Below are positions 1 to 64,000 of a DNA stretch of 64,000 nt, one piece after another. A model generated the notes under the pieces. It made no database searches, was not told the DNA's origin, and worked only from the letters and a program-made list of their open reading frames with translations. This DNA comes from Humisphaera borealis (GTDB lineage: Bacteria; Planctomycetota; Phycisphaerae; Tepidisphaerales; Tepidisphaeraceae), in NCBI RefSeq assembly GCF_015169395.1, contig NZ_CP063458.1, forward strand, positions 682,001 through 746,000, read 5' to 3'. A program made the position numbers and the translations under genes. How positions within the stretch are numbered: position 1 is the stretch's first letter; every line of letters begins with the position of its first letter.

Positions 1-2536
1 TCCCCTCGCGCGATACCGCCAATCCCACCGTGTGATCCTGCCGTCCCAGGTCGGTCCGCACGGCAAGACCGGTCAGGCTTTGCACGCCGGCAGTTCCGAA
101 GCCGGCGTCGGAACTGCCGGCGGCGGACAGTTTCACGACCGCGACCGTCGTTCCGACGGTGCCGGCAGCGACGATGGTGCCGTCGTTCTGGACGTCGATC
201 GCGCCGATCGCACCGTTCTGTCCGCCGGGCTTCAGCAGCGTCGCACCACCCTGACCGAACGCAGTGTCGATGTTGCCTCTGGCATCGAGCCTGCCGAAAG
301 CGAGGTTGCCGCTGCTGGTGCCGCCCAGCAGCAGGGCACCGCCGGGCAGTGCCGCAAGGGCATAGACGGTGTCGTCGGTTCCGCCCCAGTCGGCCAGCAC
401 GATCCCGCCCTGGCCGAAAGTCTTGTCGAGCTTTCCTTTGGAGGTGTAGCGGACGACTTCGAGTTCACCGGCGCGAAAGCCGGCGGCGACGATTCGCTGC
501 TTGTCGTCAACGGCAACGGCAAAGAACCCGTCGTTGTCGTTGGGAAAGCTGATGATCTGACCGCCCAGGCCGAAGAACGTATCGAGACTTCCGTCGGCAT
601 TGAGCCGCTGCAGCACCGACTGGCTCGTGCCGGCCAGCCGGTCACCTTGCCGTCCTGCCACCAGCACACGGCCGAGCAGATCGGTCGTCATCGCTTCGGC
701 GACGAACCCGGAGCTGATCGGAGAGCCGCCATTGAACGACCCGTCGGCAACGGCGTTGGTCGAAGCGACATCGACTTCGAACTGCGCCTGGGCCAGTGGC
801 GTTGTGTTGCCTCCGCTGTCGAGCACAGCGCCCGGAAGGACGGTGATCGTATAGGTGCCGTTGTCGGCGTTGTTCCAGAAGCCGCCGGGGGCGGCGACGG
901 AATAGACCGCCACGATCGACGGGACGTCGCTGTTGGAACTCTTGCTGATGAGGGTGACTGCCAGCGCGCCGCCGCCGTCCTGGACGACCGACACATCCCC
1001 CGAGTCGATCGACGAGGAATCGATCGCCTGGTTGTCCGTAAAAGTGACGGTGATCTGCGTGGCAGTAATGCCGGCCGTGGTGATCTGCGAAACCGGCGTG
1101 ATCCCCACGACGGGGGTTGTAATATCCGGGAGGTTCGCCTGAAAAGTGGTCGTCGTCTGTGCGACGTTGTTGCCGGCGGTATCTTTGACGCCTGCCGACA
1201 GCACGGTGATGGTGTAGGTGCCGTTGTCCGAGGCGTCCCACGAACCGCCGGGCGCCGAGACGGTGTAGGTGGCGCTGACACTGCCGCCGGTACCGCTGGT
1301 GGTCACTCCGGTGACGGTCAGATTGCCGCCGCCGCCGTTACGGGCAACGGTGACGTCGCCGGTGCCGATGGTTCCCGTGGCAATCGCGACGTTGTCGGTG
1401 TAGGTGACGGTGAAGGTGTACGTCGGTCCGCCGGCAGTGGTGATGGGCTGGGCGTTAAACGTGGCGGCGACAGGGGGCGTGGTGTCGGTCGGGATGTTGA
1501 CGGTAAACGAGCCGGTCCCGGTGGCACTGTTGCTCTCAAAGTCGCGCACCTCGCCGGTTTGCACGGTCACGTTGTAGGTGCCGTTGTCGCCGAGACCATC
1601 CCACGACCCGCCGGGGGCATCCAGGGTGTAGGTGGCGACGACCGATTTCGGGTTCGAGCTGTCGACCGTGACGCCGGAGACGGTCACCGCGCCATTGGGA
1701 CCCGTAACAGCCAGGTCGTTCGGGCCGATCGAAGACGCGTCGATGCCGGCGTTGTCGTTGTAGGTGACCGTCACGGTGTGCGTGGTGCCGCCTGCAGTCG
1801 TGATGTTGGTCGATGCGACGTCAGCGGTCGGGGCGGTGGTGTCATTTTCGACGACCAGCAGGGGCCCTGCGCCGCCGCCGACCTCCTTCGACTGGAACGT
1901 CGATTTGCCCGTTCCACCGGTACCGCGGAACACCAGGCCGATGACGGTCGCGCCGGCGGCCTTCTGGGCTTGCAGAAAACTGGTCACGTTCCAGGTGTAG
2001 ACCTGGGAAATGCCGACGACCTGCGTGTCCAGCGAAGCGCCGGTGGAGCCGGGCCGGTTGTTGTAGCGAATCTCGCCGACGGGGTTGTCGTCCAGGTTGT
2101 ACCCCGGGGAGGCAAGGCTCGGCTGAACGCCGTTGCCTTCCACCCAGTTGGTGTCATTGCCGGCAAAGATCGAGACGTTGCTCGTCCCGGCCAAAATGTC
2201 GGCGGTACCGCCGGTCATCTGAACGGCTGCCGACCCGACGCTGGTCACCGAGCTGATATCGAACTTGACGAATATCTCTTTCCGCACCGCCAGGTCGAGT
2301 TCGACGCGGAGTTCGGGATCTGCACCGAAGTTGGCATTCGCGACGTTGCTGTCGGTATCCGAGCGTTCGGTGTCGGCGTCGGCGATCGCCACCAGGGCTG
2401 AGTTGAACACCACCCGAGGTTCCAACGACTCCACGGCGGCGCGGATCAGCCGGGACATCCTGCGGTCGCTGCTGCGGCGCGGGGTCGGGAGGGAGGAGCG
2501 TTGTCGCAGGGGGGGCAAATCGGAACGAAAACTCAT
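1..2536 (-). CDS. Secreted Ig-like / delta-60 repeat surface protein, C-terminus beyond window
   Basis: The minus-strand frame is open from an ATG at 2536 to the window edge (845 codons seen). The N-terminus is basic and carries an LEPR-XLL-like motif at about residues 35-47 (VESLEPRVVFNSA). Residues about 48-265 resemble the DNRLRE/CBM96 beta-sandwich seen at the front of bacterial surface proteins. Residues about 270-580 are three repeats of about 110 residues with T-Y-x-D-N and G-S-W-D / NGTYTITV signatures, typical of Ig-like domains. From about 590 onward there are at least four delta-60 repeats (G-x-L-D-x-x-F-G-x-x-G), which form DUF5122-type propellers. Family knowledge suggests an exported, cell-surface or adhesive protein; no enzyme motif is visible. 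The long plus-strand frame over the same DNA is a shadow. Domain names are from pattern recognition only. Confidence 0.82.
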   Translation of the reverse strand, partial: MSFRSDLPPLRQRSSLPTPRRSSDRRMSRLIRAAVESLEPRVVFNSALVAIADADTERSDTDSNVANANFGADPELRVELDLAVRKEIFVKFDISSVTSVGSAAVQMTGGTADILAGTSNVSIFAGNDTNWVEGNGVQPSLASPGYNLDDNPVGEIRYNNRPGSTGASLDTQVVGISQVYTWNVTSFLQAQKAAGATVIGLVFRGTGGTGKSTFQSKEVGGGAGPLLVVENDTTAPTADVASTNITTAGGTTHTVTVTYNDNAGIDASSIGPNDLAVTGPNGAVTVSGVTVDSSNPKSVVATYTLDAPGGSWDGLGDNGTYNVTVQTGEVRDFESNSATGTGSFTVNIPTDTTPPVAATFNAQPITTAGGPTYTFTVTYTDNVAIATGTIGTGDVTVARNGGGGNLTVTGVTTSGTGGSVSATYTVSAPGGSWDASDNGTYTITVLSAGVKDTAGNNVAQTTTTFQANLPDITTPVVGITPVSQITTAGITATQITVTFTDNQAIDSSSIDSGDVSVVQDGGGALAVTLISKSSNSDVPSIVAVYSVAAPGGFWNNADNGTYTITVLPGAVLDSGGNTTPLAQAQFEVDVASTNAVADGSFNGGSPISSGFVAEAMTTDLLGRVLVAGRQGDRLAGTSQSVLQRLNADGSLDTFFGLGGQIISFPNDNDGFFAVAVDDKQRIVAAGFRAGELEVVRYTSKGKLDKTFGQGGIVLADWGGTDDTVYALAALPGGALLLGGTSSGNLAFGRLDARGNIDTAFGQGGATLLKPGGQNGAIGAIDVQNDGTIVAAGTVGTTVAVVKLSAAGSSDAGFGTAGVQSLTGLAVRTDLGRQDHTVGLAVSREG

Positions 2537-2931
2537 GGCTTTAACAGTATGCACCGTATTCTTGGACGTTCGGCGACAAAATACAGGTCCGCAGCAATCG
2601 GTATATCCCGGCCTCGGGGCCTACGTAACGGGTGGAAGGCCAACCATTCATTGCTGTAAATTGCGTTTCACGCCTTCGTCCCCTCGACTCGGAGGGTCTG
2701 TATCTTATCGGCGATCGCAGGCTTTGGCCGATTGCCTGATCGGCGCCATCCCACTAGATTGCCGCGTCCGGGCGGAGTTCGATGCCGTGGGTCCGATAAC
2801 GTTCCGTTCTGCGACGTGCCGGACGGGCAACGACTGATCGACTCATCGATTCGATATCCTCCGGCCGATCACGTCAAATCACTGGTCCGGCTTTTTTGGA
2901 CGTCGCCACATCGGCGCGAAGGAGACACGAG
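2537..2931. other. Divergent intergenic region
   Basis: This 395-bp gap lies between two divergently transcribed surface-protein genes, so it should hold both promoters. I see no convincing ORF, RNA gene or repeat. A Shine-Dalgarno sequence GAAGGAG near its right end serves the porin gene. Confidence 0.5.
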
Positions 2932-4230
2932 ATGCGGATTCGATCGAACATCGTATTGACGGCGGCGGTTATGGCGGCGATGGCCCAGGCGGGCCTGGGC
3001 GCCGACTCGGCCCGCGAAACCGCGCCCGTCGCGGTACGCAGCGCCCCGGCCCCGGTCGCGCCGGTCGCCGATGTCCCGTCCCGGCGGCCCTTGATGAGCA
3101 TCATGGACAAGGTCGGTTTTGCCAAACCCCTGGAAGACGCCGGCATCCAGATCTACGGCCACGTCGAAGGATCGTACACCTACAACTTCGACGACCCGCC
3201 GAGCAGCCTTTCGGACTACGCCCTGCCGGTCGGCAAGTTCATCGACAACCCGGGCCGCGTCTTTGACGTCGAGCACGACAAGGTGCTCATGAACCAGCTC
3301 GACCTCAACATCGAGCGCGTCGTCGATGTGACCAAGGGACAGTTCGACATCGGTGGACGCGTCGAACTTCTCTACGGTGCTGACGCGCGGTTCCTGCATT
3401 CCAACGGCATGTTCGACAACTACGACGACGACGTCACCACGAGCATCACCGGCGGACCGCAGAACCAGTTCGACATCCCGCAGGCCTACTTCGACCTGGC
3501 CGTGCCGGTGGGTAATGGGCTGCGCATTCGCGTAGGTAAGTTCACCTTCTTTAAGCAGCATGACCCCAATGCCAGCGTCTTCTATTCGCACAGCTTTACC
3601 TTCGGCGCTGCGTTGCCCTTTACCCTGACGGGCGCCTTCGGCACCTACGTGATCAACGAACAGCTGTCGGTGGACGGCGGTTTCAGCCGGGGCTGGGACC
3701 AGTCGATCGACGACAACAACGATGCGATCGACGTTTTCGGTCGCGCCCGATACGCGGTCAACGATGATCTGCTCCTGACCTTCGCCGCGATCGCCGGGCC
3801 GGAACAGGACGGCGACAACGACAACTGGCGCGTCGCTGCCGACCTGACCGTGACCTACAAGCTCGGCGATACCACCACACTGCTGGCCGACGTGGTTTAC
3901 GGCTGGCAGGCCAACGCCACCGGCGGGGGCGGCGACGCCTACTGGTACGGTGTGTCGCTGTACGCGATCCAGGAACTGAACAAGTCCGTCTCGGCGGCGG
4001 CTCGTCTCGAGTGGTACCGTGACGAGGGCGGCTACACCACCGGACTCGACCAAACCCTCTATGAAGCGACGGTCGGTCTGACGATCAAGCCGTTCCCCAC
4101 CGACAAGTACCTCCAGCACCTGAAGATTCGCCCGGAAGTGCGCGTCGATTACTCCGACGAAAACTACTTCGACGGCTTCAGCCGGCAGGTGCAGTTTACC
4201 GCGGCAGTGGACGCGGTCTTCAACTTCTGA
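2932..4230 (+). CDS. Outer-membrane beta-barrel protein, BBP2/OmpL-like putative porin
   Basis: The ATG at 2932 is chosen because it is preceded by GAAGGAG and opens directly into a signal peptide (basic MRIRSN, hydrophobic stretch, A-x-A-like site near residue 23). An in-frame start 36 nt upstream would bury that signal. The 432-residue product has a short Ala/Pro-rich linker and then a long run of alternating beta-strands rich in aromatic residues, Gly and Asp. It ends in phenylalanine (VFNF), as outer-membrane barrels do for BAM-dependent insertion. The segment EGSYTYNFDDPP, followed by GRVFDVEHDKV and an L-x-Q-L-D-L motif, matches the planctomycete BBP2 barrel family. Probable role: passive solute passage across the outer membrane; substrate unknown. 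Confidence 0.82.
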   Translation: MRIRSNIVLTAAVMAAMAQAGLGADSARETAPVAVRSAPAPVAPVADVPSRRPLMSIMDKVGFAKPLEDAGIQIYGHVEGSYTYNFDDPPSSLSDYALPVGKFIDNPGRVFDVEHDKVLMNQLDLNIERVVDVTKGQFDIGGRVELLYGADARFLHSNGMFDNYDDDVTTSITGGPQNQFDIPQAYFDLAVPVGNGLRIRVGKFTFFKQHDPNASVFYSHSFTFGAALPFTLTGAFGTYVINEQLSVDGGFSRGWDQSIDDNNDAIDVFGRARYAVNDDLLLTFAAIAGPEQDGDNDNWRVAADLTVTYKLGDTTTLLADVVYGWQANATGGGGDAYWYGVSLYAIQELNKSVSAAARLEWYRDEGGYTTGLDQTLYEATVGLTIKPFPTDKYLQHLKIRPEVRVDYSDENYFDGFSRQVQFTAAVDAVFNF

Positions 4231-4305
4231 CCGGCACCCGGGGATTCGCAACTCCCCGGAGGCACGTACCGGCTGGAACGCTTCAACAGCCACGGATGAA
4301 CGCCA

Positions 4306-4355
4306 ATGGACACGGAACTGGAGCATCTGCTCCGACGGTTCCGTGTCCATCGGTG
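4306..4355. terminator. Long hairpin between convergent genes
   Basis: A 13-bp perfect stem (4306-4318 with 4338-4350) has an inner hairpin and is followed by GGTGTTTT. It lies between the porin (plus) and the M48-like lipoprotein (minus), so it probably serves both directions. A weaker 7-bp GC stem lies just upstream at 4238-4259. Confidence 0.6.
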
Positions 4356-4378
4356 TTTTCCGTGGCGATTGGTCTTGG

Positions 4379-5374
4379 TTAGCTGGGCTCGATCTTCGGC
4401 GTCGGCGGGGCGGGAGGGACAACATCGCGACGCAACTGCCCCTGCGCCTGCTGTTGCACGGGTAGGTCGGCCGGAAGAATCACGTTGGGGAACGCCGCCA
4501 GGTAAAACGCCGCACGGGTGTTGTCCGGAATCTTCTGGCTCTCGTTCTGAGCCTGACGCTTGAGGTCGGAGAACGTCTGCGGGTCGGCGACGGTCGGCTG
4601 TCGCCAGTCGCGCGACTGCGCCGGTAGCGACGACGCGAGCGACCGGGCCGACGATGCCCGCGCGCCCAGGGTTGCACGGGGCTGGCCGTCGCCGCCGGTG
4701 GTCGGCGGAAGGTCCAGCCGCTGAACGTTGCGAAGCCTTTCGTACGCCTCCGCGAACGCCGATGGGTTCCATCCGCCGCGGGCGTAGAACTCGAACGCGC
4801 GCTTGTCGGCTTCGAGTGACATCGTTCCGGAGAAGGGGAACGTGAGATAGAGGTAGACCACCCGGTCGATGGAAGCCTGGTCGGTCACCGGCCTCAGATC
4901 GGGTTTCATGCCGGTGCGCTGGATGTCCAGGTCAAGGGCGTGGGCGTACTGCACCGCCATGAGCGCGGCAAGTTCCTCTTCCGTCTGGCAGGCCTGTACC
5001 AGGCCGTTGTAGACGTAGATGTGCCCGCCGCCCGTGCCGAAGGCGTTGACCACGTCGCTGTCCACCAGGTGGAACTTCATGTTCGCAAAGGTCGGGTCGC
5101 GGGTGTTGCCGACGTTCGCGGCGGTCGCGCCCAGGATGATCCGCTTGCCGATCTCGGCGAAATACTCGTCGAGATCACGATCGCGGATGATCGTCGATTG
5201 CAGGGCACTCTGGTGGAGTTGCTCGGCCTGCTGCACGAACTCGGCAGCAGGGCGGGGGCCGGTCTGACAGCCAACACCGGCGAGCAGACACACCGCCAGG
5301 GCGAGGAAGGTCGGTCTGAGTGCGAGGCTTGAGTTCACGCCCGCAAGCTTACGATTACAGCGGAAGGATGTCAT
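4379..5374 (-). CDS. M48-like lipoprotein with degraded zinc-protease motif
   Basis: The predicted 331-residue product starts with a lipoprotein-type leader (basic residues, then LALAVCLLAGVGC with Cys36). The lipobox is imperfect, with Gly at -3. The following region matches the core of M48 metalloproteases: VNAFGTGGGHIYVYNGLVQ, then the helix that normally holds HExxH, then E-A-D-x-x-A at 188-193, the usual third-ligand segment. Here the HExxH helix reads VQYAH (residues 141-145), so the first His and the catalytic Glu are missing. The protein is probably a non-catalytic relative. Its C-terminal 110 residues are Pro/Gln-rich and low complexity. Starts at 5419 (longer) and GTG 5338 (shorter) are possible. 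Neighbours give no functional hint. Confidence 0.72.
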   Translation of the reverse strand: MTSFRCNRKLAGVNSSLALRPTFLALAVCLLAGVGCQTGPRPAAEFVQQAEQLHQSALQSTIIRDRDLDEYFAEIGKRIILGATAANVGNTRDPTFANMKFHLVDSDVVNAFGTGGGHIYVYNGLVQACQTEEELAALMAVQYAHALDLDIQRTGMKPDLRPVTDQASIDRVVYLYLTFPFSGTMSLEADKRAFEFYARGGWNPSAFAEAYERLRNVQRLDLPPTTGGDGQPRATLGARASSARSLASSLPAQSRDWRQPTVADPQTFSDLKRQAQNESQKIPDNTRAAFYLAAFPNVILPADLPVQQQAQGQLRRDVVPPAPPTPKIEPS

Positions 5375-5458
5375 CAGCTCAGAGTCTTGGCCCTCGAGTG
5401 CTTTCCGGGTGCCATGCAACCCCGGCGACGATGTCCGTCGACCCGAGGGTTGCCAATT

Positions 5459-5600
5459 GGAAGTCCGACTTCATCACGAAGGCACGAAGAGCACAAAGGT
5501 CACGAAGAAGAATCACGACGCGAAACACCCGTCGGACGCAGTTCCCATTCTGCATCTTCTTCGTGTCCTTCGTGCCCTTCGTGGTGAGATCGGACTTCCG
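5459..5600. repeat. Long imperfect inverted repeat of CACGAAGG type
   Basis: Two arms of about 45 nt (5459-5510 and 5553-5600) are near reverse complements of each other. Both contain CACGAAGGCACGAAG-like segments, and they are separated by about 42 nt. The minus-strand reading gives a short peptide containing TTKGTKDTKK and LCALRAF, a pattern often mis-annotated as small proteins in many genomes. I read it as an intergenic dispersed palindromic element, not a gene. It sits 32 nt beyond the 3' end of the pseudokinase gene and could also act as its transcript end. Confidence 0.6.
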
Positions 5601-5632
5601 CAGATCCGATTCGCGCTGCCTCACGCGATCAT

Positions 5633-8600
5633 TCATTTTGCAGTCAGGAAGGTTTGCTCGTCCAGGATGTACTTCATGCGTTCGGCCATCGTCCGGGCCG
5701 GCGCGGTGAACGCCAGTCTCAGGCCGACGTCGGCGTATGGATCGGTCGTGGCGCTGACGGGGTAGGGTCGAGTGACATCCAACTCGGGCGCCGAAAGGCC
5801 CGAGCCGCCGATGACCGAGATCGATTCGCCGTGCTCCTTGCAGAAGCGGACGACACCTTCGAGGCTTCGGCGGTCGGGGACTGCGTCCCAGAGGTCTTCA
5901 CGCTCGCAGACGAACTCGGCGACGTTGCCGACGAGGTTCTGGAAGCCACCGCCTCCGGCCGTTACCGCTCGAAAGAACAGGGTTTTGTCGTCCGCGGTGC
6001 CGACGGTCGCGGCGGCCGGCCGCTCCATCGATTTGGGCCAGTAGACGCCGGCGAGGTCTGCACCGGGCCATTGCGTGGGCACATCGGTGGTCGTGAACTG
6101 CTGCTGCACCTTCCAGGTGGCATCACGGAGGTTGGCGTCGATCTTTGCGGTGCCGCCCGACTGCCTGCTCTCCATCTCATAGGCGGTCAGCCATTCGCGG
6201 GGCGAGGGCAGGCGGCAATTGAGCACGGCCGCGGCGTACAGCGCGGCCTGTGCCGGCAACTGCTGCATCGGGTGGTCGTACTTCGGATTGTCGCCAGCCT
6301 CGGGTTTCAGCGCCGATCGGTTGAACCGAGTCTGGCGAAGCGGCGTGGCAAACTGGAACTGCGTTGCGGTGGCGGCCGCGGTATCAAAACGCCAGCTCTC
6401 GAACCGGTCGATCGCCGAGTTATTCGCCGACGGTCGGTCCCAGGCCCGGGGGCCGCGCAACGGAATCGGCGGAGCACCGCCGGGTATGGATAAGTTGCCG
6501 AGCAGTGTATTGGCCGCGGTCCAGTTTCCGGTCGAATTGATCAGCTCAATGAACTGCCCGAGGGAAAGCTCGGTCGTGCAGAGATAGAACGGCCGCCGGC
6601 GGGGCGGCTCGATCCGAAGAAACTTCAGCGTGTAGCGATCGCGGATCGGCAGGGAAAAACTCTCCGGTGGCGTAGCCGCGAGCAGTTGCGCCTCGCCTGC
6701 CATCGGTTCCTGATCGCTCAGCCGCGACAGCTTCCCGGCCATGTCGGCGACCTGCGGGCGGTCGCGCAGATCCGTCGACGCCTTGAGGAGCTGCTGCGAT
6801 GCACTACGAACGACGGTGTCGTTGGCGTCCGTGATGGAAATCCTGGCGATATAAAGCGCGTAGTTGAAACGCGGCGCAGGATCGAGCTTGTCGGCCTCGG
6901 CATCGGTCACGAACATCGCATTGCGGTACCGCTGCGCGGCGATGATCCGCTGCTCGACGGCCGCCTGAGCATCAGCCCCGGCCGACAGTACCGCGCCGTT
7001 CACAAAACGTCTCCAACGTGCTGGCCCCTGGGCCCGCCAGTCGTCGGCGGCCGCTTTGCGATCGGCCTCCGACTGGATGGAGTTGATCATCGGCGCCAAC
7101 CGATTGCGGATCGCCAGTTCCGTGTCCAGGTCGGCCGCTGCGTCCGGCCAGTGGTTTCTGCCTTCCGCGGCTTCTCCAAGCTTCCGCCAGGCGGCCAGCA
7201 CGACTTCGGTGGCCTCGGCCTCTTTAGCTGCTTTCACCAGGTCGGAACTGGTCATCGCCGAAACGGCCGCGAGATTGTTGATCCGCGAAAGGTCCTTCTG
7301 GACCAGGCCGCTGATAATGGGGTCGCGCCAGAACTCCGGCTCCTTTGCCGCCCATGCGGTATCCGGCCGGTCCGCCGGGCTCAGCAGCTCTTTGCGGATC
7401 GGAAAGTCCCTGGAGAGCGACCGGAGTTTGTCGCACCAGTCGATGAACCGTTTGCCCTGCCCGTCGACGGTCGCGGCAAACCGTTCCAACTCGGGGACCG
7501 CCGTGTCGGTGCTCGCAGCCCAGGCCGACAGCATGGACAGATCCCGCTCGCGGCGATCCCATGCGGCGGAAGAGAATGTCTCGGGCAAGCCCGACGTCAC
7601 CGGCGGGAACTGCTTGTCCAGTTCCGACAGAACCCCCCGAACCAGTTCGGCATCCCCCTTAGCTTTCTTAAATGCCTCGGCGTCTTTTGAAAGCGCCTCG
7701 ACCCTGCGACGCTGGACCTCGATGTATCCCTTCCAACGGAGTTTGAGTGCATCAGAGGCACTGGCGAGCGGCTGATCGATGAACGAAAGCCACTGCTTTG
7801 GGTCGTCGAGGCGGACCCACTGCTTGCGCACCGCGTCCAGTTCCTTTTGTACGTCGCCGGCGCGGAGTGAAATCTCCCCCTGTCCCCGGGCAACATCCTT
7901 CCGCACGAAGCGGGTTTCGCGCAGCGACGTCAATTTGCCTTCGAGCTGCGCCCGCGCGGCTGCGTACTGCGACTGCTCGGCGTCTGAGAATGCCTGCCGT
8001 TTTACGTCGGCGATCAGCTTCTCGTAAGACGCGGCCAGCGACAACAGCGGCTCGGCGGCCGGATCGAGCCTGACCAGCGCGTACTGATCGATTGCCGCCA
8101 GCCACTGGATGATCTCGGCTTCGGTGGGGTTGGCGGTGTTGAGCTGGGCGTCGATGTCGGCGGCGATTCGGTCGCGGCCATGGTCGCGCGGGAAGCCTTC
8201 GCGGACGAGCTTTGCGAGTGATGCCGCCAGCGGGAGGCGGGTCTTAAACGCCTCCAGTCCGTCGAAACCGACGTCGGTCATTCGAAGCGATTTGCCGACC
8301 GACTCACGCAGTTCGCGTGCGAATGCGATGAGAAGCGGATCGCCGCTGTCGCGGACGGTCTGCAGGTCGGCGTCATACTTCAGCCACTGGTCGTCGAGCC
8401 AGATCGCGTCGTCGGTGATGCGACTGGTGACGTCCATCATCCGATCGAGCCCGACGGCCAGGTCGTTGCCCGCCGTCGGCGTGACGCCGCGATTGAGTTC
8501 CTGCAGATACGCGGCGGGCTGTGCCCAGCCGCGGGTTTCGTAGCGCTGGCGAATGCCGTTCATCGCCGACAGGCGCTGCCACCGTTCGGGCGCCAGATCG

Positions 8601-9721
8601 CGTTCGATGCGTTCGACGACGTTCAGTGCCGAGCGGACCTTATGGTATCCGTCATAGCTGAGCACCGACGATGCCGGGTCGAACTGCACGCCGGCCTGCC
8701 TGGCCTGTTGCACCTGAAGGATGATCGACTTGAGTGTGTCGTCGACCGAGTAGCGGCGGACCCGTTCCGGATCGGCCAGTGCCCTTTCGAACGCGCCGAA
8801 CCACTGTTGCTGCACCGATGCGAGCTGCGTGCGGGCTTCGGAGTGGGTCTTCACAAAGAACCCGACGCCTGCACCGGCGAGCAACAGCGGGATGGCGACG
8901 ATCGCGACCCACTTGCGCGACCTGCGGACCGGTTTGGGCGTGAGTGCGTGAAGCGCTACGGCGACTTCGACCAGGTCGCCGGGACGTTCCGCCGCGTTGG
9001 GGTTCAGGAGCCAGTTGCACAGTTGCAGCCATCGCTCGGCGTCGGGACCGAGGCGTCCCCAGGCGGCGGTAAAGGTGACCGGCCAGACCGACCCTTCGAG
9101 CGTCTGGAGCGCTTCCTCCCCCTTTTTCTCGCGGAACGGCCTTTTGAGCACGAGCCGGTGAATGAGTTCGCCCAGCGCCAACAGGTCGGCCGAGCGGTCG
9201 CGGGCACTGCTGGCCTCGACGGACGGATCGTCCAGGACGACGCGCGTGCTTTCCGGCGAGGCAAGGCGAAGGTCGTCGCGAATCAGGATGTTGCGAAGAT
9301 GGAGATTGCCATGGGCCCGGCGCCTGGTCTCACGAAGCTCGGTCAGCCCGCGCACGACCGACCATACGATCGTGTAAAGGGCGTGCACCTCGACCGGGGC
9401 GGGGCGGTCCACCAGGGCCTGCGCCGTCAGGGGGTAGAAGTCGGTAACGAAATAGGCGTCCTCCGCGTTGCCCATCTCGATGACCCGGGCCCAGTGACGC
9501 GTACCCTGGTCGGCGAGCCGCTTCTGCAGTTCGGCTCGTTCAATAAAGGTCTGTGCAGCGGCCGCGCCTTCGAGCAGGCCCAGGGCGTCGATGTCGAATA
9601 TCTTGACGACAAAGTTCCCCAGGGTGTCGGCGCTGTCACCGGCACGGCGTGCACGGAATGCTACCGACAGTGTGGACCTGCCGATCTCGGAGAGGATTTC
9701 GTAATTGCCGGCCTGGGGCAT
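5633..9721 (-). CDS. Giant membrane pseudokinase with C-terminal FGE-sulfatase-like domain
   Basis: The product has 1362 residues. Residues about 7-255 are a Ser/Thr protein-kinase fold: the ATP lysine is retained (VVK, K40), but the catalytic loop reads HGNLHLRN (137-144) instead of HRDLKxxN, so the catalytic Asp is Asn, and the DFG position reads DDP (about 164-166). Residues 271-290 form one membrane helix. About 800 residues of helical, Lys/Glu/Ala-rich sequence follow, predicted outside the membrane. Residues about 1100-1355 resemble formylglycine-generating-enzyme/SUMF1 domains, with a short LSLGQFIELIN segment, LPSPREWLTAYE, GNVAEFVCERED and a final DVGLRLAF. The architecture suggests a signalling scaffold that binds rather than phosphorylates. 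It is divergent to the HEAT-repeat gene (135 bp apart). Enzymatic activity of either domain is unproven. Confidence 0.8.
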   Translation of the reverse strand: MPQAGNYEILSEIGRSTLSVAFRARRAGDSADTLGNFVVKIFDIDALGLLEGAAAAQTFIERAELQKRLADQGTRHWARVIEMGNAEDAYFVTDFYPLTAQALVDRPAPVEVHALYTIVWSVVRGLTELRETRRRAHGNLHLRNILIRDDLRLASPESTRVVLDDPSVEASSARDRSADLLALGELIHRLVLKRPFREKKGEEALQTLEGSVWPVTFTAAWGRLGPDAERWLQLCNWLLNPNAAERPGDLVEVAVALHALTPKPVRRSRKWVAIVAIPLLLAGAGVGFFVKTHSEARTQLASVQQQWFGAFERALADPERVRRYSVDDTLKSIILQVQQARQAGVQFDPASSVLSYDGYHKVRSALNVVERIERDLAPERWQRLSAMNGIRQRYETRGWAQPAAYLQELNRGVTPTAGNDLAVGLDRMMDVTSRITDDAIWLDDQWLKYDADLQTVRDSGDPLLIAFARELRESVGKSLRMTDVGFDGLEAFKTRLPLAASLAKLVREGFPRDHGRDRIAADIDAQLNTANPTEAEIIQWLAAIDQYALVRLDPAAEPLLSLAASYEKLIADVKRQAFSDAEQSQYAAARAQLEGKLTSLRETRFVRKDVARGQGEISLRAGDVQKELDAVRKQWVRLDDPKQWLSFIDQPLASASDALKLRWKGYIEVQRRRVEALSKDAEAFKKAKGDAELVRGVLSELDKQFPPVTSGLPETFSSAAWDRRERDLSMLSAWAASTDTAVPELERFAATVDGQGKRFIDWCDKLRSLSRDFPIRKELLSPADRPDTAWAAKEPEFWRDPIISGLVQKDLSRINNLAAVSAMTSSDLVKAAKEAEATEVVLAAWRKLGEAAEGRNHWPDAAADLDTELAIRNRLAPMINSIQSEADRKAAADDWRAQGPARWRRFVNGAVLSAGADAQAAVEQRIIAAQRYRNAMFVTDAEADKLDPAPRFNYALYIARISITDANDTVVRSASQQLLKASTDLRDRPQVADMAGKLSRLSDQEPMAGEAQLLAATPPESFSLPIRDRYTLKFLRIEPPRRRPFYLCTTELSLGQFIELINSTGNWTAANTLLGNLSIPGGAPPIPLRGPRAWDRPSANNSAIDRFESWRFDTAAATATQFQFATPLRQTRFNRSALKPEAGDNPKYDHPMQQLPAQAALYAAAVLNCRLPSPREWLTAYEMESRQSGGTAKIDANLRDATWKVQQQFTTTDVPTQWPGADLAGVYWPKSMERPAAATVGTADDKTLFFRAVTAGGGGFQNLVGNVAEFVCEREDLWDAVPDRRSLEGVVRFCKEHGESISVIGGSGLSAPELDVTRPYPVSATTDPYADVGLRLAFTAPARTMAERMKYILDEQTFLTAK

Positions 9722-9856
9722 CAGGTCAAGTTAGGGTGGTGGGAGTTAAAGCAGTAAGTCGCACGCGAAAGCCAGTCGAGCCGAGCCAACTTCAAGATCT
9801 CGCCGCCCGCCGACCCCGGGAATTGCGAGATTCCTGATGCTAATCATACCACTACG

Positions 9857-11917
9857 GTGACCCAAGATGGTGGACGGAAGGTTTCAAGGCTGGCGGCGGG
9901 TACGTCCGATAAACCAGAAGTGATCCAGGACCTTCTGCTTCTCGCACTCATCCGAAGCCGCAACGAGGCGGCCGACGATGTCCTGGTGGAGTGCCTGCGC
10001 TTCGGCAACGAGGCTGAACAACTTCGTGCACTCGACGCGATCATCCAGAAAAAGAGCGTGCGTGCCCTGGTGGGGGTGCTGGCGCTTTTCGACCGGCTTC
10101 CCGAAACCCTTCAACTGGTCGTGCTGAAGCAGATCAAGGCGTTTCACATCGCGATTCGCGAAGGCGGACGCAGTGACGATGCCGCGATTCGCGTCGCCGC
10201 GATGAAACTGATCGCCAGGGGACGTCAGGGTCGCCTGGCGTACGTGTTATCGGAGAACCTGCACGAGGCGAACGAAACGGTCTCGCGCGCGGCCGCCGAG
10301 GCGATGGTGGCCCTGGCGCGATGGGTCGCCAGCGAAGCCAAGGCGCTGCAGCGCGGCATTATCGAGAATCCATCAGACATCAACCACCCGGCCGCCACAC
10401 AGCAACAGGCGTACGACCTGCTGATGGAGCAGCGGCCGGAGATCGAGGCGGCGATCGCCAGGGCGCTGGACGTCCACCGCGGCCGACACAGCCAGGACCT
10501 GCTGCGCGGGGCCATTCTTCTGTGCGACAGCACGGCGAGCCGGGCGTTTCAGATCCTTGCAACACCGAAGCACGGCGGCCAAACGCCGATGGTGCGACGG
10601 CTCCAACAGGCGCCCACGTCCGAGCACGTTGACGCCTTTCTACTGGGCGCCAGCCACGGACACCTTCGTTCGCACTTCGGGACGGCGTTCGCGCACATCA
10701 GCGAAGCGCCGGTGCTCGATGCCTTGCTGCGAAGGACCTATTGGCTCAAGGACAACAGCCTGCAGCTGTGTATACAGCAGGTGGGTCGCGGGGTCTGGTG
10801 GTCGGAGTCGGATTTGGCCCGCGATCTGGCGCGTCGCCGGCCGGAAGAGTCGGCGAAGATCGGCGAGTGGGTCTGTCTGTCCGGAACGCATGAGGCCCTC
10901 CAGGACGAGCGGCTGGAGAAGCTGCGACAACACGCTGCCGAAAGTGCCACGGCCCGCCTGCGGCTCCTGCGAATCGCCGCGAGGCGTCCACGCGGGACCT
11001 CGGTCGTGTTGCTCAAGAACTTCCTGACCGACGCCGACGAGCGGCTGATGCGAATCGCCGCGCGAGAGATCATTCGCCGCCGTCCACCCGACTACGAAAA
11101 CCTGCTGCTTCAATTGATGACCTCCGCGCCGCCATCCGTCCGAAAAGTGGTCGGACGGGCGATCGGACAGTCGGGATTCGAGCATTTCTGGAACAAGTTC
11201 GATCGGCTTCCCAAGCCGATTCGCAGGCAGGCGGGCAGCGCGATGCTCAAGCTTCTCCCTGATGCAATCGTCCGGCTTCAGAAGCGGCTGAGCGTCGGAC
11301 CGGCAGACCAGCGGCTCAAGGCACTGCAGATTGTTTACGAACTGGGGATGGCCGAATCAATGCGCGACGCAGTCGTGGCGATGTGTCACGATGCAGACCC
11401 GAGACTTCGCAGCAAAGCGGTGATGGTCGCCGGGCAGATCCCATCAGTCACGCCGGAGATGCTGGTGGATCGACTGCTGAACGACACCGATGCCAGGGTT
11501 CGTGCGAACACCATTGAAGTGCTCGAGAACAAGGCCGATGCACGATTCGTTCCCGTGCTGACCGAGCGTGCCCGATCAGCGACCAACCGCGAGCGGGCCA
11601 ACGCAATCAAGGCTCTGTTTAAGATGCGGGTGTCTACTGTCAGCAATCAGTTGTTCACCATGCTCCGCGACGACCGCGCCGAGCACCGCATCAGCGCGAT
11701 GTGGACTCTCCGCCAGATCGGCTGGTGGCAGCTGCTAGGTGAAGTCGGGCGTCTCGCCAAAGACGACAGCAACATCCGCGTGCGACGGTACGCACTGAAC
11801 GTCCTTAAGGGCGTGGCCGATTTGTCCGCGGCGGCTTCGAGCGAGGCGGCCGGCAGGAAGGCGACTGGCATCGGCGTGGCGGAGACACCTGGACCCGCCG
11901 TCCGACGATCGGCATAG
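9857..11917 (+). CDS. HEAT-repeat protein
   Basis: The 686-residue product has no signal peptide or membrane helix. It consists almost entirely of paired amphipathic helices of about 30-40 residues. HEAT-type signatures such as D-x-x-x-R-x-x-A, L-x-x-L-L and DADPRLRSKAVMVAGQ / DTDARVRANTIEVLENK are clearest at about residues 510-580 and 590-650. Such solenoids bind other proteins. The GTG at 9857 is the first in-frame start. A second GTG at 9920 is equally plausible, since neither has a clear Shine-Dalgarno sequence. It is divergent to the pseudokinase gene and 63 bp upstream of a small membrane-protein gene, so a joint function is possible but not shown. The last 30 residues are low complexity. 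Confidence 0.78.
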   Translation: MTQDGGRKVSRLAAGTSDKPEVIQDLLLLALIRSRNEAADDVLVECLRFGNEAEQLRALDAIIQKKSVRALVGVLALFDRLPETLQLVVLKQIKAFHIAIREGGRSDDAAIRVAAMKLIARGRQGRLAYVLSENLHEANETVSRAAAEAMVALARWVASEAKALQRGIIENPSDINHPAATQQQAYDLLMEQRPEIEAAIARALDVHRGRHSQDLLRGAILLCDSTASRAFQILATPKHGGQTPMVRRLQQAPTSEHVDAFLLGASHGHLRSHFGTAFAHISEAPVLDALLRRTYWLKDNSLQLCIQQVGRGVWWSESDLARDLARRRPEESAKIGEWVCLSGTHEALQDERLEKLRQHAAESATARLRLLRIAARRPRGTSVVLLKNFLTDADERLMRIAAREIIRRRPPDYENLLLQLMTSAPPSVRKVVGRAIGQSGFEHFWNKFDRLPKPIRRQAGSAMLKLLPDAIVRLQKRLSVGPADQRLKALQIVYELGMAESMRDAVVAMCHDADPRLRSKAVMVAGQIPSVTPEMLVDRLLNDTDARVRANTIEVLENKADARFVPVLTERARSATNRERANAIKALFKMRVSTVSNQLFTMLRDDRAEHRISAMWTLRQIGWWQLLGEVGRLAKDDSNIRVRRYALNVLKGVADLSAAASSEAAGRKATGIGVAETPGPAVRRSA

Positions 11918-11931
11918 GTCAGGACTGACGC

Positions 11932-11979
11932 CGCACAGGATTGGCTCCGCACAGGACTGGTTCCTCACTGGATTGACTC
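11932..11979. repeat. Three tandem 16-bp repeats before a start codon
   Basis: Units 11932-11947, 11948-11963 and 11964-11979 share the pattern CGCACAGGAYTGGYTC; the third is more diverged. They end one base before the ATG at 11981 and so occupy the place where a ribosome-binding site would be expected. Confidence 0.75.
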
Positions 11980-11980
11980 A

Positions 11981-12460
11981 ATGCACAGCCGAAACCTTGG
12001 TCTGACTCTGCTGCTGGCGTTGGCAGTCCCGTTTGCGGGCGGCGCCGGTGCCGCCGGACCCAGTCAGGAAGATGTCTTTCGCAGCATTCAGGACAGCGTG
12101 GGCGGCAACACCGATGCTCCCGATCTGCTTCCCTATGTCGCCGGAGCGGTCGGACTTCTGCTGCTGGTCGTGATCGTCAGCCAGCGACGTAAACGTGTCG
12201 TAACCACCAAATCGCTGAACCACCAGGGGAAGCTGCTGCGCGAGATCGTCAAATCCGTTCCGATCCGCGGCCGGGAGATGAAGCAGTTGAAGATCGTCGC
12301 GGAGAACACAGAAACCGATGGTCCGCAGCCCAGCCCCCTGACCCTGTTGCTGTGCCCGTCGGTGATGGCTCGAACGATTCAACGCCAACGCATGAAAGTC
12401 GATCGACGGGCGCTGATGTCGATCGCACGCAAGGCGGGTCTACAGGTTGCGAAAAAATAG
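11981..12460 (+). CDS. Small single-pass membrane protein of unknown function
   Basis: The 159-residue product begins with a signal peptide (MHSRNLGLTLLLALAVPF followed by a small-residue cleavage region near 25). It has a short exported segment rich in Asp/Gln/Ser, then a membrane helix at about residues 50-67 (YVAGAVGLLLLVVIVS), and a basic cytoplasmic tail of about 90 residues (SQRRKRVV..., ending VAKK). No catalytic motif or known family is recognised. It follows the HEAT-repeat gene on the same strand with a 63-bp gap filled by tandem repeats, so it may be co-transcribed. A strong hairpin ends it. The orientation implied by the positive-inside rule puts the conserved-looking tail in the cytoplasm. 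Confidence 0.7.
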   Translation: MHSRNLGLTLLLALAVPFAGGAGAAGPSQEDVFRSIQDSVGGNTDAPDLLPYVAGAVGLLLLVVIVSQRRKRVVTTKSLNHQGKLLREIVKSVPIRGREMKQLKIVAENTETDGPQPSPLTLLLCPSVMARTIQRQRMKVDRRALMSIARKAGLQVAKK

Positions 12461-12492
12461 ACCTGAGAGCGAAACGATCGGGGCAAACGAAA

Positions 12493-12533
12493 GCCGGGGC
12501 ACGCGAATGGCATCGCGTGCCCCGGCATCGTTA
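12493..12533. terminator. Bidirectional terminator hairpin
   Basis: A perfect 14-bp GC-rich stem (12493-12506 with 12513-12526) has a 6-nt loop and T-rich flanks on both strands. It lies between convergent genes ending at 12460 and 12571. Confidence 0.8.
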
Positions 12534-12570
12534 TTCAATGGACTGGCAATGGCGTGGTCGTTCGCCAATT

Positions 12571-14184
12571 CTACCGGCTTCGCAGATCAAAATAGCCGGT
12601 GTAGTAGAGGAAACGGGTCTGGTTCAGCACCGGGATGCTGTACTCCTTGGCCTTATCCAGGACGGCGTCGTACTGAGCGGCCGCGGTTTTGGCGTCTTCC
12701 ACCTGCTTCATGCGGACCGCATCGGCCGCGTCCTCCGGAGACAGCACCGGCACGGTGGGACGATGGCCCATCACCAGGAAGTCGGTATTGGGTTCGAGTT
12801 CCTGCGGCGTGTTGAGAGGCGTGACCGTCCCACCCCACTGAACGATCAACCGGCGAACCGTAGCCGTATCGGGCGCTGAAGGAACGCCGTTGTAGTCCAG
12901 GTCAAAGTCGCCGAACGTGGCGAATCGGAACTTGACGGCCTTGTTGTAAACCAGGTTGGCGATGATGTCGCCTTCGCGAATCACGACACCCTTCTGCACG
13001 CTGACGATCCGGCACTGCGACGTGTGGCCGGGGCCAACGCTGATCACTTCGATCGACCCCTTGAACGTATCCGGCAGCCGGTCGTAGCGCTCCGTCGCGG
13101 TCGACCCGACCGCACCGGGTACGCCGGCGGGGCCCCTCTGCTGAACCGATGTCAGCTTGTCATTGGCTTCCTTGGTTCGGCGGGCGGTTTCGTCGTCGAG
13201 GCCTTCGATGTTGGCATTCAACGGGGGAATGCCCCGGTCCTTGTCGAAGACTTCGAAAGTCATGCCGGCGGCGATGGCGTCGGACGATCCGAGGTTGATG
13301 TAGCAGGTGCCGTCGCCGGGCACGCGGGTGAGCACGCCATCGGCGAGGCGGACGGTGTTATCCCTGGGGTCCAGGCGGTAGGGCTTGAGGGCGGTCTTCA
13401 GGCGGGCAATCTCCGCCACCAGTGGCGGTACCTGGGCGTTGGCCGCGACGACCAACTGCTCGGCCGCGGTCGCCCGGTCGGTGAGCTGCTTGATCTGGTT
13501 GGACGTGTTGGTGTTGACGTCCGTCATCGCGGTCGCCTGCTTGGCGATCACCGCGTCAAGGTCAGCTTGGCGGGCGGCGAGCTGATCCTGAAGCGCCTTG
13601 ACCTCCGCCACCTTGCTGTCGAGCGCGGTCTTGTGCTGGGCGAGCAGGGCGGCGTTCTTGGCTTCAGATGCCGTTGTGGCGGCGAGCGCGGCACGCTTCT
13701 CGGCGTCCAGCTTCACGACCGCGTCGGCGAACTTCTCCAGCGTGCTGGCCAGGCTGTCGTTCTGCGTGGCGCTCAAACCCAGGTCGCCGGGCTGGAGGTT
13801 GGCGGCCTTGAGCGTGGCTTGCGACTTGTTGATCGCGCCTTCGCCGAACTTCTTGGCGTCGTCGGCCGGAATACCAGCCTGGCCGGTGATGACCTTGGCG
13901 AGGAACTCCTTCTTCTTGCGCTCCAGATCGAAGGCGTTGTCCACGTTCAGTGGAGATTCCTTCATTTCCTCACGGGCGGCGGTCAGGTTCGGATCGGTCT
14001 GGTCCGCAGGGCCGATGCCCTTCATTTTGTCCACGACCGCTTTTTCGTTGTTCTCAGCCTGCTGGCGAAGTCCGCGTTCCTGGAAGTAAACCACGGTCGA
14101 AACCAACCAGAGAATGACAAAGATGACGATCGCGGTGATCAGACCGGCGCGAGACCCTTGTTGCGTTGGGAGCGGGGGGGGCAT
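12571..14184 (-). CDS. Membrane-anchored coiled-coil protein with BRCT-like C-terminal region
   Basis: The ATG at 14184 (537 residues) is preferred to the GTG just before it because GGAGG lies 5 nt upstream. A membrane helix spans residues about 14-33. It is followed by a long Ala/Lys/Glu/Asp-rich coiled coil (about 40-265), then a beta-rich region (LDPRDNTVRLADGVLTRVPGDGTCYINLG...) reminiscent of MreC-like beta domains. A final region reads FGDFDLDYNG, PDTATVRRLIVQWGG and TDFLVMGHRP, which resembles BRCT modules (alternating strand-helix, W-G-G turn, T-D-F-L-V). A role in envelope or cell-division scaffolding is only an inference. It faces polA divergently across 333 bp. Confidence 0.72.
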   Translation of the reverse strand: MPPPLPTQQGSRAGLITAIVIFVILWLVSTVVYFQERGLRQQAENNEKAVVDKMKGIGPADQTDPNLTAAREEMKESPLNVDNAFDLERKKKEFLAKVITGQAGIPADDAKKFGEGAINKSQATLKAANLQPGDLGLSATQNDSLASTLEKFADAVVKLDAEKRAALAATTASEAKNAALLAQHKTALDSKVAEVKALQDQLAARQADLDAVIAKQATAMTDVNTNTSNQIKQLTDRATAAEQLVVAANAQVPPLVAEIARLKTALKPYRLDPRDNTVRLADGVLTRVPGDGTCYINLGSSDAIAAGMTFEVFDKDRGIPPLNANIEGLDDETARRTKEANDKLTSVQQRGPAGVPGAVGSTATERYDRLPDTFKGSIEVISVGPGHTSQCRIVSVQKGVVIREGDIIANLVYNKAVKFRFATFGDFDLDYNGVPSAPDTATVRRLIVQWGGTVTPLNTPQELEPNTDFLVMGHRPTVPVLSPEDAADAVRMKQVEDAKTAAAQYDAVLDKAKEYSIPVLNQTRFLYYTGYFDLRSR

Positions 14185-14517
14185 CACGACCTCCAGGGTG
14201 TGAAAAGACCAGGTGCACTCAGAGCGAACACGTCAATCCATGTCTGCTGACAGTCACAACAGCCACGGCGTCACTTCAACGTGTGGGGAAGGAACCGACA
14301 TTCGGGCACAACGCGGAGGCCGGCGTCACCTCAAATCCGCGTCAACAAATGCCCATCATCGGGAAAAACCAAGACTCCGCCGCTTGAACCTGTCTTAATG
14401 TACCGAAGGGCAGGGCGGGGGGTCAAGGAAAAGGCACAAGCGTCGGTTTAGTCAACCTTAGGAAGTTTCCGGCCAGCCTATATCCATGCCTTCAAACGCC
14501 AATAGAATCTCGACCCG
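14185..14517. other. Divergent intergenic region before polA
   Basis: This 333-bp stretch holds the promoters for the coiled-coil gene and for polA. I see no RNA gene, repeat or credible ORF in it. Confidence 0.4.
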
Positions 14518-17358
14518 ATGCCACGCTCTTTCTACATCATTGACGGCCATGCCCACATCTATCGCTCCTATTTTGCCCCCTTTCGCGATCTGACCAGCCC
14601 CACCGGCGAGCCGACGAAGGCGACTTACGTCTTCACCCAGATGCTCCTGAACCTGATCGACCAGCGAAAGCCCGATTACCTGGCGATGGTCATCGATTCC
14701 GGCGACGAAACCGTCTTTCGACGCGAGATTTTCCCCGAATACAAGGCCAACCGAACGCGCCCTCCCGACGACTTTGCCCCCCAGGAGGAGCGCATTCTGA
14801 AGGTCGTCGAAGACGCCGGGGTGCCCATCTTCGCCAAGCCCGGGTTCGAAGCCGATGACCTGCTGGCGACCATGGCCGAGAAACTGAAGAACGATGGTTT
14901 CGAGGTCTTTATGGTCTCGAAGGACAAGGATCTGCGGCAACTGCTGGGTCCTAACGTCAAGATGTACGATGTGCAGGGGGACGAGGTAATCGACCCCGCC
15001 AGCCTTGAAGCCAAGCTCGGCTATACCCCTGAGGAAGCGGTCGAGATTCAGACGCTCATCGGCGACACCACTGACAACATCCCCGGCATCCCGGGTGTCG
15101 GCGAGAAGACGGCTGTGAAGCTGGTGAAGAAATACGGGTCGGCCGACGCGGTTCTGCAACATCTGGACGACCTGACGCCAAAGCTCAAGCAGAACTTCAT
15201 CGAGCACGCCGACAAACTGAAGATGTCGAGGCAACTGGTGACCCTGCGGCGCGATGTCGATTTTCCGTTCAACCCCGAGGCGTGCAGGTATACAGGTTTG
15301 AACGACGCCGGCCTGCGAAAGCACCTTCAGGAACTGAATTTCTGGGCGTTGCTCAAACGCCTCGGCCCGCCGCCGGCCGAAGCAAAGCCCCGCAAAGCTG
15401 CCCCGGTGGTGGCGGCGGCCGGCGACGGATTCTCGGATTCGCTCTTTGGTGACGGCACCCTTTTTGGTTCCGGCGGAGGCGGCGGTGACGCCGAACCGGC
15501 AGGCATCACCAATAGCGGTCCGGTGCTCGAAACCTCGGCGGGTCTGCCGTACCGGATCGTCACGACGACCGAGCAACTCACCGAACTGACAGACGGCTTA
15601 CGAAAGGCCGGACGGTTTGCATTCGACACCGAGACCGACGCCCTGGGCGCGATGGCGTCGAACCTCGTCGGCCTGAGCTTCTCGTGGGAAGCCGAAACCG
15701 GCTGGTATGTCCCCGTCGCGGGACAATCGACTGCGCCACTGCTGGGCCGTGAAGAAGTGCTCGCGGCGCTCAAGCCGATTCTCGAAGACGAATCGATCAA
15801 GAAGGTCGGCCACAACATCAAGTACGACTTGCTGGTGATGCGGATGGCGGGCGTCACGCTCCGCGGGATCGAAGTCGACACCATGATGGCGGCATTCCTG
15901 CTCGACGCCGGTCGCAACCAGTACGGCATCGATTCACTCGCCCGCGAGATGCTGGCGTTCCAGAAGATCCCGACCAGCGATCTGATCGGCAAAGGTGTCA
16001 AACAGCTGTCGATGGCGGCAATCGATGTAGAAAGGGTCGGCCGTTACGCCGCCGAAGACGCCGACATTGCGCTGAGGCTCGCCAACCTCCTGTCGCCACG
16101 CCTGGCGGCGATCCCGGAACTTCAGAAGCTCATCGACGACGTCGAAACGCCGCTGATCGATGTGCTCGCCGAGATGGAACACAACGGCATCGCCGTCGAT
16201 CCGGCAGTGCTTAAGGAACAGAGCGTCGTCCTCGGCGACCGGGCCGACGCCCTTCATGCCCGAATCATGACCGAGGCCGGTGTCGAGTTTAACCCCGACT
16301 CGCCCAAGCAACTCGCCGAGGTGCTGTTCACCAAGCTGAAGCTGAAAGTCGTCAAGCGGACCAAGAGCGGCCCGAGCACCGACGTGCAGGTGCTGGAAAA
16401 GCTCGCCGACATGCACCCCGTGCCGAAACTGATTCTTGAATACCGCAGCCTGATCAAGCTTAAGAACACCTACCTCGACAACCTCGGCGATTACATCAAC
16501 CCGAAGACCGGCCGTATCCACGGCAGCTTCAACCAGACCGGTGCCGCGACCGGCAGGTTGAGCATGTCGGACCCGAACCTGCAGAACATCCCTATCCGCA
16601 CCGATGAAGGCCGGCGCATCCGCCTGGCGTTCGTCGCCGGCGATCGGGAGAAGAATGTCCTGCTGTCGGCCGACTACAGCCAGATCGAACTGCGCATCCT
16701 TGCCCACTTGTCGCAGGAGCCGGCGCTGATCAAGGCGTTTGAGGCCGACGAAGACGTGCACCGCGCCGTTGCCGCTGAGGTGTTCGGCGTTCCACTCGAT
16801 CAGGTCTCCCGCGACCAGCGCGGGCAGGCGAAGACGATCAACTTCGGCATCATTTATGGCGTCAGTGCATTCGGGCTCGCTCAGCGAATCGAAGGACTGT
16901 CGGTCTCGGCCGCGAAGCAACTGATCGCGTCGTACAACGCCCGGTTCCCTCGCATCCAGCATTTTCTGATGCAGTGCGTGAAGCACGCGCAGGATCATGG
17001 CTATGTCAGCACGCTGATCGGTCGGCGACGGCCGATCACGGAGATCGACTCCGGCGTCATCCACATGCGCAATGCCGCCGAGCGGATGGCGATCAACAGC
17101 GTGGTCCAAGGGTCGGCGGCGGACCTGATCAAGATCGCGATGGTCGATGTCTACCGCCGACTACGGGCAGATAACCGCCCGAGCAAGATGCTACTGCAGG
17201 TCCACGACGAACTGGTCTTCGAAACGCCCAGGGACGCGGTCGAAGTCGAGGCAAAGATGGTCCAGGAGGTCATGACGGCGGCGGGGGAGAAGATGGGCCT
17301 GAAGGTGCCGCTGAAGGTTGAGGCCGCCTGGGCGGCGAATTGGGGAGAGGCGAAGTGA
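14518..17358 (+). CDS. polA: DNA polymerase I
   Basis: This is a 946-residue, three-domain Pol I that fills and repairs DNA and removes RNA primers. Residues 1-290 are the 5'-3' flap exonuclease (DGHAHIYRSYFA, EADDLLATMA, IGDTTDNIPGIPGVGEKTA). A Gly-rich linker follows at about 300-350. The 3'-5' proofreading domain appears active: FDTETDAL with D370 and E372, HNIKYD, and Y510-x3-D514. The polymerase domain covers about 560-946, with SADYSQIELRILAHLS (motif A), RGQAKTINFGIIYGVSA (O-helix, motif B), VQGSAADLIKIAM and QVHDELVFE (motif C). Length and motif order are normal for the family. The start at 14518 is the only one that gives the family N-terminus. It appears to be monocistronic. Confidence 0.97.
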   Translation: MPRSFYIIDGHAHIYRSYFAPFRDLTSPTGEPTKATYVFTQMLLNLIDQRKPDYLAMVIDSGDETVFRREIFPEYKANRTRPPDDFAPQEERILKVVEDAGVPIFAKPGFEADDLLATMAEKLKNDGFEVFMVSKDKDLRQLLGPNVKMYDVQGDEVIDPASLEAKLGYTPEEAVEIQTLIGDTTDNIPGIPGVGEKTAVKLVKKYGSADAVLQHLDDLTPKLKQNFIEHADKLKMSRQLVTLRRDVDFPFNPEACRYTGLNDAGLRKHLQELNFWALLKRLGPPPAEAKPRKAAPVVAAAGDGFSDSLFGDGTLFGSGGGGGDAEPAGITNSGPVLETSAGLPYRIVTTTEQLTELTDGLRKAGRFAFDTETDALGAMASNLVGLSFSWEAETGWYVPVAGQSTAPLLGREEVLAALKPILEDESIKKVGHNIKYDLLVMRMAGVTLRGIEVDTMMAAFLLDAGRNQYGIDSLAREMLAFQKIPTSDLIGKGVKQLSMAAIDVERVGRYAAEDADIALRLANLLSPRLAAIPELQKLIDDVETPLIDVLAEMEHNGIAVDPAVLKEQSVVLGDRADALHARIMTEAGVEFNPDSPKQLAEVLFTKLKLKVVKRTKSGPSTDVQVLEKLADMHPVPKLILEYRSLIKLKNTYLDNLGDYINPKTGRIHGSFNQTGAATGRLSMSDPNLQNIPIRTDEGRRIRLAFVAGDREKNVLLSADYSQIELRILAHLSQEPALIKAFEADEDVHRAVAAEVFGVPLDQVSRDQRGQAKTINFGIIYGVSAFGLAQRIEGLSVSAAKQLIASYNARFPRIQHFLMQCVKHAQDHGYVSTLIGRRRPITEIDSGVIHMRNAAERMAINSVVQGSAADLIKIAMVDVYRRLRADNRPSKMLLQVHDELVFETPRDAVEVEAKMVQEVMTAAGEKMGLKVPLKVEAAWAANWGEAK

Positions 17359-17640
17359 CGACTTGAAGCTGCAGAATCGGAACTTCGCATCTGGCGAGCA
17401 GGCCCGGGAGGCCCCCTCGACTTACCTGTGGCTTGTCCTGTTTCGCCAATCGACTGGAGATCGCCCCGGCGAACATATCCAGGTCCGGAAATCCATTCGA
17501 ATTTGAGCCGCAGGCGCATGTCGCCGGCGTCGGCTCGAAATACGTGCACAGTGATATCTCGTAAGGGCGATCGTCGTCTCTTCAGTGCCGATGCCGCGCG
17601 CCCGCGTGGCCGCTGTTTCCCTCTGTCCAGAGCTGTCGTC

Positions 17641-19827
17641 ATGCAAATCCAAACCCTCGAAGCGCGAACTCTTTTTTCGGCACTCTTTCCCCAGACTGAC
17701 ATTCGTGTCGATTCCAATCGCGACGGCGTCATTACCGTCGCCGACAATACGAAAGAAGAGACCTGGACGTCAGGCAAGCTGGGGGCCGGGGCGGTCATCC
17801 TGCCCAACTTCGATCGCGACAACACCACGTCGCTCGCCCCCGACAACTGGGCCGGCGGCAACTGGAATGGCCGTCCGGCCGCGCCCAACAACATCATCGA
17901 CAACACCGCCGACCTGGCCGACGTCGGCCGGTTCCGCCTGTACCGCCTCGGGTCCGACTTCGAGTCCTACCAGTACAAGGTGACGCTACAGATCATTGGC
18001 CCGGCGACCGACTCGGCATTCCACAAAGGCATCCTGCCGCAGGATCGGGTGCGTGTCTTTTTCCCGTCGAAACAGACTGCCGACGGAAACCTCACCGTCC
18101 AGCCCGGCGATGTCGCCGTCTTCGGGCCGGGTCTCGGTGACACGATCCGGTTCGTCAACAACCCCGCCGCTCTGAACGAGTATGCGATGTCCGATCTCGG
18201 CGGCGACGGCTACCTGGAGTTCGGCATCGAGGGGCTGCGAGCCGGGGCACAGGTCCGACTGAAGCTGACGATCGAATACGATCCGATCCTCACCGACATC
18301 GTCGTCGCCGGCGAGCCGGCCGAGCCGCCGACCGTGATGACCGACACCGCCGTTCTTCGCGTCGCGCCGTTCGTGCTGTCGGACAACCGGATGAAGGTGA
18401 AGAAGGCGATCGTCGAGAACATGAACCGTTACGGCTTCGATAACGCAGAACTGCGCAACACGATGTCGCAGGTGTTCGGCAGCCGAAAGGTCGAGTCGCG
18501 CAGTGGGGATATCTGGCAGCAGGACGGGTATGAGATCGGTTACGTCGCCGCTCCCTACGGATCGATGTCGGCGGTGCTCGATCTGCCCAGGGCAACCGAC
18601 GTCTTTTTCGAACAAGGGGTGACCATGCGGTCGTTCGTACGCGGAACGCTGCTGGGATCGGGCGTAGGCGTGGCGACGGATGTTGCCGGGTTTCCGCACG
18701 TCACCAGCAGCGCCTTCGGCGGCGATATCGAGGGCATCGGCAAGGCCGGCGGAAAGCCCGGTCAGCCCGGATACATGCTTGCCAGCGGAATGCCGCAGTT
18801 CCTGAAGGACTTCATTGCGGCGCAGGGCACGCATCAGGTGATCGACCTGAAACTCGACGACTGGCTCAGCGTCGCTCATGTGGACGAGGTGATTCACTAT
18901 GCCGCCGATGGCAAGCATGTCGCGGTGGCCGATCCGGAATCGGCCTGGGCTCTGTTGCTCTGGGCGGCGAAGCTGAACCCAAATGTGAAGATGCACCCTA
19001 CGCTCAACGGCAACGAGTGGCTGCCGAACGCCGACCCTGCCGGCGTCAAGGCATCGGTGTACCTGAACAACCCGATCCTGCGCCAGCAGAACATGGAATA
19101 CGCCATGGCGGCGAGCCGACTGCCGGCGGCATGGAACGCGATCAAGTCGGCGTTAAAGCTGACGGAAGAGCTCACCACGCCGGCCGCGGCAGGTGCCAAC
19201 ACGGGCACCGCCAGGCTCGTACGCGGTGGGGCGTTTACGCAGTTTCTTTCCGGCGTGAAACGCACCTTCCAGATTAAGTTCACCGACGCCGACCGCTACC
19301 GGCTGCGATACAGCGACAACGGCGGAACCACCTGGTCGGGCTGGGCCGACGGACAGCGGTCCAAGGACTGCGTTTTCCCTGAAGCCAAAGCTTTCCTGCT
19401 CAAGCACTACTGGACGGGCGTCTCCAAGGCCGGCGATGTGTTTACTTATGCAACCAACCCGGCGGCGACCCTGATCAAGATGCCGGTGCTCTTCTACGGC
19501 CCGGACGCGTTCTTCCAGGGTGCACCGATCGGCCAAAGCGTGGTCATTGAAGGCCCTCCACGCCTTGGCGCATTCACGATGAATCACGTTAACTCGCTGG
19601 TAGACGGCGGTACGGTCATCACCGGAAAGGCGCAGGGGCCGAAGGTCGCCTGGCGTGGCGGGACGGCGAGCGACATTCTCGAAGACTACGCCGCCGCTGT
19701 GTTCCGCGGGGCCGGATATACAACCGTCCGTTTTGCGGACGCTGCCATTTATCACAACTCCGGCGGAAGCATTCATTGTGGCACGAACGCGATCCGCGAG
19801 ATTCCGACGGAGAAGTGGTGGGCGTGA
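17641..19827 (+). CDS. Secreted protein-arginine deiminase (PAD-type)
   Basis: The 728-residue product converts peptidyl-arginine to citrulline, if active. The C-terminal domain matches animal and cyanobacterial PADs closely: IWQQDGYEIGYVAAP holds D295 (D350 of human PAD4), LDDWLSVAHVDEV holds H413 and D415 (H471 and D473), and GGSIHCGTNAIREIP followed by KWW holds C713 (C645). LDLPR corresponds to the substrate-arginine loop. Of the PAD4 calcium ligands (from memory), Q294 and E298 fit site 1, while several site-2 ligands are replaced. The N-terminal part has an EF-hand-like DSNRDGVIT loop and beta-rich regions. The ATG at 17641 is chosen because the protein then opens with MQIQTLEARTLFSAL, an LEPR-XLL-like export motif seen in other proteins here. 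It stands alone, with a 282-bp upstream gap. Confidence 0.9.
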   Translation: MQIQTLEARTLFSALFPQTDIRVDSNRDGVITVADNTKEETWTSGKLGAGAVILPNFDRDNTTSLAPDNWAGGNWNGRPAAPNNIIDNTADLADVGRFRLYRLGSDFESYQYKVTLQIIGPATDSAFHKGILPQDRVRVFFPSKQTADGNLTVQPGDVAVFGPGLGDTIRFVNNPAALNEYAMSDLGGDGYLEFGIEGLRAGAQVRLKLTIEYDPILTDIVVAGEPAEPPTVMTDTAVLRVAPFVLSDNRMKVKKAIVENMNRYGFDNAELRNTMSQVFGSRKVESRSGDIWQQDGYEIGYVAAPYGSMSAVLDLPRATDVFFEQGVTMRSFVRGTLLGSGVGVATDVAGFPHVTSSAFGGDIEGIGKAGGKPGQPGYMLASGMPQFLKDFIAAQGTHQVIDLKLDDWLSVAHVDEVIHYAADGKHVAVADPESAWALLLWAAKLNPNVKMHPTLNGNEWLPNADPAGVKASVYLNNPILRQQNMEYAMAASRLPAAWNAIKSALKLTEELTTPAAAGANTGTARLVRGGAFTQFLSGVKRTFQIKFTDADRYRLRYSDNGGTTWSGWADGQRSKDCVFPEAKAFLLKHYWTGVSKAGDVFTYATNPAATLIKMPVLFYGPDAFFQGAPIGQSVVIEGPPRLGAFTMNHVNSLVDGGTVITGKAQGPKVAWRGGTASDILEDYAAAVFRGAGYTTVRFADAAIYHNSGGSIHCGTNAIREIPTEKWWA

Positions 19828-19916
19828 GCTTCGCGGGCGGGAACGCCATTCGTCGTGGTGTACTTTCTTCGGCGGAACGTGCCCGCCCCGCGACGCGAAT
19901 CGGCTAAAATCCGGGT

Positions 19917-20453
19917 ATGGAACTCGCCGACGACAGCGAACCGTTGAAACTGCAGCGCGACCCGCGTCCGATCCTTCCCGAGCCGCCGCCAGTTCGGCTG
20001 GTGGCGGTGGACGACGTTGTATTGCTCACGCCGCCCGGGAAGGAGCCGCAGCTCGACGCGTTCTACGTCGGTCTGTTGCGGATGGAGCGGGAGGATCAGG
20101 AGTTGCCCGTCCGCCCGCCCACGGCGCCGATCCTCGGCGACGCGGCACCGAACCTGCCAGCGGCGCGCGTGCGACGGCCTCTGCCGGCCTTGCCGGCGGG
20201 GGCGATCCAGGGGCCGGTGTACCGGGCGGAGAAGCACCGAGTGTCGTTCCATGTTCTGGAGCCGTTGTTCGAACGCGACAGCCTGCGACCACTCGGAGTT
20301 GAAGTGCCATCGCTCACCTCCACGCGGCTACAGATCGAGCGGTTAGAGATCGACTACACCCGCCAGAAGGGGCTGTACGCAGGACAGGATTCTCTGCTGC
20401 TGAAAGACCCCGGCGGCAACTGGATTGAGATCATGGAAAGCCGACCGATCTGA
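19917..20453 (+). CDS. Small protein with VOC/glyoxalase-like C-terminus
   Basis: The 178-residue soluble product opens with an acidic, Pro-rich stretch. It then has a V-x-V-D-D-V-V-L-L-T-P segment and, at the end, LKDPGGNWIEIMES. These resemble the first strand and the final DPxGNxIEL strand of vicinal-oxygen-chelate (glyoxalase/dioxygenase) folds. The middle (about 60-110) is Pro/Arg-rich and unlike the family. The final Glu in the strand could be a metal ligand, but a complete ligand set is not evident. It lies 68 bp before coaE on the same strand. The function is unknown; the VOC assignment is tentative. Confidence 0.62.
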   Translation: MELADDSEPLKLQRDPRPILPEPPPVRLVAVDDVVLLTPPGKEPQLDAFYVGLLRMEREDQELPVRPPTAPILGDAAPNLPAARVRRPLPALPAGAIQGPVYRAEKHRVSFHVLEPLFERDSLRPLGVEVPSLTSTRLQIERLEIDYTRQKGLYAGQDSLLLKDPGGNWIEIMESRPI

Positions 20454-20521
20454 GTTCGCGGGAACCCGCGTTCACGGGGGAGGCGTAGCGGCTGACCGTT
20501 CCTCGGCTATCATTCCATCCG

Positions 20522-21235
20522 GTGTTTCAGGGTATCCCTATCATTGGCATCGTGGGCGGTGTCGGCAGCGGCAAGAGCCACGTCGCGCACCTCTTTGGCA
20601 ACTTGGGATGTCTGGTGATCAGTTCCGATAAACAGGTCACCGAGGCTTATGCTCTCCCGGAAGTTTTGAACCAGATTCGGCAACGATGGGGTGATGAAGC
20701 GATTGGCCCGCAGGGCCTGATCAATCGTAAGCTGATTGCGTCGAAGGTGTTCAACGTGCCGGCCGAGCGGCAATGGCTCGAAAGCCTGCTGCACCCGGTG
20801 GTGGCGAATCTGCGTGATGCGGTGATGCAGCAGGCTGCGCAGCAATCGGAGCGGCCCGTCGCGTTTATCTGGGATACGCCGCTCCTTTTTGAGGTCGGCC
20901 TGGCAGATCGCTGCGACGCGGTGGTTTTTGTGGATACCCCCGACGACGTCCGGCTGGATCGGGTCAGGAGATCCCGCGGGTGGGACGCCGGGGAATTAAG
21001 ACGTCGGGAAATTTCACAATGGCCTCTGGACAAAAAGCGGAGACTGTCTCATTATGTGATCACGAACGCGGCGGAAACGCCTGATTCGTGTCCCGCTACG
21101 AAAGATCCCGCCCGCCCACCGGAAGTTGACTCCCCAGTAGCATCGGTAGACGGCGAGATCAGCGGCTCATGCGAGTTGCGCCGTCAGGTCAGGCAGGTGC
21201 TCTCCAGAATTGTATCCGACCTCCGGGCGAACTAG
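20522..21235 (+). CDS. coaE: Dephospho-CoA kinase
   Basis: The 237-residue enzyme catalyses the last step of coenzyme A synthesis, phosphorylating the ribose 3'-OH of dephospho-CoA. A P-loop (GIVGGVGSGKSH, residues 9-20) is followed by the family segments VISSDKQV, HPVVANLRD, DTPLLFEVGLADRCDAVVFVDTP and the lid-type RSRGWDAGELRRREISQWPLDKKRRLSHYVITN. The C-terminal 45 residues (after about 190) are longer and less conserved than usual. The start is a GTG at 20522; no other start preserves the P-loop strand. It is probably transcribed with the VOC-like gene 68 bp upstream. Confidence 0.93.
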   Translation: MFQGIPIIGIVGGVGSGKSHVAHLFGNLGCLVISSDKQVTEAYALPEVLNQIRQRWGDEAIGPQGLINRKLIASKVFNVPAERQWLESLLHPVVANLRDAVMQQAAQQSERPVAFIWDTPLLFEVGLADRCDAVVFVDTPDDVRLDRVRRSRGWDAGELRRREISQWPLDKKRRLSHYVITNAAETPDSCPATKDPARPPEVDSPVASVDGEISGSCELRRQVRQVLSRIVSDLRAN

Positions 21236-21953
21236 CTTCGGCTATGAGTTGCCTCCTTAACGGCGCCGCTTGATCGCACAGTTTGTCTGTCCTATATAAC
21301 CGCCCTGTTTTCGATTGAATGGGGCGACCGACCTGCCTACAGTGCAAGCAGGCGGGGAGATCTGGTGACAGATCGAGCGTAACAGATCGAGCCTTGGCGG
21401 GTAGTATCGGCAGGATCAGGAGCGCACCGGTGCCGTGTTTGTTGGGTGGCACCGCTTGAGCCAGAGAATGAACTGAATCTACCCGCCGTCAGGCAATTCA
21501 AACGAGTATCACAAGAACATCAGTGACGTAGCAGGCCAACGAATCAGGTCAGCGAGCGATAAACGACAGCGCCGCAGAAGGTGTCTGCCACCAATCGACT
21601 CGAACCCCAAAATACTGCGTTATCTCGACTGATTGACAGAACACCGGCGTTTGCCGGAAACCGCACCCGCCTGACAGGCTCGGCATCGTGTCGAGGTCTG
21701 GCAGGGTTCCCCCGACTCTGCGAATGTCATTGATGGCACCAGGATCGGAGCGGCGGGGAGTGGCGAGCGTATCGCCATACCTCGCAATGACCGTAGCCCG
21801 ACGGTTTGAGACAGCGGGCGCGGCGTCCTTTCCCGTCAGAACCGATCTGTTCCGCCGGATAAGACGCGCGATAATCGCCACCCGGGCGAGTCGCGATGCA
21901 ATTCATACTGATAACCCACAGATCATTCCCCCTCACAGGAGGCCTTGAGACCA
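21236..21953. other. Long leader/intergenic region upstream of rho
   Basis: This 718-bp region between coaE and rho has no credible ORF or tRNA. A 7-bp hairpin at 21428-21454 (CGGTGCC with GGCACCG) is the only clear structure I see. In other bacteria rho is autoregulated through its leader, so a long 5' untranslated region is plausible here, but nothing in the sequence proves it. Confidence 0.35.
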
Positions 21954-23801
21954 ATGGCCAAAGCAGGCAGCAGTCGTCCCCGTCGCACACGAGCAGTTGT
22001 AGAACCCGTTGAGACGGAAGTTGAAGTACAGGAAGCCGCGCCGAGCGTCGCGGTGGAGCCCGAACCCAAGCCGGCCCCCGTCGTGGCGGCCCCGGTTGTG
22101 GTTGCTCCGACACCCGTCGAATCGCGTGAAGAAGTCCGTCAAGAGCCTGCGCCGCGCGACGAGCGCCCCGCAGGACGCGAGGATCGACCGGAACAGCGTA
22201 CCGGCGATCGAGGCAACGGCGACCGCAACGATCGTCCCCCCCAACGCAACGACCGCCGGCCCGAACAGGGACGTGGCGATCAGGGACGTGGCGACCGAGG
22301 TGGTGATCGCGGCAACGACCGTGGCGGCGACCGCAACCGCCCCCAGCAGGACCGTGGCAACGATCGCGGCGGCGACCGAAACCGCCCGCCCCAACAGCCC
22401 CGCTACGACAACCGTGACAACCGCGATAACCGCGGCGGTGGCGGCGGTGGCGAACGCCGCGAAGAACGTCGCGAAGAGCCCCAGTCGGAAGACGTCTCGA
22501 ACATCGACGCCGAAACCAACGCCAAGTACGAGCAGGTCAAGGGCGGCAAGCTCTTCATCAAAGACCTGCAGGTGATGGACATCCTGAAGCTGCACGACAT
22601 CGCCCGCGATGAAGGCATTCAGGATTACATCGGCCTCAAGAAACAGGACCTGATCTTCCAGATCCTTCGCAGCCGCGTCCGCCAGAACGGCCTGATGTAC
22701 GGCGAAGGCGTGCTGGAGATTCTGCCCGACGGCTTCGGCTTCCTCCGCAGCCCGGAGTTCAACTATCTCCCCGGCCCCGACGACATCTACATCAGCCCGA
22801 GCCAGATCCGCCGGTTCGGCCTGCGCAACGGCCACGTCGTGCAGGGCCAGATTCGTCCGCCGAAGGAGAGCGAGCGTTACTTCGCGCTGCTGCGTGTCGA
22901 GGCGATCAACGGCGAAGACCCGGACAAGATCACCGAGACCGGCACGTTTGAAGACCTGACGCCGCTGCACCCGCACAAGCGCATCGTCCTCGAGGCCGAC
23001 CCGAAGGACATGAACATGCGGATCGTCGACCTGGTGACGCCGATCGGCATGGGTCAGCGCATGCTGATCGTCGCGCCGCCGCGTACCGGTAAGACGGTCC
23101 TGATGCAGAAGATCGCAAACAGTATCAGCACGAATCATCCTGATGCGGTGCTGATCATCCTGCTGATCGACGAGCGTCCGGAAGAAGTAACGGACATGGA
23201 GCGGAACACCAAGGCCGAGGTTATTTCCTCGACCTTCGACGAACCCGCCAGCCGTCACGTGCAGGTCGCCGAGATGGTGATCGAAAAGGCCAAGCGGTAT
23301 GTCGAGTTCGGGAAGAACGTGATCATCCTGTTGGACTCGATCACGCGTCTGGCCCGCGCCTACAACACCGAAGTCCCGCACTCGGGCAAGATCCTGTCCG
23401 GCGGTGTTGACGCCAACGCACTGCAGAAGCCCAAGCGGTTCTTCGGCGCTGCCCGCAATATCGAAGAAGGCGGCAGCCTGACGATCCTGGCGACGGCGCT
23501 GGTCGACACCGGCAGCAAGATGGACGAAGTCATCTTCGAAGAGTTCAAGGGCACGGGTAACTCCGAACTGCACCTTGACCGTCGTCTGGTCGACCGCCGA
23601 ACGTACCCCGCGATCGACATCAACCGCTCCGGCACGCGGCGTGAAGAGCTGCTGCTGGACAAGAAGGAACTCGAACTGGTTTACCGTCTCCGTCGCGTGC
23701 TGAGCGACATGAACCCGGTCGAAGCCGTCGAGCTTCTGAAGGGCCGGTTGGAGAAGGTGGCGAGCAACGCGCAGTTCCTGATGTCGATGAATTTGGATTG
23801 A
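21954..23801 (+). CDS. rho: Transcription termination factor Rho with long disordered insert
   Basis: Rho is a hexameric RNA-dependent ATPase that ends transcription. The ATG at 21954 follows AGGAGG at 21937-21942; a TTG at 21945 is in frame but less likely. Residues about 1-60 are Ala/Pro/Val/Glu-rich. Residues about 65-165 are a disordered insert of repeated Arg/Gly/Asp/Asn ([13 protein letters not shown]-like) units. The Rho-N helical domain follows (about 195-240), then the cold-shock RNA-binding domain ([37 protein letters not shown]), then the ATPase domain with APPRTGKT (Walker A), [13 protein letters not shown] and the Q-loop/R-loop region. The catalytic core is complete at 615 residues in total. 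Confidence 0.96.
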
Positions 23802-23836
23802 CCGGGAGCTTTGGACAACTTGTACCTAGAATAGCT

Positions 23837-23870
23837 AGCCCCGACACCCCAGTGGTGCCGGGGCTTCTTC
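23837..23870 (+). terminator. Hairpin terminator after rho
   Basis: A 12-bp stem with one G-T pair (23837-23848 with 23854-23865) is followed by TCTTCATT. It lies 36 bp after the rho stop codon. Confidence 0.65.
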
Positions 23871-23898
23871 ATTGCCGTGCTATGGAAAGAACGGAGTC

Positions 23899-24564
23899 AT
23901 GGGCGAACCGCTCCCCCTCATCCTCTTCTCCGGCATGGGTGCCGATCAGCGGATGTTCGCCGAGCAACTCGCCGCCATCCCCAACCTGACAGTCCCTCAC
24001 TGGCTTCCGCCGAAGCGGGATGAAACACTGCGGCAATACGCACATCGGCTGGCCGCCGACATCGGGCCCGATCGGCCATGTGTGATCGGCGGGGCGTCGT
24101 TCGGCGGGTTTCTCTCGCTGGAGATGCTCCCCTTCGTCAATGCCCGGGCATGCCTGCTCGTGGGCGCCGTGCGATCGCCGGACGAATTGCCGTGGATGAT
24201 TCGTGTCGTGCGTCCCCTGGCCCCGCTGTGCCGGTTGATTCCGTTCGAACTGTTCCTGTGGGTGGCGGGATTTCTGGGCTTCAGCTACGGGTGGCTCATG
24301 CCCCGGCGAATCCGCGAGTTTCTTCAGCTCGGCGGCAGTCTTGACGCCGACTTCTTCCGCTGGGCAACCCAGGCCGTGCTGACCTGGGGCAAGGAAGGTC
24401 CGCCACCGGCGACATCGGTGCCGATCTACCACATTCACGGGGAGCGGGATTGGGTTCTGCCGGCACAGCTGACGTCGCCGACAGAGGTGGTATCGAAGGG
24501 CGGGCACATCATCGCCGTGACGCATCCTGATCAAGTGACGGCGTTTATCCGACGGCATTCGTAG
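23899..24564 (+). CDS. Alpha/beta hydrolase
   Basis: The 221-residue product starts at the ATG at 23899, which has GGAG 4 nt upstream; an earlier in-frame start at 23872 overlaps the rho terminator. It carries an alpha/beta-hydrolase core: ILFSGMGADQRMF near the N-terminus as oxyanion strand, the nucleophile elbow GGASFGGF (G-x-S-x-G), the acid in HGERDWVLP and the base in KGGHIIAVTHP. A short hydrophobic lid region (LFLWVAGFLGFSYGW) sits in the middle. The substrate cannot be told from sequence. It is monocistronic between two hairpins and convergent with trpB. Confidence 0.82.
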   Translation: MGEPLPLILFSGMGADQRMFAEQLAAIPNLTVPHWLPPKRDETLRQYAHRLAADIGPDRPCVIGGASFGGFLSLEMLPFVNARACLLVGAVRSPDELPWMIRVVRPLAPLCRLIPFELFLWVAGFLGFSYGWLMPRRIREFLQLGGSLDADFFRWATQAVLTWGKEGPPPATSVPIYHIHGERDWVLPAQLTSPTEVVSKGGHIIAVTHPDQVTAFIRRHS

Positions 24565-24627
24565 GGTCCGCCTTGGCGGACGTGTGGCGCTCGAGCACCT
24601 TTGGACGCGTCCGCCAAGGCGGACCCT
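24563..24627. terminator. Perfect 20-bp inverted repeat between convergent genes
   Basis: Arms 24563-24582 and 24608-24627 are perfect reverse complements. Each arm also contains an inner palindrome GTCCGCCTTGGCGGAC, so it can form one long or two short hairpins. It begins within the hydrolase stop codon and lies before the trpB 3' end. It probably stops transcription from both sides. A related motif occurs at 58258-58277. Confidence 0.7.
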
Positions 24628-24647
24628 GCCTAATCGTTGGAGCCGTC

Positions 24648-24666
24648 GGGCACACGCCGTGTGCCC
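24648..24666 (-). terminator. Hairpin abutting the trpB stop codon
   Basis: An 8-bp GC-rich perfect stem (GGGCACAC with GTGTGCCC) ends exactly one base before the trpB stop codon. There is no T-run, so it may protect the 3' end as well as terminate. Confidence 0.5.
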
Positions 24667-25884
24667 CTACATCTTGCCTTCCAGCAGCCGCGCCACTTCC
24701 TGGCAATCCTTGTCGCCACGGCCGGAGAGGTTGATCACGATCACCTTGTCTTTACCCATCTTCGGGGCGAGCTTGGCCACATAGGCGATCGCGTGCGCCG
24801 TCTCGAGGGCCGGCAGGATGCCTTCACAGCGGGCGAGGGTCTTGAAGCCTTCCAGCGCCTCGTCGTCGTCGATCGTGACGTACTCGACCCGGCCGCTGTC
24901 TTTCCAATAGGCGTGCTCCGGGCCGACGCCGGGGTAATCGAGGCCGGCGGAACAGGAATGGGCGTCGGCGGTCTGGCCGTCGGCGTCCTGAAGGACGTAA
25001 CTGAGCGAGCCGTGCAGCACGCCCGGCTGACCCTGCGAAAGGGCGGCCGCATGCTGCCCGAGTGCACCGCCACGACCACCGGCTTCAACGCCGATCAGCT
25101 TAACACCGGTGTCTGCCGCGAACGGGGCGAAGATGCCGGCCGCGTTGGAACCACCGCCAACGCAGGCGATCACTGCATCGGGCAGACGGCCTTCGATATC
25201 CAGGCACTGCTGCTTGCTTTCGACACCAATGACCGCCTGGAAGTCGCGGACGATCATGGGGAACGGGTGGGGGCCGACGACCGATCCGATGATGTAGTGC
25301 GTGTCTTCGACGGATCCCATCCAGTCGCGCATCGCTTCGTTGGTCGCGTCCTTGAGCGTTTTCGATCCGCTGGTCACCTCGATGACGTTGGCCCCCATCA
25401 ATTTCATGCGGAAGACGTTGAGGTTCTGTCGGCGGATATCCTCGGCACCCATGAAGACGTCGCACTTAAGGCCGAACAGCGCGGCCGCGGTTGCCGTCGC
25501 CACGCCGTGCTGGCCGGCACCGGTCTCGGCGATGACGCGCTTCTTGCCCATACGGAGGGTGAGCAGCGCCTGGCCGATGGTGTTGTTGATCTTGTGCGCG
25601 CCGGTGTGATTGAGGTCTTCGCGCTTCAGGTAGATCTTGGCACCGCCGAACTTGTCGGTCAGACGTTTCGCGAAGTAGAGCCGGGTGGGCCGGCCGACAA
25701 AGTCGTGCAGGTAGCCGTCGAGTTCCTCCTTGAATGCCGGATCGGCCTGGGCACTGCGGTACTCGGCTTCGAGTTGCTGGAGGGCGAAGATAAGCGTTTC
25801 AGGGACGAAAACGCCGCCGTACTGGCCGAAATGGCCGGCGCTGTCGGGCATGGCAATGGGAGGGGACGCAAGCGCGGTACTCAT
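24667..25884 (-). CDS. trpB: Tryptophan synthase beta chain
   Basis: The 405-residue PLP enzyme joins indole and serine to make tryptophan. [13 protein letters not shown] opens the family core. K98 in [10 protein letters not shown] is the PLP Schiff-base lysine. [12 protein letters not shown] and GGGSNAAG (phosphate-binding loop) are intact, as are GVEAGG and [16 protein letters not shown]. Length is normal. No trpA or other trp gene is adjacent, so the alpha subunit must be encoded elsewhere. It is divergent to the ABC-2 permease gene (155 bp), and a hairpin borders the stop codon. It belongs to the classical TrpB1 type by its motifs. Confidence 0.97.
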
Positions 25885-26039
25885 AGTGCGAGAATGGTAG
25901 GGGCGATATGGGAGACGGGCAATGACGGAAAGAATGATGACTTGGGCAGGCAGAAGTCAGGTACGAAGGCACTGGGGCACGTTGCCCCCCATTTGACACT
26001 CGCCGGACGCAGGGACTCTCCGTACAATCCTCTCCAACC

Positions 26040-26945
26040 ATGTACCGCACGCTCGTCATCGCCCGCCATACGTTCCGTGAGTCGATCGTTCAGCCGATCT
26101 TCTCTCTTCTCATAGGCATCGGCTGCGCGCTGATGTTCATCTTCGCCATGCTGCCGTTCTTCACGCTCGGCGAAGACTCGACCATGTTCAAGTCGGTCGC
26201 GCTGGACATCGTCCTTCTCCTGGTGCTGCTCACGACACTCTTTGCCACCAGCAAGAGCGTTTACGACGAGATCGAAGACCGCACCATGCTCACACTCATG
26301 AGCAAGCCGGTCCGTAAGTGGGAGGTGCTGCTCGGCAAATACCTGGGCATCATCGTCGGGGCGTTACTTGCGATCGTGATCCTGGGCGTGGTCATCAGCG
26401 GGGCGATCTACTGGCGGGTGCCGACGGACTACCAGCTTCAGGTCAACAGCCTGGACGACCTGGTCCTCAAACAGATCGCCGACTACCGCCTGATGCACAT
26501 CATGGGCATGATCCCCAGCCTGCTGCTGGTCTGGCTTCAAATTGCGGCACTGGCGGCGATCGGCGTGGCGCTGTCGGTGCGGTTTTCGCTCGTGGTCAAC
26601 CTGCCGGCGGTCATCCTCTTTTACGTGGCCGGCAACCTGACTCGATTCCTCGGCAACATGGACGCCAACAGCTCGGTCGTCACCCGCGGCCTGGCGTGGC
26701 TGGCGACGACTGTGGTGCCGTTCCTCCAGGTGTTCGACTTCCGCCAGCACACGGTCTACCGCGAGGTGCGGGTTCCGGGAACGCAGTTCATGGACGCCGT
26801 CCGTCATCCCAATGCGGTCGACCTCTGGACGATCTGGGGCTATTTCGGTGTGGCAAGTTTGTATGCGGTCGGGTTCGCCATCTTCGCGCTGGCGGCAGGA
26901 CTGCTGCTGTTCGAGAACCGGGAACTGGGTGGGGCGGAAGGCTGA
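26040..26945 (+). CDS. ABC-2 type transporter permease
   Basis: The 301-residue membrane protein has about six hydrophobic helices. The segment FATSKSVYDEIEDRTMLTLMSKPVRKWEVLLGKYLG is the signature of ABC-2 permeases, where the regulatory loop precedes the third helix. A large periplasmic loop (about 120-150 and 225-260) contains VPGTQFMDAV. It would form a channel with an ATPase subunit, but none is adjacent, so the partner lies elsewhere. Such orphan permeases in planctomycetes are usually annotated as export or cell-envelope components; the substrate is unknown. The ATG at 26040 is the first start of the frame. Confidence 0.85.
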   Translation: MYRTLVIARHTFRESIVQPIFSLLIGIGCALMFIFAMLPFFTLGEDSTMFKSVALDIVLLLVLLTTLFATSKSVYDEIEDRTMLTLMSKPVRKWEVLLGKYLGIIVGALLAIVILGVVISGAIYWRVPTDYQLQVNSLDDLVLKQIADYRLMHIMGMIPSLLLVWLQIAALAAIGVALSVRFSLVVNLPAVILFYVAGNLTRFLGNMDANSSVVTRGLAWLATTVVPFLQVFDFRQHTVYREVRVPGTQFMDAVRHPNAVDLWTIWGYFGVASLYAVGFAIFALAAGLLLFENRELGGAEG

Positions 26946-27029
26946 TTTGATCTGGGCACGAGTCGCGCCAAGGCGGCAAGCAGGCTCGCCTGTCATAACG
27001 GGATGGCAGCCCGTTCCGCAAAGTGCTGG

Positions 27030-27530
27030 TCATGCCTCGTCACAAATCTCGGTGGGCAGGTCGAGATAGATTGCAATGTCGCCGGCTTTGTCCGCCGCCT
27101 GCTGCTTCGTCGAATATTCGGTGACGTAAACGCTGATGTCCTTACCCGACAGCGACACACGAAATCGGCTGTACGAACCGCCGTTGTGAGTCGTTAAGAG
27201 GTGATGGGTGACCGTGACCCGATCGAAGAACTTCAGGTCGTATGCGTAGCTGCGCTTCATCCCCAGCGTGCCGCGTGTCCGGCGAACCTGCCCGGCGGGT
27301 CGGTCAATCTCCAGATCCCAGTGCATGGACAAAGCTCCGACGGCAAATACCATCGCCAGCAGTCCTAGGAGCAGCACGGCCCAGCCGGCACCGGGCTTGG
27401 CGGTGATGGTCCCCAGAAACTGGATGCTGACGCCGACGTAGACGGCGGCAAGCCCTGTCAGCAGTAGGGGCACCAGCGCCAGGCCCAACCAGCCGATGCG
27501 GTGCCGAAAGATGATGGGTTTGGAAGTCAT
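27030..27530 (-). CDS. Two-helix membrane protein, unknown function
   Basis: The 166-residue product has two membrane helices (about 13-35 and 46-66) joined by a short loop, with a cytoplasmic C-terminal domain of about 95 residues. That domain (WDLEIDRPAGQVRRTRGTLGMKRSYAYDLKFFDRVTVTHH...SRFRVSLSGKDISVYVTEYSTKQQAADKAGDIAIYL) has the alternating-strand pattern of PH-like bacterial domains. No active-site motif is visible. It is divergent to tyrS across 72 bp. I do not recognise the family by name. Confidence 0.68.
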   Translation of the reverse strand: MTSKPIIFRHRIGWLGLALVPLLLTGLAAVYVGVSIQFLGTITAKPGAGWAVLLLGLLAMVFAVGALSMHWDLEIDRPAGQVRRTRGTLGMKRSYAYDLKFFDRVTVTHHLLTTHNGGSYSRFRVSLSGKDISVYVTEYSTKQQAADKAGDIAIYLDLPTEICDEA

Positions 27531-27602
27531 AGCGTCGCTCTGCCCGATCAGGATTCGCCTTTTCTGTTTTGAACGTCCACCCCAGGAAACGACAGCCTAA
27601 CC

Positions 27603-28823
27603 ATGCTTCCCTCGATTGACGACCAGATTCGAATTCTCTCCCGCCGCTGCGAACGCATTCTCTCCGAAGAAGACCTGCGCAAAAAGCTGGCGCGGAGTTA
27701 CGCCACTGGCAAGCCGCTGCGCATCAAGCTCGGCATGGACCCGACGGCCCCCGACGTCACGCTCGGCCACGCCGTGCCGCTGAGCGTCGTGCGGCAGTTC
27801 CAGGAGTGGGGCCACAAGGCGGTCATCATCATCGGCGACTACACCGCCCGCGTCGGCGACCCAACCGGCCGGAACGCCACGCGCAAGGTCCTATCCGGCG
27901 AAGAGATTGACGCCAACGCCAAAACCTACGTCGCCCAGGTCGGCAAGATTCTCCTGACGTCGCCGGAAAGCTTGGAGATTCGCTACAACGGCGAATGGCT
28001 CGGCAAGATGGGCTTGGTGGATATCATCAAGCTCGCCAGCCGAAAGAGCGTGGCGCAGATCCTGACGCGCGAAGACTTCGCCAAGCGCTACGCAGAGGGG
28101 ATCGACATTCGCCTGCACGAGATTCTCTACCCGCTGTTGCAGGGTTGGGACAGCGTGATGATCGATGCCGATGTCGAGATGGGCGGCAGCGATCAGCTTT
28201 TCAATAACCTCGTCGGCCGCGAGTTTCAGAAGGAAGAGAAGCCCGACGACCCACTTGCCGGGCAGGTGGTCATCGTCACGCCATTGCTCGTCGGCACCGA
28301 CGGCGTGAAGAAGATGAGCAAGTCGCTGAAGAACTACGTGGGTGTAACTGACGCCCCCAGCGGCAATGACAGCATGTTCGGCAAGATCATGTCGCTGCCG
28401 GACTCACTGATGGAGAGCTACTACACGCTCGTCACCGACCTACCGTTAGACGAGATGAAGCGGCAGATCGCGTCCGACCCGCGCAATGCGAAGGTATCGC
28501 TGGCGAGGCACATCGTGGCGAAGTTGCATTCAACGGAGGCCGCCGACGCGGCGGTCGCCGAGTGGGACCGCGTGCACTCGCAGAAAGGGGCTGTCCCCGA
28601 CAACGTCCCGGAAGTGGCGATTGAGGCGGGTGAACACCGCATGGCCGCGCTCCTGGTGAAAGCGGGCCTGGCCGCGAGTAACGGTGAGGCGACGCGAAAG
28701 ATCAAGGAAGGCGCGGTCTATCTCGATGGCGAGAAGTTCCTGGATTTCCACGCAGCGATTTCAATCACGAAGCCTGCGGTTGTCAAGCTCGGTAAACGAT
28801 TCGCGAAGCTGGTTCCCGCGTAG
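27603..28823 (+). CDS. tyrS: Tyrosine-tRNA ligase
   Basis: The 406-residue class I synthetase charges tRNA-Tyr. LGMDPTAPDVTLGHAVPL carries the HIGH-type motif (LGHAV) and KKMSKSLKN the KMSKS loop. EMGGSDQLFN is the tyrosine-binding helix. The C-terminal 60 residues (GEATRKIKEGAVYLDGEKF...) form the S4 RNA-binding domain. The sequence is of the TyrZ-like bacterial branch by length and motif spacing. The ATG at 27603 is 72 bp from the divergent neighbour. No T-box or other leader is visible in this short gap. Confidence 0.96.
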   Translation: MLPSIDDQIRILSRRCERILSEEDLRKKLARSYATGKPLRIKLGMDPTAPDVTLGHAVPLSVVRQFQEWGHKAVIIIGDYTARVGDPTGRNATRKVLSGEEIDANAKTYVAQVGKILLTSPESLEIRYNGEWLGKMGLVDIIKLASRKSVAQILTREDFAKRYAEGIDIRLHEILYPLLQGWDSVMIDADVEMGGSDQLFNNLVGREFQKEEKPDDPLAGQVVIVTPLLVGTDGVKKMSKSLKNYVGVTDAPSGNDSMFGKIMSLPDSLMESYYTLVTDLPLDEMKRQIASDPRNAKVSLARHIVAKLHSTEAADAAVAEWDRVHSQKGAVPDNVPEVAIEAGEHRMAALLVKAGLAASNGEATRKIKEGAVYLDGEKFLDFHAAISITKPAVVKLGKRFAKLVPA

Positions 28824-28839
28824 GAGTTCCCTCAAAGCG

Positions 28840-28857
28840 CCATCCCCGAAGGGATGG
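28840..28857 (+). terminator. Small hairpin after tyrS
   Basis: A 7-bp stem CCATCCC/GGGATGG with a CGAA loop lies 17 bp after the tyrS stop codon. It has no T-run, so termination there is uncertain. Confidence 0.35.
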
Positions 28858-29055
28858 GTTGTTACGCGGATGACCTTCGAACTCGTTCAAATCCTTTCCC
28901 GTTGAACGACTCTGACCGACTCGTTCGTCCTTCGCGCAAGAACCCATGCTGTGCAGAACTGCTTGTGTGGAGGCGACAACGCGTCCCATGACAAATTCCC
29001 GTCCCTGCCTTATACCTTTGTCCCAGTCGCGTGCGGGGAACTCGAAGGAGCTTCG

Positions 29056-30219
29056 ATGTCGGCCTTTATCTTGATTTCCATCCTCCTCGTGCGTGTCGGG
29101 CTGGGCATGTACCTGGCCGGTCTGACCCGTGCAAAAAACGCTGCCGGTGTGGTCGCCCGCGTCATCTGCGACTTCGGCATCGCCGCGCTGGCGTTCTACG
29201 TTCTGGGCGCTGCGATCGTCACCCAGGAGAACAACCGGATCTTCGCCATGGATTTCCGGCATTGGTTCAACGCCGAGGCGGCTGCCGAAGTCAGCGTCTT
29301 TCTATTGTTTACGACCGTGGCAACCGGAATCGTCATCGGCGCCCTTGGGGAGCGATCACGCTTCTTCGCGATGCTTCCTGTCACCATTGTCCTGGCAGCG
29401 GTCGTCGTGCCGGTGCTGGCGTTCTGGTCCCGGTCGAGCTTGGGATGGCTTGCGAGACTCAGTGTGATTGACGACTTCGGAGCGTCCTGGCTTCACATGG
29501 CCGGTGGGGTGTTTGCGTTGTTTGGTGCAAAAGCGGTCGGCGCCCGCTCCAACAAGTACCACCGTGACGGCTCGGCCAGCATCATCCCCGGCCACAGCGT
29601 GCCGCTCGCGGGCCTGGGTGCCCTGATCATGTTCGCCGGGTTGGCGTCACTCCTGGCGGCAGGCGGTGGGCGGGCGGCGCTCAACGGCGTGCTCGCCGGC
29701 GCAGCAGGCATCGTTGCGAGCCTGGTCCTGGGCAGGCTCCGCTACGGCAAGCCCGACGTGTTGCTGATGATCACGGGCATGCTTGGTGGCGTCGTCGCCA
29801 TCTCAGCAGGCGCGGCAAACGTCTACCCCATCTTTGCCATTATCATTGGCGGTGGGGCGGGCGTACTGGTCCCATGGGCGGCGGTCGAGATCGACATGCG
29901 GCTGCGGATCGACGATCCCGCCGGCGCAGTCGCGATCCATCTCGTTGGCGGTGCGTGGGGAACGGTCTGTGCCGGTATCTTCTGCGGGCGAGGCGTTGGT
30001 GGCACGTTCCAGGCGATTGGAGTGCAACTATTGGCGTTGGTTGTCGCAGTAGCCGTCTCGGCGGCGGCGGCGTTCGGAGTCTTCAAGTTCCTCGCGAGCA
30101 ATCTGCGGTCCAACGAGGCCGACGAGTTCGATGGCCTGGACTTGGCCGAGCACGATATCGGCGCCTACCCCGACTTCCAGCAGAACAGCATCCGGTCGTA
30201 TCACCTGCGGGAAGCGTAG
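29056..30219 (+). CDS. amt: Ammonium transporter (Amt family)
   Basis: The ATG at 29056 follows GAAGGAG and opens into the first helix; an in-frame start 105 nt upstream lacks any membrane features. The 387-residue product has about eleven hydrophobic helices. Amt signatures are present: DFGASWLHMAGGVFAL with the first pore histidine, YGKPDVLLMITGMLGGVVAISAGA, and DDPAGAVAIHLVGGAWGTVCAGIF with the second pore histidine. The soluble C-terminal tail of about 40 residues (DEFDGLDLAEHDIGAYPD...) is typical of the regulatory tail. No glnK lies beside it. It is convergent with the HPS-like gene. Confidence 0.9.
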   Translation: MSAFILISILLVRVGLGMYLAGLTRAKNAAGVVARVICDFGIAALAFYVLGAAIVTQENNRIFAMDFRHWFNAEAAAEVSVFLLFTTVATGIVIGALGERSRFFAMLPVTIVLAAVVVPVLAFWSRSSLGWLARLSVIDDFGASWLHMAGGVFALFGAKAVGARSNKYHRDGSASIIPGHSVPLAGLGALIMFAGLASLLAAGGGRAALNGVLAGAAGIVASLVLGRLRYGKPDVLLMITGMLGGVVAISAGAANVYPIFAIIIGGGAGVLVPWAAVEIDMRLRIDDPAGAVAIHLVGGAWGTVCAGIFCGRGVGGTFQAIGVQLLALVVAVAVSAAAAFGVFKFLASNLRSNEADEFDGLDLAEHDIGAYPDFQQNSIRSYHLREA

Positions 30220-30332
30220 GTCAATTGGGTGGGGCGTTCTTCGACATGGCCAGGGAACCGTCAAATAACCGCGCTGCGGTGGGCGCGAACCTTCAACTGC
30301 GCACCAATCGCATCGTTGATGTTACTTGGGCA

Positions 30333-31019
30333 TCACGTATACGCGTGCACTTTCTGACAGATCATCCGTAATGAGCCTTCGACATCCCCGCTGGCGGTCT
30401 TAAAGGCGTCAGCATCGATTGTGAGTGGGGCTCCCAATACCACCAGTGGGGCGCCGTAGCTCGGCGTCGCGACTGCCTGTTCGATCGTCAAGCCGCCGAC
30501 CGCCTGTACCGGAACTTTGACCGCCTGCACGACCTGCCGAAGCTCATCGAGTGGCGAAGGCATTCGCTCGCCGCGGGCGGCGATGCCTCGGCGTTCGTCG
30601 TAGCCGATGTGGTGGATGACGTAGTCACACCCGAGGTCTTCAAGCATCTTCGCCCCGGCGACCATGTCGGGGCAGCCGAGGTTGTCCCCCATAATCTTGA
30701 CGCCCAGATCCCGCCCGGCCTTGACGACCACCTTGATCGTTTCCTCGTGCGCCCGGGCCATCACGACGATGTGGGTCGCTCCGGCTTTGTGCATCAGTTC
30801 GGCTTCCAGGTAGCCGCCGTCCATGGTCTTGAGATCGGCGACGATCGGCGTCTGCGGAAACCGCTGCCGTAGCGCGCGGACGCCGTTCATGCCCTCCGCG
30901 ATGATGAGCGGCGTGCCGGCTTCAAGCCAGTCCACGCCTGCCCGCAAAGCCATCTCAGCAGTAGACAGTGCCTCGTCGATGGTGGTCACATCCAGCGAAA
31001 TTTGTACGGTCGGTCGCAC
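30333..31019 (-). CDS. 3-hexulose-6-phosphate synthase-like (OMP decarboxylase superfamily)
   Basis: The GTG at 31019 follows AAGGAGG with normal spacing, so the product is 228 residues; a longer frame to 31139 lacks support. It is a TIM barrel of the KGPDC/HPS group: ISLDVTT, WLEAGTPLI, VADLKTMDGGYLEAELMHKAGATHIVVMA (catalytic D-x-K-x-x-D), CDYVIHHIGYDERRG, and VQAVGGLTIEQAV with VVLGAPLT at the phosphate-binding end. HPS condenses formaldehyde with ribulose 5-phosphate (or the reverse). No 6-phospho-3-hexuloisomerase gene is next to it, so the pathway role is uncertain; 3-keto-L-gulonate 6-P decarboxylase is the main alternative. Confidence 0.83.
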   Translation of the reverse strand: MRPTVQISLDVTTIDEALSTAEMALRAGVDWLEAGTPLIIAEGMNGVRALRQRFPQTPIVADLKTMDGGYLEAELMHKAGATHIVVMARAHEETIKVVVKAGRDLGVKIMGDNLGCPDMVAGAKMLEDLGCDYVIHHIGYDERRGIAARGERMPSPLDELRQVVQAVKVPVQAVGGLTIEQAVATPSYGAPLVVLGAPLTIDADAFKTASGDVEGSLRMICQKVHAYT

Positions 31020-31301
31020 GCTTAGCCTCCTTCGCGAACACTTGAAGTCTTTTGAACGCCGAGGGTTATACCCCATCGTCACAAGGACGTGTTGGGGCAA
31101 GAAAAGTTGCCTTCGCAACGGGAAATCAATTGCTTGCAAGCTGCCACACCTCTAGCATTCGTGGTCTTGCGGCCGAGCCGCAACGGGGAGGGGGTTCGCG
31201 GTGTTTCTGCGGACATGGCGGTTTCAAATGATCCCGATGGTGGACAGTTCGTCGCTCGCCAGCGGCGGTGGCTCCCAAGACTTGTAAAGGTTCCTTGTCG
31301 T

Positions 31302-33296
31302 ATGCCGATTTCTCTGATGCGATCGACCCGTCGCGCCGCCCGTTGTGCCGTCGAAGGCCTTGAGTCGCGGCAATTGCTCGCCGCTGCGCCGTCGGCCCTG
31401 GTTGCCAAGGTTCCGGAAGCGGCGGCTTTCCAACTCGTCTACGACCTGAATATCCCGAAGCTCGGCGGAAGCTACAACACGACCGCAGTCCCGTACAGCG
31501 TCAACGATGCGGCCAAGATCACAACGCCGTTCGATCGGGTGGCCTACCACCTGCAGTTGACCAAGGCCGATGGCACCACGCAGTGGGTGTATGTGTCTGC
31601 CGATGCCTTCACCCAGGACGCAAAGAAGCTTGGCGTGCCCACGTTTGCCAGTGGCGGCGCGTTCCAGAATGCCATCAGCAACCTGAACGTCAAATCCAAT
31701 GTCGCCGGCATTGTGCAGGGGACGGGGTTGAGCGGCGGCATGATGGAGTTCTGGCCGAACAGCTATAACACCCGCAATGCCGCGGGCGTGCCCGGGGCAT
31801 CGGAATGGGGTTACGACTTCGGCGACGAAATTGGCCTGCCGGCCAACGGTTATGGATCGATGCAGATCCACAATTACAACGCCCAGCAGACTCTTTTCGC
31901 TTACAACGCCTGGGGCGGGCTCGAACCGACGAAAGACGCTGAGATCGGAATCGGCAACAGCCCGACCGGCGGCAAGGACTGGACGTTCAACAAGTCGGCG
32001 GGGCAGTGGAGCGTCCGCCGCTTGCAGGTGCTGGTCCGGCCGACGACGACTGTGCCGCCGACGTCGCCACCGCCGGTGTCTCCGCCGCCGGTGTCACCTC
32101 CCCCAGTGTCACCTCCGGTGTCGCCACCGGTCGCCGGAGGCACTAGGATCAACTTCCAACCGGCGGCCGCTCCGACCGTTTCCGGTTACCTGGTCGACGC
32201 AGGTCAGACGTATGGCGCTCGCAATGGTCGAACCTACGGCTGGTCCGTGAGCCATGCCGACGCGGTTTACGACCGCAACGTCAACGCGAATCAGCTCCTG
32301 GACACAGCGGTCGGCGTCAAGGCCGGCGGAAAGTGGGAACTGGCCGTCCCCAACGGCAAGTACGTGGTGAAGATTGCCGTCGGCGATGCTGCCGCCACCA
32401 GCCAGAACAACGTTTGGGTCGAGGGATCGCAACTCTTCAACCAGGTTCCCCTGGCGATCAATGCGTTTTCGACCAAGTCGGTCACGGTCAATGTCACTGA
32501 CGGGAACCTTTCGGTCGGCGTCGGGAGTGCCGCGACAGGCAAGACAAAGCTCAACTACATTGAGGTCGCTCCGTCGACGACGCCGGCACCCACGATCCAA
32601 CTTGGAACGATCCTTCCGCTTGGTGACTCCATCACGTGGGGCTACGAAGACAAGAAACTGCCCACGGGCGGATATCGCAGCCGCCTGTACGACAAGCTCG
32701 CCGCTGCCGGTGCCGGCTTTACCTACGCCGGCTCCGAAAACGACCCCTTTGATTCGTCACTGCAGGCACCCAAGCTGACCCGCCATGAAGGTCACGGTGC
32801 ATTCCGCACCGACCAAGTGGCGGGCAACCTGCTTGGCGTCGCCCCTGGCAGCAATGTCTCCAGCAACAATGGTGGTCACTGGCTCGACGGCACCGCTAGC
32901 CATCCGGCGATCAACCCTCAAATTGTGCTGTTGCACATCGGCACCAACGACATCCTTCAGAAGATCGCTCCGGCGACGGCGGCGGCGAATCTTGACAGTA
33001 TCATCAAGACGCTTACCGACGCCCGCCCGACTGCCAAGATCTTCGTCTCGACGATCATCCCGACGCTCGACGCGACAAAGATGACTGCTCTCAAGCAGTA
33101 CAACGACCTGCTTAAGCAGGTGGTCGCAAAGTACAAGGCGCTGGGTAAAAAGGTGACTCTGGTCGATATGTACACGCAGTTCGTCGATGCCACGGGTGCC
33201 CCCCGCGCAAGTCTGTTCTCTGATTCCGTTCACCCGACTCGTGCCGGCTACGACAAGATCGGCGACGCCTGGTCGGCGGCCATTCTGGCTGCCTGA
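31302..33296 (+). CDS. Secreted multidomain SGNH/GDSL hydrolase
   Basis: The ATG at 31302 (664 residues) is chosen because the protein then starts with a basic leader and VEGLESRQLLAAA, an LEPR-XLL-like motif. Residues about 40-245 are a beta-rich domain containing GYGSMQIHNYNAQQTLFAYNAWG. A linker of PPPVSPPPVS-type repeats (about 248-280) follows, then a malectin/CBM-like beta-sandwich (about 283-425: INFQPAAAPTVSGYLVDAG...). The SGNH hydrolase occupies about 430-664, with GDSITWGYE (nucleophile Ser), an oxyanion Gly, GTNDI (Asn) and DSVHPTRAGY (Asp/His). It probably removes acyl groups from polysaccharide outside the cell; the substrate is inferred only from the carbohydrate-binding-like domain. 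Confidence 0.85.
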   Translation: MPISLMRSTRRAARCAVEGLESRQLLAAAPSALVAKVPEAAAFQLVYDLNIPKLGGSYNTTAVPYSVNDAAKITTPFDRVAYHLQLTKADGTTQWVYVSADAFTQDAKKLGVPTFASGGAFQNAISNLNVKSNVAGIVQGTGLSGGMMEFWPNSYNTRNAAGVPGASEWGYDFGDEIGLPANGYGSMQIHNYNAQQTLFAYNAWGGLEPTKDAEIGIGNSPTGGKDWTFNKSAGQWSVRRLQVLVRPTTTVPPTSPPPVSPPPVSPPPVSPPVSPPVAGGTRINFQPAAAPTVSGYLVDAGQTYGARNGRTYGWSVSHADAVYDRNVNANQLLDTAVGVKAGGKWELAVPNGKYVVKIAVGDAAATSQNNVWVEGSQLFNQVPLAINAFSTKSVTVNVTDGNLSVGVGSAATGKTKLNYIEVAPSTTPAPTIQLGTILPLGDSITWGYEDKKLPTGGYRSRLYDKLAAAGAGFTYAGSENDPFDSSLQAPKLTRHEGHGAFRTDQVAGNLLGVAPGSNVSSNNGGHWLDGTASHPAINPQIVLLHIGTNDILQKIAPATAAANLDSIIKTLTDARPTAKIFVSTIIPTLDATKMTALKQYNDLLKQVVAKYKALGKKVTLVDMYTQFVDATGAPRASLFSDSVHPTRAGYDKIGDAWSAAILAA

Positions 33297-33321
33297 CACG
33301 GGATCCAAAACCCAAATGCAG

Positions 33322-33360
33322 AGAGGCTTCCAGACCGTTTGGTGTGGAAGCCTCTTTCAT
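33322..33360. terminator. Terminator between convergent genes
   Basis: An 11-bp perfect stem (33322-33332 with 33345-33355) is followed by TTCATTTC. It lies 25 bp after the SGNH gene and before the 3' end of the pseudopilin on the other strand. Confidence 0.72.
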
Positions 33361-33396
33361 TTCTCGTACCTGAAGTGAAGCGTCTAACTCAACGGT

Positions 33397-34278
33397 TCAA
33401 GGCTTGGGTTTAAGCGGGAGATCGCGACGACCGGTGTACCAGCGATAGTCCTCAAGCAGTTCGCGACCGAACGCTTCGACGTGCCCATCCGTAAACAGGC
33501 AGTTCGCCTTCTTGTTGTGGCGGAGATACTCGATCGACATGTCGACCGGTACAAGTGGCGGGGCATGCTGCTTGAAATCCCACATGGTGTCTTCGTTGCC
33601 GTCGATCGTCGTTTCGTAGCTGTCCTGGGCAAAGATGATGTCGCTGGCGTTCTTGATCTTCCCCAGATTTTTGCCCACCCACTTGTTGGCACCAGTCGAG
33701 AACTTGAACTGCGGCGTGTTGCGGAGCAACGCCGTCTCGGCGTTGTTGTGACCGAACGCCTCAAGACGCGTGATGTTGACCAATCCCGTCCCGAAGGAAT
33801 TGAGCCCATAGTGACGCCACATCCCGTCGCCGGTACCGGTGCGGCTGTTGTAGTTCTCGGCGGGGCAATTCAGAATTTCCTTGGGCATCTTCGCCTCGAC
33901 CATATAGGGAACCGCCCAGTAGAAGTCGTACTGAACGGTGACGACGCCGGTGTCGGTGTCCGTCGTCGAAACCTCAACGTACGGGTCGACGAAGGGGAAC
34001 GCCGGGTTATTGCCTCCTCGCAAAACTCTAGAGTTATTGCTGTACCAGGCGAGGTTACCACCGTTCTGGCTTGCGTAGATCTGAACCGCCTGTCCCAGCG
34101 ACCGGAGATTGGCGGCGCACTTGATCCCATTCGCTTGTGCGCGAGCGCGATTGAGTGAAGGGAGAAGGATCGAGATCAGCAGCGCGATGATGCCGATGAC
34201 AACCAGAAGCTCGACCAGTGTGAAACCGTGGCGCAACCGACGGACGAACCGATGATCGATGGTTTGGTGTAATTCCAT
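33397..34278 (-). CDS. Type II secretion / type IV pilin-like pseudopilin
   Basis: The 293-residue product has a prepilin N-terminus: after a basic leader, [26 protein letters not shown] gives the cleavage site after Gly18, Phe as the methylated residue, and Glu5 of the mature protein. The hydrophobic stalk is followed by a soluble head that starts [23 protein letters not shown]. The protein ends with [12 protein letters not shown], the H/DG-type tail seen in the large planctomycete prepilin family (DUF1559-like). No secretion genes lie beside it; planctomycetes often carry many such orphan pseudopilins. Start ATG at 34278. Confidence 0.88.
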
Positions 34279-34727
34279 AAACTGCTACCCCGAAGCGCTT
34301 CGTTATGAGGACAATCGCGAAGAAATGAGTCCGACCGACTTGCGTCGTCACGGAAGTATACCGCGCGACCACTTCAAACTGGGAGAAAAAACTCTGATTT
34401 CAATTCAACAAGAGAAGTCTATGCCGGTACCGGAACGCCGAAACTCCCGGCCTGGCGGCGATAGGGGTTCATCTTAAATACGGCCGTCGGTGAGACATTG
34501 GTTCCTGTGTAGCTGGTCAGCCGTGTAGATTGAGACGGTTGGAAGTCAGGGCACACGGGGCGTAGCGAGCCACTGTTAAAGTCACGGCTCGCAACACGTG
34601 TTTGCCCCGAATGGAGGGTTAAGTCGAGATTGCCTTGATTGATTGGCGCCGGCGGTCGATCTATACTTCATCTTGACGGGAAATGCCTTTTCCCACTTTC
34701 CCGCGTGAACGGGAACGCCTCGGTTCC
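34279..34727. other. Intergenic region between pseudopilin and ssrA
   Basis: This 449-bp region contains no credible protein gene. It holds the pseudopilin promoter on the left and, on the right, the ssrA promoter at 34639-34667. Confidence 0.4.
34639..34667 (+). promoter_or_regulatory. Sigma70-type promoter of ssrA
   Basis: TTGATT at 34639-34644 and TATACT at 34662-34667 are separated by 17 bp, a textbook spacing. Transcription would start near 34674, leaving a leader of about 54 nt to be removed by RNase P before the mature tmRNA 5' end. Confidence 0.62.
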
Positions 34728-35110
34728 GGGGGCGACTGGTTTCGACCGGATGACGACGTTGACGGTGGCATGCCCAGGACGCTCTCTAGGCCTGGTTAAT
34801 CACGAGAGCAATTTCATAACTGCCAACAACGATGTTGCAGGCCGAGTCGGCTTCACGGCTGCCCCGGTTCGAATGGCCGCCTAATTAACTAGGCAGCCTC
34901 GGCATGGTGTGGAGCCCGTGACACACCAGCCGAAAACAGCGGGCTGGTTTGCCGATTCTGACGTCGGTCGGCAAACGAGAAACAGACGGCTGGACCCCGA
35001 CGGAGAGTGCTGCTTCCCGCCGCCGGGGTCGAGATTAAAAAAGCAGATACGCATGTAGATGCCGGCAATGAAGTGATCTCGGGACGGGGGTTCAATTCCC
35101 CCCGCCTCCA
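34728..35110 (+). ncRNA. ssrA: Transfer-messenger RNA (tmRNA)
   Basis: tmRNA rescues stalled ribosomes and tags the unfinished protein. The mature 5' end GGGGGCG at 34728-34734 pairs with CGCCTCC at 35103-35109, with one G-U pair; the discriminator base is A at 35110. CCA is not encoded. The conserved D-like segment GACTGGTTTCGACC and the T-arm GGGGTTCAATTCCCC are present. The tag reading frame starts with GCC at 34822 and ends at TAA 34882-34884, giving 20 residues that start ANNDVAGRVG and end VRMAA. This is longer than the 11-residue E. coli tag. Downstream pseudoknot sequence is rich in CGGG/CCCG pairs. A strong terminator follows. Confidence 0.96.
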
Positions 35111-35113
35111 CTA

Positions 35114-35155
35114 AGAACGCCGTCCCTCATCCAGAGGGACGGCGTTCTCGCTTTT
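35114..35155 (+). terminator. Terminator of ssrA
   Basis: A perfect 14-bp stem (35114-35127 with 35135-35148) with a 7-nt loop is followed by CGCTTTT. It starts four bases after the tmRNA 3' end. Confidence 0.85.
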
Positions 35156-35238
35156 GCAGGCCGTGCGAAAGGATGGCGTCGCAGGTGGAAGTGACATCTC
35201 GTCAGGTCGTGAGCCGTCACAGGCTTTGCAGTTAGCCA

Positions 35239-35937
35239 TTATGGTTTGCCCGCCGGCGCCACGTGGATGTCGTCCAATTCAATCCCTTTTTCGCCGCCAT
35301 TCTGCATCCAGAGCAGCTTTCGCTTGGCGGCATTGAAGCAGGAACGTTTCAGCGTTTGTGTCCATCGCTTGCCGTCGACGGCGATCGTTACCGACTCGCC
35401 CGCAAAGTCGAGGCGAACCGTGTGCCACTCGTTTGCGCTCAGATCAACTTTCTCAATCGGGAGGAACTCGTTCAGTCGAAACGCATGGCTGACGGGATCG
35501 GCCGCCTTGCCTGGCTGAACTTGCGGGTGCTTGGGATCGAGACTGTGGGCATCCACTTCGAGTTGGACTCCGGTTCTCAGCAGCTTCACGCGAAGCAGGT
35601 GGTCAACGCTCCCGTATCCGTCGTCTCCGTCAACGAAGAACCAGAGCCAACCGCCCGACTCAAGATGGCGGTAGCGGAAGGAAATGGCGACATCGGTCCC
35701 CTGGACCGGCAGGTAGACCATCGGCGGGTACTTCCCTCCGCTTGCCCCGCGGGTCCACAGGACGCCGTCGCGCACCTCGGTGTTCTTGTTCGGGATGGGT
35801 GTGCTGAATCGTTTCGGATCAAAGCCCGCATCGAAAGATTCACGAATCGTTGCCGCCGGTTCCTCCGCGTGCAGGCCGGCGAGCGGAGCAAGAACCATGG
35901 CGATAAGGAGCGGTCGGAGTCGTCTCATGAGGTTCAT
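35239..35937 (-). CDS. Secreted LamG/DUF1080-like beta-sandwich protein
   Basis: The ATG at 35937 has GGAAGAG upstream and opens into a signal peptide (MNLMRRLRPLLIAMVLAPLAGLHA, cleavage near 24). A much longer frame to 36225 would run far upstream of the signal. The 232-residue product has a concanavalin-like fold pattern: DVAISFRYRHLESGGWLWFFVDGDDGYG, HTVRLDFAGESVTIAVDGKRW and ELDDIHVAP near the end. These are common in planctomycete DUF1080 (3-keto-disaccharide hydrolase-like) and LamG proteins. The catalytic residues of DUF1080 cannot be confirmed by eye. It lies 140 bp downstream of the Kelch gene on the same strand. Confidence 0.75.
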   Translation of the reverse strand: MNLMRRLRPLLIAMVLAPLAGLHAEEPAATIRESFDAGFDPKRFSTPIPNKNTEVRDGVLWTRGASGGKYPPMVYLPVQGTDVAISFRYRHLESGGWLWFFVDGDDGYGSVDHLLRVKLLRTGVQLEVDAHSLDPKHPQVQPGKAADPVSHAFRLNEFLPIEKVDLSANEWHTVRLDFAGESVTIAVDGKRWTQTLKRSCFNAAKRKLLWMQNGGEKGIELDDIHVAPAGKP

Positions 35938-36077
35938 TCTCTTCCGTGCGGGAGTTGCGCCGAGGTACTGACGACCTGTCCCAGCGTTTAGGTTACCTGG
36001 CCCGCGCGGGTTGGTTGACGACGCGATGAAGCGCGGAATGCGGCGCTGCGGGCCCCATTGCCGAGCCGCGCTGGAGC

Positions 36078-37154
36078 TCAGTCCGACAGCGCCCAGACCT
36101 CTGGCGACCGATAGCCAGGTCGGGCTTCGCCGGTCGGAACGATCCAGCGATGACGCCAGAAGGTTGCAGGCACGGTCGCCCGGGAGAACGGAAGCGGTCG
36201 ATCGGCCGCACCGAGTACGCTCCACTGTTCCTGGCGCACGTCGAACACCAGTACGTCCCGCGGGAAGCCGGGATGCTGCGCAGGCGGTTCGAAGCCGACA
36301 TGCGCGCCATCGTCGCCGCTGAGGACCAGCAGGTTCGATCCGCCAGACACCAGTGGAGCCGGCGATGCCGCGGCAACGGCCGGGCGGGGGAGATCAGCCA
36401 GTCGGGTCCAGCCGCGGTTGGGCGAATACTTCCAGGCGTCACGGAGATACTCGCGGGCGGCCTTGCCGTCCGTGGGGAACAGCCGGGCTCCACTGAAGAG
36501 GTAGAACGAATCACCCGCTGACCCCGCGACAGCGAGCATGCGCGGCGGACCGGGGCAGGGGGGAAGTTCACGCCAGCCGGCTTCAGGGTGATTGGTGTCC
36601 AGTGTCCAGAAGGAGTTCAAACACGTCGTCGAGCCGGGCATTTCGATTCCGCCAGCGATGTAGAAATGATCGCCGACCAGAGAACCGCTCATGAATGCGC
36701 ATGGTTTGGGGAGTGGCGGCAGCGGCGTGATCGTGACCATGTTGTTCGCATAGCGAAGGCAGTAGACGTCACGGAAGTGCGCTTGGGCATCGCCACCGCC
36801 GGCGCAGATGATGCCGGCAGGTGTCGAGACGCTGAGGCCATAGGCATTGGATTTCGGCAGGTGTCCCGCGACTTTCCAGGTTCCCTCGGGCGACGGGAGG
36901 GCGTAGACAGTGTCGTACCATTTCTTAACGCCCCCTTCCCACGGCCGCTTATCGGGGAACTTGGCCCCGCCGGCCACGATCAGGGTGCCGTTGCTCACGC
37001 CGGCAAAGGGAGCGGCGAATCCTTCGTTGTCGGGTAGGGGGGCGAGCGACGTCCACTCAAACGTCATGGTTTGTGGCTTCGGTTGGCAGCCGCCACTACT
37101 CAGCAGCAGGATCAGCACTGAGAACCACGGCCATGGCGCAAGAATGCCGTGCAT
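36078..37154 (-). CDS. Kelch-repeat lipoprotein, NanM-like propeller
   Basis: The ATG at 37154 gives 358 residues with a lipoprotein leader ending LILLLSSGGC. A TTG 27 nt upstream is the only earlier start and is less likely. The rest shows five to six Kelch motifs: LIVAGGAKFPD, GIICAGGGD, FYIAGGIEMPG, YLFSGARLFP and LLVLSGDDGAH, each followed by a W/Y strand. This pattern matches sialic-acid mutarotase (NanM) and other beta-propellers. NanM equilibrates sialic-acid anomers, but planctomycete copies can be unrelated in function. Sialic-acid genes are not visible nearby. Gap to the ketosynthase gene upstream: 118 bp. Confidence 0.78.
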   Translation of the reverse strand: MHGILAPWPWFSVLILLLSSGGCQPKPQTMTFEWTSLAPLPDNEGFAAPFAGVSNGTLIVAGGAKFPDKRPWEGGVKKWYDTVYALPSPEGTWKVAGHLPKSNAYGLSVSTPAGIICAGGGDAQAHFRDVYCLRYANNMVTITPLPPLPKPCAFMSGSLVGDHFYIAGGIEMPGSTTCLNSFWTLDTNHPEAGWRELPPCPGPPRMLAVAGSAGDSFYLFSGARLFPTDGKAAREYLRDAWKYSPNRGWTRLADLPRPAVAAASPAPLVSGGSNLLVLSGDDGAHVGFEPPAQHPGFPRDVLVFDVRQEQWSVLGAADRPLPFSRATVPATFWRHRWIVPTGEARPGYRSPEVWALSD

Positions 37155-37272
37155 GGAGTGGCAGTGTACGGAACGTTTCAAGGTTACCCTCGCTCAGATG
37201 GCCGCGGGAGATCATGCACGCTGTTGGCAGTGGCTTCCAGCATCAAGTGCGATTCCCGCTTTGACACTGCGT

Positions 37273-38433
37273 CTATCTCGTTCGCAAGCTCACTGCGGCG
37301 GTCGCCCCGCCGAAGCCTGCTGCACAAGCGATGCTTCGGCTGATCGTTCTCGACACCGCATCACGCGAAAGGGTGGCTCGCGCTAGCGGCAGCGGCGACT
37401 CAAGTCCGGCGTTGCCGGGAACCACGCCCCGGCGGTGCATCATGACATTCAGTACGACTGAGATCAGTCCCGACGCGCCGAGCGAATGGCCGATCGCCCC
37501 CTTATGCGAGTACACGCTCGGTCGCTCGCCAGCGGCAGCGATATCAGAAAGTGCGGCGTCGATCGCCGAGGCCTCGGCCGCATCGTTGGTGACCGTTCCG
37601 GTGCCGTGGGCGTGAATTAGATCGACCGGGCCGCCGCCGATGGCCTCAGAAAGCACGCGCCGGATCGTCGCACCGTCGGGGTCGAAGCCGGTCAAATGGG
37701 CGGCGTCGCCGGCAAAGGCGCGACCGTCCAGGATAATGTCCCCAGGCGCGCTCTTCCCGGGCTCTTCGCTCCGCTCAAGTGTGATCGCGGCGGCGGCCTC
37801 GGACACGAGCAGGCCATTGCGGCTGACATCGAATGGTCGACACCGGAATCCCTTCGGCGCCAGCACGCCAAGCCGCCGAAAGCTTTGGAGAAAAACCGGG
37901 TGCAGTGATGATTCACTGGCGACGACCAGCGCACGGTCTGCGTCGCCGTGTTCTATCAGCATCGCGGCATGGATGAGTGCATGAAGCCCGCTGGCACAGG
38001 CGCCGCAGAACGTCAGTCGGGGTCCGTTGCCGTGACCCACGCCCTCAGCCAGGCGGGCGGCTAACGTGGAGATGCCGAAGCCGTGATGAAGTCGGGACAA
38101 CTCCGGGAAATCAAGCCATTCGTCGACTGGTCCGCGGCTGGTGCCAACGACCAAGGCCGTACGATCGGTAGAGATGGCCCCTTGATACGAAGAAGTGAGT
38201 GATGCGGCGGCAAGCGCTTCGCGAGCGGCAATCAGGCCCGCAGCGCTCACTCGTCCGACATCGTCTTGATCGTTCGCAGACCCGGGTCGCGCCGGAAGAC
38301 CGACGCGGGAATGATCGGCTATGAAATCGCCACGAAGCAACGCCGACCAGTTGGTCTCAACATTGCCGCCGAGTGGCGTGATCAGACCGACGCCACGAAT
38401 GACGATCGAGGGTTTACGGGCCGCAGCTGGCAA
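37273..38433 (-). CDS. Beta-ketoacyl-ACP synthase (FabF/KAS-like)
   Basis: The 386-residue condensing enzyme has the complete Cys-His-His set: C146 in GACASG, H276 in HAHGTGT and H316 in KGAIGHSLGAS. It joins an acyl group from the active-site Cys to malonyl-ACP. It differs from housekeeping FabF in having a shorter N-terminal half and no obvious acp partner. The start is a TTG at 38433; no ATG or GTG preserves the first strand VIRGVGLITP. It lies 51 bp downstream of bioB on the same strand, so the two are probably co-transcribed, which suggests (but does not prove) a link to pimelate supply for biotin. An aryl-polyene or lipid KS is the alternative. Confidence 0.86.
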   Translation of the reverse strand: MPAAARKPSIVIRGVGLITPLGGNVETNWSALLRGDFIADHSRVGLPARPGSANDQDDVGRVSAAGLIAAREALAAASLTSSYQGAISTDRTALVVGTSRGPVDEWLDFPELSRLHHGFGISTLAARLAEGVGHGNGPRLTFCGACASGLHALIHAAMLIEHGDADRALVVASESSLHPVFLQSFRRLGVLAPKGFRCRPFDVSRNGLLVSEAAAAITLERSEEPGKSAPGDIILDGRAFAGDAAHLTGFDPDGATIRRVLSEAIGGGPVDLIHAHGTGTVTNDAAEASAIDAALSDIAAAGERPSVYSHKGAIGHSLGASGLISVVLNVMMHRRGVVPGNAGLESPLPLARATLSRDAVSRTISRSIACAAGFGGATAAVSLRTR

Positions 38434-38484
38434 TCTTAACGCCCTTGTCGACAGGCCACTGGGTGTTATGGCAGCAGCATCCGG

Positions 38485-39612
38485 CTAGTCGATCGAGGGT
38501 GAAACCATCGCGGCTGATTGGCATGCCGTGTCCCGGCCACAGCAGGTCGATGCGACTTCCGACGTGTCGGCCGCCCCATCCCCGGCAGGACCGGAAATGG
38601 CATTGTGCCTGGTACGCTGTGGCTTGGCGTCCTTGAACGGCGGACGCATCGTCAGTCCGAGCTTTTCGAGCAGTGCCTTGTCTTCGTCGTACGCCGGTGA
38701 CGGAACCGCCTTGGTCAGCATCACCTTGGTTTCGCTGGAGAAAATGGAGTTCGCACCAGCCATGAAGCACATGGCCTGTTCGGCCTCGCTCATCATCGCA
38801 CGACCGGCTGAGAGGCGAACGACCGTGCGGGGCAACACGATCCGCGCCGTTGCGATCATGCGAACGGTTTCCCAGATCGAGACGTCGGCGTTGTCTGCGA
38901 AGGGCGTCCCCGGGACCTTCGACAGCACGTTCACCGGGAAGCTCTCGGGGTGTTCTTCGAGCGTGGCGAGCGTGTGCAGCATCGAGATGCGGTCGTCGGA
39001 GGTTTCGCCGAGGCCGAGAATGCCTCCTGAGCAGACCGTGACGTTGGTCTTGCGTACGTTGGCGAGTGTCTGCAGGCGGTCGGCGAAGGTGCGGGTGGTG
39101 ATCACCTTGTCGTAGTGCGATTCAGACGTATCGAGGTTGTGGTTGTACGCATACAGACCGGCGTCATCGAGCTTCCTAGCTTGGTCTTCGGTCAACATGC
39201 CCAGGGTGCAGCAGACTTCGACGCCCATCTCCGTGACATCTTTGACCATGTCGAGAACGCGGTCGAACTGCTTGTTGTCGCGAACTTCCCGCCAGGCCGC
39301 GCCCATGCAGACGCGGGTCACACCCGACGCCTTGGCTCGCGCGGCGATATCGAGCACTTCTTGGCGGTCCATCAACGGACTGGCTTTGACTTCGGTCTGG
39401 TAGCGGGAGGACTGCGAGCAGTAGGAACAGTCTTCCGGGCACCCGCCGGTCTTGATCGAGATCAGCTTACAGACCTGGACTTCGCGCGGGTCATGGTGAG
39501 CGCGATGGACGGCGGCGGCACGGAAAACGAGGTCCATCAGTGGAAGGTCGTAGATCCGGCGGATTTCGTCGGGAGTCCAGTCAGTACGTACTGCATCGCG
39601 ATCGGGAGACAA
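38485..39612 (-). CDS. bioB: Biotin synthase
   Basis: The 375-residue radical-SAM enzyme inserts sulfur into dethiobiotin. C58, C62 and C65 (CPEDCSYC) bind the SAM-cleaving [4Fe-4S] cluster. [48 protein letters not shown] and RLSAGR are the usual substrate and [2Fe-2S]-site segments. A tail of about 40 residues beyond the catalytic core contains a CC pair and is not typical. The start is TTG at 39612, with AGAGG 6 nt upstream. A terminator hairpin upstream separates it from the small-gene cluster, so it has its own promoter. The ketosynthase gene follows 51 bp downstream; other bio genes are not nearby. Confidence 0.96.
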
Positions 39613-39639
39613 GAAAACCTCTTTCTGATCGGTGTTGAC

Positions 39640-39679
39640 AAAGAAAGACCGAAACCTGGCCGAAGGCCGAGTTTCGGTC
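39640..39679 (-). terminator. Terminator of the small-gene cluster (minus strand)
   Basis: A 9-bp stem GACCGAAAC/GTTTCGGTC (39647-39655 with 39671-39679) with an inner GGCC hairpin is followed on the minus strand by TTTCTTTG. It separates the small secreted-protein genes from bioB. Confidence 0.72.
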
Positions 39680-39760
39680 GTTGCAGTGTCGCCAGAATGG
39701 CTCGTACAGGCAAGTCGCTGGGCAATAGTCGGACGGTCAAAAGCCCGACTGTTGACGCGA

Positions 39761-40042
39761 CTATCGTCCGCCCTTGAAGGCGTCCATGATCGAACGCGGA
39801 GCGGTCATGGGGACCACTGCCCGGCGATTCGGGTCGTAGTTCATGACGACCATGTTGCCGGTCCGGTTGTCGAGAATGTAGAGCGCCTCGCCGCCCTGTG
39901 CGGTGCGGGCGGTGACGGCGGTGAAGTCGTTATCTTTTACGACCAAGCCGGCCTGAGCGGTGCGGGGTTGCAGGAGGTTCGCCGCAAACAGGACGACCGC
40001 GCTGACCGACAGCACGCCGATGGTGAATAGCTTTTTGTCCAT
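39761..40042 (-). CDS. Small secreted/anchored protein, tandem paralog 1
   Basis: The 93-residue product starts [11 protein letters not shown] with a hydrophobic signal and a site near QPRTAQA. The mature part (about 60 residues) contains [18 protein letters not shown] and APRSIMDAF. It aligns by eye with the next gene: both have Q-P-x-x-x-Q-A after the signal, a short I/L-Y/W-x-L/I-D strand, and a final M-x-A-P segment. No known family or motif is recognised. ATG at 40042. Likely role: envelope-associated; function unknown. Confidence 0.66.
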
Positions 40043-40123
40043 GGGAGTTGGTTTCAGAAGTTTGTGTCGTTTTCGCGATGCGCGAGGAATCGTAACTACG
40101 GAATCGAAAGTACCGACCCGCCG

Positions 40124-40414
40124 TTACTTACGCGGGGGCACGCCACCGGCATTGAAGATGCGGCCGAGGTCGATCGGGGCCATCATTTCAAGGGCCTTGC
40201 CGTTGCCACCGAGCGTGGCAGCGCTGAGTTGCTGGTTGCGGCCGTCGATGAGCCAGATGACGGCGTTGTTACCGCCGACGATCTCTCCGGGGATCATCAG
40301 ATAGTCGCCGGGCCGCTGGGCCTGCGCTTCGGCCGGTTGGACCATCGGGGCCACGAGTCCAATCGCTAGCAACAGATTCAGCGCACCCAGCGCCCAGATC
40401 ACTTTGTTCTGCAT
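40124..40414 (-). CDS. Small secreted/anchored protein, tandem paralog 2
   Basis: The ATG at 40414 has GAGGAG upstream; a longer in-frame start at 40684 would extend into the next gene. The 96-residue product has a signal (MQNKVIWALGALNLLLAIGLVAP, then QPAEAQAQ) and a mature part with LMIPGEIVGGNNAVIWLIDGRNQQ and a final MMAPIDLGRIFNAGG. It resembles the neighbouring 93-residue protein in order and spacing of hydrophobic strands, which suggests duplication followed by divergence. Function unknown. Confidence 0.7.
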   Translation of the reverse strand: MQNKVIWALGALNLLLAIGLVAPMVQPAEAQAQRPGDYLMIPGEIVGGNNAVIWLIDGRNQQLSAATLGGNGKALEMMAPIDLGRIFNAGGVPPRK

Positions 40415-40496
40415 AGAGTTCTCCTCGGCGGTCAAAGATGGAACGTCGAACGTGACGGTTGTTGTATTAGACACGCCCACCCGCGCGGTGGCGAGA

Positions 40497-40781
40497 TTAT
40501 TCACGTTTTGCGGTTTTGAACAGCGCGGAACACCCGATGACGACCAGGATGAAATAGACAAACCAGAGCGGGGTTGTCGAATCTTTTTCAATCCCGACGG
40601 TCGCTTCGTATCCAAACAGTCGGCCGTCCATCTCGGTATTCGGATCGATCTTGCTTTGCGCCATGACGCTCGGACTGGCCGCAAGAAGCATGACGACGGT
40701 CAATACCGCGGCGCAGAGCAACCGACGCAGCGAGCTGCTGAACAGAAGGGATCGGCCTCGAAGTCGAACGGCAGCAGTCAT
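40497..40781 (-). CDS. Small membrane protein at the head of the tandem cluster
   Basis: The ATG at 40781 has GAGGAA upstream; a frame from 40886 also exists but lacks a Shine-Dalgarno site. The 94-residue product has a signal-like helix (LLCAAVLTVVMLLAASPSVMAQ), a short exported acidic loop, and a second hydrophobic helix near the end (TTPLWFVYFILVVIGCSALF), then a KTAKRE basic tail. It is probably a small inner-membrane protein with two helices. It precedes the two paralogous secreted proteins with gaps of 82 and 81 bp, so the three may form one transcript. No family is recognised. Confidence 0.66.
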   Translation of the reverse strand: MTAAVRLRGRSLLFSSSLRRLLCAAVLTVVMLLAASPSVMAQSKIDPNTEMDGRLFGYEATVGIEKDSTTPLWFVYFILVVIGCSALFKTAKRE

Positions 40782-40876
40782 GTCCGGTTCCTCAGACGCA
40801 CAGAGATACGACAGTTGAAGTTGCGGAAAGGCTGAAGCATCAATCGCCATCGGAAAAACACCTTGCCGCACAAGGA

Positions 40877-41374
40877 TCATAACCACGCATCAATCGGCCG
40901 GGCAAGTGAGCGAAAGTGTTCCGCCGGCAGGGCAACCGTCTCCCATTTTTCCGATCGACGCCGCATATGATTGCGGTACTCGGCAAGATCGACACCCACC
41001 ATGTAGTACCATCGCCCTTTAAACTCGAACATGCCGGTCTCGGGCGTCAGCGGCGGATCGATCCAATAGACAAATGACAGAACGGCCTTGTAGCCATCAC
41101 CGAAAACCTGCTCCCATTGCGCCAGATCATTGACGTCCTGTTCAGTGGCCCAGGTTTCAAAGCCGCTGCGTGACGATCGATTGCGGACCTGTCGTCCTTT
41201 GACGTCGACCAGCAGATTCGGGCCTGATTTGCTGTAGACGACGAAATCGAAGCTCTTGAGTTTCGCGCTGGCAAACAGAGCCCTCTTGGCTTCGTCTACG
41301 ACGACGCAGGGAATCCCCCGGTCGCGAAGGAAAGCCTCGAAAGCGGCTTCGTAATGGACAGTTCGGTCGGCCAT
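40877..41374 (-). CDS. HYExAFE-family protein with PD-(D/E)XK-like core
   Basis: The 165-residue soluble product begins MADRTVHYEAAFEAFL, the motif (HYEAAFE) that names the HYExAFE family known from planctomycetes. It continues with LKSFDFVVYSKSGPNLLVDVKGRQVRN, which has the spacing of a PD-(D/E)XK nuclease core: an Asp in the first strand, and D-x-K in the second (VDVKGR). WATEQDVNDLAQWEQVFG follows as a likely helix. A nuclease role is an inference; no binding domain is fused to it. It is divergent to rsmD across 193 bp. The family is of unknown function to my knowledge. Confidence 0.78.
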   Translation of the reverse strand: MADRTVHYEAAFEAFLRDRGIPCVVVDEAKRALFASAKLKSFDFVVYSKSGPNLLVDVKGRQVRNRSSRSGFETWATEQDVNDLAQWEQVFGDGYKAVLSFVYWIDPPLTPETGMFEFKGRWYYMVGVDLAEYRNHMRRRSEKWETVALPAEHFRSLARPIDAWL

Positions 41375-41567
41375 AATGGCGAGCAGTCGGGTGGCGACGA
41401 AGGTGCGTACTCGAACGAAAGAGCCGGACCGAAGCAGTTCGCAGACTCTTGGCGTTTCGACGTCTGGATCCCGTTATTTCCCCTAACATACACGGTGTGC
41501 GCAGGTCCGCAAGTATTATGACTTTTCGCGGAACGCGGACCGTCCGCTACAGTCCGGTCAGGTCATC

Positions 41568-42182
41568 ATGCGCATCATTGCCGGCGAATACCGCGGTCGT
41601 AAGCTGCTTCCCCCCGAAACCGACGCCACGCGCCCGGTCACCGATCGCGTGAAGCAGTCGTTGTTCGATATCCTCGCACCTGTTCTCCCGGAGGCGCGGG
41701 TGTACGACTGCTTCGCGGGTACCGGGAGCATGGGGCTCGAATCATTGAGCAGGGGCTCGACGCATGCGACATTTTTCGAGACCGACCGATCGGCGGCTGC
41801 GCGTCTGCGCCGGAACATCGAGACGCTTGCCGTCGCCAAGCTAAGCACTGTCGTCACGCTCGATATCTTTCGCTGGTTCGCGACGACGCCAAGCCTGCCG
41901 GACGAAAGGCGGATCGACGTCATCTTCCTAGATCCGCCTTACCGGTTTCTACGCGAACGGCCGGATGACCTTCGAACTCTCGCTGCCGCGATGGCGGCAT
42001 ATCACCTCAAGGCCGACGGCGTGATCGTGTTTCGGCATGACGCCGCCGACCAACTGGAACTTCCAGGATTGCGAATTGCCGACGAACGCCTTTATGGTGG
42101 CATGGCGTTGAAGTTTCTACGTGTCGTGCGATCCGACATGGCGCCACAGATCGCTCCGGAACCTCCCGAACCTTCCTTATGA
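41568..42182 (+). CDS. rsmD: 16S rRNA (guanine(966)-N(2))-methyltransferase
   Basis: The 204-residue Rossmann methyltransferase modifies G966 in the 30S subunit using S-adenosylmethionine. RIIAGEYRGRKLLPP and TRPVTDRVKQSLFDIL are the N-terminal RNA-contact signature. DCFAGTGSMGLESLSRG is the SAM-binding motif I, and VIFLDPPYR is the catalytic motif (DPPY) for N2-guanine methylation. Length is normal. It overlaps ispD by 4 nt (ATGA), so the two are translationally coupled. Confidence 0.94.
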   Translation: MRIIAGEYRGRKLLPPETDATRPVTDRVKQSLFDILAPVLPEARVYDCFAGTGSMGLESLSRGSTHATFFETDRSAAARLRRNIETLAVAKLSTVVTLDIFRWFATTPSLPDERRIDVIFLDPPYRFLRERPDDLRTLAAAMAAYHLKADGVIVFRHDAADQLELPGLRIADERLYGGMALKFLRVVRSDMAPQIAPEPPEPSL

Positions 42183-42889
42183 CGCTCCCACAATTCACGC
42201 TCGTTCTTCCCGCCGCAGGAACCTCGTCACGGTTCGGGTCCAACAAGCTGTTGGCTTCGCTCGGTGGCGAGACTGTTTTCAATCGGACGCTTAATGCATT
42301 CCTCGCCCACCCGGCATTGGCGGGCGTGGTCGTGGCGACTCAGGATCCCAACGCGCTGCGACAAGCGAGCATTCGAACGCTCGACAAGTTCGAAGCGAGA
42401 GGAATCCCCGTGCAGTTCGTCGCCGGTGGCGATTGCCGAGCGCAAAGCGTCGCCAATGCCGTGACGGCGGCCGCCGCGGATATCGAGTGGATTGCCGTGC
42501 ACGATGCCGCGCGACCGCTGGTGTCGGCCGAACTGATCAACCGAACACTTCTCGCCGCAGTCGAGCATGGCGCCGCTGCGCCGGCGATGGCGGTGACATC
42601 CACCGTCAAGCAGACCGCAGGCCCTTTGCCGGCGCAGGTGCTCCGCACCATCTCGCGCGAAACACTCTGGGCACTGCAGACGCCGCAAATCGCGCGGCGA
42701 TCCGCACTGCTCGATTCAATCGGACGATGCCCCGTCCCTCTCTCAAGTGTGACAGACGATCTTCAACTGATCGAGCTCAACGGCGGCGACACCTGGCTTG
42801 TGGTTGGTGATGAGCGCAATATCAAACTCACCACGTCATCCGACCTCGCCATTGCCGAATCGTTGCTCGCGCGAGTACCTACTGCGTGA
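42179..42889 (+). CDS. ispD: 2-C-methyl-D-erythritol 4-phosphate cytidylyltransferase
   Basis: The 236-residue enzyme transfers CMP to MEP in the non-mevalonate isoprenoid pathway. LVLPAAGTSSRFGSNKLLASLGG is the nucleotide-binding G-x-G/R/K signature, followed by VAGGDCRAQSVANAV, the VHDAARPL metal-binding motif, and TDDLQLIELNGG with VGDERNIKLTTSSDLAIAE at the end. The start overlaps the rsmD stop codon (42179-42182). No ispF or dxs gene is nearby. It appears complete. Confidence 0.94.
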   Translation: MTLPQFTLVLPAAGTSSRFGSNKLLASLGGETVFNRTLNAFLAHPALAGVVVATQDPNALRQASIRTLDKFEARGIPVQFVAGGDCRAQSVANAVTAAAADIEWIAVHDAARPLVSAELINRTLLAAVEHGAAAPAMAVTSTVKQTAGPLPAQVLRTISRETLWALQTPQIARRSALLDSIGRCPVPLSSVTDDLQLIELNGGDTWLVVGDERNIKLTTSSDLAIAESLLARVPTA

Positions 42890-43200
42890 CGCCGTGGGCA
42901 CCGCGAACTGACCGCCTCTCCACCTTCCTTGAGATGAAGTGCGCGCGAATCGGCGTTGCACACACAATCTTCATCAACGACTCACGACAAATATAAGACC
43001 AACTCACGCGAGCCATACATCCGCGTCATAACGTTCCTGCTGAAAGTCCTGTCCAGCGCTTCGTCAAGTCCAGACGACTGAAGCCTTTAGGGAAATCCCG
43101 TCCATGAAAAGGGCGGAATTCTCCGGGCTACCGGTCTAGGCGTGCAGGGCGTTCGGGCGTGGCAATTCGAATGGCCTTTATTCTTCCAGGAGTCGGAAAA
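42890..43200. other. Leader of the giant PEP-CTERM gene
   Basis: This 311-bp region lies between ispD and the giant surface-protein gene. No ORF is credible. Its right part (about 43082-43142) can fold into a compact RNA, listed separately. AGGAG at 43188-43192 is the ribosome-binding site of the downstream GTG. Confidence 0.45.
43082..43142 (+). promoter_or_regulatory. Possible structured leader RNA
   Basis: GCCT at 43083-43086 can pair with AGGC at 43138-43141 and enclose three hairpins: GGG/CCC (43090-43099), a 6-bp CCGTCC/GGGCGG (43098-43103 with 43111-43116), and CCGG/CCGG with a GCTA loop (43123-43134). The first and second hairpins share bases and would compete. It ends 58 bp before the start codon of an 8.4-kb gene. 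I do not recognise a known riboswitch class. Confidence 0.3.
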
Positions 43201-46200
43201 GTGTTCATCAATCAGAAGTCGGCGAAGCGGCGGCGTGCGGTTCTTGCGGCAGTGGCAGGAGCGATCGCCACGGCCCCCGTGGCGGCACAGGCCCAGTCCA
43301 CTTGGACTGCGACGACAAGCGGCACTTGGACAAACGTCGCCAACTGGAACGGCGGCAGCGGCCCGGCCCCCGTCTCCAGCCAGACCGCCGCCCTGATCTT
43401 CAACGGAACTACGAACTACACCGCGACGAACAACCTGGTCGGCGGATTCAGCATTAACACGCTGACTTTTGCCAACACCGCCGGCACCGCAACGCTCGCC
43501 GGCAATGGCCTGGACTTCAACGGCGGCGGAGCAACGATCACCACCACCGCCGGCGGCATCGGCGTTATCAACATGCCGATCGCCAACATCAGCACGTTGA
43601 AAATCGAAGGCAGCGGCATCGTATACCAGAACAGCAACAGCACGGCTGTTACAGGCATTGTTGAGGTCAACGGCGGAACACTGATCAGCTCCTCAATTGG
43701 TGCCGGCACCTTCAACTTCAACCCCAACTCGATTGTCGTCAATAACGGCGGGACCTATCAATTCGGCGACAGTTCCGGCGGTGACCCGAACCTGCCGAAT
43801 TCGACCTACATCACCGCCAACACCGGCGGAAACGTCATCTGGGACATCGGCGAAACCTTCGGTGGCTTCATTCTCAAGGGCGGCACCGTCACGCTTCGCG
43901 GTGGTGGCTTGACCCTCGCCGGCACAGCGCTAAGCGAAGTTCAGTCCGGCACGATCGGCATCACAACCGCGGTTCGGAATATCGGCGGCACCGTTGGCAT
44001 CCGCAAGACGACGGCCGGAACGGTCACCGTCAATGGTGCGGCCCTGACGACCACCGGCAACCTCTCCATTGAAGAAGGAGTTCTTGAAACCGATGGTGGG
44101 CTCGGTACGGCCGCCCTCAACGGTGACATTGTCCTGGGAACTGCGGCCGCAACCACTGGCACATTCCGCTATACCGGTGCTGCCGGCGCGACGGTCACCA
44201 CGACCAGGAATCTCACCCTCAACAACACCGGCGGTACGATCGACGTCGCTAACGCCGGTGCGACCTTGAGCATCTCCGGAACCGCCGGCAACGCCGACGG
44301 TAGCACCGGCGTCCTGACCAAGACCGGCGCAGGCACCCTGTTCCTCTCCGGGCCGCTTTCGCAGAGTTCGACGACCTTGGTTAACGGCGGCACCCTCCGG
44401 GTCAACCCGGTGATTTCCACGGCTGGATTCAACGTGGCTGCGGGCGCAAAGCTTGCCGTCAACAGCGGTGCCGGCACCGCGACCCTCGCCGTTCCAAACC
44501 TCACCCTTGCCTCTGCAACGTCAACGCTTGAACTGGCCCTCAACTCCGCCACCGCCCCGACGGTTCCGCTTCTGAATGTCACTGCACCCAACGGGTTCGT
44601 TCTGGGTGCTGGCGTGATTCAGCTCACCAATACTCAGTCAATTCCTGTCGGCACCTACACGCTGGTGGACTACACCGGTACGGCGATCGGCTCCGGCGTT
44701 AACATTCAGCTGCCGGCTCGAGTCGCTTCCACGATCAGTTACGACACCGTCGGGACCAAGATCGACCTGACGGTCACCAGCGTCGACACTGTCAAGTGGA
44801 ACGGCAGCATTTCAGGGGTCTGGGACACGGGCACTGCAGAGAATGTCGGTGGCACGAACAACTTCAAGCTATCGAGCAATGGGAACCCGACGAATTTCAT
44901 CGCGAGTGACGTCGTCACCTTCGACGACACCGCCGCCGGCCCTAACTTCAATGTGGATATTGCCGCGGCCGTCCAGCCCTTCTCGGTGACGGTGAACAAC
45001 ACCACCCAGGCCTATACGTTCTCGGGTGTCGGGGCGATTTCGGGAGTGACGGCAGTCACCAAGACGGGAACCGGGACTCTGACCGTCGCCAACAACAACA
45101 CCTACACGGGAACGACGACGATTAGCGCCGGAACGGTGCAGGTCGGTGCTGGTGGAACAACCGGCAGCCTGGGTACTGGTGCCGTCGTCAATAATGGTAC
45201 GCTCACGTTCGATCGTTCCGACGGTGTCTCCTTTGCCAACGCAGTCTCCGGCACCGGAACCATTAACAAGAACAACGCCAATACGCTCACGTTCCTCGGT
45301 AGCAGCACGTTCACGGGGACGCTCAACGTCAACGCCGGCACGTTTGTTCTGAACGACCTGGGTGCCGGTGGCGACTTGAACGCGTCGCTGATCAACGTTG
45401 CCAACGGTGCCAAGTTCCTGTTCGGAGGACCCACCGGCGTTAATCCTGACTTCCCAGCCACCACGCTAATTGACGTCGCCAGTGGCGGCGAGCTCGAATT
45501 CCAGATCGGTGAAGACCTCGGTGCCATTCGGCTCAAAGGTGGCACGCTTCGATTGACTGGCAATGCCGCAGGTATTTCGGCCGGACTCGCGACGACTGGC
45601 ACACCGACCTTCGCGGGCCTTGCAGTGGAGTCCGGTACGGTTCTCGCGGCCAATGTCGGTACAGGCACCGGAGCGATCACAGGTAACGCCGCCAATCCGC
45701 TCACGAAGACGACCGCAGGCACGCTGACCTTCACCGGCCGCGTCAGCGTCGCCGCCGCGATGCCCATCAATCTCCGCGAAGGTACGTTGGTCGTCGATGT
45801 TGTGAACTATCCGACACCCGCGGCCGGAGACACGGCCACACCCGCCGCGATGACACTCGGCGGTGCTACAACCGCCGCTTCAATTCAAATGTCCGGCACC
45901 GGCGCGGTGACTTCGGCCAGACCGCTCATCATCGGGGCCGGCGGTGGAACGCTGGAGATCTCTGACGCCGCCGCGACCGTCACCCAGACCGGTGCCGTCA
46001 GTGGCAGCGGAACATTCACCAAGACGGGTGCCGGCACGCTGACCTGGACGCCCGCCGCCACCTTTACCGGCCAGACCGTAATCAGCGCCGGCAAACTACG
46101 CGTTTCCGCCGGAACCGCTGGCGGGTCGTACACGCTGGGATCAGGCGTTTCGATGACCGGCACCTACGGCACGACCGCCGCATCAGTGATCGTTCCGGCA

Positions 46201-49200
46201 CTCACACTCAACAGCGGCGGCAATACCCTAGCCTTTGAACTGACCGGTGCAGCCAACCCGACCGTGCCGCTGCTGAACGTCACCGGCAACAATGCACTGA
46301 ACCTCGCCGGCGGTGCCCATACGCTTACACTGACGTCCACCGGCAGCCTGACCAACGGCACCTTCTCGCTGATAGCCTACAACGGTAATGCAATCCCCTC
46401 GGGATTCTCGCTGGTGAGTACACTGCCGGGCCGAGCCATCGGTACGCTTGCCTACAACTCCCTAAGCGCAACATCACACTCAATTAACGTAGTAATCAGC
46501 GGCTCCGACACCACCAAGTGGGCCGGGACGATCTCGTCAGATTGGGATCTAGGTACGGCCCCGAACGTCGGCGGCACGAACAACTTCGCCCTGACATCGA
46601 ACAGCACAGGGACGAACTTCGTTGCCGGCGACAATGTCACCTTCGATGACACGGCTTTGGGGACCGCCCGCACCGTCAACCTGACGACAAACCTCGCGCC
46701 GGCCGCTGTCACGGTGAACTCGGCTACCACCTACACCTTCCAGGGTACAGGGTCAATCGCCGGGTCGTCTTCCCTTGTAAAGCAGGGTGCCGGCACGCTC
46801 ATTGTGAACACCAACAACACCAACACCGGTACGACGACCGTCAGCGCCGGAACCCTTCAGATTGGTGCCGGTGGGACGACGGGTGCGATCGGAACCGGCG
46901 CGGTCATCAACAACGGAGCCATCGTCGTCGATCGTTCTGGCACCACTACCATCGGCCCGATTTCGGGTACTGGCACTCTCACCGTTAACGCTGGCGCAAC
47001 GCTGACACTGAACTCCGCGAGCAACTCTACGTATGCTGGCACCATCAATGGCGACGGCGTCCTGACCAAAGCCGGAACCGGCACGCTGACGCTGACAGGC
47101 AACAGCACTTTCACGGGCGGAATGACTATCAACGCAGGTACGGTTCAGGTCGGCAGTAACGGTACCGTCGGGACGATCGCCGGCAGCGTCGCGATCGCGG
47201 CTGGCACGCTCACGTTCAATCGCTCGAACGATGTCGCATTTGCGGGCAACCTCAGTGGTGTCGGTACGCTGAGCAAAGTGGGCGCGGGCAAGCTGACGCT
47301 GGCGGGCGACGTCAGCAGCTATCGCGGTGCGACGACCGTGACGGCTGGATCCCTCGAAATCAGCACGCCGTCACCGGCATTTCCTTCGGCAATCACGCTC
47401 GGTGCCAATCCGCTCCTGATCAATCAGGCGACTTCGCTGACCATGTCCGGCGCGATCTCCGGCACGGGCATCATTACCAAGTCGGGCGTGGGCGCTGTGC
47501 GATTGACCGGACCTTCCACCGGGTTTACCGGGACGATCAACATCAACGCCGGGTCGCTCGTTCTCACGGACGAACTGGGCTCCGGCGGCGACATCAACGC
47601 CACGTCCATCGTTGTCAACGCCGGCGGCAACTTCACCTTCGGCAACAACCCCCCGTTCAGCGGCGAGAACCCCGACCTGCCTGATCCCACCTTCATCACA
47701 ATCAACACAGGTGGCACGGTCACATGGAACGTGGGCGAAAACTTTGGCGGTATGGCAATCAAGGGTGGCGCTGTCACGGCCGGGCAGAACATGGCCTGGA
47801 CGAACGGCGTCACGGCTTCGCTCTTTGAGTCGGGGACGCTGTCGGCCTCGCCGCTGACCAACCCCGCCGTTACCGGTGCCGCCGCTGTGGAAAAGAAGAC
47901 GGCCGGCGTCCTCACCATCGACGGCCTCGCGCTGAACAACACCGGCGGCGTCAGCATCCAGGAGGGAACGCTCGCCACCAACTTCGACCTGAGCCCCTCC
48001 GGCAGCCTTTCGTTCGGCACCGCGACGACCAGCGGAACGCTCAAGTACTACGGTTCTACTCGCACCCTCAACAAGCCCATCGTGACCACGGGCCTTGGCG
48101 GGACGATCGAAGTCACCGACCCCGCCGCGACGTATACCTACTCGAGCTTTACCAGCGGGAACGGCAGTCTGACCAAGACCGGTCCTGGCATCCTGGCGCT
48201 GGTCAACAGCAACACGCACACGGGCGGCACCACCGTCTCCGCAGGTACGCTCCAGATCGGCAACGGCAGCAACACGGGGTCGCTGGCAGGTGATATCGTG
48301 AACAACGCCACCGTCGCCTTCAACCGCACGGACGAGTACACGTTCGGCGGTGCGATTTCCGGCACGGGCGCGGTGAGCAAGCAGGGTTCCAACACCGTAA
48401 ACCTGACGGGTGCACTGTCGTACAACGGCCCGACCACCATCGACAGCGGCACGCTTCGAGTCACCCCGTTCACAGGTGGCGCGATGACCGTCGGCGGTGG
48501 CGCGACCCTGGCCGTCTCCAACGTGGCCGTCCCGGGAACGCTTACGCTGAGCAGCCTGGCTCTCAACAGCACCGGATCGACTATCCGTCTGGAGCTCGAC
48601 TCCGCAGGTAATCCGACCGCGCCGCTCATCAACGTGACCGGCACGAACGGCATCAACCTCAACGGTGGAGCCCACACGATCAACGTGTTCAACAAGCAGG
48701 CTCTGTCAGTCGGAACCGTTACCCTGATCGACTACACGGGCAATCCGATCAGCAGCGGCTTTACGCTGACCGGACTCCCGGCACGCATCTTCAGCTCGCT
48801 CGTCTACAACACAGTCGATACCAAGATCGACCTGAACATCACCGGTGTCGACTCGACCATCTGGAGTGGCGCGCTCTCCAGCGACTGGGACAACGGCACC
48901 GGAATCGATGTCGGCGGAACCAAGAACTGGAAGCCCGCGAGCAACACGACCCTCACCACGAACTTCGTCACCAATGACCAGGTGCTCTTCGACGACACCG
49001 CCAACGGGACCGGACCGGTCACGGTCAACCTGGTCCAGTCGGTGTTGCCGTTCCTCGTGACCGTCAACAACCCGACACGGAACTACACGTTCCAGGGTGA
49101 CGGGCTGATCAGCGGAACAACTTCGCTAACCAAGCTCGGCAACGGTTCGCTGACCTTGGCGAACAGCAACAATTACACCGGCGGGACCACCATCAACGCC

Positions 49201-51636
49201 GGCACGGTTACCGTCGGCACCGGCGGAACGGTCGGCGGAATTGGAAGCGGCGCAATCGTCAACAACGGCACCCTGGTGTTTAACCGTTCTGATGACCTCA
49301 ACTTCGACAGCAACATCTCGGGCACCGGCAGCTTCACCAAGCTCGGGAACAATCTGCTGACCGTGAACGGGCTCTACACCCTCAGCGGCACCACCACGAT
49401 TTCCGGTGGCAAACTGGCACTGGGTTCGGCCGGCTCCTACAACTTCGACGGCACCACCGCTGGTACCGGTACCCTCGAGAAGCTCGGCGACGGTGTGCTC
49501 ACCGTTACCAACACGCTGGCCCACACCGGCGGGACCAACATTTCGGTCGGGACCTTGCGAATCGGCAATGGCGGTACGACCGGTTCTGTCACCGGCAACA
49601 TTACGATCGCTAGTGCCACCCTCGCGTTCAACCGAACTGACACGACGACCCTGACCGGCAATATCAACGTCACCGGTACCGGTGTGATCGCCGCCGTGCT
49701 CGGCAACACCACGATGACGAATCTGAAGTCGTTCCCCTCCGGTGTCATGTCGGTCGCGGCCGGTGCGACGCTCGGCATCCAGAACGATGGCTATGATCTG
49801 ACGACCGACGCGGCATTCACCGGTGTCGGCACGGCGGTCAAGTCCGGCAGTGGCCTGCTGACCCTGACGGGCACAAGCAACGGTTTCGCCGGCACGTTCG
49901 TCGTCAATGGCGGTACCGTCCGACTGACCGACGACGTCGGCGGTGGCGGCGGTGACCTCAATGCAGCATCGATCATCGTCAATAACACGGGCAAGTTCGA
50001 GTTCTTCGGCTCCGACAACCCCGACCTTCCCGACACCACCGTCTTTACCGCCAATGCCGGCGGCACGGTCGAAGTCACCGAAGGCGAAAACTACGGCGGC
50101 CTGAATCTCAACGGCGGTGCCTTCACCTCCAACGTCAACAACAACTTTGCGGGCGGAGTTACCTCGGTCTGGCAGTCGGGCACGGTCTCGGGCATCGGCA
50201 CCGCGGTCGGCTCCATCGGCAGTGGCGGTGCAATTCAGAAGACCACCGCGGGCACCGTGACCGTCACCGACGCCACCATCAACCTGACCGGCGGCATCGC
50301 GATCGAGAACGGCGTCCTCAGCACCAACACCGCGATCACGAACAGCACGATTACCTTCGGAACCACTGGCGTCGGTGCCACCAAGGGCACACTTCAGTAC
50401 CGCGGGGCCACTGCGACCCTAGCCACGCCTGTTGTGCTCAATACCGGCGGCGGCGTGATCGACGTCTCGATCGCCGGTACGATCTACACGGTTTCGAACG
50501 TTGTTTCGGGTGCCGGTGGAATTGCCAAGGATGGTCCAGGCACTCTTGTCCTCAGCAACGTCGCCAACACCTACACCGGGGCGACCGAGTTCAAGGGTGG
50601 CGCGCTCCGCGTCAACACCCTGGCCAACCTCGGCACCGGCGACGGTGGCCTGGTCTTCAGCGGTGGCACCTTGCTGGCCAACGCGGCACTGACCTTCCCG
50701 GCCACCGGTGGTACCCCGACCCGTGTTGTGACCCTGACACCGGCCACCACCGGTACCGTCGATACAGCCGCTTTCAACGTGGCCTTCCAGCAGAACGTGA
50801 CCGGCGGCGGCAGCATCGCCAAGACCGGCACGGGAACGCTGACGCTCAGCGGCACCAACACCTACACCGGCGGGACCAGTGTCGCCGGCGGCACGCTCGT
50901 CTCGACGACCTCGCTGGCTAGCAGCGTGGGGCCGATGTCCGTGAGCAACACCGGGTCGCGGTTGGAGGCCCCGAAGATCGCACCTTCTTCCCTCGCGATC
51001 GACGCCGGCGCTTCGGTGAAGCTGACCAACGTCGATACCTTCGGCAACCTCACCGGTCGCAGCACGGTGGGCACGCTGAACAACCTGGGCCTGTTCGACA
51101 TCGGCGCCACCGGCGTCGTGATCGCCAATGCGACTGAATCGGTGATCCGGATTCAGCTCCAGACGGCGCGGGCCGAAGTCGCCGGGTCCGCCACCTGGAG
51201 CGGTTCGACGGGCATCACCAGCTCGGCGGCCCAGGCCGACCCGAGCCGTCGGGCGGTGGGTTACTCGGTCGCCGGCCCGCAGATCACGCTGGCCTACGCA
51301 ATCCTTGGTGACGCCAGCCTGGACGGTACGGTCAACATCACGGACCTGGGTCTGCTGGCCCAGAACTACAGTCAGAGCAACCGCAACTGGGGCACCGGCG
51401 ACTTCAACTATGACGGCGTGGTGAACATCAGCGACCTTGGGTTGCTGGCGCAGAACTATAGCCAGTCGTTGACGGCGGGCGGCGGAGGTGGCGCGTTCGA
51501 TCCGTCCGCATACTCGGCCCAGTTCCAACTGGACTTCCGGGCAGCGTTCGACGCGGCGGCGGTCCCCGAACCGACCTCCATCGCCGCACTTGCACTGGCC
51601 GGTGTCGGCCTGCTCGCCCGGCGTCGCCGTCGCTGA
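43201..51636 (+). CDS. Giant autotransporter-associated-repeat (PATR) surface protein with dockerin-like repeats and PEP-CTERM
   Basis: The GTG at 43201 has AGGAG 8 nt upstream, giving 2811 residues; an ATG at 43171 is possible. A signal peptide (RRRAVLAAVAGAIATAPVAAQAQ) opens it. The body is beta-helix-forming repeats of the type LTKTGAGTLTLSGNNTYTG-GTTINAGTLQVG, with two larger modules alternating A-B-A-B-A-B-A: A contains NPDLP and GE-x-FGG-x-x-L-K-G-G; B contains W-x-G-x-x-S-x-x-W-D and N-V-G-G-T-N-N. Near the C-terminus are two dockerin-like units (LGDASLDGTVNITDLGLLAQNY and GDFNYDGVVNISDLGLLAQNY, about 2704-2755). P2789-E2790-P2791, a hydrophobic helix and RRRRR form a PEP-CTERM sorting tail. 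No autotransporter barrel is present. Probable role: surface-layer or adhesion protein; partner unknown. Confidence 0.9.
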   Translation: MFINQKSAKRRRAVLAAVAGAIATAPVAAQAQSTWTATTSGTWTNVANWNGGSGPAPVSSQTAALIFNGTTNYTATNNLVGGFSINTLTFANTAGTATLAGNGLDFNGGGATITTTAGGIGVINMPIANISTLKIEGSGIVYQNSNSTAVTGIVEVNGGTLISSSIGAGTFNFNPNSIVVNNGGTYQFGDSSGGDPNLPNSTYITANTGGNVIWDIGETFGGFILKGGTVTLRGGGLTLAGTALSEVQSGTIGITTAVRNIGGTVGIRKTTAGTVTVNGAALTTTGNLSIEEGVLETDGGLGTAALNGDIVLGTAAATTGTFRYTGAAGATVTTTRNLTLNNTGGTIDVANAGATLSISGTAGNADGSTGVLTKTGAGTLFLSGPLSQSSTTLVNGGTLRVNPVISTAGFNVAAGAKLAVNSGAGTATLAVPNLTLASATSTLELALNSATAPTVPLLNVTAPNGFVLGAGVIQLTNTQSIPVGTYTLVDYTGTAIGSGVNIQLPARVASTISYDTVGTKIDLTVTSVDTVKWNGSISGVWDTGTAENVGGTNNFKLSSNGNPTNFIASDVVTFDDTAAGPNFNVDIAAAVQPFSVTVNNTTQAYTFSGVGAISGVTAVTKTGTGTLTVANNNTYTGTTTISAGTVQVGAGGTTGSLGTGAVVNNGTLTFDRSDGVSFANAVSGTGTINKNNANTLTFLGSSTFTGTLNVNAGTFVLNDLGAGGDLNASLINVANGAKFLFGGPTGVNPDFPATTLIDVASGGELEFQIGEDLGAIRLKGGTLRLTGNAAGISAGLATTGTPTFAGLAVESGTVLAANVGTGTGAITGNAANPLTKTTAGTLTFTGRVSVAAAMPINLREGTLVVDVVNYPTPAAGDTATPAAMTLGGATTAASIQMSGTGAVTSARPLIIGAGGGTLEISDAAATVTQTGAVSGSGTFTKTGAGTLTWTPAATFTGQTVISAGKLRVSAGTAGGSYTLGSGVSMTGTYGTTAASVIVPALTLNSGGNTLAFELTGAANPTVPLLNVTGNNALNLAGGAHTLTLTSTGSLTNGTFSLIAYNGNAIPSGFSLVSTLPGRAIGTLAYNSLSATSHSINVVISGSDTTKWAGTISSDWDLGTAPNVGGTNNFALTSNSTGTNFVAGDNVTFDDTALGTARTVNLTTNLAPAAVTVNSATTYTFQGTGSIAGSSSLVKQGAGTLIVNTNNTNTGTTTVSAGTLQIGAGGTTGAIGTGAVINNGAIVVDRSGTTTIGPISGTGTLTVNAGATLTLNSASNSTYAGTINGDGVLTKAGTGTLTLTGNSTFTGGMTINAGTVQVGSNGTVGTIAGSVAIAAGTLTFNRSNDVAFAGNLSGVGTLSKVGAGKLTLAGDVSSYRGATTVTAGSLEISTPSPAFPSAITLGANPLLINQATSLTMSGAISGTGIITKSGVGAVRLTGPSTGFTGTININAGSLVLTDELGSGGDINATSIVVNAGGNFTFGNNPPFSGENPDLPDPTFITINTGGTVTWNVGENFGGMAIKGGAVTAGQNMAWTNGVTASLFESGTLSASPLTNPAVTGAAAVEKKTAGVLTIDGLALNNTGGVSIQEGTLATNFDLSPSGSLSFGTATTSGTLKYYGSTRTLNKPIVTTGLGGTIEVTDPAATYTYSSFTSGNGSLTKTGPGILALVNSNTHTGGTTVSAGTLQIGNGSNTGSLAGDIVNNATVAFNRTDEYTFGGAISGTGAVSKQGSNTVNLTGALSYNGPTTIDSGTLRVTPFTGGAMTVGGGATLAVSNVAVPGTLTLSSLALNSTGSTIRLELDSAGNPTAPLINVTGTNGINLNGGAHTINVFNKQALSVGTVTLIDYTGNPISSGFTLTGLPARIFSSLVYNTVDTKIDLNITGVDSTIWSGALSSDWDNGTGIDVGGTKNWKPASNTTLTTNFVTNDQVLFDDTANGTGPVTVNLVQSVLPFLVTVNNPTRNYTFQGDGLISGTTSLTKLGNGSLTLANSNNYTGGTTINAGTVTVGTGGTVGGIGSGAIVNNGTLVFNRSDDLNFDSNISGTGSFTKLGNNLLTVNGLYTLSGTTTISGGKLALGSAGSYNFDGTTAGTGTLEKLGDGVLTVTNTLAHTGGTNISVGTLRIGNGGTTGSVTGNITIASATLAFNRTDTTTLTGNINVTGTGVIAAVLGNTTMTNLKSFPSGVMSVAAGATLGIQNDGYDLTTDAAFTGVGTAVKSGSGLLTLTGTSNGFAGTFVVNGGTVRLTDDVGGGGGDLNAASIIVNNTGKFEFFGSDNPDLPDTTVFTANAGGTVEVTEGENYGGLNLNGGAFTSNVNNNFAGGVTSVWQSGTVSGIGTAVGSIGSGGAIQKTTAGTVTVTDATINLTGGIAIENGVLSTNTAITNSTITFGTTGVGATKGTLQYRGATATLATPVVLNTGGGVIDVSIAGTIYTVSNVVSGAGGIAKDGPGTLVLSNVANTYTGATEFKGGALRVNTLANLGTGDGGLVFSGGTLLANAALTFPATGGTPTRVVTLTPATTGTVDTAAFNVAFQQNVTGGGSIAKTGTGTLTLSGTNTYTGGTSVAGGTLVSTTSLASSVGPMSVSNTGSRLEAPKIAPSSLAIDAGASVKLTNVDTFGNLTGRSTVGTLNNLGLFDIGATGVVIANATESVIRIQLQTARAEVAGSATWSGSTGITSSAAQADPSRRAVGYSVAGPQITLAYAILGDASLDGTVNITDLGLLAQNYSQSNRNWGTGDFNYDGVVNISDLGLLAQNYSQSLTAGGGGGAFDPSAYSAQFQLDFRAAFDAAAVPEPTSIAALALAGVGLLARRRRR

Positions 51637-51717
51637 TCAACCCGAACCTCACACGTCGCCAACCAGAATTGAAGACCCCGAACTCTGTGTCGTAGTTCAG
51701 AACGTTTTGGAGAGAAA

Positions 51718-52407
51718 ATGAAGCCTTTGAAAATGTCGTATGTTTTGGCTGTAGTTTCGATGGCGGCAGTGACCATTCCCGCTAGCGCGGGCTTCGATAT
51801 CACGACCACCCGCGCACCCAGTACCTCCGACGCAACGAAGCAGGTTATCCGCTTCTTCGCGTTGAATACCGGCAACGGCTCCGGTACCAGGGTTCAGACC
51901 GGCAGGGTCACGATTACGTCCATTAGCGCACCGTTGACGTTCCAGACGGGCGTGGACACCAACGGAGACTTTGAAAATGACGTCAACGTGACCGGCGTGG
52001 CAATCAGCGTTACGAACACAGGACCAGCCGGCTCGTTCATTCGGTTCGGGCAGGCCCAGCCCGGGGTCATTGCCGAGACCACGCCCCCGTATCTCGGCGG
52101 GCCCGGGTTCGATCCTGCTCCGGCATTTGCAAACCTCAGGAGCTTTACCGTCGACATGGCGTACCTCGGTACTGTCACTGTTCCCGGCGGACCAGATGCG
52201 TCGGTGACGCCTCAGCATGTCGCTACCGCACTGGTTCCGATCGGAACAGAAGTACGATTCACTGCCACCCTCCGCGGCGACGTCGGACCGGAGTTCCAAG
52301 TGTCGCTGAACAACGTGCCCGAACCGGCGACCGCTGGCGTCATGGCGATCGTCGGTCTCGGCCTGCTCGCCCGCCGTCGCGGCCGTATCGCGATGAATGC
52401 TGCCTGA
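51718..52407 (+). CDS. Small PEP-CTERM secreted protein
   Basis: The 229-residue product has GGAGAG before its ATG and a signal peptide (MKPLKMSYVLAVVSMAAVTIPASA). The mature part is beta-rich and acidic-poor, with no recognised domain. The C-terminus has P201-E202-P203, a hydrophobic helix (AGVMAIVGLGLLA) and RRRGR, then nine further residues (IAMNAA at the end), a longer tail after the Arg cluster than usual. It lies 81 bp after the giant gene on the same strand, so both may be processed by the same exosortase, though no exosortase gene is in this window. Confidence 0.83.
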   Translation: MKPLKMSYVLAVVSMAAVTIPASAGFDITTTRAPSTSDATKQVIRFFALNTGNGSGTRVQTGRVTITSISAPLTFQTGVDTNGDFENDVNVTGVAISVTNTGPAGSFIRFGQAQPGVIAETTPPYLGGPGFDPAPAFANLRSFTVDMAYLGTVTVPGGPDASVTPQHVATALVPIGTEVRFTATLRGDVGPEFQVSLNNVPEPATAGVMAIVGLGLLARRRGRIAMNAA

Positions 52408-52462
52408 GTGACGCAACACGAGAGGATTCGTACCGAAATCTCGATCATCTGACTTACTGAAA

Positions 52463-52487
52463 CGGCGGCCGATCCTCTCGGCCGCCG
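52463..52487 (+). terminator. Hairpin after the PEP-CTERM pair
   Basis: A perfect 10-bp stem CGGCGGCCGA/TCGGCCGCCG (52463-52472 with 52478-52487) has a 5-nt loop and is followed by CTTCAGCATTT. Confidence 0.7.
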
Positions 52488-52535
52488 CTTCAGCATTTGC
52501 ATCGCAGCCCATCCTCGGGGAGCCTTGCAAGTTCT

Positions 52536-54158
52536 ATGGTTTGCGACCCCATCGAACTCGAAATCCTCCGTAACCTTTTCGAAGCCGCTGCAGAAGAGAT
52601 GGGCATCACCCTCGCCCGCGTTGCCTACTCTGCGAACATCAAGGAGCGGCGGGATTTCTCCTGCGCACTGTTCGACGCCAATGGCCAACTGCTCGCCCAG
52701 GCCGCCCACATTCCGGTTCATCTCGGGTCGATGCCCGCCTCGGTCGCCGCGGTGCGGCAGCGGCTGGGCGATCTTGCCGAAGGTGACGTGGCAATCGTCA
52801 ATGACCCTTTCGCCGGTGGGACGCATCTTCCGGATATCACGATTGTTTCACCGATCTACGCGACGGACGAAGCTGCCGCGTCCGGTTCAGCTGAGGACTC
52901 GACCGGAACTCAGACGACAAGTAAGTCGCAACTGATCGGGTTTGCAGCGAACCGGGCGCACCACGCCGACGTCGGCGGCGCGTCGCCGGGATCGATGACG
53001 CTTTCGACTCATATCGATGACGAAGGTCTGCGTCTGGAGCCGGCGCTGCTGTATCGCGGCGGCGTGCGTGACGAGGTGCTGTGGCTACGGATTATCACTT
53101 CCGTCCGTACGCCAGAAGAGCGCGTCGGCGACCTCGAGGCCCAGCTCGCTGCGAATGCGGTCGGTGCCCGCGCATTGCAGCGGATGGCGCAGCGACGTGG
53201 CCGCGAGACAGTGATGCGGTACGGCGGCGCACTGCAGGACTACTCTGCCAGCTTTATGGCTGCGACAGTCGCGGCAATACCGGACGGGGTTTACCGGTTC
53301 TCCGATGCAATGGATGGCGGTCGCGATCACGCCGCCGTCAGAATTGATGTGGTGCTGACCGTAGCCGGCGATCGCGTGACCGCTGATTTCAGTGGCTCCG
53401 GTGATCAGGTCGCCGGCTGCATTAACTGTCCGGAAGCTGTCACTCGTTCGGCGGTCTACTACTGCCTCTCGTGCCTGCTTGAGCCGGGTGTGCCGCTCAA
53501 CGGCGGGGCGTTTCGGAACATCGACGTCATCACCCGGCCCGGGTCGGTCGTTCACGCCGTCCATCCCGCCGCGGTCGTCGCTGGCAATACTGAGACGAGC
53601 CAGCGCGTCGTCGACGTTGTATTCGGTGCACTTGCCCAGGCGATGCCGGGTCGCATTCCCGCCGCCAGTTGCGGCACGATGAGTAGCGTTGCCCTGGGCG
53701 GTGTGCGCGCCGACGCGACACCCTGGACCTACTACGAGACGATCGGCGGTGGTAGCGGTGCCAGTCCCGACGGCGACGGCGCATCGGCGGTCCAATGCCA
53801 CATGACCAACACGCTCAACACGCCTGCCGAGGCGATCGAACTGCAGTACCCGCTACGGGTCCTTCGTTTCGAGCGAGCAGCGGGTACCGGCGGGGCGGGA
53901 CATCATCGTGGCGGCGACGGCATCGTCAGAGAGATCCTGGCGCTGTCGCCGTGCGAAGGCACGATCCTTGCGGACCGGCGCAATAGTGTGCCTTTCGGTC
54001 AGCGCGGCGGGGAACCGGGTGCGGCCGGCAGAGACGTGATCGTTTCGGCGGATGGCACGGTCACACCGATTGCCGGTCGATCCAGGTTCGTCCTGACCGC
54101 CGGCGATGCGCTTCGGATTCAAACCCCAGGCGGAGGCGGGTACGGCGTCGCGACCTGA
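52536..54158 (+). CDS. hyuB: Hydantoinase B / oxoprolinase beta-type protein
   Basis: The ATG at 52536 gives 540 residues. DPIELEILRNLFEAAAEEMGITLARVAYSANIKERRDFSCALFDANGQLLAQAAHIPVHLGSM is the classic HyuB N-terminus. DVAIVNDPFAGGTHLPDITI and ANRAHHADVGGASPGSM hold the conserved His/Asp metal-binding positions. AVYYCLSCLLEPGVPLNGG and PGGGGYG at the end are also family signatures. HyuB with HyuA opens hydantoins, or acts as an ATP-dependent 5-oxoprolinase or acetone carboxylase. No hyuA lies beside it, so the partner must be elsewhere, or the protein is used alone. It is convergent with the halogenase gene, with only 33 bp between stops. Confidence 0.9.
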   Translation: MVCDPIELEILRNLFEAAAEEMGITLARVAYSANIKERRDFSCALFDANGQLLAQAAHIPVHLGSMPASVAAVRQRLGDLAEGDVAIVNDPFAGGTHLPDITIVSPIYATDEAAASGSAEDSTGTQTTSKSQLIGFAANRAHHADVGGASPGSMTLSTHIDDEGLRLEPALLYRGGVRDEVLWLRIITSVRTPEERVGDLEAQLAANAVGARALQRMAQRRGRETVMRYGGALQDYSASFMAATVAAIPDGVYRFSDAMDGGRDHAAVRIDVVLTVAGDRVTADFSGSGDQVAGCINCPEAVTRSAVYYCLSCLLEPGVPLNGGAFRNIDVITRPGSVVHAVHPAAVVAGNTETSQRVVDVVFGALAQAMPGRIPAASCGTMSSVALGGVRADATPWTYYETIGGGSGASPDGDGASAVQCHMTNTLNTPAEAIELQYPLRVLRFERAAGTGGAGHHRGGDGIVREILALSPCEGTILADRRNSVPFGQRGGEPGAAGRDVIVSADGTVTPIAGRSRFVLTAGDALRIQTPGGGGYGVAT

Positions 54159-54191
54159 CGTGCCAAGCGCACTATTCGACGCGCCGGTGGG

Positions 54192-55799
54192 TCATGTCTG
54201 TACCACCGGTGCATCCATCGGTGCGTCGATCGACGGGTTTCCGGTGGCAGCCTGGCGGCGGCCGAACCAGAGCTTGAGCCGTAGCCGGACTGCGTCGATT
54301 TCGGCCCTGATCCACAGTTTTGCTCCGCGACCGGCCATCCGTAGCGGTGCCAGTCCAAGGTCATAGAACGCCTTGATTCGCCGGCCATCGTTCCGCAAAC
54401 CCGCCTCGCCCGTTCGGCGGCGAAGGTCGGCAATACGTCGTAACCGCCATTTCATAAATGCCAGGAGCATGTACGACGGGTATGCCGGTTTCGGTCCGAG
54501 CACGGGCTCATTCACAAACCGCTTGGCGAATCGATACGCGGGGACGACCAGGAAGATGTAATAGAGCGCCGTGTCGATGAGAAATGACGCGCTGATCAGG
54601 TCGTGTTCCCCCATCAACTGGTACTTGTCCCGGTACACGCAGCGGAAGAACCAGCGATACGAGCGATCGAAAGTTGCGTTGTGCTCCCGCATCTGTTTTG
54701 CGAACACCGCCGTGCTTCCTGCATCAGGCGGACTGGCGGCGGTCTGGGCCAGAATGATCTGGACCGTTGCATCGACCGAGAAGCCGACGTGATCGAGCCC
54801 CGGTGAGTAGTAGGGGTCAATAAATGCCGCGGCGTCGCCGACCAAGGCCCACCCCTCGCCCATGTATTGTCGGGTGAGATAGGCCACCCGGCTGAGCGCT
54901 CGAAGGTCTCCGACGTCCGGCGTCGCCCCGCCGATCAACTGCGCAAGGGAAGGGATGGACTTCAGGAATGTTGTGTAGGCGTGAAGTCGTTCGCGCGATT
55001 CGTGCAGCGCGTGAATCCGCTTGTCGAAGACGATTCCGATGCTTGTTTGGCCGTTGCCCAGAGGGATGACCCAAACCCAGTATCCGTGGCCGACGTAGTG
55101 GTTCGTCGCCAGGCGACGTGATCCAATGTTGCCGGCGGCCAGCGGGGGGGCCTCAAGGGCCGCAATGTCATCAATGTGGCGCACGCCGTCCCACCGGCAC
55201 CAGATCGAAGCAATCGGATGCTCGTCATTCCAGTCGATGAGCTTCAGGTGCTTTCCGAGGAAGCAGGAACGGCCCGAGGCGTCAATCAGCCAGCGGCAGC
55301 GGACTTGACGTGTTTTTTCAACCCCTTCGACGGTCTGCGTGACTGTCAGGCCGGTATCAAATGGCTGGACATCGACGTCTTTAACCCGTGCCGGACGCAG
55401 CAGTTGAGCGCCTGCGTCGCACGCGAGTTTGAGCACGTGCTCGTCCAGAACATCACGACGTAGCTGGAACGATGGAACAAGACTCCGGTAAAACGGACCG
55501 GTTTCGCTGGCGTTTTCATGACCGGTGACCTGGTCGTTACTCGACCAGTAACGAAGGCCTTCTTTCGGCAGGTGATTGCGTTCCAGATGCTGCCAGAGTC
55601 CGAGTCGGCGGGTCAGAAACATCGCCGACATCTCGGTGGTCGCCTCGCCGACTTTGGCGTCAAAGGCAGCCCGTTTTTCCACGATGAGGACACTCAGCGA
55701 GGGTGCCTCACGTCGAAGCAGCAATGCCGCTGCGCCGCCGGCAATCGCGCCACCGATGATGATGACGTCGTAACGAGCAAGGTCGTCGGTTACATCCAT
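54192..55799 (-). CDS. Flavin-dependent halogenase-like monooxygenase
   Basis: The ATG at 55799 gives 535 residues, usual for the family, and avoids overlap with the pseudouridine synthase gene. YDVIIIGGAIAGGAAALLLRR is the FAD-binding dinucleotide fold (residues 10-30). VGEATTEMSAMFLTRRLG and K79 in LPKEGLRYW lie where the catalytic lysine of tryptophan halogenases is found. WVWVIPLGNGQTSIGIV (241-257) carries the W-x-W-x-I-P motif of halogenases. GDAAAFIDPYYSPGLDH (321-337) is the second FAD motif. The last 110 residues are Arg-rich. It would use reduced FAD, O2 and halide to halogenate a substrate that cannot be named. A geranylgeranyl-reductase-type oxidoreductase is the main alternative. 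Confidence 0.83.
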   Translation of the reverse strand: MDVTDDLARYDVIIIGGAIAGGAAALLLRREAPSLSVLIVEKRAAFDAKVGEATTEMSAMFLTRRLGLWQHLERNHLPKEGLRYWSSNDQVTGHENASETGPFYRSLVPSFQLRRDVLDEHVLKLACDAGAQLLRPARVKDVDVQPFDTGLTVTQTVEGVEKTRQVRCRWLIDASGRSCFLGKHLKLIDWNDEHPIASIWCRWDGVRHIDDIAALEAPPLAAGNIGSRRLATNHYVGHGYWVWVIPLGNGQTSIGIVFDKRIHALHESRERLHAYTTFLKSIPSLAQLIGGATPDVGDLRALSRVAYLTRQYMGEGWALVGDAAAFIDPYYSPGLDHVGFSVDATVQIILAQTAASPPDAGSTAVFAKQMREHNATFDRSYRWFFRCVYRDKYQLMGEHDLISASFLIDTALYYIFLVVPAYRFAKRFVNEPVLGPKPAYPSYMLLAFMKWRLRRIADLRRRTGEAGLRNDGRRIKAFYDLGLAPLRMAGRGAKLWIRAEIDAVRLRLKLWFGRRQAATGNPSIDAPMDAPVVQT

Positions 55800-55874
55800 G
55801 ATGCTCAGGTCGATGTCCGCGAATAACTCGGGCAACGACCGGGCATCATACGCTTCGGCGTCGAGTAAGGTAGA

Positions 55875-56951
55875 ATGGTTTCCGTGAAAGAACGCATCCA
55901 GAAAGTCCTTGCCAATTACGGCGTCGATTCTCGCCGCAACATCGAGACCATGATCCTCCAGGGCCGCGTCGCGGTGAATGGCAGGGTTGTGACCAAGCTC
56001 CCCATCCTGATCGACCCGGAAAAGGATCACGTCACCGTGGACGACGAGCCCGTTAAGCTGGCCACTACACGAAAAGGGAAGAAGCCGGTCGAGAAGCTCT
56101 ACTTTCTGTTGAATAAGCCACGTGGCGTCTACAGCACCAATGTCGCCCAGGGAGAACAGAAGCTCGCCAAGGACCTGCTCCCGCCGAACCTACCCAGCCG
56201 TGTTTATCCCGTCGGCCGACTTGACGCCGATTCCAAAGGTCTGCTGCTGATGACCAACGACGGCGAGCTGACCAACCTGCTGACTCACCCGCGATACGAG
56301 GTACCCAAAACGTATCGTGCCGAGGTGGACGGCTATGTGACGGACGACGAGATCAACAAGCTCCGCAAAGGCGTTTACCTGGTCGACAAGGACGGAGATG
56401 GGTCCAAGACCGAGCCGTGCATTATCAAGATTACCCACCGCAGCAAGGACCAGACGATCCTGGAAATCACGATTCGGGAAGGCCGAAACCGGCAGGTTCG
56501 GCGAATGCTCGCCAGGGTTGAGCACAAGGTCCGTGATCTTATGCGCGTGAAGATGGGCCCGCTGACGCTGCTGGGCGTCAGTTCCGGAAAGTTCCGGCCG
56601 CTGACGCCGCGTGAGGTTAAGGCTCTCTACAGCCTGGCGAAGGATCGAACGCAAAAGGTTCCAACCAAGCCGGCTCCCAAGAAGCCCGGATACCGCGCCG
56701 TCGAGCAGGCCGATGCGACACGTGACCTGGCGGTCGAGTTCGAGGACGACGAACTGCTCCGCGAGGCGGGTATCACCCGCGGCGACCTGAAGCCGCCCAA
56801 GGCAAAGACAAAGACGACCGACGCGGACATCGAGTTGGAGCCTGGCGACGAGAGCGAAGTCGAGTTTGTCGATCTCACTGACGACGAGCAGGCAGAACTT
56901 GAGGCCGAAGCCCGCCTTGCGACACAGGACGACGACGAGATGCCCGAGTGA
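55875..56951 (+). CDS. rluB: Ribosomal large-subunit pseudouridine synthase, RluB/RsuA type
   Basis: The 358-residue product begins with an S4 RNA-binding domain (KERIQKVLANYGVDSRRNIETMILQGRVAVNG). The catalytic core follows, with VGRLDADSKGLLLMTNDGEL (catalytic Asp in RLD), EVPKTYRAEV and EGRNRQVRRMLA. These are RsuA/RluB-family signatures; RluB makes pseudouridine 2605 in 23S rRNA. The last 100 residues are a Lys-rich then strongly acidic tail (TDADIELEPGDESEVEF...), which is not part of the family core. ATG at 55875 with AAGGTAGA upstream. Divergent to the halogenase gene. Confidence 0.9.
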   Translation: MVSVKERIQKVLANYGVDSRRNIETMILQGRVAVNGRVVTKLPILIDPEKDHVTVDDEPVKLATTRKGKKPVEKLYFLLNKPRGVYSTNVAQGEQKLAKDLLPPNLPSRVYPVGRLDADSKGLLLMTNDGELTNLLTHPRYEVPKTYRAEVDGYVTDDEINKLRKGVYLVDKDGDGSKTEPCIIKITHRSKDQTILEITIREGRNRQVRRMLARVEHKVRDLMRVKMGPLTLLGVSSGKFRPLTPREVKALYSLAKDRTQKVPTKPAPKKPGYRAVEQADATRDLAVEFEDDELLREAGITRGDLKPPKAKTKTTDADIELEPGDESEVEFVDLTDDEQAELEAEARLATQDDDEMPE

Positions 56952-57235
56952 CTCGGCGCCGGGCGGCGACGGCCTGAACAAGGCAAGCATCGAGCCATGA
57001 ACATCTGTCTTGATGAATAACTTCTAACACATCCATTTCAGTACGCCCTCCGTAACGCATCCTGCAGGGCCGACAATCAGTTGAGTTCGGCCGAGAATCA
57101 GAGCACGTCGTTCTGACTGCATTTACGCCTATTGATGTTCACATTTCCTCGCGTCGCGAATCGCCTCCCTGCGAACTGCAACGAGTCTTCATCGACTTCG
57201 GGGAGTACTGCGCGATGACATTCCAGGAGCCGCTC

Positions 57236-58174
57236 ATGTTCAATCGTCTTTCCATCGTGCCGGCGTCGACCTCCAGCCGATTCAGCACGCCTCGGCGTCG
57301 CTTCCTTCAGCAGGCCCTGGGCGGCATCGGGATCGCCGGACTCGCTCATTTGGGTTTCATGCCAAATGCCGCACTGGCCGTAGATCCGACGACCGAAGGC
57401 CTGCGGAAACAGCCGTCAGCCAAGCGCGACCAGGACATCCTGAACTTCGCGTTGAATCTGGAATACCTGGAAGCGGAGTTCTATCTTCGTGCGGCTACCG
57501 GGCAAGGCTTGACGGTCGCGGACGACATCAGCGGCGAAGGCGGCACGCCCGGCGAAGTCACCGGCGGCAGGGCGGTCAACTTCGACACCGCCGCCATTCG
57601 CGACTACGCCAATGAGATCGCCGCCGATGAACTGGCCCACGTGCGTCTGCTGCGTTCGGCCCTGAAAAAACCGGTTCCGCGCGTCGCGATCGATCTGTCG
57701 GCGAGTTTCACGGCGGCAGCCCGCGCGGCAGGTCTCGTGGGGCCGACTGAAGAGTTCGATGCATTCGCGAACGAGTCCAATTTCCTGCTCGCAGCCTACA
57801 TCTTCGAAGATGTAGGAGTGACGGCGTACAAAGGCGCGGCCCCGTTGCTCCGCAGCAACGCGATCCTCGAAGTCGCGGCCGGGCTGCTGGCCGTCGAGGC
57901 CTACCACGCCGGACTGATCCGCGGCGTACTGTTCTCCAAGGGCCTGGGCACACAGGCGAACGCAATTTCCGATCTGCGCGACGCGGTCGACGGCGACGCC
58001 GATCTGGACCAGGGTATCCTCAACACCGATTCGACGGCCAACATCGTTCCGACGGACGCCAACGGCCTGACCTTCAGCCGAACGCCAGGCCAGGTGCTGA
58101 ACATCGTGTATCTGAACAGTGCCGGTACACCCGGCGGATTCTTCCCCGCCGGCATCGCCGGAAAGATTCAATAG
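57236..58174 (+). CDS. Ferritin-like protein with twin-arginine-type signal
   Basis: The ATG at 57236 (312 residues) has AGGAG 6 nt upstream; an ATG at 57215 is equally possible. Near residue 21, PRRRFLQQALGGIGIAGLAHLG is a Tat-type signal (R-R-x-F-L then hydrophobic), with an A-x-A-like site (AALA). Two helical segments resemble ferritin-like four-helix bundles: ILNFALNLEYLEAEFYLRA with paired Glu, and YANEIAADELAHVRLLRSAL with Glu/His, then EVAAGLLAVEAYHAGLIRGVL with another Glu/His pair. Export through Tat suggests folding with a di-metal cofactor in the cytoplasm. This matches the DUF-type ferritin-like (PF13668) family. Role unknown; 284 bp upstream are empty. Confidence 0.8.
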   Translation: MFNRLSIVPASTSSRFSTPRRRFLQQALGGIGIAGLAHLGFMPNAALAVDPTTEGLRKQPSAKRDQDILNFALNLEYLEAEFYLRAATGQGLTVADDISGEGGTPGEVTGGRAVNFDTAAIRDYANEIAADELAHVRLLRSALKKPVPRVAIDLSASFTAAARAAGLVGPTEEFDAFANESNFLLAAYIFEDVGVTAYKGAAPLLRSNAILEVAAGLLAVEAYHAGLIRGVLFSKGLGTQANAISDLRDAVDGDADLDQGILNTDSTANIVPTDANGLTFSRTPGQVLNIVYLNSAGTPGGFFPAGIAGKIQ

Positions 58175-58218
58175 GGTCTGCGCGGGCGGACATGGTCGAC
58201 CGACCATCCGAGATGACG

Positions 58219-58252
58219 AAGGGCGCGCGGGTTGATTCCCGCGTGCCCTTTC
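58219..58252 (+). terminator. Terminator between ferritin-like and decarboxylase genes
   Basis: An 11-bp GC stem with one G-T pair (58221-58231 with 58238-58248), extended by AA/TT, is followed by TTTCTCG. The flanking genes are convergent. Confidence 0.7.
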
Positions 58253-58257
58253 TCGTG

Positions 58258-58277
58258 CTGTCCGCCAAGGTGGACCC
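58258..58277. repeat. Copy of the GTCCGCC-AAGG-YGGACCCT intergenic motif
   Basis: This 20-bp segment matches one arm of the inverted repeat at 24608-24627, with one changed base. It marks a dispersed intergenic element that also sits beyond a gene 3' end here. Confidence 0.5.
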
Positions 58278-60109
58278 TACTTTTTGGCGCCGCGCAGCCG
58301 CGCCATCTCGGCGGTCATGTTGGCCAGTTGCGGGCTCATGTCGTCGCGGGGAATGCAGACATCGATCACGCGGACCTCGTTGCTGCCGAAAGCACTTCGG
58401 ATGGCACCATCCAGTTCACCCTTGGTGGTCGCCCGCGCCGCGGTACCGCCGCCGACAAGATCGCAGATCTTTCCGTAGTCCCATTGAGTGACGACGTTAA
58501 ACGCGCCATCGCGGATCTTGCGCATGGTGCCGTAGCCGTCATTGTTTACGATTAGAATGATCGGCTTGAGTCCAAGCCGGACCGCCGTCGAGACTTCCGT
58601 GCCGGTCATCTGGAACGCGCCGTCGCCCACCAGCACAAACGGCCGCAGTCGCGGGTTGGCCTTCGAAACGCCGATGCACGCCGGCACGGCGAAACCCATG
58701 GACAGGTAATATGCAGGCGCGATGAACTCGGCTCGCTTGCCGGTCCGAATGCCGACCGCGCCGAAGATCGAATCGCCGACATCGGAGATCACGCAGGAGT
58801 CGTCGTCGAGGTTCAGCGAGAGGATGCGGAACACTTCGGCCATCGTCAGTTTGTCGGTCAGTTCCTTCTTCGACAGCGGCGTGGGAGCCTTTTGCTTGGC
58901 CGGGTGTTTGAACTTCTTCGGACTGATGCCACCCTTGCCCAGCCCCTCAAGGAAGTCGCGAAACTGAACACCGTCGTAGCGATGGAACCCCACCAGCGTT
59001 TGTTCGCTGGTGGCCAGAACCGTCTTGCTGCGGTCGAGCTTGGCGGTGTAAATGCCCATGCTCATGTCGGTGATGAACGTGCCAAGCATCAACACGCAGT
59101 CGGCTGATTCGACGTAGTCGCGACACGCCTGATCGCTGCTCATCGCGCCTCCGTAGACGCCAAGATAGAGCGGATGATTCTCTGCGACCGCACTTTTGGA
59201 AAGCAGGTCGGCGGCGATCGGAATGTTCAACTTTTCGGCGAGCTTGATCGCCAGGTCCGTCATACCGAAGCGATGAAGTTCAACGCCGGCAAAGATAACC
59301 GGCTTCTTCGCCTCGGCCAGCAGGCTTAGTGTTTCCTCGAGTGATGCCTTGAGCGTGTCCGGGTCGCTGGTGGGCTCGGCCGGGTCGGCCGGCAGATTAA
59401 TGGGAATCTCACGATCGACCATGTCGTGCGGCACTTCGATATAGACCGGCCGCTTGTGCCGCAGGCATGCGTCGACACATCGAACGATCTCAGCCGCCGC
59501 GCGGTCCTCATCCAGAAGAACGGTGCTGGCAACGGTCACCTCGTCGAACACCCGCCGCTGGGTTTCGAACGTCTTGACCTTGTGATGCAGGAGGGGGTCT
59601 TTCTCGCGATCCTTCTTCCCCGGCGCACCGCTGATGACGACCACGGGCGATTTTTCGGCGTATGCGCCGGCGATCGGATTCAGCAGGTTTAACCCGCCGA
59701 CGCAGTAGGTCACACAACAGAGCCCGATGCCATTGACCCGGCTGTAGGCGTCGGCGGCGAAGCCGGCACCGGGCTCGTGGGTCATCGTGATCGACTCGAT
59801 CTTCGACTTGTCGAGCCACGCGAAGGTGGGCAACGCGAAGTCGCCCGGGACGCCGAAACTGTGCCGCACACCTTTGCGGTGCAGATACTCGAAAAGGAAT
59901 TGCCCCATCGGCATGCGGGCGGGAAACCCATCGGCCGGGACTGATCCCGGCGAAGCGACGTTTCGTCTTGCTGCCGCGCCGGTGGTGGCTTGAGTTTCTT
60001 TGGTCTGTCGTGATTTCCCGACATGCGGCTGTCCCCCTTGGGGTTTTCCGTTGTGAACCCCGAGCAAAGGCGTGGTGATCCTGGCCGATGAGAGCGTCTT
60101 ACGAGCCAT
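58277..60109 (-). CDS. Thiamine-pyrophosphate-dependent 2-oxoacid decarboxylase (PDC/IPDC-like)
   Basis: The ATG at 60109 has GGAGG 6 nt upstream; a frame upstream to 60331 has no such site. The 610-residue product has a basic, low-complexity extension of about 60 residues, then a standard TPP-enzyme core. MGQFLFEYLHRKGVRHSFGVPGDFALPTF opens the PYR domain. MTHEPGAGFAADAYSRVNG holds the cofactor-activating Glu. GDGAFQMTGTEVSTAVRLG and ending NNDGYG form the TPP/Mg motif (GDG-x24-NN). The best match by order is indolepyruvate or phenylpyruvate decarboxylase rather than acetolactate synthase. It would make an aldehyde from an aromatic 2-oxoacid. No aldehyde dehydrogenase is adjacent. Divergent to the kinase gene. 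Confidence 0.87.
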   Translation of the reverse strand: MARKTLSSARITTPLLGVHNGKPQGGQPHVGKSRQTKETQATTGAAARRNVASPGSVPADGFPARMPMGQFLFEYLHRKGVRHSFGVPGDFALPTFAWLDKSKIESITMTHEPGAGFAADAYSRVNGIGLCCVTYCVGGLNLLNPIAGAYAEKSPVVVISGAPGKKDREKDPLLHHKVKTFETQRRVFDEVTVASTVLLDEDRAAAEIVRCVDACLRHKRPVYIEVPHDMVDREIPINLPADPAEPTSDPDTLKASLEETLSLLAEAKKPVIFAGVELHRFGMTDLAIKLAEKLNIPIAADLLSKSAVAENHPLYLGVYGGAMSSDQACRDYVESADCVLMLGTFITDMSMGIYTAKLDRSKTVLATSEQTLVGFHRYDGVQFRDFLEGLGKGGISPKKFKHPAKQKAPTPLSKKELTDKLTMAEVFRILSLNLDDDSCVISDVGDSIFGAVGIRTGKRAEFIAPAYYLSMGFAVPACIGVSKANPRLRPFVLVGDGAFQMTGTEVSTAVRLGLKPIILIVNNDGYGTMRKIRDGAFNVVTQWDYGKICDLVGGGTAARATTKGELDGAIRSAFGSNEVRVIDVCIPRDDMSPQLANMTAEMARLRGAKK

Positions 60110-60436
60110 TTCAGCCTCCAGCCGCCGTTGGCGGCGCTGATCCGTTTGCCGTTCAACAATGCCCGCCGACTTTCCACTCATTCTACGACACGGCCGGAGG
60201 CAAGGGGTTACAAACCGGACGCAATCGTCCGGTAATCCACAGGAGTTACGGGCGCCGCAGATGGCGCGCCGATGGGCATAAATAAACAGTCGTTTGGCGC
60301 GTGGGGCATACTGATATAATCTCTGCATCATCGAGGCCGACTGTCGTGGTCACCGCGATCGCGGCCTCTCCTGTCTGCTCGGCCGGAAGTGACCGGGTTT
60401 CGGGCTTAACGCCGACTGAAAGAACGATCCGAACGC

Positions 60437-61528
60437 ATGCCGCCGCCACCCTCGAACACTGATACTCCCACCTCGGGCGGCGCCAGCGGCGGCGGCGTTC
60501 GCCAGACCGGCGGTCGCGAAGGCTTCGCCACCGAAGAACTCACGATCATCATGTCGCACTTCGATATTGGAGTGCTCGACTCGATCGTTGAGTATCCCAA
60601 GGGGTCACGCAAAGCCCCCAAGCTTCTGATCGTCAGTGAGCAGGGGAAGTTCCTGCTCAAACGCCGCGCCCGAGGGAAAGATGATCCCTACAAGGTGGCG
60701 TTCAGCCATTCGTTGCAGCTCTACCTGGCGAGCAAACAGTTCCCGCTTCCGCACCTGATCGGCACGAAGAAGGACAACAACTCGATGTTGCAGTGGCGCA
60801 ACGGCGTCTACGAGTTGTTCGAGTACATCCCTGGTCAGCCCTATCCGCAGACGCTCGAAGCCACCTTCGACAGCGGCCGCGTCCTTTCCCTGTACCACAA
60901 GCTGCTGATGGACTTCCGGTCCGAATGGCAACCGGTCGGCGGCAGCTACCACGCTGCGCCAAGCGTCGAGCAGGGGCTTCGGGCGATTCCGCAGGTCATT
61001 CGCGATACCGGCACCGACATCGGTCCGCTTGTGCAATATCTGCTCGACAGCTACCGACACGCTGCCCAGCAGGTGGAAAGTTTCGGGCTGAGCACATGGC
61101 CGAAGCAGATCGTTCACGCTGACTGGCACCCGGGAAACATGCTCTTCCGCGACAACCATGTTGTCGCCGTAATCGATTACGACTCGTCCCGCCTCCTCCC
61201 GCGGATCATCGATGCTGCCAATGGCGGGCTACAGTTCAGCATCCTCGGCGGCGATGAAGACGTCGCCAAGTGGCCCGAGTATCTCGACGAAAGCCGGTTC
61301 AAGCGATTTTTCCGTGGCTATGATGAAGTGAGCCTGATGAGCGAAGCCGAGCTTCGCGCGGTGCCGTGGCTCATGATTGAAGCACTGATCGCCGAGGCCG
61401 TCTTCCCGATCGCGGCGACAGGGCAGTTCGGCAAGCTCGAAGGTCTCCAGTTCCTGATCATGGTGCAGCGCAAAGTGGAATGGATGCAGAAGAGCGCGGA
61501 TCGTCTGGTAGAATTGGCGTCCGGTTAA
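60437..61528 (+). CDS. Aminoglycoside-phosphotransferase (APH) family kinase
   Basis: The 363-residue product starts with a Pro/Gly-rich disordered stretch of about 35 residues. An APH-type kinase follows: FLLKRRARG holds the ATP-binding Lys, YELFEYIPGQPY is the hinge, IVHADWHPGNMLF is the catalytic H-x-D-x4-N loop, and VAVIDYDSS holds the metal-binding Asp. Members phosphorylate small molecules such as homoserine, choline or sugars, and the CotS/HipA-like group includes spore-coat proteins. The substrate cannot be named. It precedes a PDZ-protein gene by 47 bp on the same strand. Confidence 0.85.
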   Translation: MPPPPSNTDTPTSGGASGGGVRQTGGREGFATEELTIIMSHFDIGVLDSIVEYPKGSRKAPKLLIVSEQGKFLLKRRARGKDDPYKVAFSHSLQLYLASKQFPLPHLIGTKKDNNSMLQWRNGVYELFEYIPGQPYPQTLEATFDSGRVLSLYHKLLMDFRSEWQPVGGSYHAAPSVEQGLRAIPQVIRDTGTDIGPLVQYLLDSYRHAAQQVESFGLSTWPKQIVHADWHPGNMLFRDNHVVAVIDYDSSRLLPRIIDAANGGLQFSILGGDEDVAKWPEYLDESRFKRFFRGYDEVSLMSEAELRAVPWLMIEALIAEAVFPIAATGQFGKLEGLQFLIMVQRKVEWMQKSADRLVELASG

Positions 61529-61575
61529 GCGAAAGCGTTGTCGGGTCTGCGGGCCCGGTGCCACGGAGCGGCTGT

Positions 61576-62499
61576 ATGGCAGTTCGACGTCGTGTTTTTG
61601 CCATCGCGGTTCTGGGCGTTCCAGCATTGCTTGCCGGGGCGGGGTCGGTGGGCGTAGCCCAAGAACAGCCGCCGGCGATTCAGCCCTCTGGTCGCCAGCC
61701 ATCCGCCATCCCTCCGAATGACAGTGAACCGCCGGTTACCCCTTCGTCGCTGCGAAAGCCGATCGTTGTAGCGACACGCCCGACCGCTGCCGAAGTTCGC
61801 GCACAGATGCCCCGCCTGTTCGCCGACTTGGCCAATGCTGACCCTGCGATTCGCGAAAACGCCCGTGTGGGGCTGATGGGCGCATCCCGGATCGATCTGG
61901 GCGCATTTGAGAAGATCGTCCGTGAGAACCTGCCGCTCGTGCCCGCCCAGGCGGCGGTTCTGAAGGAGATTGTCACCCACGCGTATCTCGCCGGCGAGGA
62001 ATACCCCGCGGTCGAGCGGGAGGGATTCCTGGGCGTGCGTCTGCTCGAGGTCAATGTCGTATCCCGGCCCGAGCAGAACGACGGTCAGGCAGGCGATGAC
62101 CCCAACCCGTTCGACCCGCGTCGGCCGCTGACTTCGGGTCCGCCGACGACGGGCGTGCTGATTGTTGAGCGTATGCCCGGCTTTTGTGGAGCGAGATCGC
62201 TCCTGGACGGCGATGTCGTCCTCGGGATCGTCGAGCGCCCGGGTGAGCCGGTGCGAAATCCCTCCGAGATGCGCGAGAAGGTAACCGGGTTTAAGGCCGG
62301 CGAGACGATCCACTTCCAGTTGCTGCGGCAAGGGCAGGTGATCAACGTGCCCGTCACCCTCGACCCACGCCCCGAAGCCGCCGACCCGCTGAACGCAGGC
62401 CTGAACGCCATGCAGAACCTGATCGACGACCGCAAGATGCGGGCGGCGGAGTTTTGGGACAAAGCGTTCGCACCAATGCTTAAGGAAGCCGCGGGGTGA
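61576..62499 (+). CDS. Secreted PDZ-domain protein
   Basis: The ATG at 61576 (307 residues) opens a signal peptide (MAVRRRVFAIAVLGVPALLAGAGSVGVAQ). A frame starting at 61480 overlaps the kinase gene. A Pro-rich linker follows, then a helical region (RPTAAEVRAQMPRLFADLANADPAIRENARVGLMGASR) that resembles a short armadillo/HEAT-like unit. A PDZ domain covers about 180-290: EGFLGVRLLEVNVV, TTGVLIVERMPGFCGARSLLDGDVVLGIVERPGEPV, and GETIHFQLLRQGQVINVPVTLDPRP. PDZ domains bind C-terminal peptides. No protease domain is fused. It may be co-transcribed with the kinase upstream and the S9 peptidase downstream (60-bp gap). Confidence 0.82.
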   Translation: MAVRRRVFAIAVLGVPALLAGAGSVGVAQEQPPAIQPSGRQPSAIPPNDSEPPVTPSSLRKPIVVATRPTAAEVRAQMPRLFADLANADPAIRENARVGLMGASRIDLGAFEKIVRENLPLVPAQAAVLKEIVTHAYLAGEEYPAVEREGFLGVRLLEVNVVSRPEQNDGQAGDDPNPFDPRRPLTSGPPTTGVLIVERMPGFCGARSLLDGDVVLGIVERPGEPVRNPSEMREKVTGFKAGETIHFQLLRQGQVINVPVTLDPRPEAADPLNAGLNAMQNLIDDRKMRAAEFWDKAFAPMLKEAAG

Positions 62500-62559
62500 T
62501 CCTGCCGGACCACGGATGCAGGGTCAAAAGTCCACCAGGCACTACAAAGGAATCCAGCC

Positions 62560-64000
62560 ATGAAATCACGCCTCTTGCTTTCCGCCTGCGCGATTGCCGC
62601 CGCTGCTTTGTCAGGTGCCGCAGCTGAGACGCCCTCGACACAACCCGTCCTGACGCCGGCGTCGAACCTGGTCGTCGATGGCATTCCGCCAATTCCGCAG
62701 GCGATCGCAGACGAGGTGAACCGCTACACCGAGTTCCGATCGGCAGGCCTGGCGTCCTGGCATCCGGTCAAGCGGCAGATGCTCATCCGCACTCGCTTCG
62801 CCGACACGGTGCAGATCCACGAAGTCACTCAGCCACTGGGGATGCGGAAACAGGTCACCTTCTTCCCTGACTCCGTCAGCGACGCCTACTACCCGCCCAT
62901 GCCGGCAGGCGGCGACGCCAACTGGTTTATCCTCGCCAAGGACATCGGTGGATCGGAGTTTGATCAGCTTTTCAAGTACGACTTGACCAGCGGCGATGTG
63001 ACGCTTCTGACCGACGGTAAGAGCCGTAACAGCGGGCCGCGTTTCAGCAAGGACGGCAAAAAGTTCGTCTACACCTCCACCCGCCGCAATCGCAAAGATC
63101 CTGACTTCTACGTTGCCAGCAGCGACGCGCCCGGCGACGCGAAGATGGTCTATCAGGCCGACGCACCCGGCTGGTTCCCGGCTGCGTGGTCTCCCGACGG
63201 ATCGCTTCTGCTGACGGGAAAGTTCTCGTCAGCCAACGAGTCGAGCCTCTGGATCGTCAACCCGGCGACCGGCGAGAAGACCCGGCTCTCGCCCGAAACC
63301 GAAAAGCCCACGCGCTACTCCGGCGGCTACTTCTCCGCCGACGGCAAAGGCGTCTACCTCACCACCGACGCGGGCTCCGAGTTCGAACGCCTCGCCTACA
63401 TCGACATCGCGACGAAGGAAATCGCGTATCTTGCGCCCGACGCCAAGTGGGACGTCGAAGACTTCACCGTCTCCGACGACGGCAAACTGCTGGCGTATAC
63501 GACCAACGAAGACGGCTCGGCCGTTCTACATCTGCTCGACACAGCGACGCGTAAGGAACTGCCGCTGCCGAAACTCCCGCCTGGACAGATTTCCACCCTC
63601 AGCTTCCACGCCAACTCGCAGGATTTGGGCATCGTGCTCAACAGTGCCAAAGCCCCCAGCGATGTGTATTCAGTTGACGTCAAGTCAGGCGTGCTGACGC
63701 GATGGACGCAGAGCGAAACCGCCGGACTCAATACCGACAACTTCCCCGACCCCAGCCTCGTCCGCTGGAAGAGTTTTGACGGTCTGCAGATCAGCGGCTT
63801 TCTCTACAAGCCCGACGCGGCGAAGTTTCCCGGCAAACGGCCGGTCATTATCAACATCCATGGCGGCCCGGAGTCGCAGTTCCGCCCCGGCTTCATGGGT
63901 AGTTACAACTACTATTTCACCAAGCTCGGCTGCGCGGCGATCTTCCCCAACGTCCGTGGCTCCAGCGGTTACGGTAAGACGTTCCTCACGCTCGACAATG
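62560..64000 (+). CDS. S9-family prolyl oligopeptidase-like peptidase, C-terminus beyond window
   Basis: The ATG at 62560 has AAAGGA upstream. 480 residues are seen before the window edge. A signal peptide (MKSRLLLSACAIAAAALSGAAA) is followed by a seven-bladed propeller region with TolB/WD-type blades: FDQLFKYDLTSGDVTLLTDGKSRNSGPRFSKDGKKFVYTS and AWSPDGSLLLTGKFSS. The alpha/beta-hydrolase domain begins at FDGLQISGFLYKPD and continues as RPVIINIHGGPESQFRPGF and NVRGSSGYGKTFL, typical of S9 (dipeptidyl-peptidase/acylaminoacyl-peptidase) enzymes. The catalytic Ser, Asp and His lie beyond the end. Secreted or periplasmic oligopeptide hydrolysis is inferred from the family. Confidence 0.87.
   Translation, partial: MKSRLLLSACAIAAAALSGAAAETPSTQPVLTPASNLVVDGIPPIPQAIADEVNRYTEFRSAGLASWHPVKRQMLIRTRFADTVQIHEVTQPLGMRKQVTFFPDSVSDAYYPPMPAGGDANWFILAKDIGGSEFDQLFKYDLTSGDVTLLTDGKSRNSGPRFSKDGKKFVYTSTRRNRKDPDFYVASSDAPGDAKMVYQADAPGWFPAAWSPDGSLLLTGKFSSANESSLWIVNPATGEKTRLSPETEKPTRYSGGYFSADGKGVYLTTDAGSEFERLAYIDIATKEIAYLAPDAKWDVEDFTVSDDGKLLAYTTNEDGSAVLHLLDTATRKELPLPKLPPGQISTLSFHANSQDLGIVLNSAKAPSDVYSVDVKSGVLTRWTQSETAGLNTDNFPDPSLVRWKSFDGLQISGFLYKPDAAKFPGKRPVIINIHGGPESQFRPGFMGSYNYYFTKLGCAAIFPNVRGSSGYGKTFLTLDN

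Follow-up and report, generated by a model that had tools for sequence, protein, structure and literature searches.

The open reading frame at positions 17641 to 19827 on the forward strand of the window, that is, the whole 64,000-nucleotide stretch of the Humisphaera borealis genome that was analysed, encodes a protein that we regard, with a probability of about two in three, as a genuine, probably catalytically competent and probably exported (LEPR-type) protein-arginine deiminase (PAD) of a deep-branching subtype seen so far only in planctomycetes. The frame begins with an ATG and specifies 728 amino acids plus a stop codon; an alternative in-frame GTG at 17428 would yield a longer product. 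Pfam searches matched the protein to PAD (PF03068) in two stretches (1e-28, 100.9 bits against a cut-off of 25) and, above the curated cut-off, to PAD_M (3.3e-6, starting at about residue 17), with no match to PAD_N, and this HMM check agrees with the original prediction that the gene encodes a PAD. A phmmer search of the PDB returned PADs only, the best being human PAD2 (1.5e-21), with PAD4 at 2e-18, while searches of PHROGs and NCBIfam assigned no family. Together with the predicted fold, these matches describe a two-domain coding sequence lacking PAD_N, in which a PAD_M-like middle domain (17689..18330, forward strand), located also by a residue map to human PADI2, is followed by a PAD_C catalytic domain of the pentein fold (18331..19824, forward strand).

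As had been proposed, the gene sits in a planctomycete genome, a single contig of 7.19 Mb in which it is the only PAD. Its upstream neighbour is a polA-like gene (14518-17358); downstream lie a small ORF at 19917, a coaE-like gene (20522-21235) and a rho-like gene (21945-23801), the three gene names having been given by eye. Nothing beside the PAD gene could be recognised as a partner or immunity-like gene, and the stretches available around its relatives share none of its neighbours and point to no partner gene and no substrate. The GC3 of the PAD gene (0.79) equals that of polA (0.80) and rho (0.79), so that by composition it is no recent arrival. Further along the window, a tmRNA gene with the tag ANNDVAGRVGFTAAPVRMAA was found at 34728-35111.

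An AlphaFold2 model of the protein, built on a 44-sequence alignment, had a pLDDT of 89.7 and a pTM of 0.88. All 50 Foldseek matches listed for this model were human PADs (best E 6e-39), and VIA-align superposed it on human PAD4 with a Z of 41.7 and 2.3 Å over 500 residues, PAD4 being the comparison suggested with the original prediction. Because model residues 14-728 pair with PAD4 residues 110-660, the alignment corresponds to PAD_M and PAD_C, with PAD_N absent. The residue map to PADI2 confirmed the four catalytic positions named in the original prediction: D295 (18523..18525) and D415 (18883..18885) align with the catalytic aspartates D351 and D473, H413 (18877..18879) with the catalytic histidine H471, and C713 (19777..19779) with the nucleophilic cysteine C647, all on the forward strand, and these partners constitute the PAD active site. 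W292 (PADI2 W348) and R317 also occupy PAD positions, and the glycine adjacent to the catalytic histidine (PADI2 G470) is replaced by A412. The expected KWW ending is there as well, the C-terminus reading EKWWA with its WW aligned to the KWW of PADs. Within the four-member clade that the protein forms with its closest relatives, 172 of the 728 positions (23.6%) are invariant, among them D295, H413, D415, C713 and W292. Retention of all four catalytic residues where 24% of positions are invariant indicates continued selection. Judged from its sequence and predicted structure, the Humisphaera protein is a genuine PAD-family member: its catalytic set is complete and its predicted fold is that of a PAD.

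Calcium ligands were assigned to sites according to PMC8826395 and general knowledge of PAD2 and PAD4. In the PADI2 residue map, site 1 retains its ligands Q294, E298 and E364, and most of site 2 is gone (E352>G296, S371>L315, D374>A318 and D389>G341 in PADI2 numbering, with D370 kept), much as had been suspected for both sites. In PAD_M, the ligands D24, D28, N56, D58, D60, D68, D91 and D94 are kept and E131 is changed to T32. Calcium site 2 serves activation in animal PADs. With the D389 switch and most of the site 2 ligands gone, the Humisphaera PAD is expected to be controlled by calcium in another way than animal PADs are, and by this pattern of residues it could be either inactive or differently regulated.

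The most distinctive feature of the protein is one absent from the original prediction, a beta-rich insert of ∼99 residues in PAD_C (residues 510-608; 19168..19464, forward strand) that falls between PADI2 positions 563 and 564. Among PADs outside the insert group, the stretch corresponding to PADI2 557-569 is exactly 13 residues long in human PAD2 and in two from Streptomyces. Of 39 further bacterial and archaeal sequences compared, 38 have this length as well and one, from Lachnotalea, has 18. The same stretch spans 106-113 residues in the Humisphaera PAD, its three relatives and the PAD of another, distant planctomycete, G011. A profile made from the four clade members matched the G011 insert with an E of 1.7e-11 among the available PAD loci, and an insert profile that itself included G011 found matches in G000 and G011 only when run against 294 genomes of the phylum. 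In the full AlphaFold2 model the insert consists mostly of beta strands with pLDDT >90; folded alone, it reached a pLDDT of 68.6 and gave no Foldseek match below 0.001. Weak FlgL and Wzc rows in that search, none of them under 0.001, were not trusted. Pfam returned only sub-threshold BNR and HCBP_related matches for the insert, and a sequence search of the PDB returned none. A single insertion in an ancestor common to the four-member clade and G011 would fit the insert and the tree together, a fit that does not amount to proof. Possible roles of the insert lie in the selection of substrates, in oligomerisation or in attachment to the surface. Six divergent planctomycete PADs (L059, L060, L061, L062, L063 and L066) have an extra stretch of another, longer kind, for example YVRIYSGAGAGQVAHI..., located N-terminal to the helix before the Humisphaera-type insert site, and several of these PADs make up the C-terminal end of open frames of 1,200-2,500 residues.

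Relatives of the Humisphaera PAD were found in a genome of the same genus (57% identity) and in two genomes of the same family (55% and 42%); family-wide, 4 of the 26 genomes carry one. One family member, G474, has an intact PAD and, on another contig, a short C-terminal PAD relic (L057:3733-3900), a decayed second copy indicating that the gene can be lost. In a 62-row tree that included two Streptomyces PADs and no fungal sequences, the small clade of Humisphaera and three genomes of its own family had 100/100 support and a long stem. Grouping this clade with G011 was not rejected by the AU test (p 0.6) and improved the log-likelihood by 2 units. By sequence, the Humisphaera PAD is best assigned to a deep bacterial branch and not to the animal/cyanobacterial one, its exact deep placement being uncertain because long branches are in play.

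The original prediction had called the protein animal/cyanobacterial-type, and this part of it did not hold. In its fullest form, the idea would be that a PAD4-like enzyme with the complete calcium switch was acquired by horizontal transfer, and the fold and catalytic residues are indeed the same, the PAD_M calcium ligands are largely kept, and identity with human PAD2 is 28% over 512 aligned residues. Yet PAD_N is absent, E352, S371, D374 and D389 are not kept, and the GC3 values given above show no sign of recent transfer. Moreover, human and cyanobacterial PADs, together with those of Campylobacteraceae and Lachnotalea, form a clade (100/99) that excludes the Humisphaera PAD, and forcing the Humisphaera clade into the human/cyanobacterial group was rejected under the tree model used (AU test, p = 0.0036). 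We therefore give this explanation hardly any credit. A distinctly improbable alternative is that the protein is a two-domain PAD of the actinobacterial/fungal type, known as clade B, for which both the absence of PAD_N and the change of D389 to G have been reported (PMC8826395). Against it, the Streptomyces HHH motif (VLTHHHL in P0002) reads FVLSDN in the Humisphaera PAD, and the two Streptomyces PADs in the tree, which stand for this type there without fungal sequences, branch with Myxococcota, apart from the Humisphaera clade, whose own basal placement is uncertain.

PADI6 is an example of a PAD-fold protein reported to be inactive or to act by binding, and the Humisphaera protein might likewise be catalytically inactive, with an adhesive or structural role for its insert and domain. 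The loss of calcium site 2, the G470>A412 change beside the catalytic histidine and the large insert would all suit such a role, as would the related PAD domains that form the C-terminal end of very large proteins (L059, L061, L069 and L070), but the catalytic residues are all strictly kept in relatives with as little as 41% identity, against a background in which the majority of positions differ, and we consider this account unlikely. A deiminase acting on free arginine or agmatine instead of proteins would use the same pentein chemistry, as arginine and agmatine deiminases do. Matches to the PAD family and fold, the presence of PAD_M, and W292 and R317 at PAD positions argue against this account; besides, no adjacent arginine-catabolic genes were recognised and probable export, which is suggested by analogy, would fit arginine catabolism poorly, so that it appears very unlikely. 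The preferred reading of a genuine, probably competent PAD would most likely correspond to an exported enzyme that needs calcium to citrullinate proteins and whose calcium control is altered; its activity, calcium dependence, export and substrate and the role of its insert are inferred. On the usual PAD mechanism, the guanidinium of a peptidyl-arginine would be bound by D295 and D415 and attacked by C713, with H413 serving as the acid/base and water freeing the citrulline; the pocket itself would owe its shape to calcium at site 1 and in PAD_M.

The N-terminus of the protein, MQIQTLEARTLFSA, runs nearly straight into PAD_M and contains LEARTLFSA (17656..17682, forward strand), a candidate export or sorting signal. 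Its description as LEPR-XLL-like stands in part: LEARTLFSA resembles the motif, and the orthologues carry LEPRCLF, LETRSLM and LEGRRLL at the same place, but neither NCBIfam LEPR-8K nor Pfam Planc_extracel matched the Humisphaera PAD. NF012209 had no match genome-wide and none in the controls either, and PF07595 reached just 0.016, below the cut-off, in one relative. A LEPR-like motif was present near the start of four further ORFs in the 464 kb of the Humisphaera genome sampled. Another ORF in the window, starting at 31359 on the forward strand, opens with the LEPR-XLL-like LESRQLLAA and its product is likely exported. No standard signal peptide is evident in the Humisphaera PAD. Most other planctomycete PADs have a lipobox or a Sec-like hydrophobic N-terminus, and by analogy with them the Humisphaera PAD is likely exported.

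Compared with the three-domain human PADI1-4 (PAD4 structures 3b1t, 5n0m and 2dew), the Humisphaera PAD has in common the PAD_M and PAD_C fold, the four catalytic residues, calcium site 1 and most PAD_M ligands, and differs by its insert, its position in the tree and the lack of PAD_N, most of site 2 and the D389 switch. The PAD_C/PAD_M core and catalytic residues of the cyanobacterial three-domain PADI (Cyanothece 8801 type) are also similar, whereas the Humisphaera PAD differs at E352 and D389, has no PAD_N, lacks part of the site 2 and site 4 residues present in the cyanobacterial protein and lies outside its clade. In vitro, the cyanobacterial PADI shows calcium-dependent citrullinating activity (PMC8826395), and it is therefore plausible that a bacterial PAD should be active. 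Actinobacterial/fungal two-domain PADs (Streptomyces P0002 and P0003) resemble the Humisphaera PAD in the absence of PAD_N, and some have G at D389, but their branch is separate, they have 13 residues at the site of the insert, and the Humisphaera PAD_M-PAD_C linker, RVAPFVLSDNR, lacks HHH. The G011 PAD (L068:6852-9230:+) carries its insert at the identical site; it is 26% identical to the Humisphaera PAD and, unlike it, has a lipoprotein-type N-terminus and keeps E352 and the D389-equivalent D. Pentein-type deiminase chemistry is also that of Porphyromonas PPAD and the agmatine deiminases. These families are separate from the PADs (PMC8826395), and no Pfam match to them was found in the Humisphaera PAD. 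Protein citrullination by true PADs has been little studied in bacteria, the example being one cyanobacterial enzyme (PMC8826395). If active and exported, the Humisphaera protein would be a bacterial PAD with no calcium switch and with a catalytic-domain insert, and would serve as a natural experiment on the calcium sites required for PAD activation. That it represents a distinct exported planctomycete class, in which the insert and the lost site 2 provide new control or aiming of citrullination (towards surface, foreign or matrix proteins), is a tentative and rather doubtful extension.

PADs are phyletically broad but sparse. The statement that they are uncommon in bacteria is right per species, PADIs being found in <1% of bacterial species (Cummings et al. 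2021, PMC8826395), but the family is broad, with at least 545 PAD-like loci from many bacterial phyla and archaea in the genome collection, and PF03068 matches occur in 25 of the 392 sampled genomes of the phylum (∼6%) and in 11 of the 298 sampled genomes of the class, Humisphaera counted in both; most of these planctomycete PADs have export-like N-termini, and several form the C-terminal end of open frames of 1,500-2,500 residues. Scanning genome contigs with the Humisphaera PAD as a single sequence gave no match, and a canonical alignment was required as query. No relative of the Humisphaera PAD was found on plasmids, and no PAD relative in viral contigs by the scan used. Planctomycetes are absent from the main text of Cummings et al. 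2021 (PMC8826395), and the literature searched contained no paper linking PADs with them. In addition, the PADs of a Campylobacteraceae MAG (L096:3158-5191) and of Lachnotalea glycerini (L147:3110-5182), which have ∼125 residues N-terminal of PAD_M, grouped with human and cyanobacterial PADs at 100/99 in one tree and 90/87 in a second, while human and cyanobacterial PADs alone still formed a group, at just 86/74; the animal/cyanobacterial clade is thus less exclusive than reported in PMC8826395. One archaeal PAD match was dismissed in the same study as a misbinned cyanobacterial sequence. We found the same PAD in three separate Methanophagales assemblies (L111, L113 and L117), in syntenic stretches of 92-94% DNA identity, and these PADs group with those of Vibrio/Bowmanella (98/96) and not with cyanobacteria.
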